Under the pieces are notes generated by a model. That model was not told where the DNA came from and searched no databases. It saw only the letters and a list, made by a program, of their open reading frames with translations. Of a DNA stretch of 36,705 nt, positions 1 to 36,705 are shown piece after piece. The DNA comes from Vulcanimicrobiia bacterium (GTDB lineage Bacteria > Vulcanimicrobiota > Vulcanimicrobiia > Eremiobacterales > Eremiobacteraceae): NCBI GenBank assembly GCA_025450855.1, contig JANWLL010000027.1, positions 1 to 36,705 on the forward strand, given 5' to 3'. The position numbers were made by a program, and so were the translations under genes. The first letter of the stretch is position 1; the number at the start of each line of letters is the position of its first letter.

Positions 1-122
1 GCGCATCTTTAAGAACGCGTGAAGCGGTGATTAAGGCGTCGATCGCCGGCATCGCCTCGTCCGTCCCACCGCTAGTGCGTCAAAAGGGCAAGCGGCGCGG
101 CGACGTAGAACGCGCTCACGGA

Positions 123-830
123 ATGACCGATCCGCAGACTGCGCGGCCGTCGAAGGTGCTCGTCGTCGACGACGAAGTCGCCATCCTTCAGACGCTGCGT
201 TACAACCTCGAGAAGAACGGCTACGTCGTCTGCGTCGCAGGCGACGGACGCCAAGCGCTGAGCGTCGTCGAGATCGAAAAGCCCGACCTCATCCTCCTCG
301 ATGTCATGCTGCCGTCGCTCGACGGCATCGAAGTCTGCCGCGAGATCCGCCGGCGGTCGAACGTTCCGATCCTCATGCTCACGGCGAAGGGCCAGGAGAT
401 CGACAAAGTGCTCGGCCTCGAGATCGGCGCGGACGACTACATCACGAAGCCGTTCTCCATCCACGAGGTCATCGCGCGCATCCGCGCACACCTGCGACGC
501 GCGAACGCCGCGATCCATCAAGAACATCCGCCCGTCCTCTCCGGCGGCGACGTCAGGCTCGACGTCGGAAGCCAGAGCGTCACGAAGCGAGGTGCCGCGA
601 TCGATCTCGCGCCGAAAGAGTTCGGCGTCCTCCAGGTGCTGCTCGAGAACAAAGGCCGCGTCGTCACCCGGCAGGCGTTGCTCGATCGCGTCTGGGGATT
701 CGATTTCTACGGCGACCAGCAGACCGTGAACGTGCACATCCGGTGGCTGCGCGAGAAGATAGAAGACGATCCGAACGACCCGAAATGGATCCACACGATC
801 CGCAGCCGGGGGTACGTCTTCCGCGACTGA
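123..830 (+). CDS. phoB: PhoB-like OmpR-family response regulator
   Basis: Receiver domain (VLVVDDE, LILLDVMLP, LTAKGQE, KPF) plus winged-helix C-terminus (LAPKEFGVLQVLLENKGRVVTR..VNVHIRWLREKIEDDP); upstream of phoR/phoU/pst. ATG at 123 preferred over 27. Confidence 0.9.
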   Translation: MTDPQTARPSKVLVVDDEVAILQTLRYNLEKNGYVVCVAGDGRQALSVVEIEKPDLILLDVMLPSLDGIEVCREIRRRSNVPILMLTAKGQEIDKVLGLEIGADDYITKPFSIHEVIARIRAHLRRANAAIHQEHPPVLSGGDVRLDVGSQSVTKRGAAIDLAPKEFGVLQVLLENKGRVVTRQALLDRVWGFDFYGDQQTVNVHIRWLREKIEDDPNDPKWIHTIRSRGYVFRD

Positions 831-834
831 AGCA

Positions 835-1998
835 GTGGATTACATCATCTTGACGATCGGCGCGCTCTTGGCATCGGCGGGTTTAGCGGCGCTCGTCGTC
901 GCGCGGCGCTGGGGGCCCACAAAGCAAGAGGCCACGGCAGCGGTCGAGCTGCCGGAACCGCCGAGCGAATCGTCGCGCCGCATGGCTGCGCTGCTCGAAG
1001 CGTTGCCGGCGGGTGTGATCATCGTCGCGCCGGACGGCCGCATCGCCGGGGTCAATGCGTCTGCCGCATCGATGTTCGGCATCGCGCCCGAGCGCGCGAT
1101 CGGACGTGCGCTCATCGAAAGCGTCCGTTCGTACGAGCTCGACCGGCGCGTCACCGCGGCGCTCGCGGGCGGCGTCGAGGAGTCATCCGAGTTGACGTTC
1201 ATCGCGGCGACGGAAAGGCGACTGCACGTCGCGACGCGCGCGGTCAACCGGGGCGACGGCAAACGGGAAGCGCTCGTCGTCGCCGTCGACCGCACGCGCG
1301 TGATCGAGCTCGAGACGATGCGCCGCGATTTCGTTTCGAACGTCTCGCACGAGCTGCGTAGCCCGCTCACGGCCATCAAGATCATGACCGAAACGCTCCA
1401 AGACGGCGCGGATCCGGCCGCCGCGAAGGAGTTTCTCGAGAACATCGCGCGAGAGACCGAGCGGATGATCGCGCTCGTCGAGGACCTGCTCGATCTCGCG
1501 CGGCTCGAGAGCGGGCGGCTCGACCTGCGTTTCGATTCCGTCGACCTCTCGGCGCTCGTATGTGACGCGGTCCGAAGCCAATCGACCAGGGCCTCGAAGC
1601 TCGGCATCCGCCTCGACGCGGTGACGCCATCCGGCGGCGCGGCGATCGCGGGCGACCGCGACATGCTGACGCAAGTCGTCGTCAACCTGCTGGACAACGC
1701 GCTGCGCAATACGCCCGCGGGGGGTGCGGTCACGGCACGTGTCTCTTCGAACGGTTCGGGCGTCGCCGTCGACGTGGAGGACACCGGGATCGGCATCGCA
1801 TCGGACGCGCTCCCGCACGTGTTCGAACGCTTCTACGTCGTCGACAGGTCGCGCGCGAAGTCAAAGGGCGGCACCGGACTCGGTCTTGCGATCGTCAAGC
1901 ATATCGTCGAAGCGCACGGCGGATCCGTCGAAGCGCAAAGCGAGCTCGGCCGCGGATCGCTGTTCAGGTGCTCCTTCGGGCCTGCCGTGAGGCGCTAG
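835..1998 (+). CDS. phoR: PhoR-like sensor histidine kinase (TM, PAS, HisKA, HATPase)
   Basis: GTG start; N-terminal TM; VSNVSHELRSPLTAIK H-box; DNALRNTP N-box; DTGIGI and GGTGLGLAIVKHIVEAHGG. Confidence 0.9.
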   Translation: MDYIILTIGALLASAGLAALVVARRWGPTKQEATAAVELPEPPSESSRRMAALLEALPAGVIIVAPDGRIAGVNASAASMFGIAPERAIGRALIESVRSYELDRRVTAALAGGVEESSELTFIAATERRLHVATRAVNRGDGKREALVVAVDRTRVIELETMRRDFVSNVSHELRSPLTAIKIMTETLQDGADPAAAKEFLENIARETERMIALVEDLLDLARLESGRLDLRFDSVDLSALVCDAVRSQSTRASKLGIRLDAVTPSGGAAIAGDRDMLTQVVVNLLDNALRNTPAGGAVTARVSSNGSGVAVDVEDTGIGIASDALPHVFERFYVVDRSRAKSKGGTGLGLAIVKHIVEAHGGSVEAQSELGRGSLFRCSFGPAVRR

Positions 1999-1999
1999 G

Positions 2000-2028
2000 T
2001 TTACAAAGCGCGCCCGAACGCATATAAT
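2000..2028 (+). promoter_or_regulatory. Sigma70-like promoter upstream of phoU
   Basis: TTTACA (2000-2005), 17-bp spacer, TATAAT (2023-2028), followed by GGAGG and the GTG start at 2063. Confidence 0.6.
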
Positions 2029-2062
2029 GACGAAGTATTTTTGACGGAGGTCGTACGGCTTC

Positions 2063-2776
2063 GTGGGTCGTGAGAATTTTCATCGGATCTTGAACGAGAC
2101 GCACCAAGACGTGCTGCGCATGGGCAGTCTCGTGGAGGAGGCCATCAACCGCGCGGTCGACGCGCTCGGGCGGTCGGATGTCGCGTTGGCCGACGACATC
2201 CTCCGCTTCGACGATATCATCGACGACCTCAACGTCCGTATCGAGACGAACTGCCTCAACCTACTCGCACTCCAACAGCCGATGGCATCCGACTTGCGCA
2301 CGATCGCGGCGATGCTCGACATCGTCATCGACCTCGAGCGCATCGGCGACCACGCGTGCGACATCGCGCAGATAACGAAGTCGCTCGCCGAGGAGCCGCC
2401 GCTCAAGCCGCTCATCGACATCCCTCGGATGGCGGCGAAGGCTCGCGAGATGCTGCGCGAATCGCTCGACGCGTTCGCGAACCACGATGCCGCGATCGCG
2501 CACCTCGTGCCTCAAAAGGACGATGAAGTCGACCGCCTCTACCGCGCCGTCTTCAAAGAGCTCATCGAATTCATGGCGCACGATCCGAAGGCGATAAGCC
2601 GCGGGAGCAACCTCATCTTGGTCGCGCTCTACCTCGAGCGCATCGCCGACCACGCGACGAACATCTGCGAGCGCGTCGTCTACATGGTCGAGGGCGTCCC
2701 GAAAAAGTTGAAACGCTCGGTCGTCGAGATAAATCGGGCGGTCGCGCACTCGGATACTTTGCTTAATCCTTCTTAA
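2063..2776 (+). CDS. phoU: Phosphate transport system regulator PhoU
   Basis: Two PhoU-type repeats (DDIIDDLNVRIETNCLNLLALQQPMASDLRTI..ERIGDHACDIA; YLERIADHATNICERVVYMVEG). Confidence 0.93.
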   Translation: MGRENFHRILNETHQDVLRMGSLVEEAINRAVDALGRSDVALADDILRFDDIIDDLNVRIETNCLNLLALQQPMASDLRTIAAMLDIVIDLERIGDHACDIAQITKSLAEEPPLKPLIDIPRMAAKAREMLRESLDAFANHDAAIAHLVPQKDDEVDRLYRAVFKELIEFMAHDPKAISRGSNLILVALYLERIADHATNICERVVYMVEGVPKKLKRSVVEINRAVAHSDTLLNPS

Positions 2777-2794
2777 GTAAACCTTAATCTTGGG
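2762..2794 (+). promoter_or_regulatory. Candidate Pho box upstream of pstS
   Basis: Three CTTAA units at 2762, 2772 and 2783 (10-11 bp period) in CTTAATCCTTCTTAAGTAAACCTTAATCTT, upstream of pstS. Confidence 0.5.
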
Positions 2795-2879
2795 TTGATA
2801 CGGGACCGATAGGCTTGGTCTCAGTGCCGTGGTCTCGGGCCGCGCCCGCTACCGCCTGCCATCCCAACAGGAGTGAACG

Positions 2880-3917
2880 TTGAAAAGCATCCACAGGGCT
2901 GCAGCTGCCGCGCTCGCCTGCGCGGTTCTCGGGACCGGATCTCTCGCGCTGGCCGACACCCAGATCGTCGGCGCCGGGTCGACCTTCGACAACCCGTTCT
3001 TTTCGCGCGCTTTCTTCCAATATAAGAGCGACCACCCGGACGTCACGGTCAACTACCAGTCGATCGGGTCCGGCGGCGGCATCCAGCAGTTCACCGCTCG
3101 GACGGTCGACTTCGGGGCGAGCGACGTGCCGCTCAACCCGAACGAGATGAAGGCCGCCAGAGACGCGAACGGTGCGGTGGTCGAATTCCCCGTCACCCTC
3201 GGCGGGGTCGCGATCGCCTACAACGTGTCGGGCGCGCCCGGGCACTTGCAGCTCTCGTCGAGCGTGCTCGCGAACATCTTCCTCGGGAAGATCAGCGTCT
3301 GGAACGATCCTGCGATCACGTCGCTCAACCCGGGCGCGAACATCCCGAACTTGCCGATCATCGTCGTCCATCGCGCGGATTCGAGCGGAACGACCTACAT
3401 CTTCACCGACTACCTGAGTCGCATCAGCGCGCAGTGGAAGAGCCAGATCGGCACGTCGAAGTCCGTGAGCTGGCCCGCACCATCGTCGGTCGGCATGAAG
3501 GGCAACGAAGGCGTCGCCGGTCAGATCCAAAACACGCCGGGCTCGATCGGCTACATCGAGCTCGCATACGCGCTCGAGAACGACATCCCGTACGCGGCGC
3601 TGCAGAATCAGGCGGGCAAATTCGTCGTGCCGACGCTCGACAGCGTCCGCGCCGCCGCAGCGCAAAAGCCGACGGTCAGCCCGGACGACTTCTCGATCGT
3701 CGATCTGCCCGGCGCCGACAGCTATCCGATCTGCGGCTACTCGTGGGTCATGTTGTGGCGCAACCAGGCGGATCCCGACCGCGGCAAGCAGCTCGCTGAC
3801 CTCTTCAAGTGGGTCGTGACGTCGGGACAAGCGTACGCGGTGAACGTCAAGTACGTCGCGCTACCCGAAAGCGTCCAAGCGATGGCGCAGAAGGCGCTTG
3901 CGACGATCCATTCGTGA
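2880..3917 (+). CDS. pstS: Phosphate ABC transporter substrate-binding protein PstS
   Basis: Signal peptide, GAGSTFDNPFFSRAF, YQSIGSGGGIQQF, DFGASDVPL, HRADSSGTTYIFTDYL. TTG start. Confidence 0.93.
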   Translation: MKSIHRAAAAALACAVLGTGSLALADTQIVGAGSTFDNPFFSRAFFQYKSDHPDVTVNYQSIGSGGGIQQFTARTVDFGASDVPLNPNEMKAARDANGAVVEFPVTLGGVAIAYNVSGAPGHLQLSSSVLANIFLGKISVWNDPAITSLNPGANIPNLPIIVVHRADSSGTTYIFTDYLSRISAQWKSQIGTSKSVSWPAPSSVGMKGNEGVAGQIQNTPGSIGYIELAYALENDIPYAALQNQAGKFVVPTLDSVRAAAAQKPTVSPDDFSIVDLPGADSYPICGYSWVMLWRNQADPDRGKQLADLFKWVVTSGQAYAVNVKYVALPESVQAMAQKALATIHS

Positions 3918-4057
3918 CGACTTGACGCCCGCGTCACGCACGACGGGAGCGACAACACGATGAGAGGCGGGGCGGCCTCAGGCGAGAAACCTGGGCTCCG
4001 CAACGCCTCGACTCTTCCGGACGAAGACGCAGTCGCCGAGCGAGCTCGGCAGAGAAA

Positions 4058-5044
4058 TTGATGTCGCAAGACAGCGCCGATCTCGTTTCGTTCAGGGTGG
4101 CACGCCGCGTCGAGACGGGCGAGCGAGCGCGGTCGCATTTCGCTGACCGCATCTTCTCCGGACTGCTCCTCGGCTCGGCGTGGATCATCCTGATCGTCGT
4201 CTGCGGTTTGCTCGCGGTGCTCGTCAAGGCGTCGTGGCCGGCGTTGACGACGATCGGTTTCAAAGCGGCGACGCTCGCGTGGAGCCCCAGCGACGATCGG
4301 TACGGCGTTCTGTCGTTCGCGTTCGGCACCGTCGTCACGTCGATCATCGCGTTGGCGCTCGCTGGGCCGATGGGGATCGCGGTCGCGCTCTTCCTCTCCG
4401 AGCTCGCGCCCAAACGACTGGCCGGGCCGGTGTCGATGCTCGTGGAGCTGCTCGCCGCGGTACCGAGCGTCGTCTACGGCCTATGGGGACTTTTCGTGCT
4501 CGCGCCCGTCATGCGCACCGTCGTCCAGCCGGCGCTCGGGAAATGGCTCGGCTTCCTTCCGCTGTTCCAGGGGCCGCCGCTCGGCATCGGCATGCTCACC
4601 GGCGGCGTCCTCCTCTCCATCATGATCCTGCCGACGGTCGCGGCGATCGCGCGCGACGTCTTTGCCGCTGTGCCGATCGAGCAGCGCGAAGGCATGCTCG
4701 CGCTCGGCTCGACTCGCTGGGAGATGCTGACCAAAGCGGTGCTCCCCTATGCGCGTCAGGGCGTCATCGGCGCGCTCGTGCTCGCGCTCGGCCGGGCGAT
4801 GGGCGAAGCGATGGCGGTCGTCATGGTCATCGGCAACACGCCCGCCGTGAGCGCCTCGCTCTTCAGGCCGGCATACACGATGGCGAGCGTCCTCGCGAAT
4901 GAATTCACCGAGGCGACAGGCCAGACGTACGTGGCGATGCTCATCGAGATCGGCTTGCTGCTGTTCGGCATGAGCATCGTCGTCAACGTGATCGCGCGCG
5001 CGCTCGTGTGGAGCGTGTCGCCGAAAGGCACGCGCGCCGTATGA
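4058..5044 (+). CDS. pstC: Phosphate ABC transporter permease PstC
   Basis: Multi-TM; PSVVYGLWG; canonical EAA loop QREGMLALGSTRWEMLTKAVLP and GRAMGEAMAV. Confidence 0.93.
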   Translation: MMSQDSADLVSFRVARRVETGERARSHFADRIFSGLLLGSAWIILIVVCGLLAVLVKASWPALTTIGFKAATLAWSPSDDRYGVLSFAFGTVVTSIIALALAGPMGIAVALFLSELAPKRLAGPVSMLVELLAAVPSVVYGLWGLFVLAPVMRTVVQPALGKWLGFLPLFQGPPLGIGMLTGGVLLSIMILPTVAAIARDVFAAVPIEQREGMLALGSTRWEMLTKAVLPYARQGVIGALVLALGRAMGEAMAVVMVIGNTPAVSASLFRPAYTMASVLANEFTEATGQTYVAMLIEIGLLLFGMSIVVNVIARALVWSVSPKGTRAV

Positions 5045-5880
5045 GCAGGCTCGCCGTCCGCAACGCGTGGAGCGCGTTCATGATCTGCGTCGCGGCGGCG
5101 TGCGCCGGCATCGCCGCGCTGCTGCTCGCGATCATCGTCCTGTACGTGCTGAGCAAAGGAGCCGGGGCGCTGCGTCCGACCTTCTTCACGCAGATCCCGC
5201 GACCCGTCGGCATCCCCGGCGGCGGCGTCGCGAACGCGATCCTCGGCTCGGCGGAGATCATCGCGCTCGCGTCCATCGCGGCCGTGCCGATCGGGACCGC
5301 GGCCGGCGTTTACCTCGCGCTCTTCGGTCGCGGTCGCGTCGCCGCGAGCGTGCGCTTCCTCAGCGACGTGCTCACCGGCGTTCCATCGATCGCCATCGGC
5401 GTCTTCGCGTACGCGCTCGTCGTACTGCCGGCGCGCCAGTTCTCCGCCGTCTCCGCATCGGTCGCGCTCGGCATCATCATGCTGCCGATCATCGTGCGGA
5501 CGACGGAAGAAGCGGTCCGGCTCGTGCCGCATACGATCCGCGAAGGCGCGCTCGCGCTCGGCATCCCCGCATGGAAAGCCACGCTGCTCGTCACCGTTCC
5601 GGTCGCGCGTCCTGGCATCACCACCGGCGTGCTGCTCGCGATCGCTCGCGTGGCCGGCGAATCGGCGCCGCTGCTCTTCACGGCGTTCGGCAACCCGCAA
5701 TGGAGCGTCGGCCTGACGCACCCGATCGCCGCCCTCCCGCTCGTCATCTTCCAATACGCGATCTCGCCGTACAAGGATTGGCAGCAGACCGCTTGGGGCG
5801 GGGCGCTCGTCCTCATCGCGCTCGTCTTCGCGCTCAACCTCGCCGCGCGCGTCGCGCTCCGGAGCCGCTTTGCTCGATAG
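5041..5880 (+). CDS. pstA: Phosphate ABC transporter permease PstA
   Basis: ATG at 5041 overlaps the pstC stop; GVPSIAIGVFAY; EAA loop IREGALALGIPAWKATLLVTVP; ARVAGESAPLLFTAFGN. Confidence 0.93.
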   Translation: MSRLAVRNAWSAFMICVAAACAGIAALLLAIIVLYVLSKGAGALRPTFFTQIPRPVGIPGGGVANAILGSAEIIALASIAAVPIGTAAGVYLALFGRGRVAASVRFLSDVLTGVPSIAIGVFAYALVVLPARQFSAVSASVALGIIMLPIIVRTTEEAVRLVPHTIREGALALGIPAWKATLLVTVPVARPGITTGVLLAIARVAGESAPLLFTAFGNPQWSVGLTHPIAALPLVIFQYAISPYKDWQQTAWGGALVLIALVFALNLAARVALRSRFAR

Positions 5881-5889
5881 AATCGGCGC

Positions 5890-6666
5890 ATGAAGCAAGA
5901 GCTGCGGACCGATCGTCTCAGCGCGTTCTACGGTGCCCACTGCGCGATCCGCGATATCACGATGACGTTCCGCCCGAAGTCGATCACCGCGCTCATCGGC
6001 CCGTCGGGCTGCGGCAAGTCGACGCTGTTGCGTTGCCTGAACCGCATGCACGAAGTCATCGCCAACACGACGGTGAAGGGCCAAGTGATGCTCGACGGGT
6101 CGAACGTCTACGATTCGGGCATCGACACGACGAGCCTGCGGCGGCGAGTCGGCATGGTCTTCCAACGGCCGAACCCGTTCCCGACGATGTCGATCTCCGA
6201 CAACGTGCTTGCGGGCGTGCGGTTGGCGGGCGACGTCTCCGACCGAAGCACGCTCGCCGAGATCGCCGAGCGCAGCCTCCGCCGTGCGGCGCTGTGGGAT
6301 GAGGTGAAGGACATCCTCAACCGCCCCGGCACGTCGCTTTCGGGCGGCCAGCAGCAGCGCCTCTGCATCGCGCGTGCGCTCGCCATCGAACCGGAAGTAT
6401 TGCTCATGGACGAGCCGGCGTCGTCGCTCGACCCGATCTCGACGATGAAGATCGAGGACCTCATGCGCGAGATCAAGACCGATTTCACCATCATCATCGT
6501 CACGCACAACATGCAGCAGGCGGCGCGTGTCTCCGATTTCACCGGCTTCATGCTCGCCGGCGAGGCCGCTCCCGGCGAGCTCATCGAGTTCGATGAGTCG
6601 TCGAAGATCTTCACGACGCCGCAGGACAAACGAACGGAAGACTACATCACCGGCCGTTTCGGCTAG
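5890..6666 (+). CDS. pstB: Phosphate ABC transporter ATP-binding protein PstB
   Basis: Canonical [10 protein letters not shown]-loop [45 protein letters not shown]. Confidence 0.95.
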
Positions 6667-6676
6667 GAGATACGTC

Positions 6677-7729
6677 ATGAAAGCAGCTCGAATCGCCACC
6701 CTCGGGATCGTCGCGGCTCTCGCGGCATGCAGCGGCCAGAGCGACTCGCCGGCGACCGCCGGATCCTCCATGACGCTCGTCGGTGCGGGGTCGACCTTCG
6801 TGTATCCGTTCTTCTCGCGCGCATTCGACGCATATCAAAAAGCGAACCCCGGTGTGACCATCAACTATCAGTCGATCGGGTCGGGCGGCGGCATACAGCA
6901 GTTCACCGCACACACCGTCGACTTCGGCGCGACCGATGTGCCGATGAGCGCGAAGGATCTGTCGGCCATCGAAGGCGGTCGCAACTCGATCGTCGAGTTC
7001 CCGGTCGCACTCGGCGGCGTCGCCATCGCGTACGACGTCCCCGGCGCCGCGTCAGGTCTCGTCCTCTCGCCGGACGTGCTCGCGTCGATCTATCTCGGCA
7101 CGGTGAAGACTTGGAGCGACCCACGCATCGCGAGGCTCAACCGGTCCACCAAGCTCCCCGACCTCGCGATCGTCGTCGTCCATCGTGCTGACGCGAGCGG
7201 CACGACATTCATCTTCACCGACTACTTGAGCGCGGTGAGCGCCGGATGGAAAGCGCGCGTCGGCAAGTCGAAGACGGTCTCGTGGCCCGCACCGTCGTCG
7301 GTCGGCATGAAAGGCAACGAAGGCGTCGCGGGGCAGATCAAAAACACGCCCGGCGCGATCGGCTATGTCGAGCTCGCATACGCGCTCGAGACGGAGATGA
7401 CGTACGCTTCGATCGTCAACGCGAGCGGCGCGGTGGTCGCGCCGTCGATCGCGTCGGTGCGCGCCGCCGCCGCGACGAAGCCTGGGGTCGACCCGGTTGA
7501 CTTCTCGATCGTCAACGCGTCGGGAAAAGCCGCGTACCCGATCGCCGGCTACACGTGGGCGCTGCTGTACAAGCACTATCCCGACACGCCGAAGCAAGCC
7601 GCGCTTTGCGATCTCTTCCATTGGGTCGAGGCGGACGGACAAAAACTCGCAGTCGGCCTCGACTACGTCGATATACCGTCGGCGGTGAGCGCGCGCTCCG
7701 CGGCGGCTCTCGGCCCCTGCACGTTGTAA
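6677..7729 (+). CDS. Second PstS-like phosphate-binding lipoprotein
   Basis: Lipobox LAAC; GAGSTFVYPFFSRAF, YQSIGSGGGIQQF, DFGATDVPM, HRADASGTTFIFTDYL conserved with PstS1. Confidence 0.9.
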   Translation: MKAARIATLGIVAALAACSGQSDSPATAGSSMTLVGAGSTFVYPFFSRAFDAYQKANPGVTINYQSIGSGGGIQQFTAHTVDFGATDVPMSAKDLSAIEGGRNSIVEFPVALGGVAIAYDVPGAASGLVLSPDVLASIYLGTVKTWSDPRIARLNRSTKLPDLAIVVVHRADASGTTFIFTDYLSAVSAGWKARVGKSKTVSWPAPSSVGMKGNEGVAGQIKNTPGAIGYVELAYALETEMTYASIVNASGAVVAPSIASVRAAAATKPGVDPVDFSIVNASGKAAYPIAGYTWALLYKHYPDTPKQAALCDLFHWVEADGQKLAVGLDYVDIPSAVSARSAAALGPCTL

Positions 7730-7732
7730 TAG

Positions 7733-7749
7733 GCCGAGCGAAGCTCGGC
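7733..7749 (+). repeat. 7-bp hairpin directly after the pstS2 stop
   Basis: GCCGAGC-GAA-GCTCGGC; similar GCCGAG-CGAG-CTCGGC at 4035-4050 before pstC. Confidence 0.5.
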
Positions 7750-7774
7750 AACGGATTTCGCGCATTGCGTCATT

Positions 7775-7897
7775 GCCGACGCGAGGGAGTCGCTCTTAGC
7801 GGGCGTTCTGAGGGCGCGAGAGCGCCCGAAGACAGCGGCGGAAGGCAAGTATTTCCCGATTCGCCGCGTGCCCGCGAGAGCGACTCCTCGCGTCGGC
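7775..7897 (+). ncRNA. Structured intergenic element copy 1 (candidate structured RNA or MITE-like element)
   Basis: P1 7775-7796/7877-7897; P2 GCGGGC/GCCCGC; P3 GGGCGC-GAGA-GCGCCC; P4 GCGGCG..CGCCGC; same conserved linkers and fold as copy 2. Confidence 0.6.
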
Positions 7898-7948
7898 GAT
7901 TCAATACACGCAAAGGGGCGGCGCTGGAACGGGGCAAAGCCGCTCTCG

Positions 7949-8761
7949 ATGCCATCCGTCTCGGAGCGTCTGTTCGCCGCGTGCTGCAAGCTTTGCGCCG
8001 CGATCGTCGCTCTGATGCCAATAGTCGTCCTCACCTTGCTGGTGTGGGCGGCCATCACGCTGACGTTCGAGTCGAACGGACGGGGCGAGTTCTCCGGCTG
8101 GATCGCGGTGGCGGCGTCGACGATCGTCGTGAGCATCGTCGCCGCATCGTTCGGCAGCGCGCTCGGAGCCGGTGCGGCGTTCGCCGCTGAAGAGCTCGCC
8201 TCAACACCGGTCCGTCGGTCGATAGAAGGCGCGGTCGGCTTCTTCGGCGCCATCCCGTCGGTCGCGTTCGGCTGGCTCGCCGCGACCATCATCGTGCCGG
8301 CGGCTGCGGCGAATCCCTTGGGGTTCGTGACTCCCTACGCCGTGGCGGCGACCATCCTCGCGGTGATGACCGCGCCGACCGCATGCGCGCTCGTGATGCG
8401 AGGGCTTCGACGGGTGCCCGACTCCGTCCGACTCGCTTCAGCCGCAGCCGGTGCGACGAAGCTGCAGACGGCGACGCTCGTCGTCGTCCCGGCGCTGCGC
8501 CGCCGGATCGCAATCGCCGGACTGGCGGCGTTCGCTCGCTCGATCGGAGAAGCGACGGCGATGCAGGTTCTCTTCGTCGCGCTGGCACACGCGGGTGTTC
8601 GAGCGGTGCCGACGGCGGCCGCGATGGTCTTCTCGCGGCTCGCGCTCGGTCCGCCCGCTGCGGATCCATCCTATTATATAGCTGCGCTCGTGCTGCTTTG
8701 CGTCGCCGCGGCATGCGTCCTCGCCGTCGGACGCGAGGTAGGGGGACCCCAATGGGCATGA
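7949..8761 (+). CDS. Divergent PstC-like permease (EAA glutamate lost)
   Basis: Multi-TM; FFGAIPSVAFGWLA; VPDSVRLASAAAGATKLQTATLVVVP; ARSIGEATAM aligns with PstC GRAMGEAMAV. Confidence 0.8.
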   Translation: MPSVSERLFAACCKLCAAIVALMPIVVLTLLVWAAITLTFESNGRGEFSGWIAVAASTIVVSIVAASFGSALGAGAAFAAEELASTPVRRSIEGAVGFFGAIPSVAFGWLAATIIVPAAAANPLGFVTPYAVAATILAVMTAPTACALVMRGLRRVPDSVRLASAAAGATKLQTATLVVVPALRRRIAIAGLAAFARSIGEATAMQVLFVALAHAGVRAVPTAAAMVFSRLALGPPAADPSYYIAALVLLCVAAACVLAVGREVGGPQWA

Positions 8762-9606
8762 GCGCCGCGCGCGCCAGGCGCGACAGGAGCGGACGCGCAT
8801 TCGCATCGCTCGTCCAAGGCGTAGCGATCTGGGTGAGCGGCACGCTCGTCGTCGCATTCGCCGCCGCGTTCATCGCCGTCCTCGCGGTCGAAGGCTGGCA
8901 AGGACTGAAAGCCGCATCGTCCTCGCCCGTCGGGTTCGACCTCACACGCTCGCTCATCGGAAGCGGCTACATCCTCGGTATCGCGCTGCCGCTCGTCATC
9001 ATTCCCGCATTTCTCGCTGCCGCTGCCGGCTACGACGTGGAGCTCGGCGGCCCGACGACGCGCTGGCTGACGACATCGCTGCGCGTCGGACCGATGACCC
9101 CCGCTATCGCGATCGGTGCTGCAGCGCTTTGGTTCGGCGTACGCGGCGGCCAGATGCCGACGTTCTCCGGGCAAGGCCTCATCATCGCGGGCATCGCGCT
9201 CGCCGCGCTCAACCTGCCCATGCTGACACGGCGTATTCTCGCAGGCGTGCGCGAGGTTCCGGACCGCTTCAGGCTTGCGGCGATCGCCGCAGGCGCAGCT
9301 CCGCACACCGCGTTCCTCAACGTCATCATGCCGCGAGCGCTGCCGGCGATCACGGGAGCACTGCTCGCGACGGCGGGCAGGATGTTCGGCGAGACCGCGA
9401 TCGTCGCGACCGTCCTCAACTATGCGGGGACGTCGCTGACTCCCGTGACGCTCGATCTGTGGCGCCGCTTGACGGCGCCGGAAACAGGCCCGGGTGCCGG
9501 CGCACCCATTGCGACGGAGACATTGCTCCTCGTGACGATCATCGTCGCGTTCCGTTTTGCCGCACGGTTGCTGCAGGGCCGGCGTAGAAGCGGAGCGGTG
9601 AGATGA
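8752..9606 (+). CDS. Divergent PstA-like permease (EAA glutamate lost)
   Basis: ATG at 8752 overlapping the end of the previous ORF; VPDRFRLAAIAAGAAPHTAFLNVIMP; GRMFGETAIVATVLN. Confidence 0.8.
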   Translation: MGMSAARARRDRSGRAFASLVQGVAIWVSGTLVVAFAAAFIAVLAVEGWQGLKAASSSPVGFDLTRSLIGSGYILGIALPLVIIPAFLAAAAGYDVELGGPTTRWLTTSLRVGPMTPAIAIGAAALWFGVRGGQMPTFSGQGLIIAGIALAALNLPMLTRRILAGVREVPDRFRLAAIAAGAAPHTAFLNVIMPRALPAITGALLATAGRMFGETAIVATVLNYAGTSLTPVTLDLWRRLTAPETGPGAGAPIATETLLLVTIIVAFRFAARLLQGRRRSGAVR

Positions 9607-10385
9607 CGCCCGACCACCCGACAAGCGTCGAGACCAAGCTCGAAGTCCGCGATCTGCACGTCTGGTTCGACAAGCGCCACGCGGTTCGCGGCATCAGCCT
9701 CGACGTCGCGGATCGAAAGACCGTCGCCCTCATCGGCGCGACCGGATCCGGGCGCTCGGCGGTTTTGCGCGCGCTCAACCGCCTTCACGATCTCGATCCG
9801 TCCGCCCGTGTCGAAGGCAGCGTGAAGATCGACGGCGCGGAAGTCCTCGGGTCGACGACCGACGTACCGGCGCTCCGCCGCCGGATGGGGATGATCTTCG
9901 GCGAGCCCGCGACGCTGCCGATGACCGCGTACGAGAACGTCATATTCGGGCTGCGCGCCAAAGGCGTCACCGATGAACGCACGCTCGACGGTGCGTCCGA
10001 ACGCGCGCTCCGACAAGTGATGCTGTGGGACTCGCTTCAAAAGCAGCTCCACGAGAACGCGCTCTCGCTGCCGCTCGATTGGCAGCAGCGGATCTGCATC
10101 GCACGCGCGCTCGCGGTCGGACCCGAAGTGCTCCTCTTCGACGATCCCGCCGCCAAACTCGACCCGGTCGCTTCGCAGCAGCTCGACGACGTCATCTTCC
10201 GGCTGCGTCGGGACTTCACGATCCTCATCGCGACGAATGACTTGCACCAAGCGGCGCGCTTGTCGGACCTCACTTTCTACATGGTGAACGGCGAGATCGC
10301 GGAATCCGGCGAAACGCTCGCCATCTTCAACCGGCCGACGGATTCGCGGACGGAAGATTTTCTCGCAGGGAGGGCTTGGTCGTGA
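9603..10385 (+). CDS. PstB-like pseudo-ATPase with substituted catalytic motifs
   Basis: Collinear with PstB1, but GATGSGRSA (Walker A K to R), IFGEP (Q-loop Q to G), LPLDW instead of LSGGQ, LLFDDP (E to D), AKLD, IATNDL (H to N). Confidence 0.88.
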   Translation: MTPDHPTSVETKLEVRDLHVWFDKRHAVRGISLDVADRKTVALIGATGSGRSAVLRALNRLHDLDPSARVEGSVKIDGAEVLGSTTDVPALRRRMGMIFGEPATLPMTAYENVIFGLRAKGVTDERTLDGASERALRQVMLWDSLQKQLHENALSLPLDWQQRICIARALAVGPEVLLFDDPAAKLDPVASQQLDDVIFRLRRDFTILIATNDLHQAARLSDLTFYMVNGEIAESGETLAIFNRPTDSRTEDFLAGRAWS

Positions 10386-11782
10386 AGACGGAGCCGGCAC
10401 CGTCGCGGCTCGGACCGATGCGCGACGACGGGATGCGCTATTACGATTCAGCGCTCGACGTCGTCGGCAACACGCCGCTCGTGAAGCTGCGCCGCGTCAC
10501 GGACGGCGCGAGCTGTCTCGTGCTCGCGAAGGTCGAGTACGTCAATCCCGCCGGCTCGGTGAAAGACCGGCCCGCGCTCGAGATGATCCGCGAGGCCGAA
10601 GAACGCGGTCAGCTCAAACCGGGCGGCACGATCGTCGAGGCGACGTCGGGCAATACGGGCACAGGCCTTGCGATGGTGGCGGCGATCAAAGGTTATCGCT
10701 GCATTCTCGTCATGCCCGACAAGGTGAGCGAGGAGAAGATCCGCTTGCTGCGCGCGTACGGGGCCGAAGTCGTCATCACACCGACGAAGGTTCCGGCGAG
10801 CAGTCCCGAGTCGTACTACGGCGTCTCCGCGAAGCTCGCAAGCGAGATCCCCGGCGCCTTTCAGCCGAATCAATTCGCGAATCCCATGAACCCGGCAGCG
10901 CACGAGAAGACGACCGGCCCGGAGATATGGGAGCAGACGGCCGGCAAGATCACGCACTACGTGAGCGGCATCGGAACCGGCGGCACGATCTCGGGCGTCG
11001 CGCATTACCTGCGAAAGCGTAAGCCGGACATCGTCGTCGTCGGCGCCGATCCCGAGGGCTCGATCTACTCGGGTGACACGGCGAAATCGTACAAGGTCGA
11101 AGGTATCGGCGAAGATTTCTTGCCCGCGACCGTCGACCTGAAGGCCATCGATCGGATCGAGCGCGTTTCGGACAAGGACTCGTTTCTGATGGCGCGCCGC
11201 ATCTGCCGCGAAGAGGGGTTGCTCGTCGGCGGGTCCTCGGGCACCGCCTGCGTCGCGGCGATGCGCGTCGCGCGCGAGTTGCCGCCCGACGCCGTCATGG
11301 TGGTGCTGCTGCCCGACAACGGCCGCGGCTACATGTCGAAGATCTTCAACGACGAGTGGATGCGCGCGAACGGTTTCCTCGGAGAAGGCGGCCACCGCGC
11401 GACCGTCGGCCAAGTGCTGCGGACCAAAGGTGCCGTGCCGACGATGATCACCGTCGCGCCGACCGACGCCGTCAAACGAGCGGTCGAGCTCATGCGCGAG
11501 TTCCAGATCTCGCAGATCCCCGTCGTCGACGGCGGGGAGCTCGTCGGAAGCGTCAACGAAGTCGCGGTCATGCAGCTCATCTACGACCGCTCCGATATCG
11601 TCCACGCCGAGGTCCGGGAAGTCATGGGCCAGCCGTTTCCGGTCCTCGGCGACGACGCCGAGGTCGAGCAGGCGTACAAGGCGCTGTCTCTCGGACACGC
11701 GGCCATCGTCGTCGCATCGGGCGGCACGCCCGTCGGCGTCCTGACGAAGATGGACATAATCACCTACCTCTCCGGAAATTAG
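10382..11782 (+). CDS. Cystathionine beta-synthase-like PLP enzyme with C-terminal CBS domain pair
   Basis: GNTPLVKL, NPAGSVKDRPAL, EATSGNTGTGLA, GIGTGGTISGV, GGSSGTA; C-terminal CBS repeats. GTG start overlaps the pstB2 stop. Confidence 0.9.
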   Translation: MKTEPAPSRLGPMRDDGMRYYDSALDVVGNTPLVKLRRVTDGASCLVLAKVEYVNPAGSVKDRPALEMIREAEERGQLKPGGTIVEATSGNTGTGLAMVAAIKGYRCILVMPDKVSEEKIRLLRAYGAEVVITPTKVPASSPESYYGVSAKLASEIPGAFQPNQFANPMNPAAHEKTTGPEIWEQTAGKITHYVSGIGTGGTISGVAHYLRKRKPDIVVVGADPEGSIYSGDTAKSYKVEGIGEDFLPATVDLKAIDRIERVSDKDSFLMARRICREEGLLVGGSSGTACVAAMRVARELPPDAVMVVLLPDNGRGYMSKIFNDEWMRANGFLGEGGHRATVGQVLRTKGAVPTMITVAPTDAVKRAVELMREFQISQIPVVDGGELVGSVNEVAVMQLIYDRSDIVHAEVREVMGQPFPVLGDDAEVEQAYKALSLGHAAIVVASGGTPVGVLTKMDIITYLSGN

Positions 11783-11790
11783 GCTGCGCA

Positions 11791-12951
11791 ATGGATTTCG
11801 CGACCAAGGCTATCCACGTCGGACAAGAAGCCGAGCCCGTCACGGGCGCGACGATCGTGCCGATCTTCCAGACCTCGACGTATACGCAGGCGTCGCCGGG
11901 CGTGCACAAGGGCTTCGACTACTCGCGCACGATCAACCCGACGCGCGTCGCGCTCGAGGCGTGCCTGGCATCGCTCGAGAACGCGCGCTTCGGCTCGGGC
12001 TTCGCGAGCGGTATGGCCGCGACGTCCGCCGTCATGAACCTGTTGTCGTCGGGCGACCATGCGGTCGTCACCGACGATCTCTACGGAGGCACCTTCAGGC
12101 TCTTCGACAAGGTCTTCGCGCGCTACGGCCTGACGTTCACGTACGTCGACGCGACCGATCCTCGCAACATCGAGCGCGCGATGAAGCCGTCGACCCGGAT
12201 GGTCTGGCTCGAGTCGCCGACGAACCCGCTGCTCAAGCTCGCCGACATCGGCGCGATCGCGGCGATCGCGCGCTCGCGCGGTGCGCTCACAGCGGTCGAC
12301 AACACCTTCGCGACGCCGTATCTGCAAAATCCGCTCGACCTCGGCGCCGACATCGTCGTCCACTCGACGACGAAGTACGTCGGCGGCCATTCCGACGCCG
12401 TCGGCGGATTCGCCGCGTGCAACGACAAGGCGATCCACGACGTCATCAAGTTCCACCAGAACGCGGTCGGCGGCGTGCCGGGTCCGTTCGACTGCTTCCT
12501 GACGCTGCGCGGGGTCAAGACGTTGGCGATCCGGATGCGCGAGCACGAGCACAACGCGCGTGCGCTCGTCGCGTTCCTCGATGGCCACGAAGGCGTCGAG
12601 CGGCTATACTATCCGGGGCTTCCGTCGCACCCGCAGCACGACCTCGCCAAGCGACAGATGCGCGGCTTCGGCGGCATGGTGTCGTTCGTGCTGCGCGGCG
12701 GATCTCAGCGCGCGCATGCATTCGCTTCGAAGACGAAGGTGTTCTCGCTCGCGGAAAGCCTCGGCGGCGTCGAGTCGCTCATCTGCCATCCGGCGAGCAT
12801 GACGCACGGATCGATTCCGAAAGAGGTCCGTGACGAGCGCGGCGTCACCGACGGGCTGTTGCGGTTATCGGTCGGCATCGAATCGCAGGCCGATATCATC
12901 GGCGACGTCGAGCAGGCCATCAACGCGACGCGAACGCTCGCCGTTATCTGA
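11791..12951 (+). CDS. Cystathionine gamma-lyase / gamma-synthase family PLP enzyme
   Basis: TSTYTQASPGVHKGFDYSRTINPTR; SGMAATSAVM; VDNTFATPYLQNPLDLGADIVVHSTTKYVGGHSD. Confidence 0.92.
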   Translation: MDFATKAIHVGQEAEPVTGATIVPIFQTSTYTQASPGVHKGFDYSRTINPTRVALEACLASLENARFGSGFASGMAATSAVMNLLSSGDHAVVTDDLYGGTFRLFDKVFARYGLTFTYVDATDPRNIERAMKPSTRMVWLESPTNPLLKLADIGAIAAIARSRGALTAVDNTFATPYLQNPLDLGADIVVHSTTKYVGGHSDAVGGFAACNDKAIHDVIKFHQNAVGGVPGPFDCFLTLRGVKTLAIRMREHEHNARALVAFLDGHEGVERLYYPGLPSHPQHDLAKRQMRGFGGMVSFVLRGGSQRAHAFASKTKVFSLAESLGGVESLICHPASMTHGSIPKEVRDERGVTDGLLRLSVGIESQADIIGDVEQAINATRTLAVI

Positions 12952-12961
12952 GGCGGATCTT

Positions 12962-12988
12962 AGGGAGCGGTCGAGATTTACCTCGACC
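12962..12988 (+). repeat. 27-nt hairpin repeat, copy 1
   Basis: AGGGAGCGGTCGAGATTTACCTCGACC; GGTCGAG/CTCGACC stem; 26/27 identical to 32799-32825. Confidence 0.7.
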
Positions 12989-13012
12989 CCCGCGACCTTT
13001 CCGCTCTCTTGC

Positions 13013-13138
13013 CCGAGCTGCGAGGGTGTCGCTCCCGCGGGCACGCGGCGATTCGGGAAATACTTGCCTTCCGCCGCTGTCTTCAGCTGCTTTCGCCGCT
13101 TCAGAACGCCCGCTTAGAGCGACACCCTCGCAGCTCGG
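13013..13138 (-). ncRNA. Structured intergenic element copy 2 (opposite orientation)
   Basis: Perfect 22-bp outer stem 13013-13034/13117-13138; interior matches copy 1 (AGCGGGCGTTCTGA..GAAGACAGCGGCGGAAGGCAAGTATTTCCCGAATCGCCGCGTGCCCGC) with a GAAA-capped P3. Confidence 0.6.
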
Positions 13139-13174
13139 CCCGAACAAAATAAGCGGTCGACTGTTGCGAAAAGG

Positions 13175-13501
13175 CTAGCTTGATCTGCGCCGCAACCGGT
13201 TCTCATGATACTCCTTAGGCCACTTCCGCCACGAAAGTATCTCGCGATTAGGCGATCTAAGCCTGACGATTTCGAACTGCGCACCGCGCTCGCGCATCAA
13301 TCGTCGAAAACGAGGGCCCTTCTTCTTGCCCCAAAGTCCGACGTAGTGATGGTCCTCGCCGTGGTCATAGAGAAGTACGTATCCGCCGAATTCCGCTGCC
13401 AGCTCGGCATAGCTGAAGAAGCGCTGGACGAACGGTTCAAGGCCATCGCAGAAGGTCTTACCATCCAATGTATATTCGTAGAGTGTGTTCGAAACCGTCA
13501 C
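13175..13501 (-). CDS. Small hypothetical protein, coupled to the IclR gene
   Basis: 108-aa ORF; GTG start overlaps the IclR stop (GTGA); lower GC than surroundings. Confidence 0.55.
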   Translation of the reverse strand: MTVSNTLYEYTLDGKTFCDGLEPFVQRFFSYAELAAEFGGYVLLYDHGEDHHYVGLWGKKKGPRFRRLMRERGAQFEIVRLRSPNREILSWRKWPKEYHENRLRRRSS

Positions 13502-14280
13502 AAGGATCGAGCGATCGCGCGCGCTTCGCGGGCGACCGCGTCCGCGATCCTTTCAAGGTTCGCGTCGTCGATGTGGCGCGCGAAGCCGGCGACCCAGACG
13601 ACGGCGGCTAACCTGCCGTCTTGTGCGACGACCGCCGCGGCCGCCGCGCGCATGCCATCGACGTACTCGTCGACGTCGAGCGCCACGCCGCGCCGCTCTG
13701 TTTCGTCCACGGCACGCGTGTATGCGCTCCGGTCGGTTACGGACTGTGGCGTGAATCGAGGAAGCTCGGTGTGCGCGATGAAGCGAGCGCGCCGGCGCGG
13801 TTCCCAAGCCGCCAAAACCGCCTTGCCGACGGCACCGGCGAGCAGTGGGATCGAGGATCCGACCGGTGCGGAGACAGCCATCGCCGGCCGGCCGTGCACC
13901 AGGTCGAGGATCGTCACGCTGTCCGTGCCGACAAGCCCGAGAAATGTGGTCTGCTCCGTCTCGGCGGCAAGTCGCTCGAGGTGCGGCCGCGCCGCCGATC
14001 GCACGTCTTGACGCGCGACCGAGCGCATCGCAAGAGCGGTCAAACCGCGTCCGATCCGGTAGCGCTTCGCGCCGTCCGCTGCCTCGATGGCGCCGACATC
14101 GTGGAGCGTCGTCACGAGTCCGTAGACGGTGCTCTTGCCCATCTCGAGGCGGCGCGCAAGCTCGGAAACGCCGAGCGGCTCCTGCGACTCGCTCAGGATA
14201 TCGAGCAACCGGAATGCCTTGAGCACGGCAGGCACTGAAGCGTTCGCCCGAGTGCGCCGGCCGTTCTCCAGCGTGAACAT
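13498..14280 (-). CDS. IclR family transcriptional regulator
   Basis: LKAFRLLDILSESQEPLGVSELARRLEMGKSTVYGLVTTL wHTH and IclR effector domain. Confidence 0.9.
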   Translation of the reverse strand: MFTLENGRRTRANASVPAVLKAFRLLDILSESQEPLGVSELARRLEMGKSTVYGLVTTLHDVGAIEAADGAKRYRIGRGLTALAMRSVARQDVRSAARPHLERLAAETEQTTFLGLVGTDSVTILDLVHGRPAMAVSAPVGSSIPLLAGAVGKAVLAAWEPRRRARFIAHTELPRFTPQSVTDRSAYTRAVDETERRGVALDVDEYVDGMRAAAAAVVAQDGRLAAVVWVAGFARHIDDANLERIADAVAREARAIARSL

Positions 14281-14471
14281 GCCGCAAGCCTTGGAGGGCG
14301 CGGAAAAGGTAGCCTGCTTGCCCGGCCCGGCACGTGGAATAGCCGGCTGCTCATATGCTTTGCCGGAGCCCAGCGCCGCGTGATGACTGTCGTGCAGAAT
14401 TGTGGCAAGGGCGGTCTCGGCGCCGTCGCCAATGTGAGGCCGCTGGCCGGCGATCGCGCCGGCTGTCGCGT

Positions 14472-15944
14472 ATGACGGAGGGTCTTTTACGAGTGCGATT
14501 CGAGGCTGAGGCGAAGCGGGCGCTCGACACGGCGACCGCGCGAGGCGCGGACTACGCGGACGTCCGATTCGGGGCGGTCCACGACGAGCACGTCGAAGTG
14601 CGCAACGGCGTCGTGTCCGGCTTTGCTGACAGTGAGAGCTTCGGCTTCTCCGTCAGAGTATTGCGCGGCGGCGCGTGGGGCTTCGCATCGAGCGCCGACA
14701 TCAGCGATGCCGAGATCGACCGCGTCGCGGCGAAAGCCGTCGAAGTGGCCGATGCGAGCGCCAAAGTGAAGGGCCGCGGCATCTCGCTCGCGCCCGCCGG
14801 GAAGTTCGTCGACACCTACCGCACGCCGTTCGAGATCGATCCGGCGACGGTGCCGCTCGAGGACCGGGTCCGCTACCTCTTGGACGTCGAGAAGGAAGTG
14901 CGCGCCGCGAAGGGCGTGACCGTCGGCAAAGCCTCGATCGACGTGTGGCGGAATGACAAGACGTTCGCGAGCACCGAGGGCAGTCTGATCGAGCAGACCA
15001 TTCTCCAGTGCGGAAGTGCCATCCATGCGCTCGCCGTCGGCAACGGTGATGCGCAAGACCGCACATTCCCAGGCACGTGCGGCCTCTTTCAGACCGGCGG
15101 CTACGAGATCGTCCGCAAAGCAAAGCTGCTCGAGAACGCGCGCCGGATCGGCGAAGAGGCGGTCGCCCTGCTCACCGCAGACCAATGTCCGACGGGCGAT
15201 ATGGACGTCGTGCTCTCCAGCGACCAAGTATCGCTCCAGATCCACGAGTCGATCGGCCACGCGCTCGAGCTCGACCGCGTCATGGGGTGGGAGGCGAACT
15301 TCTCCGGAACGTCGTTCGCGACGCTCGACAAGCTCGGCACGTTCCGCTACGGCAACGACCTCGTCAACGTCGTCTGCGATATGACATGTCCGCTCGCGCT
15401 CGCGACGCACGGCTACGACGATGAAGGCACGCCGGCGCGCTCGGTCGATCTCATCCGTCACGGCATACTCGTCGGATATATGGCGGGTCGCGACACCGCG
15501 CACGTCGCGAACGTACCCGTCGGCGGCGTCGTTCGATCCGAGTATTGGGGCCGCTTGCCGATGATCCGCATCGGGAACGTCAACCTCGAGCCCGGAGACG
15601 TTTCGGAAGAGCAGCTGATAGGCGACCTCCGCAGCGGCATCTATATGGAAAGCAACCGCTCGTGGTCGATCGACGACAAGCGGCTCAACTTCCAGTTCGG
15701 TTGCGAGATCGGCTACGAGATAAAGGACGGCAAGAAGACGCGTATGCTCAAGAACCCGACGTATGCGGGGATGACGCCCGCCTTTTGGGGTGCCTGCGAC
15801 GCGATCGGTGACGCGAAGAGCTGGGTCGCCTGGGGCACGCCGAACTGCGGCAAAGGCGAGCCGATGCAGACGGCCCGATCGTCGCAGGGCTCATCGCCGG
15901 CTCGTTTCCGCGGCATCCAAGTCGGAGTCGGATATGGCGATTGA
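14472..15944 (+). CDS. tldD: TldD-like metalloprotease
   Basis: HESIGHALELDR motif; GYDDEGTPARSVDLI; C-terminal GNCGKGEPMQTARSSQG-like region; followed by a TldE homologue. Confidence 0.92.
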   Translation: MTEGLLRVRFEAEAKRALDTATARGADYADVRFGAVHDEHVEVRNGVVSGFADSESFGFSVRVLRGGAWGFASSADISDAEIDRVAAKAVEVADASAKVKGRGISLAPAGKFVDTYRTPFEIDPATVPLEDRVRYLLDVEKEVRAAKGVTVGKASIDVWRNDKTFASTEGSLIEQTILQCGSAIHALAVGNGDAQDRTFPGTCGLFQTGGYEIVRKAKLLENARRIGEEAVALLTADQCPTGDMDVVLSSDQVSLQIHESIGHALELDRVMGWEANFSGTSFATLDKLGTFRYGNDLVNVVCDMTCPLALATHGYDDEGTPARSVDLIRHGILVGYMAGRDTAHVANVPVGGVVRSEYWGRLPMIRIGNVNLEPGDVSEEQLIGDLRSGIYMESNRSWSIDDKRLNFQFGCEIGYEIKDGKKTRMLKNPTYAGMTPAFWGACDAIGDAKSWVAWGTPNCGKGEPMQTARSSQGSSPARFRGIQVGVGYGD

Positions 15945-17277
15945 CACGACGTCCGGTCCGGACGCGATCGAAAGCGTATTGTCCGGCGTCATCGCAGCGT
16001 CGACCGTCGACGAGACCGAAGTCCTCTTCGGCCGCTCCGAGGCGGCGCTGACCCGCTATACGCGGAACGAGATCCACGAGAACGTCATCGAAGGCGATGC
16101 GTCGCTCAGCATCCGAGCGGTGGTGGGCAAACGCGTCGGCGTCGCATCGACGAGCCGCCTGGACGACCGCGCGATCGCCGATACGCTCGCGCGCGCCGCC
16201 TCGATCGCGCGCCTGTCGCCCGAGGATCCGCTGTTCCCCGGCCTTCCGGAAACTGGCCCCGACCCTCGAGCGCTGGCCGGCGCCTACGATGCCCCCACGG
16301 CCGCGGCTTCACCGGACGCCCGCGCGGCTGCGGTCGCCCGGATCGCGGAGAAGATGCAGCATCATCAGCTCCACGCCGCCGGGTTTGTCGCCACTCGCTG
16401 CGACGCCGTCGCGATCGCGAACTCGAAAGGAACGCGCCGCTATTTCGAGTCGACCGACGCATCTGTGAACATCAAGGCGATCGGCGACGATTCATCAGGT
16501 TATGCCGAGGGCTTCGCGCGCTCGCTCGGACAGCTCGACTTCGACGCGCTCGCGGCGGTCGCGGCGAAGAAAGCGCTCGACGGTCACGATCCCGAACCGC
16601 TCCGTCCAGGCGCCTACACGGTCATTCTCGAGCCGCCGGCGTTTCGCGAGTTCCTCGGCTACCTATCGTGGGCCGGCTTCGGCGCGCAATCGCTCGACGA
16701 CGGCTCGTCTTTCCTCGCCGGCCGCATCGGCGACCAGGTGATGGGTACGAACGTCACCATCCGCGACGACTTCGCGCATCGGCTCAGCCCGGGCATTCCG
16801 ATCGACTTCGAAGGCGTCGCCCGGACGAGCGTGCCGATCATCGAGTCGGGCATCGCAAAAGGCGTCGTCTACGACTCGTACTACGCGCACAAGCTCGGAC
16901 ACGCGAACACCGGGCACGCGCTGCCTGCGCCCAACTCGGCAGGGCCGCTGCCGCTCAACATCGTCGTCGAACCGGGCTCCCGGAGCACCGCCGATCTCGT
17001 CCGCAGCGTCGAACACGGCGTGCTCGTGTCGCGCACGTGGTACATCAGGCTCGTCGATCAGAAGAAGATGCTCATAACGGGCATGACGCGCGACGGTGTG
17101 TTCCTCATCGAGCGCGGCGTCGTCACCCGCGGCCTGAAGAACATGCGCTTCAACGAATCGATCGTCGAAGCGCTCGGGCGATGCGAGCTCGCCGACGAGC
17201 AGGTCCGATCCGAGAACATGGTATTGCCGGCCGTTCGCATCAACGGCTTCCGCTTCACGAGCGCGACGACGTTCTGA
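15934..17277 (+). CDS. TldE/PmbA-like protein
   Basis: TldE/PmbA-type C-terminus (SRTWYIRLVDQKKMLITGMTRDGVFLIERGVVTRGLKNMRFNESIVEAL); overlaps tldD. Confidence 0.9.
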   Translation: MAIDTTSGPDAIESVLSGVIAASTVDETEVLFGRSEAALTRYTRNEIHENVIEGDASLSIRAVVGKRVGVASTSRLDDRAIADTLARAASIARLSPEDPLFPGLPETGPDPRALAGAYDAPTAAASPDARAAAVARIAEKMQHHQLHAAGFVATRCDAVAIANSKGTRRYFESTDASVNIKAIGDDSSGYAEGFARSLGQLDFDALAAVAAKKALDGHDPEPLRPGAYTVILEPPAFREFLGYLSWAGFGAQSLDDGSSFLAGRIGDQVMGTNVTIRDDFAHRLSPGIPIDFEGVARTSVPIIESGIAKGVVYDSYYAHKLGHANTGHALPAPNSAGPLPLNIVVEPGSRSTADLVRSVEHGVLVSRTWYIRLVDQKKMLITGMTRDGVFLIERGVVTRGLKNMRFNESIVEALGRCELADEQVRSENMVLPAVRINGFRFTSATTF

Positions 17278-17330
17278 ACGACATCATATGGCGTCGCGAA
17301 ATCCATCCGGAATCGTTTAACCTCTAGATA

Positions 17331-17344
17331 TCTGGGTACCCAGA
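17331..17344. promoter_or_regulatory. 14-bp perfect palindrome upstream of a lipoprotein gene
   Basis: TCTGGGTACCCAGA, 46 bp before the ATG at 17390. Confidence 0.35.
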
Positions 17345-17389
17345 CTCTGATCGTCCCAGGTGAATCGTTAGGGAAGCAAACGATTTCTG

Positions 17390-18667
17390 ATGCGTATTTC
17401 TGCGCTGTTCGCGTACTCATTCGTCGTTCTCGGCATGGTGACGAGCGGCTGCTCGCAAGGCACCGCGGTGGCTCCGGCGTCGACCCTGCAAGGTCTGACG
17501 GAGCTGCACGCGCGGCGCGGCGGGCCTGCCCCGAATCACGTCCTCACCTGGCTCATCCTCGACGCACCGGGCGGCCCGAATATCGATCCGTCGAAAGTGG
17601 TCCAGTGGGTGGACTACACGATGACGAAACAACCGACGTCGCAGATCGCCCATAGCCTCGGTATGAAGACGATAATGTACACCGATCCTAACCGGACGGG
17701 TCCCGGCGATCTTATGCACACGAACGACGAGTCGACGTACGCGCACGACTGCAGCAACAATCGCATCCAGGTGATCGGCAAAGACAAGCAGCTCATGAAC
17801 GTCTACTCCTCGCACTTGTGGAAGCTGTGGCCGAAAGCCGTCCAAGAGATGATCAGCTGGGATGGCGGCGGCGTGTACGACTACATCTTCGAGGACACGG
17901 CCGATTCGGTCGTGGGTGTGAAGTTGAGCGCCATCCCGTGCAACTTCGATCAGACGCGCTGGACGAACGAGACGAACGACCTCGACAGCACGCTCGGGTA
18001 TCCGATCATCTACAACGGTCTCGCCCACGTGCCGCCCGGAACCGCGAGCCCAGCGCCGGCTATCGGGTTGAATCCGACGAGCAGCGGCGGGATGGGCGAG
18101 GACTGCTACGTCGGCCGGACGCCGACGGGATACCATTACGTGCCGAACTGGCTGGCGATGGAGAACACCGAGCTGACGATGCTGGCCGAAGGCCGGACGT
18201 TCATCTGTCACGGCGACGCTCACGTGCAAGCATCGTCGAACGACGCGCTTCGCACGTACTTCTTCGCGTCGTTCCTGCTGACGTACGACGTCGCGAGTTC
18301 GGTCGTGAACACGGAGTTCTTGACGCCGTCACAAGTGACGATCATGCCGGAGACGCAGCTCGTGGCCGAACAGCCGCTCGTGCCGACGCCGTCGAGCATT
18401 GACGCGCTGGCGCAGCCCGGCGGCGTATACGGCAGGGAATATGCGACGTGCTATCTCGCGGGAGCATCGATCGGCCCGTGCGCCGTGGCTGTGAATCCGA
18501 ACAATCCGAAGGCGGTTCCGCCTCTGCCGTTCCCTTGGCCCGGCAAATACACGCACACGATGACGATGAACGGTGCGGGCGCCTACGACGGTGGAACGGT
18601 CAGGACGAACGGACCCGCGCCGCCCGCGAACATGAAGGGCGGAACGGCGGTCATCGCGTTTCCCTAG
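17390..18667 (+). CDS. Secreted lipoprotein, possible TIM-barrel glycoside-hydrolase-like protein of unknown function
   Basis: Lipobox VTSGCSQ; LGMKTIMYTDPNRTGPGD and GGGVYDYIFEDTAD strand-end acidic motifs suggest a TIM barrel. Confidence 0.5.
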   Translation: MRISALFAYSFVVLGMVTSGCSQGTAVAPASTLQGLTELHARRGGPAPNHVLTWLILDAPGGPNIDPSKVVQWVDYTMTKQPTSQIAHSLGMKTIMYTDPNRTGPGDLMHTNDESTYAHDCSNNRIQVIGKDKQLMNVYSSHLWKLWPKAVQEMISWDGGGVYDYIFEDTADSVVGVKLSAIPCNFDQTRWTNETNDLDSTLGYPIIYNGLAHVPPGTASPAPAIGLNPTSSGGMGEDCYVGRTPTGYHYVPNWLAMENTELTMLAEGRTFICHGDAHVQASSNDALRTYFFASFLLTYDVASSVVNTEFLTPSQVTIMPETQLVAEQPLVPTPSSIDALAQPGGVYGREYATCYLAGASIGPCAVAVNPNNPKAVPPLPFPWPGKYTHTMTMNGAGAYDGGTVRTNGPAPPANMKGGTAVIAFP

Positions 18668-19158
18668 GGAGACGGGGTGGGCATCGGTTTGCGCGGCTCG
18701 CTTGTCGGCAGGTAGACGGGTTCGCCACCGCCGATCCCGAGCGCTTTCGCGACGGCGAGCGCGTCATCGTCGAGTTGCGATGATCTCGTGCCGGTGGGGC
18801 AGCTGAGGTCGGGGCTGCGCTGCCCGCGCCACCACACGAACGCAGACGTGCCGAAGGAAGCGCTCTTCATGCACGGCGCGACTTGAAGCTTCGAGAGCGG
18901 CATGCCGCTCGCCGCATCGGCGAAGAATTTCGTCGCCAAGGATCTGTCGATCGTCGCCGTTGCGCGGCGTGCGCCCCAGAAGAACTCTACGTTGCCGGAG
19001 CGTTGCACGACGATCCGATAGCCCGCCGCGTTCGTCGAGCCGGTGTTGAGGATGACAGCCGCATCCTTCGGAACCGGGAGGTACGGCACGGGTGCGGCCG
19101 CCGAGGCCGCAGATGCCGCCGCGATCAACGCGGTCGCCGCGAGTAATGCCGTCTTCAT
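18664..19158 (-). CDS. Hypothetical secreted protein
   Basis: Signal peptide MKTALLAATALIAAASAASAAAP; convergent 4-nt overlap with the upstream gene. Confidence 0.6.
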   Translation of the reverse strand: MKTALLAATALIAAASAASAAAPVPYLPVPKDAAVILNTGSTNAAGYRIVVQRSGNVEFFWGARRATATIDRSLATKFFADAASGMPLSKLQVAPCMKSASFGTSAFVWWRGQRSPDLSCPTGTRSSQLDDDALAVAKALGIGGGEPVYLPTSEPRKPMPTPSP

Positions 19159-19192
19159 ATAGGTGAGAACGCTCCTCGCCCACGCGTTCGTT

Positions 19193-19222
19193 GCGCTTGC
19201 GAGAGGCGTTTTTCGCAAGCGC
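19193..19222. repeat. Perfect 10-bp inverted repeat upstream of tRNA-Leu
   Basis: GCGCTTGCGA (19193-19202) / TCGCAAGCGC (19213-19222). Confidence 0.5.
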
Positions 19223-19242
19223 GGGAAAACCTCGCGTCCCTG

Positions 19243-19326
19243 GCCGAAGTGGCGAAACTGGCAGACGCGCAAGTTTCAGGTATTTGTGTCCGAAAGGACG
19301 TGCAGGTTCGAGTCCTGTCTTCGGCA
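19243..19326 (+). tRNA. tRNA-Leu (CAG)
   Basis: GCCGAAG/CTTCGGC acceptor, CAAGT-TTCAGGT-ATTTG anticodon arm with CAG, long variable arm TCCGAAAGGA, TTCGAGT T-loop, discriminator A, no encoded CCA. Confidence 0.92.
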
Positions 19327-19378
19327 AGAAACGCGTCCCTTTCACCATGCCCCGCGCTGAAAATCACGAGGAGTTCGA

Positions 19379-20656
19379 ATGTCTTCCACCCTTGACCGGT
19401 CGGCAGTCCAGTCCGAGAAGAACGTCTGGCAGATGGCTCAGGCGCAGCTCGACGACGTCGCGAAGCTCATCGGCCTCGACGCGTCCGTCCATGCGTATCT
19501 ACGCGTTCCGAAGCGCGTGCTCACCGTGTCGGTCCCCTGCGAGATGGACGATCGCACGCTGCGCGTATTCGAGGGCTATCGCGTTCAGCACAATATGTCG
19601 CGCGGACCGGCGAAAGGCGGCATCCGGTTCCATCCGGACGTGTCGCTCGACGAAGTGAAGGCGCTCGCGATGTGGATGACGTGGAAGTGCTCGCTCGTCA
19701 ACATCCCGTTCGGCGGCGCGAAGGGCGGCGTTATCTGCGATCCCAAGTCGATGTCGATGCGCGAGCTCGAGAACATGACGCGCCGTTACACGACCGAGAT
19801 CTCGATCATCATAGGGCCAGAGAAAGACATCCCCGCACCGGACGTCTATACGACCCCGCAGATCATGGCATGGATCATGGACACGTACTCCATGCAGAAG
19901 GGCTACTCGATACCCGGCGTCGTCACCGGCAAACCGATCGCGATCGGCGGTTCGCTCGGCCGCGACAAAGCGACGGCGAGAGGATGCCTCGTCGTGGCCA
20001 ACGAGGCGATGGCGGAGATCGGGCGCAACATCAACGGTGCGACGGCCTCTATCCAGGGCTTCGGGAACGCCGGCATGCACTCGGCCGAGCTCTTCGCGGA
20101 GGCGGGCTACAAGATCGTCGCCGTCTCGGACAGCCGCGGCGGCGTGGGCAATCCGAAGGGGCTCGACGTCGGCAAGCTCATCGCGTTCAAGCAAGAGACC
20201 GGCAGCGTATCCGGTTTCTCCGGCGGCGACACGATGTCGAACAAAGAGATCCTCGAGTGCGAGTGCGACGTGCTCGTGCCCGCGGCGCTCGAAAAAGTCA
20301 TCACCGCGGAGAACGCGCCGCGAATCCGCGCGAAGATCATCGCCGAAGCGGCGAACGGGCCGACTCTGCCCGAAGCCGACGACATCCTCTTCGACCGCGG
20401 CATCATGGTGCTGCCCGACATCCTCGCGAACGCCGGCGGCGTGACGGTCTCGTACTTCGAGTGGGTGCAAGACCTGCAAGAGGACTTCTGGGATGAAGAC
20501 AAAGTCAACGAGCGGCTCAAGCGCAAGATGACGAAGGCCTTTAGCGAGACGCTCGAGCAGTCGAAGAAGCTCAAGGTCCACATGCGGCGCGCGGCCTACG
20601 TCGTCGCGGTCAGCCGGGTCGCGGAAGCGACGAAGCTGCGCGGCGTCTATCCGTAA
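19379..20656 (+). CDS. Glutamate dehydrogenase (Glu/Leu/Phe/Val dehydrogenase family)
   Basis: GYRVQHNMSRGPAKGGIRFHPDVSLDEVKALAMWMTWKCSLVNIPFGGAKGGV; QGFGNAGMHSAEL. Confidence 0.95.
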   Translation: MSSTLDRSAVQSEKNVWQMAQAQLDDVAKLIGLDASVHAYLRVPKRVLTVSVPCEMDDRTLRVFEGYRVQHNMSRGPAKGGIRFHPDVSLDEVKALAMWMTWKCSLVNIPFGGAKGGVICDPKSMSMRELENMTRRYTTEISIIIGPEKDIPAPDVYTTPQIMAWIMDTYSMQKGYSIPGVVTGKPIAIGGSLGRDKATARGCLVVANEAMAEIGRNINGATASIQGFGNAGMHSAELFAEAGYKIVAVSDSRGGVGNPKGLDVGKLIAFKQETGSVSGFSGGDTMSNKEILECECDVLVPAALEKVITAENAPRIRAKIIAEAANGPTLPEADDILFDRGIMVLPDILANAGGVTVSYFEWVQDLQEDFWDEDKVNERLKRKMTKAFSETLEQSKKLKVHMRRAAYVVAVSRVAEATKLRGVYP

Positions 20657-20719
20657 CGGGTAGGGAAACACATCGGGCGGCGGCAAACTCTCACGCCCCC
20701 TGAGACGGAGGACCTGATC

Positions 20720-21628
20720 TTGGCCAGCAATCCAAGCATCGGCGTCGTCGGCGTGGGCCGGATGGGCGCGAATATCGCCCGCCGGTTGAAAGACGTCGGC
20801 TACCCGATCGCAGCGGTCCACGACATCCAGCCGGACTTGGCACGTTCGATCGCGGCCGAGTTCGGCGCGCAGGCATCGCCGACGCTCGCCGGCGTCACGT
20901 CGGCGTCCGATGTCGTCATCACGGTCGTGACCGACGACGCCGCGATGCGCCGCATCTACGCGCAAAGCGGCGACAGCCTTCTGCAGGGCGCGAACGGAAA
21001 GCTCTTCATCAACTGCGCGACGATATCGCCCGACGTTCACGTCGAGGTCGAGAGGCTCGTCGAAGCCGCCGACGGCCGGAGCCTCGAGGCGTGCATGGCG
21101 AGCTCGATCCCTCAGGCCCGTGACGGCTCGCTCTACCTCATGATCGGCGGTCGCAAGGATGCGTTCGAAAAGGCGCGTCCGATGCTCGAGCGCATGAGCA
21201 AGTCGCTCCGCTACGTCGGCGCGAGCGGTGAAGCGGCCAAGGTGAAAGCGCTCGTCAACATGGTCATGAACATCAACACCGCAGGTCTCGCCGAAGGCCT
21301 CGGCCTCGGTGATGCGCTCGGGCTCGATCTCGACATGCTGCGCGAGATATTCGCGCAGACCGGTGCGAACTCGCGCGTGCTCGAGACAGACGGCGCCGAC
21401 ATGCAGAACCGAGAACACGATTGCTATTTCTCGGCGGCGCACGCCGCGAAGGACTCGGGCATCGCGCTCGAGCTCGCGCGGTCGGCGGGTCTCGACCTGC
21501 CGCTCGCCGCCGCCACGAAGGGCCAGTTCGACGCGATGATCGGCCAAGGGCTGGGCGAACTCGACAAGTCCGGCGTCGCAGAATTGACGTTCAAATCCAG
21601 GCACGCTCCGACGCTCGCGCGCGCCTGA
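20720..21628 (+). CDS. NAD(P)-dependent 3-hydroxyisobutyrate dehydrogenase-family oxidoreductase
   Basis: GVVGVGRMGANIARRL Rossmann start; LIMIGGRKDAFEKARPMLERM; GEAAKVKALVNMVM. Confidence 0.88.
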   Translation: MASNPSIGVVGVGRMGANIARRLKDVGYPIAAVHDIQPDLARSIAAEFGAQASPTLAGVTSASDVVITVVTDDAAMRRIYAQSGDSLLQGANGKLFINCATISPDVHVEVERLVEAADGRSLEACMASSIPQARDGSLYLMIGGRKDAFEKARPMLERMSKSLRYVGASGEAAKVKALVNMVMNINTAGLAEGLGLGDALGLDLDMLREIFAQTGANSRVLETDGADMQNREHDCYFSAAHAAKDSGIALELARSAGLDLPLAAATKGQFDAMIGQGLGELDKSGVAELTFKSRHAPTLARA

Positions 21629-21666
21629 TCGTACTCCGCTGCTCGCTAACCGAAAGGATCCACCCA

Positions 21667-22113
21667 ATGGCAACCGCAACCGAAAAACAAGTCGTCCCGT
21701 TCATCCCGTCGAGCGCGATGGGCCCGCTCGGCGTCGCCCACCTCCCGCGACTGTGGACGAAGCTGTCGCTCGGCAACGCCGGGGTTCTCGCCGAAGGGTG
21801 GGATTATTGCGGCCAGGGCTTCGACGACATGACGATCGGCGACCTCGGACTCGACAAGTCCAAGCTGCTCGACTTCGTCAAGAACAGCAAGCCGACGTAC
21901 GTGCAATTCGAAGAGTACGTCAAGGCGAACGGTAACACCGACGCCGCTACAGTCAAGAAGCACAACGACGCGGTGTTCGGATACAACCATGGCGACGACA
22001 CGTGCAAAGGGATCCGGGGAGCGACCGGATTGAAGGGTGACAGCGTCAAGGATGCCGTCACGCTCAACATGCTCGAGGATCTGCACGAGCTGCACACGCA
22101 GCTCGGCCGCTAG
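21667..22113 (+). CDS. DUF5069-like small protein
   Basis: LPRLWTKLSLGNAGVLAEGWDYCGQGFDDMTIGDLGLDKSKLLDFV resembles DUF5069 proteins; recalled, not searched. Confidence 0.55.
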   Translation: MATATEKQVVPFIPSSAMGPLGVAHLPRLWTKLSLGNAGVLAEGWDYCGQGFDDMTIGDLGLDKSKLLDFVKNSKPTYVQFEEYVKANGNTDAATVKKHNDAVFGYNHGDDTCKGIRGATGLKGDSVKDAVTLNMLEDLHELHTQLGR

Positions 22114-22117
22114 GCGC

Positions 22118-22912
22118 TCACACTCCCAAGAAGGCCGCCACCTCCGTCGCGAACGCGTCGAACGCGGTGCGATGGAGGTTGTGGCCCTCGTCGGGAAACT
22201 CAGCGATGCGTACGTTCGCGCCGCCGCGCGCCTTCAGGTGCGCGACGTCATTTGTCGACATGACCGAGTCATCGGGTCCGGCTGCGAAGACGAGCAGCGG
22301 CTTCGGGTAATCGACGACCGCTTCGAGCAGGTTCCAACCACCTTCGTCGACGCGATTCTCCGATCCGAGACGTGCGATCGGCTCGGCCGCCATGTGCTCG
22401 ACCGCATGCAGCTTGCCTTCGACGTCGGTCGGATGCCAGGCGGCGAGCGCCGAGCGGATCGAGAGTTCACGCGCGGGTTTCGGGAGCGCGAACAGCGCCT
22501 GCGCATCGTCGAGGTAGTCGGCGTTCCACGTTCCCGGCAGCACGCGCAACACCGGGTCGATAGCGACGACGCGTTGAGCATCGTCGCGTTTGCCGGCGAG
22601 GATGACGACTGCTCCGCCCCACGAATGCCCGACGAGCGCGAACAAGTCCGACCCGAGCGATCGCGCGACGGCGTCGATATCCGCGACATGCGTTTCGAGC
22701 GTCATCGGGCCACGCGTGCCTGAAGCGTCACCATGCCCGCGCTGATCGTACGCCGCTATCCGGCAGCGCCCGTCGAGGCGCTGTCCTAGCCTGACCCACG
22801 CTTTGCGAGAACTCGTCATGCCGTGGACGCAGAGCACGATGGGTCCGCCCTCTCCCCATACCTCCAGGATAGTGCGGGCGCCGTCGTCGAGATCGATTTC
22901 AGTCGTGGCCAT
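22118..22912 (-). CDS. Alpha/beta hydrolase
   Basis: VLCVHGMTSSRKAW; YDQRGHGDA; GHSWGG nucleophile elbow; DEGHNLH. Confidence 0.9.
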   Translation of the reverse strand: MATTEIDLDDGARTILEVWGEGGPIVLCVHGMTSSRKAWVRLGQRLDGRCRIAAYDQRGHGDASGTRGPMTLETHVADIDAVARSLGSDLFALVGHSWGGAVVILAGKRDDAQRVVAIDPVLRVLPGTWNADYLDDAQALFALPKPARELSIRSALAAWHPTDVEGKLHAVEHMAAEPIARLGSENRVDEGGWNLLEAVVDYPKPLLVFAAGPDDSVMSTNDVAHLKARGGANVRIAEFPDEGHNLHRTAFDAFATEVAAFLGV

Positions 22913-23003
22913 AGCCGCGGCGATTCTCGTGGCGGCGGTCTCTGTCCCGCGTCGCAGCGAAGGTTTGGCGGGTTGCGTCTTAAGGCAGTCCGAATGAGCC
23001 GCG

Positions 23004-23939
23004 ATGGATTTTGCCGACGACGTAAGGTCGGGCTTGAGCGCGCCGCAAAAGCGCCTTTTGCCGAAGTACCTCTACGACGACCTCGGGTCGGCGCTTTTCG
23101 ACGCGATCACGGCGCTTCCGGAATACTATCTGACGAACGCCGAGGCGGAGATCCTCCGTGACCACGCCGGTGAGATCATCGACGCGGTCGGCTACCCTGT
23201 CGAGCTCATCGAGCTCGGCAGCGGCAGTGCGGTGAAGACGCGTCACCTCATCGACGCCGCGTTCGTGCGCCAGCAGACGTTGCGTTTCTGCCCGATCGAC
23301 ATCTCCAGCGCCGCACTCGACGCGAGCGCGAAGGCATTGCGCCGGGAATATCCGCGCATCGTCGTCGACGGCATCAACGCCGAATATCTCAGCGGCATCG
23401 CGCGGCTCTCGCGCAACGGCGCGCGCTGCCGGCTCGCGCTCTTCCTCGGGTCGAATATCGGCAACTTCGAGCCCGACGAGGCACGCTCGACGCTCTCCGC
23501 CCTGCGGTCGGTGCTCGACCCCGGCGACGGGTTTCTCCTCGGCGCCGACCTGAAGAAAGACGCGCGAACGCTCGAAGCCGCGTACGACGACCCGACCGGC
23601 GTCACCGCGGCGTTCAGCCGCAACCTGCTCGGCAGGATCAATCGCGAGCTCGGCGGCCGGTTCGACTTGTCGACGTTCCAGCACACGGCGCGTTACAATG
23701 CGGCTGCGTCGAGGATCGAGATCCGCCTGGTCAGCACGATCGAACAAGATGTGGCGATCGACCATGTCGGCATCGTCGCGCACTTCGACGCGGGCGAGCC
23801 GATCTACACCGAGTCGTCATATAAGTTCGACGACGCATCGATCTCGTCGCTGGCAGTGGCTGCGGGATTCGCGGTGACAGGCCGCTGGACCGACGCATCC
23901 GAGCGCTTCGCGGACTATCTGCTGACGGCTCAGAGCTGA
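23004..23939 (+). CDS. egtD: L-histidine N-alpha-methyltransferase EgtD-like
   Basis: LPKYLYDDLGSALFDAITALPEYYLTNAEAEIL; ELGSGSAVKTRHLI; LFLGSNIGNFEPDEA. Confidence 0.9.
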   Translation: MDFADDVRSGLSAPQKRLLPKYLYDDLGSALFDAITALPEYYLTNAEAEILRDHAGEIIDAVGYPVELIELGSGSAVKTRHLIDAAFVRQQTLRFCPIDISSAALDASAKALRREYPRIVVDGINAEYLSGIARLSRNGARCRLALFLGSNIGNFEPDEARSTLSALRSVLDPGDGFLLGADLKKDARTLEAAYDDPTGVTAAFSRNLLGRINRELGGRFDLSTFQHTARYNAAASRIEIRLVSTIEQDVAIDHVGIVAHFDAGEPIYTESSYKFDDASISSLAVAAGFAVTGRWTDASERFADYLLTAQS

Positions 23940-23971
23940 AAAAGTCGAGGTGGCTTAGGGCGCCTTCGCGA

Positions 23972-24001
23972 AAACGTCCTGACTCTTGAGGGGGGACGTT
24001 T
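23972..24001 (+). promoter_or_regulatory. Hairpin overlapping the Shine-Dalgarno region of the repeat-protein gene
   Basis: AAACGTCC (23972-23979) pairs with GGACGTTT (23994-24001); 3' arm overlaps GAGGGGGGAC before ATG 24005. Confidence 0.4.
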
Positions 24002-24004
24002 CAT

Positions 24005-25273
24005 ATGCGGAACCACGGGCTTCGAATTCTTGCGAGCGCCGGCGCGTTGAGCATCGCGGCGCTTTCGCTTTTCTGCAGCGCATCCGCGTCGACGACGCAA
24101 GGGATCGTGTACGACTTCACCGGCGGCAACGACGGCGGCAACGCGGCGACGTCGGTCGCGTTCGACCTTCAAGGCCGCGCGTATGTCACCACCGTTCAAG
24201 GCGGCGTCGACGGGTGTGGCACCCTCGACCGCCTGACCCCGAAGCAGGGCTCATGGATGGAGCAGACGGTGTGGACGTTCACGTGCGGCGCCGATGGGAA
24301 AAATCCGCACGGGGGCGTGACGTTCGATTCCGCAGGCAACCTCTTCGGAACGACCGTCGCGGGCGGCTCGGGCGGGATATGCGTGGGCGACGGCTGCGGC
24401 GTCATCTTCAGGAAGGGCGCGCATGACGGGTTTCGCGTGATCTACAACTTCACCGGCAACAAAGACGGCTTTGGCCCCGGCAATCCGGTGGCGATCGATT
24501 CGCACGAGAATCTCTACGGCGACGCTCCGGACGGCGGTGCCCACGGGGTTGGCGTCGTCTATCAGCTGTCGTTCCACCGCGCGCAATGGCAGCTCAAGGT
24601 GCTGCACGCGTTCACCGGCGGCAACGACGGCGGGATCGGATCGCTCGGCCCGCTGCTCGTCGACTCCGCCGGCGACATCTTCGGCGTCACCGAGATCGGC
24701 GGTCTCCACCAAGCGGGCACTGCTTTCAAGCTCGTGCCCGGGCCGAACAACACCTTCAGCTTCAGCGTCATCTACCAGTTCAAAGGCTTGCCCGATGCCG
24801 GCTCTCCGTACGGCGGCCTCATCGCCGATGCGCAAGGCGACCTTTTCGGCACGACGTACTTCGGCGGAACCTCGGGTAACGGCGCGGTCTACGAATTGAT
24901 GCCGAGATCGACCGGGAGATACGCCGAGCGCGTGCTCTACAGCTTCACCGGCGGCAGCGACGGCGGCAATCCGACGTCGACGCTCGTGTTCGACGCAGCC
25001 GGCGATCTCTTCGGCACGACCGACGTGGGCGGCGGCTCGTGCGGCTGCGGCGTCGTCTTCAAGATCGACCACATGACCGGCATGGAGAGCGTCGTCCACG
25101 CGTTCGGCTCGACCGGCAGCGACGGACAATCGCCGCTGTACGGGCTGACGCCTGACGCGAACGGGAACCTCTTCACTTCGACTGTCGGCGGCGGCTCGTT
25201 CGGCCAAGGCGTCGTCTTCGGGATGACGCCCTCGGCGCGGCGCACTATGAAGGATGCGATCCGGGCGCACTAG
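24005..25273 (+). CDS. Secreted tandem-repeat protein (TIGR03803-like repeats)
   Basis: Repeated units such as VLYSFTGGSDGGNPTSTLVFDAAGDLFGTTDVGGG..GVVFKI; signal peptide. Confidence 0.85.
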   Translation: MRNHGLRILASAGALSIAALSLFCSASASTTQGIVYDFTGGNDGGNAATSVAFDLQGRAYVTTVQGGVDGCGTLDRLTPKQGSWMEQTVWTFTCGADGKNPHGGVTFDSAGNLFGTTVAGGSGGICVGDGCGVIFRKGAHDGFRVIYNFTGNKDGFGPGNPVAIDSHENLYGDAPDGGAHGVGVVYQLSFHRAQWQLKVLHAFTGGNDGGIGSLGPLLVDSAGDIFGVTEIGGLHQAGTAFKLVPGPNNTFSFSVIYQFKGLPDAGSPYGGLIADAQGDLFGTTYFGGTSGNGAVYELMPRSTGRYAERVLYSFTGGSDGGNPTSTLVFDAAGDLFGTTDVGGGSCGCGVVFKIDHMTGMESVVHAFGSTGSDGQSPLYGLTPDANGNLFTSTVGGGSFGQGVVFGMTPSARRTMKDAIRAH

Positions 25274-25274
25274 C

Positions 25275-25730
25275 GTGAAGGCCAACTACGCGCTCGTCCT
25301 CCTCCGCTTGTTCCTCGGGGTTACGTTCGCGATCGCGGTGTACCCCAAACTCGCGGCGGGCGCGCAGTATCCTGAGATACTGAGCGCTTTCCTCGAACGC
25401 TTCGCACTGGCGAATGCGCACTCGTTCTACGCCGCGTTTCTCTCGAGTACCGTCCTGCCGCACGTGGCCACGTTCGGCGTCCTCGTCGAAATCGCCGAGA
25501 CGTTCGTCGCGCTCGCGCTCATCACGGGTACCGCGACGAGGCTCGCGGCCGCCATAGGGATGTTCCTCGTCACGAACTACATGTTCGCCAAGGGTCTATG
25601 GTGGTGGTATCCGTCGAGCAACGATGCGGCGGACTTCATGATAGCACTAGCGCTCATCATCGGCAGTGCTGGGCGGACGTTCGGCGTCGACGCGCTCCTC
25701 GCGGCGCGATTCCCTAAGATCCCATGGTAG
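25275..25730 (+). CDS. DoxX-family membrane protein
   Basis: LVLLRLFLGVTFAIAVYPKL; ETFVALALITGTATRLAAAIGMFLVTNYMFAKG. Confidence 0.75.
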   Translation: MKANYALVLLRLFLGVTFAIAVYPKLAAGAQYPEILSAFLERFALANAHSFYAAFLSSTVLPHVATFGVLVEIAETFVALALITGTATRLAAAIGMFLVTNYMFAKGLWWWYPSSNDAADFMIALALIIGSAGRTFGVDALLAARFPKIPW

Positions 25731-25742
25731 GTCGACGATCCG

Positions 25743-26156
25743 ATGGTGGGCCCGGTGGGCGCGCGAACGACCTTTCTCGGTAAGCTGCTCGGTATCTATC
25801 TCGTCCTCGTCTCGATCGCGATGGCGGCGAACAAGGCTGCGACGATCCAGACGGTGACGGCGCTCATCCACGACGCGCCGGTGATCTTCGTCTTAGGCCT
25901 GATCTTGGTGGCGGCGGGGCTTGCCATGATCCTCAGCGTCGGCGGGTGGTCGCGGGGCGCACTCCCGCTCGTGGTCAGCCTCGTGAGCTGGCTGACGCTG
26001 ATCAAGGGCCTCGCTTTTCTCCTCTGGCCGCCCAGCGCAGCGCCGGGTATCGTGCTCTGGGGCTCGCTGTACGAGCAGTTCTTCTATGTGGACGTGGCGA
26101 TCGTGTTCGTTCTCGGCGCTTACCTGACGATCGCGAGCTTCAAGGCGCGCGCTTAA
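25743..26156 (+). CDS. Hypothetical 4-TM membrane protein
   Basis: Four predicted hydrophobic segments; downstream of the DoxX-like gene. Confidence 0.6.
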   Translation: MVGPVGARTTFLGKLLGIYLVLVSIAMAANKAATIQTVTALIHDAPVIFVLGLILVAAGLAMILSVGGWSRGALPLVVSLVSWLTLIKGLAFLLWPPSAAPGIVLWGSLYEQFFYVDVAIVFVLGAYLTIASFKARA

Positions 26157-26770
26157 CGCGATGCCACGAAGCGGCGTTCGAGCGCGCGTAGCGACCCGTC
26201 CGCCGCGAGCGCGAGCAGCATCGCGGCGATCGCGCCGGTGACGGCTTTCGCATCGTTGCCCTGATCGATGCCGGCGAAGATGAGCGTACCGAGACCGCCC
26301 GCGCCGACCCATGCCGCGACGCTCGCGATGCCGACGATCGATACCGTCGCGACGCGCACGCCCGCGATGAAAACGGGGGTCGCGAGCGGACGCTCGATGC
26401 GCCAGAACACCTGCCACGCCCCCATGCCGAGACCGCGCGCCGCCTCGACGACGCCGCGATCGACGCCCGCGATGCCGGCGGCGACGTTTCGCACGAGGAT
26501 CATCTGCGCATACGCCGCGAGCGCCGTGACGGCAGTCCAAAAACCGAGACCCTCGACGAGGACGAGCACGCCGAGCAGCGCCATGCTCGGGATCGTGTAG
26601 ATCGCGCCGAGGAGCCCGAGGATAGGAGCGCCGACGGCAGGTGCCCGCGCGGCGAGAACGCCGAGGGGTATCGCGATCGCGAGCGCGATGAGCAGCGACA
26701 CGAGGGATATGAGCGCGTGCTGGCCGACCGCCAGCCAAACGTCCGATTGATGTCCGAGGAAGTACGTCAT
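26153..26770 (-). CDS. Osmoprotectant ABC transporter permease (OpuCB/OpuCD-like)
   Basis: Permease TM pattern; VVEAARGLGMGAWQVFWRIERPLATPVFIAGVRVATVSIVGIA. Confidence 0.88.
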   Translation of the reverse strand: MTYFLGHQSDVWLAVGQHALISLVSLLIALAIAIPLGVLAARAPAVGAPILGLLGAIYTIPSMALLGVLVLVEGLGFWTAVTALAAYAQMILVRNVAAGIAGVDRGVVEAARGLGMGAWQVFWRIERPLATPVFIAGVRVATVSIVGIASVAAWVGAGGLGTLIFAGIDQGNDAKAVTGAIAAMLLALAADGSLRALERRFVASR

Positions 26771-27759
26771 CTGCCGCGACCCCCGGTGAGGCGCCGCAAA
26801 GCCGCGAGCATGTCGTCGACGCTGATGACTCCGACCCGCGCGCCGTCGCGCTCCACGGCGACGCTCGCGTCGCCGCTCTGGGCCAGCACCGAAAGCGCGT
26901 CGCGAAGGGTCGCATCGGATCGAACGGCGGCGCGCGCCGGCGTGCTGTTGGCACCGGGCGCCGCGCCATCAAGGGCATCCGCGACCCTGACGACCGCGAG
27001 CAGACGAAGCGCATCGTGCGAGCCGACGAGATCGGCGACGAACGGTGTCGCCGGCCGGGCGAGGATCTCCAGCGGCGAACCAGACTGCTCGACACGCCCA
27101 TCGCGCATGACCGCGATCGTGTCCGCGAGCCGCAGCGCTTCCTCGACGTCGTGCGTCACGAACAACACGGTCTTGCCCAAACGCCGATGGAGCGACGCGA
27201 GTTCGTCCTGCAGATGCGCGCGCTCGATCGCGTCGACGGCGCCGAAAGGTTCGTCCATCAAGAGGATGGCCGGGTCGCCGGCGAGCGCTCGCGCGAGGCC
27301 GACGCGTTGCTGCTGCCCGCCCGACAGCTCGCGGGGGAACCGGCCTCGATATTCCGCGGGCGGCAGGTGGACGAGGTCGAGGAGTTCGTCGACGCGCGCC
27401 GCGATGCGCGCCCGATCCCACCCGAGGAGCTCGGGGACGACCGCGATGTTCTCGCGCACGCGCATGTGCGGGAAGAGGCCGACCGCTTGGATCGCATAGC
27501 CGATGCGGCGACGCAAGAGCACGGGCGGGATCGACATGACGTCGACGCCTTCGACGAACACGTGCCCGCTCGTGGGTTCGAGCAGCCGGTTAGCGGTCTT
27601 GAGCAGTGTCGTCTTGCCGCAACCCGACTGGCCGAGCAGTACGCAAAACGAACCCGCGGGGACGTCGAGCGTGACGCCGTCGACACCGCGTCGTCCGCCG
27701 TACGAGTGGACGACCGCGTCGAAGCGGAGCGCAGGCGGCTTGTGGGGCTCGCCCGTCAC
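26767..27759 (-). CDS. Osmoprotectant ABC transporter ATP-binding protein (OpuCA-like)
   Basis: [52 protein letters not shown]-terminal CBS-like region. GTG start overlaps upstream stop. Confidence 0.9.
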   Translation of the reverse strand: MTGEPHKPPALRFDAVVHSYGGRRGVDGVTLDVPAGSFCVLLGQSGCGKTTLLKTANRLLEPTSGHVFVEGVDVMSIPPVLLRRRIGYAIQAVGLFPHMRVRENIAVVPELLGWDRARIAARVDELLDLVHLPPAEYRGRFPRELSGGQQQRVGLARALAGDPAILLMDEPFGAVDAIERAHLQDELASLHRRLGKTVLFVTHDVEEALRLADTIAVMRDGRVEQSGSPLEILARPATPFVADLVGSHDALRLLAVVRVADALDGAAPGANSTPARAAVRSDATLRDALSVLAQSGDASVAVERDGARVGVISVDDMLAALRRLTGGRGR

Positions 27760-28658
27760 GCGGTCAGTCCGGCCGAGCGGAGGAAATCGCGCGCGACGTC
27801 GGCGGGTTCTTGGTGACCGCCGTCGACGCGCCAATTCAAGTCGCGCATCGCCGAATCCGTGATGTGCGGGGCGAGCGCATCGAGCGCCGGCTCGATCGAA
27901 GGGAAGCGCGAGAGCATGTCATCGCGCACGACCGGTGCGACCTGGTACGGCGGCCAGAAGCGCTTGTCGTCTTCGAGCACGACGAGATGATCGGCGCCGA
28001 TCTGGCCGTCGGTGCCGAAGGCGACGGCGACGTCGACGTCGCCGTCGAGCAGCGCCTTATACTTGAGCCCGATGGCGATGTAGCGGATGCTCGCGAACGC
28101 GAAGCCCCCGTACGCTTTGCGCAGTCCGGCAAGCCCGTCCGGGCGATCCGTGAATTCCGGCACCGATGCGAGCCGGAGCTTCGGCGCTTGACGCGATAAG
28201 TCGGATAACGTCCGCAGTCCGTACTTCGCCGCCACGGCTTTCGTCGTCGCAAGCGCTTGGCTGTCGTTCATCGGCGCCGGTTTCAGCCACCTCAAATGAA
28301 AGCGCCGTTCGTATTCGCGCTTGACGGTCTCGAAGGTGCGATCGCGATCGGTCATCGGCGGCAGCTTAAGCACGACGAGCAGCGCCGTGCCGGTATACTC
28401 CGGATAGAGATCGATGTCGCCTCGCGCGAGCGCCGCCATCGCGACCTCGACGCTGCCGAGGTTCAACCGGCGATCGACGCGCAGCCCGGCGTGCTCGAGC
28501 GATTGCGCATACAGCTCGCCGAGGATGAGCTCCTCGGTGAAGTTTTTCGACCCGATCTTGATCGCCACACCCGCCGGATGCGCGCAGGCAGCCGGGGCGA
28601 GCGCCAAGCCGGCGATCGCGGTGAGCGCGCTGCGCCGGCCGATCCGAAGTGGGGTCAT
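27756..28658 (-). CDS. Osmoprotectant ABC transporter substrate-binding lipoprotein (OpuCC-like)
   Basis: IKIGSKNFTEELILGELYAQSLEHAG; ARGDIDLYPEYTGTALL. Confidence 0.9.
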   Translation of the reverse strand: MTPLRIGRRSALTAIAGLALAPAACAHPAGVAIKIGSKNFTEELILGELYAQSLEHAGLRVDRRLNLGSVEVAMAALARGDIDLYPEYTGTALLVVLKLPPMTDRDRTFETVKREYERRFHLRWLKPAPMNDSQALATTKAVAAKYGLRTLSDLSRQAPKLRLASVPEFTDRPDGLAGLRKAYGGFAFASIRYIAIGLKYKALLDGDVDVAVAFGTDGQIGADHLVVLEDDKRFWPPYQVAPVVRDDMLSRFPSIEPALDALAPHITDSAMRDLNWRVDGGHQEPADVARDFLRSAGLTA

Positions 28659-28685
28659 GTGATCACAGTCCTTTCGATCGCCCGC

Positions 28686-29318
28686 TCATGCGGCACGCGC
28701 AAGACGCGCGATGCTTCCGAGCACGATCTCGGCGACGAGCGCCATGAGTGCGACGAGAGCGGCGCCCGTCAAGAGCATCGCGCTGTCGTCGAGCTGCAAG
28801 CCGTTGTTGATGAGGTCGCCGAGCCCGCCGCCGCCGATGAACGTCGCGAGCGTCGCCGACGCGATGACCTCGACGGCGGCGATGCGGATTCCGGTCATGG
28901 CGACGGGAAAGGCGAGCGGCGACTCGACGCGGCGGACGATCGTCGCGCCGCTCATGCCCATCGCTTTCGCCGCTTCGGTGATGGACGGTTCGACGTCGCG
29001 GAACCCGACGTACGTGTTGATGATGATCGGCGGCAGTGCGAGCAGCGTCAGGGCGACGAGCGCCGGACGAAAGCCGAGGCCGAGGATCGGAAGCATGAGC
29101 GTGAGGACGGCGAGACTCGGCACGACGCGAGCCGCGCTGGCGAAGGTCACGACCGCCGACGCGGCGCGTTTGTCATGCGCGCACCACAGGCCGAGCGGCA
29201 CGCCGGCGAGCACTGCTATAGCGAGTGCCGCGCCGCTCAGGCCTGCATGCGCCTGTATCGCCGCGATGATGTCCGCGCGGTGGGCAGAGATGAACGTCGC
29301 GAACGAGGCGTACGGCAT
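28686..29318 (-). CDS. Osmoprotectant ABC transporter permease (OpuCB/OpuCD-like)
   Basis: SITEAAKAMGMSGATIVRRVESPLAFPVAMTGIRIAAVEVI; FIGGGGLGDLI. Confidence 0.88.
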   Translation of the reverse strand: MPYASFATFISAHRADIIAAIQAHAGLSGAALAIAVLAGVPLGLWCAHDKRAASAVVTFASAARVVPSLAVLTLMLPILGLGFRPALVALTLLALPPIIINTYVGFRDVEPSITEAAKAMGMSGATIVRRVESPLAFPVAMTGIRIAAVEVIASATLATFIGGGGLGDLINNGLQLDDSAMLLTGAALVALMALVAEIVLGSIARLARAA

Positions 29319-29347
29319 GAGACGACCGCTTCATGGAGGGGCCGGAC

Positions 29348-29974
29348 TCACCCTCGTCCGATCGAGCTGCGCAGCGCCTCGATGACCTGCCGATCGTCGA
29401 CTTCGCGGAAGTCGCGATAGTATCGTCCGACGGCGAAGTCGCGTTCGCGCGCGGCGATGACGACGGCGACGTCGTCGCACCGTCGACGTATGAGCTCGAT
29501 CGATTCCGCCGGCGCGACGGGAGCGGCACAGACGACGCGAGCGGCGCGGGCGCGCCGGGCGTGCGCGACGGCGCACTCCATCGTCGCGGAAGTCGCAATG
29601 CCGTCATCGACGATCACGACGTTTCGCCCTTCGATCGGCACGCGAGGTCCGTCGCCGCGCACGCGCAGCTCGAGATCGCGCGCCCTCTGCGTCTGTTCCT
29701 CGAATAGCGGCGCGACCGGACCGCTGTAATATTCTTCCGCGTACGGCGCGACGACCGACTCACCGGACGCCGACACGGCGCCGAGCGCGAGCTCGGGCTG
29801 TCGCGGGTGTCCGACCTTCCGGATGACGACGACGTCGAGATCGGCATCGAGCGCGAACGCAACCGCGTGCGCGACGACGACGCCGCCACGCGCGATGCCG
29901 AGGATGAGTGGATCGCGCTCGGACGTGAGTAGTGATGCTAGTGAACGGCCGGCTTCGCGGCGGTCAGCGAACAA
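29348..29974 (-). CDS. Phosphoribosyltransferase-family protein
   Basis: FADRREAGRSLA; GIARGGVVVA; VVIVDDGIATSATM PRPP-binding motif. Confidence 0.88.
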   Translation of the reverse strand: MFADRREAGRSLASLLTSERDPLILGIARGGVVVAHAVAFALDADLDVVVIRKVGHPRQPELALGAVSASGESVVAPYAEEYYSGPVAPLFEEQTQRARDLELRVRGDGPRVPIEGRNVVIVDDGIATSATMECAVAHARRARAARVVCAAPVAPAESIELIRRRCDDVAVVIAARERDFAVGRYYRDFREVDDRQVIEALRSSIGRG

Positions 29975-30001
29975 GAGGCGGCCTGCCTCTCCAAGCGGAG
30001 A

Positions 30002-30430
30002 CTAGGCGGGTTCGGACTCCGACGAGAACGGTCGCACGCCGAACTGACGCCCGTACTTCTGGTCGTTGATGTACGTAGCGATGCGGTTCTGATCGTCCTG
30101 CGACAACGCGGTAAAGCGCAAGCCGTAACGGCACTGGAAGCCGTGCGCATCGGGCCGCGCGTAGACGACGCGGCCATGGACGTCGAACTTATAGCCGATG
30201 CCGAGGTTCATCGCGAGATCGATCTGGTCGCCGCCGCGCATGCGGGTGTGGCTGCGGATGCAAGCACCGCCGGTCGAAAGATCCTCGAGGATAGCAGGCT
30301 GATCGCCGTCGCCGATGGCGCGGAGCCGCGCGGGAACACTCACCATGAGGCGGGGAGACGAGCGCGGACTGCGCACGGCACGTGACGGCGCCCCGCGGAA
30401 CACATTCAGGATCGAATCGAAGATCGACAT
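30002..30430 (-). CDS. PilZ-domain protein
   Basis: PRLMVSVPARLR..LEDLSTGGACIRS, consistent with PilZ [D/N]xSxxG motif. Confidence 0.8.
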   Translation of the reverse strand: MSIFDSILNVFRGAPSRAVRSPRSSPRLMVSVPARLRAIGDGDQPAILEDLSTGGACIRSHTRMRGGDQIDLAMNLGIGYKFDVHGRVVYARPDAHGFQCRYGLRFTALSQDDQNRIATYINDQKYGRQFGVRPFSSESEPA

Positions 30431-30550
30431 GCGCGGCTTGTGTCTTCCCTCTCTGTCGGTCGGGTGTCCGTTGTTTTTCGCGGTCCGAGGCCGATCGGGT
30501 TCGGGCGAACGGCTGATTGTTGATGGGACCTTATGCCCATCGTGATTTCA

Positions 30551-30579
30551 ATCATACTTTGCGGTGGTCGTAGTGTCAA
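30551..30579 (-). promoter_or_regulatory. Sigma70-like promoter for the PilZ gene
   Basis: Minus strand TTGACA (30579-30574), 17-bp spacer, TATGAT (30556-30551). Confidence 0.65.
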
Positions 30580-30630
30580 GCAAAGCCGGGAGCGCTGTCC
30601 CCTTCCACAGTCTTTGCTGCCGATATATCT

Positions 30631-32787
30631 ATGGATGAACCACCGCACATCATACACCGTGCGCGATCCGCGTTGAGCGCGTCCGCGAGCCGCCAACGGC
30701 ACAGCCAAAGACACGGCATAACGATCGCAGCCGTTGCACGCGCCGCGAGCGCCGCGTCGTCCGCCGCAGCGCCCATCGCGCGCTTGCAATCACTGCTCGA
30801 AGAAGCGCTCTCCGCCTCGGGAGCGCGCCGCGGCTGCGTCTTCGCCCACGACCGCGTCACCGGCACGTACGGGATCGTCGCGCACTGCGGACTACGCGAG
30901 GACACGGCGTCCGGGTGGAAGCTCGCTCCGCCGACGATCAGCGATCCGGCCTTCTTCGCGCCCGAGCGCTTGCTCGCGGATCAATTCGCACAGTCGGAGC
31001 GAATCGGCAGCGCGGTCGCCTCGCCTATCACTGCCCGCGGCACGGTCGCCGGCGCGATCTGCTTGTTCGACCGCCCGCTCGGCGGTTTTGACATCGACGA
31101 CGAAGACTTCGTAGTCGCGCTCGCCGCGGTCGCTGCCGGCGTCGTCGCCGAGCTATCGGAACGCCGGGAGATCGAGGCGGTTGCGGCTCGTTACGACGAG
31201 CAGCTGACGGCGGTCAACGATCTCAGCGCCGCGCTCGTCGGTGGCACCGATCTCGCGACCGTGCTCCCGGCTGCGCTCCAGACTCTGCTCGAGACGCTCG
31301 GCGCTGATGGCGGGCTCGTCTTCGAGAGGTCGGCCGCGAGCGGTGAGGCCGCCCTCGTCTGTTCGATCGGCATGCCGTCGACCGACGCCGCATCGCTCGC
31401 GCAGCGGGCGAACGATTCGCGCGCCGACAGCATCCTGCGGCGCACGATATCGTCGGGGAGCGCCATCTTCGCAGATGACCTGACGACGGACGAGCTGCCC
31501 GAATCATCGCGTCGGCTCGCGCAGCGTCTGGGCATCAGACAGATCGCATCGCTGCCGCTGCGTGACAGCGGAAGCGTCATCGGCGTTCTCCAGATATTCA
31601 ACCGCTTCTCACGACCCTTCTCGCCGACCGAACGCGAGACGCTGCGGCTCGCGCAAGGCCAATTCGCGATCGCGCTCGGGCGCGCGCGCCTCGTCGACGA
31701 GATCTGCGATCAGAAGAACACGCTCGAGCGGGTGCTCGCGGGGACCGCAGACGGCGTCTACGTCATCGATGCAAAAGGCAGGTTCTTGCTGTGGAACGCG
31801 GCGGCCGCGCGGATGACGGGAGTCGGGCCCGAGGAAGCGCTCGCGATCGGCTACGAAGCGATCGGCGGCGCCGACCGCCAGGGCCGCTCGCTCGCAGACC
31901 TCGACCGGCGTGCGTTCGAGTCCGCCATCGCCGATCCGACCAAACGCCACAACTCGTTCTCGTACGAGGTCTACTTCGACGCGACCTCGCGCTGGGTCGC
32001 CGTCTCCGCGTCGCCTTTGCGCGATCACGCGGGTTCGATCGGTGCGATGGTCCACGCGTTCCGCGACGTGACCGCGGCGCGCGAAGTCGAACAGATGAAG
32101 TCCGAGTTCATCAGCACGGTGAGCCACGAGCTGCGGACACCGCTGACCTCGATCAAAGGCGCGACCGCACTGCTCTTCGATCAGATCGGCAACGACGCGG
32201 GGACGACCGGCGAGCTGCTCGAAATGGTGCGCAACAACTCGGAGCGCCTGTTGCGCCTGATCAACGATCTGCTCGACGCGACGAAGCTCGAAGCCGGTAA
32301 GCTCGCGATCCGGCGCCGCGCGGTCGAGCCCAAGCCGCTCCTCGAACGGGCGGTCGCGAGCATGGCCGGCTATGCGGAGGAATACGGGGTGATCGTGCGG
32401 GCAGACGTCGCGTCAGGTCTCGCACCGATAGTCGCCGACCCGGATCGCGTCGAACAGATCGTGACGAATCTCGTCTCGAACGCGGTGAAGTTCTCGCATC
32501 GCGGTGACGAGGTCGTCGTGCGTGGGTGCGTCGACGGCGACTTCCTTAAGGTTGACGTCGCCGATTGCGGCGTCGGCATCGCCGAAGACGACCTCCCGCG
32601 GCTGTTCGAGCGCTTCACGCAGCTCGAGCATGGACGACGCACGGGGCCAGGAACCGGTCTCGGACTTGCGATCTCGAAGGGTCTTGTCGAAGCGCACGGC
32701 GGCTCGATATCCGTGTCGAGCAGGCTCGGAGCAGGCTCGACGTTCACGTTCGCGCTGCCGTTCGCGAAACGCGCCGAAGACAAATAG
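30631..32787 (+). CDS. GAF-GAF-PAS sensor histidine kinase
   Basis: STVSHELRTPLTSIKGA; VTNLVSNAVKFS; DCGVGIAEDDLPRLFERF; GTGLGLAISKGLVEAHGG; two GAF-like N-terminal regions and a PAS. Confidence 0.88.
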   Translation: MDEPPHIIHRARSALSASASRQRHSQRHGITIAAVARAASAASSAAAPIARLQSLLEEALSASGARRGCVFAHDRVTGTYGIVAHCGLREDTASGWKLAPPTISDPAFFAPERLLADQFAQSERIGSAVASPITARGTVAGAICLFDRPLGGFDIDDEDFVVALAAVAAGVVAELSERREIEAVAARYDEQLTAVNDLSAALVGGTDLATVLPAALQTLLETLGADGGLVFERSAASGEAALVCSIGMPSTDAASLAQRANDSRADSILRRTISSGSAIFADDLTTDELPESSRRLAQRLGIRQIASLPLRDSGSVIGVLQIFNRFSRPFSPTERETLRLAQGQFAIALGRARLVDEICDQKNTLERVLAGTADGVYVIDAKGRFLLWNAAAARMTGVGPEEALAIGYEAIGGADRQGRSLADLDRRAFESAIADPTKRHNSFSYEVYFDATSRWVAVSASPLRDHAGSIGAMVHAFRDVTAAREVEQMKSEFISTVSHELRTPLTSIKGATALLFDQIGNDAGTTGELLEMVRNNSERLLRLINDLLDATKLEAGKLAIRRRAVEPKPLLERAVASMAGYAEEYGVIVRADVASGLAPIVADPDRVEQIVTNLVSNAVKFSHRGDEVVVRGCVDGDFLKVDVADCGVGIAEDDLPRLFERFTQLEHGRRTGPGTGLGLAISKGLVEAHGGSISVSSRLGAGSTFTFALPFAKRAEDK

Positions 32788-32798
32788 GACTGAAGGTC

Positions 32799-32825
32799 AG
32801 GGAGCGGTCGAGATTTATCTCGACC
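32799..32825 (+). repeat. 27-nt hairpin repeat, copy 2
   Basis: AGGGAGCGGTCGAGATTTATCTCGACC; one mismatch to 12962-12988. Confidence 0.7.
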
Positions 32826-32844
32826 GAGCTTGATCTCGACCGGA

Positions 32845-34803
32845 TCACGCGCGCCGGAAAGCGCCGCCTTCTCTGTTGCCGACGATGACGCGGCCGTCTA
32901 AGACGAACCCGCTGCCGCGCATCGTCCGTGCCATCCGCTTATACTGCGCCGCACGTGCCGCAAGCCCGCCCCCACCGCTTCCCTGAGCAGCGGTCGCCGT
33001 GACGCCCGCGGCCGCGAGCTCGATCTCCGGCGGCGCCGAACGGACGTCCGCCCCGAGCAGCGACACTTCACGCTGGATGTAGAGGGCGGCGGCGCGGCGT
33101 TCGAACCGCTCGATGATCGCGATGCCCATCGCCTCGACGGTCCGCTCGCTCCCGACGACGACGAAGTTGACGCCCCCGAGATGGCCGACGAGCCCTTGGG
33201 GACCCTCGATCTCTTTCGTCACCGTGACGAGGCACTCGGCGAGCGCTTTGATGACCTCGTCGCCGCGGCCGTATCCGTGGCGCTCGTTGTACGCCCGGAA
33301 GTGGTTGATGTCGACGTGGAGCAGCGCGTACGGCGCTCCGGAATTCGCGCGACGTTCGATCTCTTGCTGGACGAGGGTTCTGCCGGGCAGGCCTGTCAGC
33401 GGGTTCGAGTAGCGGTTGACCGACGCTTGGAACTCGGTCATCGTGTGAAGCAGATCGCGCACGGAGACGACGCCCGAATAGACGCCGTTCTCCAAGACGA
33501 TGACCTCGTCGTAGATCTCGGTCCGGCGGCGATGGACGACCTTGCGCGCGACCTCGTCGATCGAATCCTTCGAGTCGACGGAAAGATACGCGTCGTCCAT
33601 GACGAGCCGAACCGGCCGCTTCGCGTAGATCGAGTAGCCGAATTGCCGCGACAGCCGTTCGTACAGTTTCGTGCGGCTGACGAGTCCGACGGGTGCCCCG
33701 TATTCGGTGAGCACGACGCTGTCGAGGTCGGGGTTGCGCTCGAAGATCTCGAGCACCTCACCGGTGTACGCCGTCGGCATGAGCGCGGGCGCACGACGCG
33801 TGATCGTGTTGACCGCCATGCGCGTCGGCGCGGCGACGACGCGGCTCGCCGACGCTCGCTCGCGGATGAACGCTGCGACTTCCGCCTTCGGCTCGACGAA
33901 CGCGGGCGCCGGCCTCGCGAGCACGTGGCCTTGACCGTAGTCGACGCCGATCTCGATGAGCGTCGCGAGCTCTTCGACGGTCTCGACGCCTTCCGCGAGG
34001 ACGCGGGCGTCGATCCGGCGGGCGAACATGATGATCGCGGCGACGAGCGCGTTCTTCGCGCGGTCTCTGTCGATGTCGCGGACGAGCGCCATATCGAGCT
34101 TGATGTAGTGCGGCCGGATCTCGGTGACCGCATGCAAACTGTTGTGCCCGGCGCCGGCGTCGTCGATCGCGATCTTGAAGCCTTGGCGGCTATAGTGGAG
34201 CAGCGTGCGCTTGAAGAAGTCGAAGTCCGCGATCGCTTCTTTCTCGGTGATCTCGAGTACGATGCGCTCGGCCGGGAGGTGGTGCTGCTCGAGGACGTCG
34301 TGCGTGAGACCGCCGTGGCGCTCTTCGAGCACGTTCGGGCTGATGTTCAAGAATAGGGAACAGCCAGGCGGCAAGCTCGAGGCACCGCTCAGTGCGCGGA
34401 ACCGGCAGAGCCGCTCGAGGACCGGGCCGACGCCGCGCCGCCGCGCTGCTTCGAAGAGCGCGTTCGCGGTCTCGAGGCGCGTGCCGATCGGGCCGCGCGA
34501 CAGCGCTTCGTATCCGATGACGCTGCCGTCAGCGAGCGACACGATCGGTTGATACTCGGTGCGGATGCGGCCTTCGCGCAGGAGCGTATCGAAATCGTCG
34601 TCGGAGAGCTCGCCGTCGGCAGCGGCGTCGGCTCCAGGAAACCGAGGCGGCCGCAAGACATGCGGCAGGACGTCCTCCGGGCGCTGAGAGAGACCGCTGC
34701 TCTCGCCGGTGACGTAGCCGAGCAGACGGCGCAGCCGTGCGCGCACCCGATCTGCTAGCGATTCTTTCACTCGGTCGTTCACCCGTCGATGAAAAAGCCG
34801 CAC
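32845..34803 (-). CDS. EAL - CBS pair - degenerate GGDEF protein
   Basis: GYEALSRGP, LNISPNVL, EITEKEAI, DDAGAG, KLDMALV, AEGVET; CBS-like middle; GGDEF site reads GGVNF. Confidence 0.85.
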   Translation of the reverse strand: MRLFHRRVNDRVKESLADRVRARLRRLLGYVTGESSGLSQRPEDVLPHVLRPPRFPGADAAADGELSDDDFDTLLREGRIRTEYQPIVSLADGSVIGYEALSRGPIGTRLETANALFEAARRRGVGPVLERLCRFRALSGASSLPPGCSLFLNISPNVLEERHGGLTHDVLEQHHLPAERIVLEITEKEAIADFDFFKRTLLHYSRQGFKIAIDDAGAGHNSLHAVTEIRPHYIKLDMALVRDIDRDRAKNALVAAIIMFARRIDARVLAEGVETVEELATLIEIGVDYGQGHVLARPAPAFVEPKAEVAAFIRERASASRVVAAPTRMAVNTITRRAPALMPTAYTGEVLEIFERNPDLDSVVLTEYGAPVGLVSRTKLYERLSRQFGYSIYAKRPVRLVMDDAYLSVDSKDSIDEVARKVVHRRRTEIYDEVIVLENGVYSGVVSVRDLLHTMTEFQASVNRYSNPLTGLPGRTLVQQEIERRANSGAPYALLHVDINHFRAYNERHGYGRGDEVIKALAECLVTVTKEIEGPQGLVGHLGGVNFVVVGSERTVEAMGIAIIERFERRAAALYIQREVSLLGADVRSAPPEIELAAAGVTATAAQGSGGGGLAARAAQYKRMARTMRGSGFVLDGRVIVGNREGGAFRRA

Positions 34804-35011
34804 CGTCTAGCGGGCGGCGGGGCATCGTTCGCGCGGCCGGAGCGCGCGGATAAGATGGCCCTTATTCGTGTTGCTTCTAAGGAAGACATCGGCAAACGTG
34901 AGGCCTCGCATGAGGCGGACATGGCCGCCGAACCGCGGAACAGGTCGGCGATTTCGGGCGCCTTTGGGGTCATTCCTGACGTCCGGAAAGGCCATTCCGA
35001 GGTTGGCATCT

Positions 35012-36705
35012 ATGAGGGAAACGTTCGAAAGGCTGCTCGAGCCGCTCGTCCGCGAGGACGGCCGACTGCGACCCGCGAGCTGGGACGAGGCGCTCGATCG
35101 CGCCGCCCAGGGGTTCCGCGAGACCGTGGCGGCGCACGGACCGGATTCGTTCGGTCTATTCAGCTGCTCGAAGGCGACGAACGAACTCAACTTCCTCACC
35201 GAGAAATTCGCCCGCGCGGTCGTCGGCTGCAATAACGTCGACAGCTGCAACCGGACGTGACACGCTCCTAGCGTCGTCGGTCTGGCGGCGGTTTTCGGTG
35301 CCGGCGGCGGCACCAGCTCGTATGAGGAAGTCGAGGAAACCGACTTCATCTTCTTGTGGGGGAGCAACGCGCGCGAGACGCACCCCATCTTCTTCCATCA
35401 CGTCTTGAAGGCGGTGCGCCGCGGTGCGAAGCTCGTCGTCGTCGACCCGCGCCGGACGTTCAGCGCGCAGTGGGCCGACACGTGGCTCGGGCTCAACGTC
35501 GGCACGGACATCGCGCTTTCGAACGCGATGGCGAACGAGATCCTCGCTCTCGGCCTCGAGCATCGCGAGTTCATCGCGAACGCGACGTCGGGCTTCGACG
35601 CGTATCGCGCGAGCGTCGCCGGCACGACGCCTGATGATGCAGAGAGGATCACCGGCGTTCCGGCCGACGCGATCCGACGTGTTGCCGTCGAGTACGCGAG
35701 CGCGAAGCGCGCGATGATCTGCTGGACGCTTGGCATCACCGAACATCACAATGCGGTCGACAACGTCTTCGCGCTCATCAATCTCGGCTTGCTCACCGGG
35801 CACGTCGGCCGTTACGGTTCCGGGTTGAACCCATTGCGCGGCCAGAACAACGTGCAGGGCGGCGGCGACATGGGCGCGATCCCGGATCGCTTACCGGGTT
35901 TTCAAGACATCGGAGACGACGCGGCGCGCGGCAAGTTCGAAAAGGCATGGGGCGTCAAGATCCCGCCGGCGCGCGGCAAGCGGCTCAACGAGATGTTCGA
36001 CGCGGTCGAGCAGGGCGAGATGCACGCGCTGTACGTCGTCGGCGAGAACCCGCTGGTGTCGGAAGCAGATCGCCACCGAACCGAAGGCTTGCTGAAACGG
36101 CTCGATTGCCTCGTCGTCCAAGACGTCACGTTGACGCACACGGCCAAGCTCGCGCACGTCGTGCTGCCGGCCGCTGCCGGATGGTGCGAGAGCGAAGGCA
36201 CGGTGACGAACAGCGAGCGCCGAGTGCAACGCGTCCGCAAGATCGTCGAGCCGCCGGGTCAGGCGCGCGACGACATCGACATCGTGTGGTCGATCGCCGC
36301 GCGGATGGGCGCGAGGTGGCCGCGACCGACAGCTCAGTCTTTATGGGATGAGCTGCGCTCGCTGAGCCCGATGCACGCCGGCATGTCGTATCCGCGGCTC
36401 GAGGGGCTTAAGGGGATCCGGTGGCCGTGCTACGACGAGCAGCATCCGGGCGAGCAGTTCCTCCACGCGCGTTTGTGGGAGAAGCCCGCTCGCGGCCGGC
36501 TCGCTGCATTCAACGTGGTAGTACAGGAACCGCCGGTCGATGCCATCACGCCGGAGTTCCCGATCATGCTGACGACCGGACGGCGTCTCGACTCGTTCAA
36601 CTCGGGCGTACAGAGCGGCGAGTTCGAGTCGCCGCTGCGGACGCGCGGCGACTGGATCGACGTCTCGCCGGAGGACGCAGCGGCGCTAGGCGTGGAGGAA
36701 GGCGA
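35012..36705 (+). CDS. Formate dehydrogenase alpha subunit-like molybdoenzyme, selenocysteine TGA at 35258-35260, 3' truncated by window
   Basis: RAVVGCNNVDSCNRT(TGA)HAPSVVGLAAVFGAGGGTSSYEE..IFLWGSNARETHPI..LLTGHVGRYGSGLNPLRGQNNVQGGGDMGAIPD; open in the same frame to the window end. Confidence 0.88.
35272..35290 (+). promoter_or_regulatory. Bacterial SECIS-like hairpin
   Basis: CGTCGTC-GGTCT-GGCGGCG; 7-bp stem with two G.U pairs, GGU-containing loop starting 19 nt after the TGA. Confidence 0.7.

Follow-up and report, generated by a model that had tools for sequence, protein, structure and literature searches.

The stretch of DNA analyzed here, 36,705 nucleotides from a Vulcanimicrobiia bacterium (the window), carries a strongly folding element between pstS2, a phosphate-binding-protein-like gene (6677–7729, plus strand; Pfam PBP_like_2, 5.7e-42), and pstC2, a permease gene (7949–8761, plus strand; a coding-score gene call with a weak Pfam BPD_transp_1 match), and the locus raises the question of whether this element is a structured RNA or a mobile palindromic repeat. 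The first-pass annotation favored the former and named a MITE/REP-like element as the alternative. It placed two copies in the window, and the positions and strands of both proved correct: copy 1 occupies 7775–7897 on the plus strand, with pstC2 starting beyond its end, and copy 2 occupies 13138–13013 on the minus strand, between a plus-strand gene that ends at 12951 and a minus-strand gene at 13498–14235. Both are of type A and score 119.9 and 116.8 bits, respectively, in a covariance model of the element. The window contains exactly two occurrences of GGCGGAAGGCAAGTATTTCCCGA, where 0 were expected, and its sole Rfam match is a tRNA-Leu (CAG) at 19243–19326.

Folding of the two copies reproduces the architecture first proposed for them, with a long outer stem (P1), a second stem (P2), a GNRA-capped hairpin (P3), and a fourth hairpin (P4). 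On the plus strand of copy 1, the 5′ arm of P1 (7775–7795), which varies in sequence between copies, pairs with a predicted 3′ arm at 7878–7897; P2, supported by both fold and covariation, joins GCGGGC (7799–7804) to GCCCGC (7870–7875). P3 (GGGCGC-GAGA-GCGCCC, 7812–7827) is followed by P4 (7835–7867), whose arms, GCGGCG at 7835–7840 and CGCCGC at 7862–7867, enclose a 21-nt loop. Sequence and fold place the P3 of copy 2 (AGCGGC-GAAA-GCAGCT) at 13085–13100 on the minus strand. The folding energies are −89.3 kcal/mol for copy 1 and −87.4 kcal/mol for copy 2 (z of about −9.2 and −9.5), values that no shuffle reached; the reverse strand of the element folds too, slightly less well. The TCTGA before P3 and the GAAGA after it contribute three added pairs (TCT with AGA) plus a GA/GA step beside P3, which in an RNA could possibly form tandem sheared G–A pairs.

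The stems of this fold covary. In a MAFFT alignment of six copies from the window's own genome (G000; other G labels denote relatives and L labels loci), built without reference to structure, two-sided pair changes occur at 9 pairs, against 2.1 in shuffles. As first described, the outer stem changes in sequence between copies while its pairing is kept. Outward of the core, the arms of one copy pair with a mean score of 12.8, compared with 4.9 for arms taken from different copies; own arms thus pair far better than cross-copy arms, so that the outer stem keeps its pairing while being specific to each copy. The signal persists with more copies: in an alignment of 65, which was fitted to the structure and is biased towards it but agrees with the structure-free one, 92% of stem cells hold standard pairs, 32 of 34 pairs show two-sided change, two-sided cells number 322 against 83 when shuffled, and the covariation score is 0.425, compared with 0.120 for shuffled and about 0.04 for slid alignments. 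Of 71 aligned copies, 64 have a GNRA loop on P3. The linkers and P4 loop, described at first as nearly invariant, are so in the two window copies but not across the family, where only the UGA/GAA junction and the P3 GNRA cap are largely kept and the P4 loop is variable. Additionally, G–U mismatches outnumber A–C mismatches in the four main stems (37 versus 18) and overall (80 versus 28), and the named strand therefore seems to be the folding strand, a result that is suggestive only, as related copies are non-independent. Covariation alone is not proof of an RNA here, because correction templated by a DNA hairpin yields the same signal (PMC8794818).

The element belongs to a dispersed family. 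A BLAST search of its own genome returned seven good copies; a first covariance model, built from six, found 11 clear copies there; within the family-level group it also detected copies in eight further genomes, and it found none in the remaining relatives searched. The model rebuilt from 65 copies finds 98 copies in 10 of the 14 genomes of the window's family-level group, 29 of them in one genome; outside the family it returns a single weak match, which folds well, in another family of the same class. A search of Rfam at gathering and relaxed thresholds produced nothing credible for the element. The family is previously unlisted and is a new family of the palindromic-element kind. Diverged versions lie at L154:779–875 (in G081, a member of a different family within the class), with the loop GCAA, and at L153:1501–1619 (G009), with a longer P3 end, and these suggest that the element is old. 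Five stretches from a genome-wide scan for exact patterns (L067–L071) did not fit the model and are taken as chance matches. The copies are dispersed, either alone, as units of about 120 bp, or as divergent twins, as units of about 250–350 bp; many form divergent pairs 26–65 bp apart.

The placement of these units shows a marked bias with respect to genes. Based on a simple codon-score gene finder, whose gene positions are approximate and independent of curated annotation, 30 of 51 intergenic units lie between convergent genes, 19 between codirectional genes and 2 between divergent genes, compared with 18, 171, and 48, respectively, among 237 background gene pairs from the same stretches. This convergent excess and divergent scarcity indicate that the element sits behind genes and avoids promoters.

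A location behind genes is also what would be expected of a functional structured RNA, whether an mRNA 3′-end element, a terminator or attenuator, or a small RNA, that is selected in place and only secondarily dispersed. The strong covariation, the GNRA cap, the bias toward G–U over A–C, and the constraint on stems at orthologous loci (described below) all favor such a role. However, the orientation of the element to neighboring genes is variable and flips between species, some copies lie within coding sequence, bases left unpaired in orthologous copies drift about as fast as the flanks, and copy 1 has neither a U tract nor a terminator pattern. An intrinsic terminator at copy 1 was rejected directly, as no U run follows the stem. 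Furthermore, the copy between pstS2 and pstC2 is missing from the sister species: the first-pass annotation was right that it lies within this operon in G000, but G001 has no element at that site. We therefore consider it rather unlikely that the element is primarily a structured RNA; the covarying, GNRA-capped fold is real, but the preference for RNA is less well supported than the mobile alternative.

That alternative gains from the comparison of orthologous sites, in addition to the dispersal of the copies. At the pst site, 189 bp including copy 1 in G000 correspond to 15 bp in G001 between the same flanking genes, and at a second site 355 bp in G003 correspond to about 30 bp in G012; both comparisons are unpolarized. 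The stretch of about 175 bp that G001 lacks contains, along with copy 1, a small separate hairpin, GGCCGAGCGAAGCTCGGC, at 7732–7749 on the plus strand; the same hairpin also appears in L085, close to the copy 2 ortholog, and it is possibly a third repeat family. Five sites are common to G000 and G001, among them that of copy 2, whose ortholog occupies the same site in G001 (L085). At four pairs of orthologous sites the unit is reversed with respect to the flanking genes (L075/L088, L101/L112, L095/L113, and L091/L116), and a fifth reversed site holds a partly deleted remnant; either inversion or repeated insertion would produce this pattern. No fixed-sequence terminal repeats were seen, the outer arms differing between copies, and no clear target-site duplication was seen at the empty sites, whose divergence would obscure one. 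No autonomous partner or mobilizing gene was identified; at L121, where two divergent copies are separated by 2.1 kb, an autonomous element was considered and rejected, as the gene between the copies encodes an ordinary S15 peptidase.

The element also resides in frame inside genes. The ImuB proteins (Pfam IMS) of G003 and G012 contain it, one in each orientation, and that of G010 has a related insert, whereas those of G005 and G001 lack one at this position. Mfd of G013 is about 30 residues longer than that of G010 through an in-frame element, and a Wzy_C protein (a Wzy-type gene, L118) contains one as well. In two species, G004 and G011, the element lies at the junction of a protein in which MurF is fused to an F420-0:gamma-glutamyl ligase (CofE-like) domain (L123:2201–4453, minus strand; L125:1613–3832, plus strand). 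In G000, G001, G003, G005, and G012 the MurF frame is reported to contain a stop and the F420-ligase domain is matched separately, indicating that the element joins MurF and the ligase into one frame. Such in-frame residence is eased by the several open frames that most copies contain.

Taken with the empty pst site in the sister species and the reversals at orthologous sites, these in-frame copies lead us to conclude that the family is probably non-autonomous, mobile, palindromic (MITE-like) DNA, whose way of working is closest to that of the Rickettsia palindromic elements and ERIC, and whose conserved fold is unusually elaborate. One feature runs counter to this reading: the junction and the GNRA cap are conserved across genera, which is beyond the need of a dead mobile repeat.

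The history of resident copies bears on how the stems stay paired. We compared six orthologous copies (179 stem pairs) between G000 and G001, with the expectation taken from flank divergence, and found 8 one-sided changes where 33 were expected and 7 paired two-sided changes where 0.8 was expected, neither figure being reached in any of 5000 simulations; orthology is less certain for three of the six pairs, two of which derive from a reversed unit and the third from a site where the unit is rearranged. Unpaired positions differ at 16 of 175, which is about the flank rate. With few one-sided changes, many paired changes, and unpaired sites at the flank rate, stems change as pairs while loops drift. 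An insertion of the element into ready-made palindromes, which we also considered, is weakened by a compensatory A–T to C–G change in the outer stem at the orthologous loci L074/L086.

Paired change of this kind fits both selection on the fold and template switching between arms. The latter is a documented route to making and keeping perfect stems (PMC8794818), and template switching is also reported to homogenize arms and to invert the spacer (PMC8604942). Compensation could then be purely mutational, with the fold functionless in resident copies, a proposal that is compatible with mobility. In its favor, two-sided changes greatly outnumber one-sided standard-pair changes in most stems, in addition to the excess of paired changes and the flank-like divergence of unpaired sites between orthologs. 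It does not, however, account for the UGA/GAA junction, the GNRA loop, and a P2/P4 core that are alike between genera whose outer stems have been fully replaced, and we place it somewhat short of an even chance. The conservation of the P3 cap and junction across genera suggests that selection acts too, probably in active, spreading lineages. The family is also a warning case, as the covariation that is textbook evidence for calling an RNA is found here in an element that both moves and changes orientation, with stems that replication alone may keep matched.

For a mobile palindrome, the closest likeness is to the Rickettsia palindromic elements, which are about 100–150 bp long, multi-copy, and found both between genes and in frame in conserved protein genes (PMC2229807, PMC10969869). 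Our element is likewise a short, multi-copy palindrome with a stable hairpin, and it lies in frame in conserved genes whose orthologs lack it (ImuB, Mfd, and the MurF–CofE junction). The likeness described here is one of features, and the element differs in its internal three-way junction and GNRA cap, its divergent twins, its mainly convergent-gene sites, its high-GC hosts, and its lack of an Rfam match. ERIC and Yersinia palindromic sequences, of about 127 bp, lie in transcribed intergenic regions, take part in some in-frame gene fusions, and form RNA hairpins that alter mRNA decay (PMC2229807, PMC10969869). Compared by description, ERIC shares palindrome size, intergenic sites, and in-frame gene fusion with the element; however, ERIC is a simple hairpin whereas the element is multi-branched, with an outer stem that is not conserved in sequence. 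The Caulobacter CIR repeats, about 110 bp long, intergenic, and composed of two arms and a linker, are similar in approximate size and setting but expose GANTC in their loop and do not occur inside genes (PMC2229807), whereas copies of the element do, and its loop is GNRA. Nor is the element a MITE in the strict sense, as it shows no fixed terminal repeats shared with an autonomous transposon. Palindromes that invade genes in frame are familiar chiefly from Rickettsia (PMC10969869). The present high-GC group adds dozens of copies, occupied and empty sites in sister species, and an element-made gene fusion, and it provides a natural test of the spread of such elements and of their effects on proteins.

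As a mobile palindromic element, the unit may work as follows. A hairpin of about 120 bp with an internal three-way junction, in which P1 and P2 close P3 with its GNRA cap and P4, would fold on a single-stranded nucleic acid (ssDNA or RNA) in the named strand and be recognized by a recombinase or a replication-coupled process. The stems of resident copies would stay paired because hairpin-templated replication repeatedly rewrites the arms from each other, with selection assisting wherever the hairpin brings a benefit. In transcripts, the stem probably behaves as REP and ERIC hairpins do in mRNAs, with 3′ ends protected or processed, and copy 1 could by analogy separate the expression of pstS2 from that of pstC2. 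In E. coli, the malE–malF REP lies between a binding-protein gene and a permease gene and stabilizes the upstream message, and copy 1, between genes of the same two kinds, recalls it. Any such effect on the pst operon would be local, as the sister species has no copy there. A more ambitious version, in which the fold itself is what acts in a novel type of mobile element that uses a three-way-junction ssDNA or RNA and machinery other than Y1 or reverse transcriptase, inserts behind genes, flips in place, tolerates in-frame residence, and sometimes fuses neighboring proteins, we regard as distinctly unlikely.

Two known kinds of machinery were weighed. REPs resemble the element in forming hairpins at gene 3′ ends and inverted pairs, and it might be a REP/BIME moved by the RAYT (Y1) transposases of its hosts: Y1_Tnp genes are present in 10 of the 14 genomes, and small REP-like hairpins adjoin several copies. 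However, REPs are simple hairpins, short at 14–40 nt in E. coli (PMC12306157), and the RAYT genes examined (G000, G001, and G010) are bracketed by short GTAG/GGAG hairpins of their own, with no significant match to our model in their flanks. These GTAG-type hairpins flanking the Y1 genes are separate from the element, which shows no RAYT link in the flanks examined and which we therefore do not class as a REP/BIME. As G004, G011, and G013 also carry the element and have no Y1_Tnp match, we find RAYT-driven movement very improbable. A retron-type msr–msd repeat would agree with the closed outer stem and with a TTAGC near the start of copy 1, but TTAGC is not kept in other copies, and RVT_1 was matched in 0 of the 14 genomes while controls were detected; we give scarcely any credence to this identity, which is refuted as far as RVT_1 can detect.

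Several other hairpins accompany the family. REP-like hairpins of the form GGTCGAGATTTA(C/T)CTCGACC lie at 12969–12988 and 32806–32825 of the window, and hairpins of the GGTCGAGATTTA type, preceded by GGAG or GTAG, bracket both Y1/RAYT genes in this genome (L141 and L151) and adjoin several element copies. In the genus of G003 and G012, the unit combines the type A hairpin with a type B hairpin on the opposite strand, which is longer and of a different kind; the type B half (L093–L113) carries a long outer stem of its own, is purine-rich inside, and is missed by the model. Just outside the unit at G003 and G012 loci (L095, L098, L101, L105, and others), hairpins of the form GGGCCGA(N)TCGGCCC followed by CTTC recur, which are either a terminator or a separate repeat.
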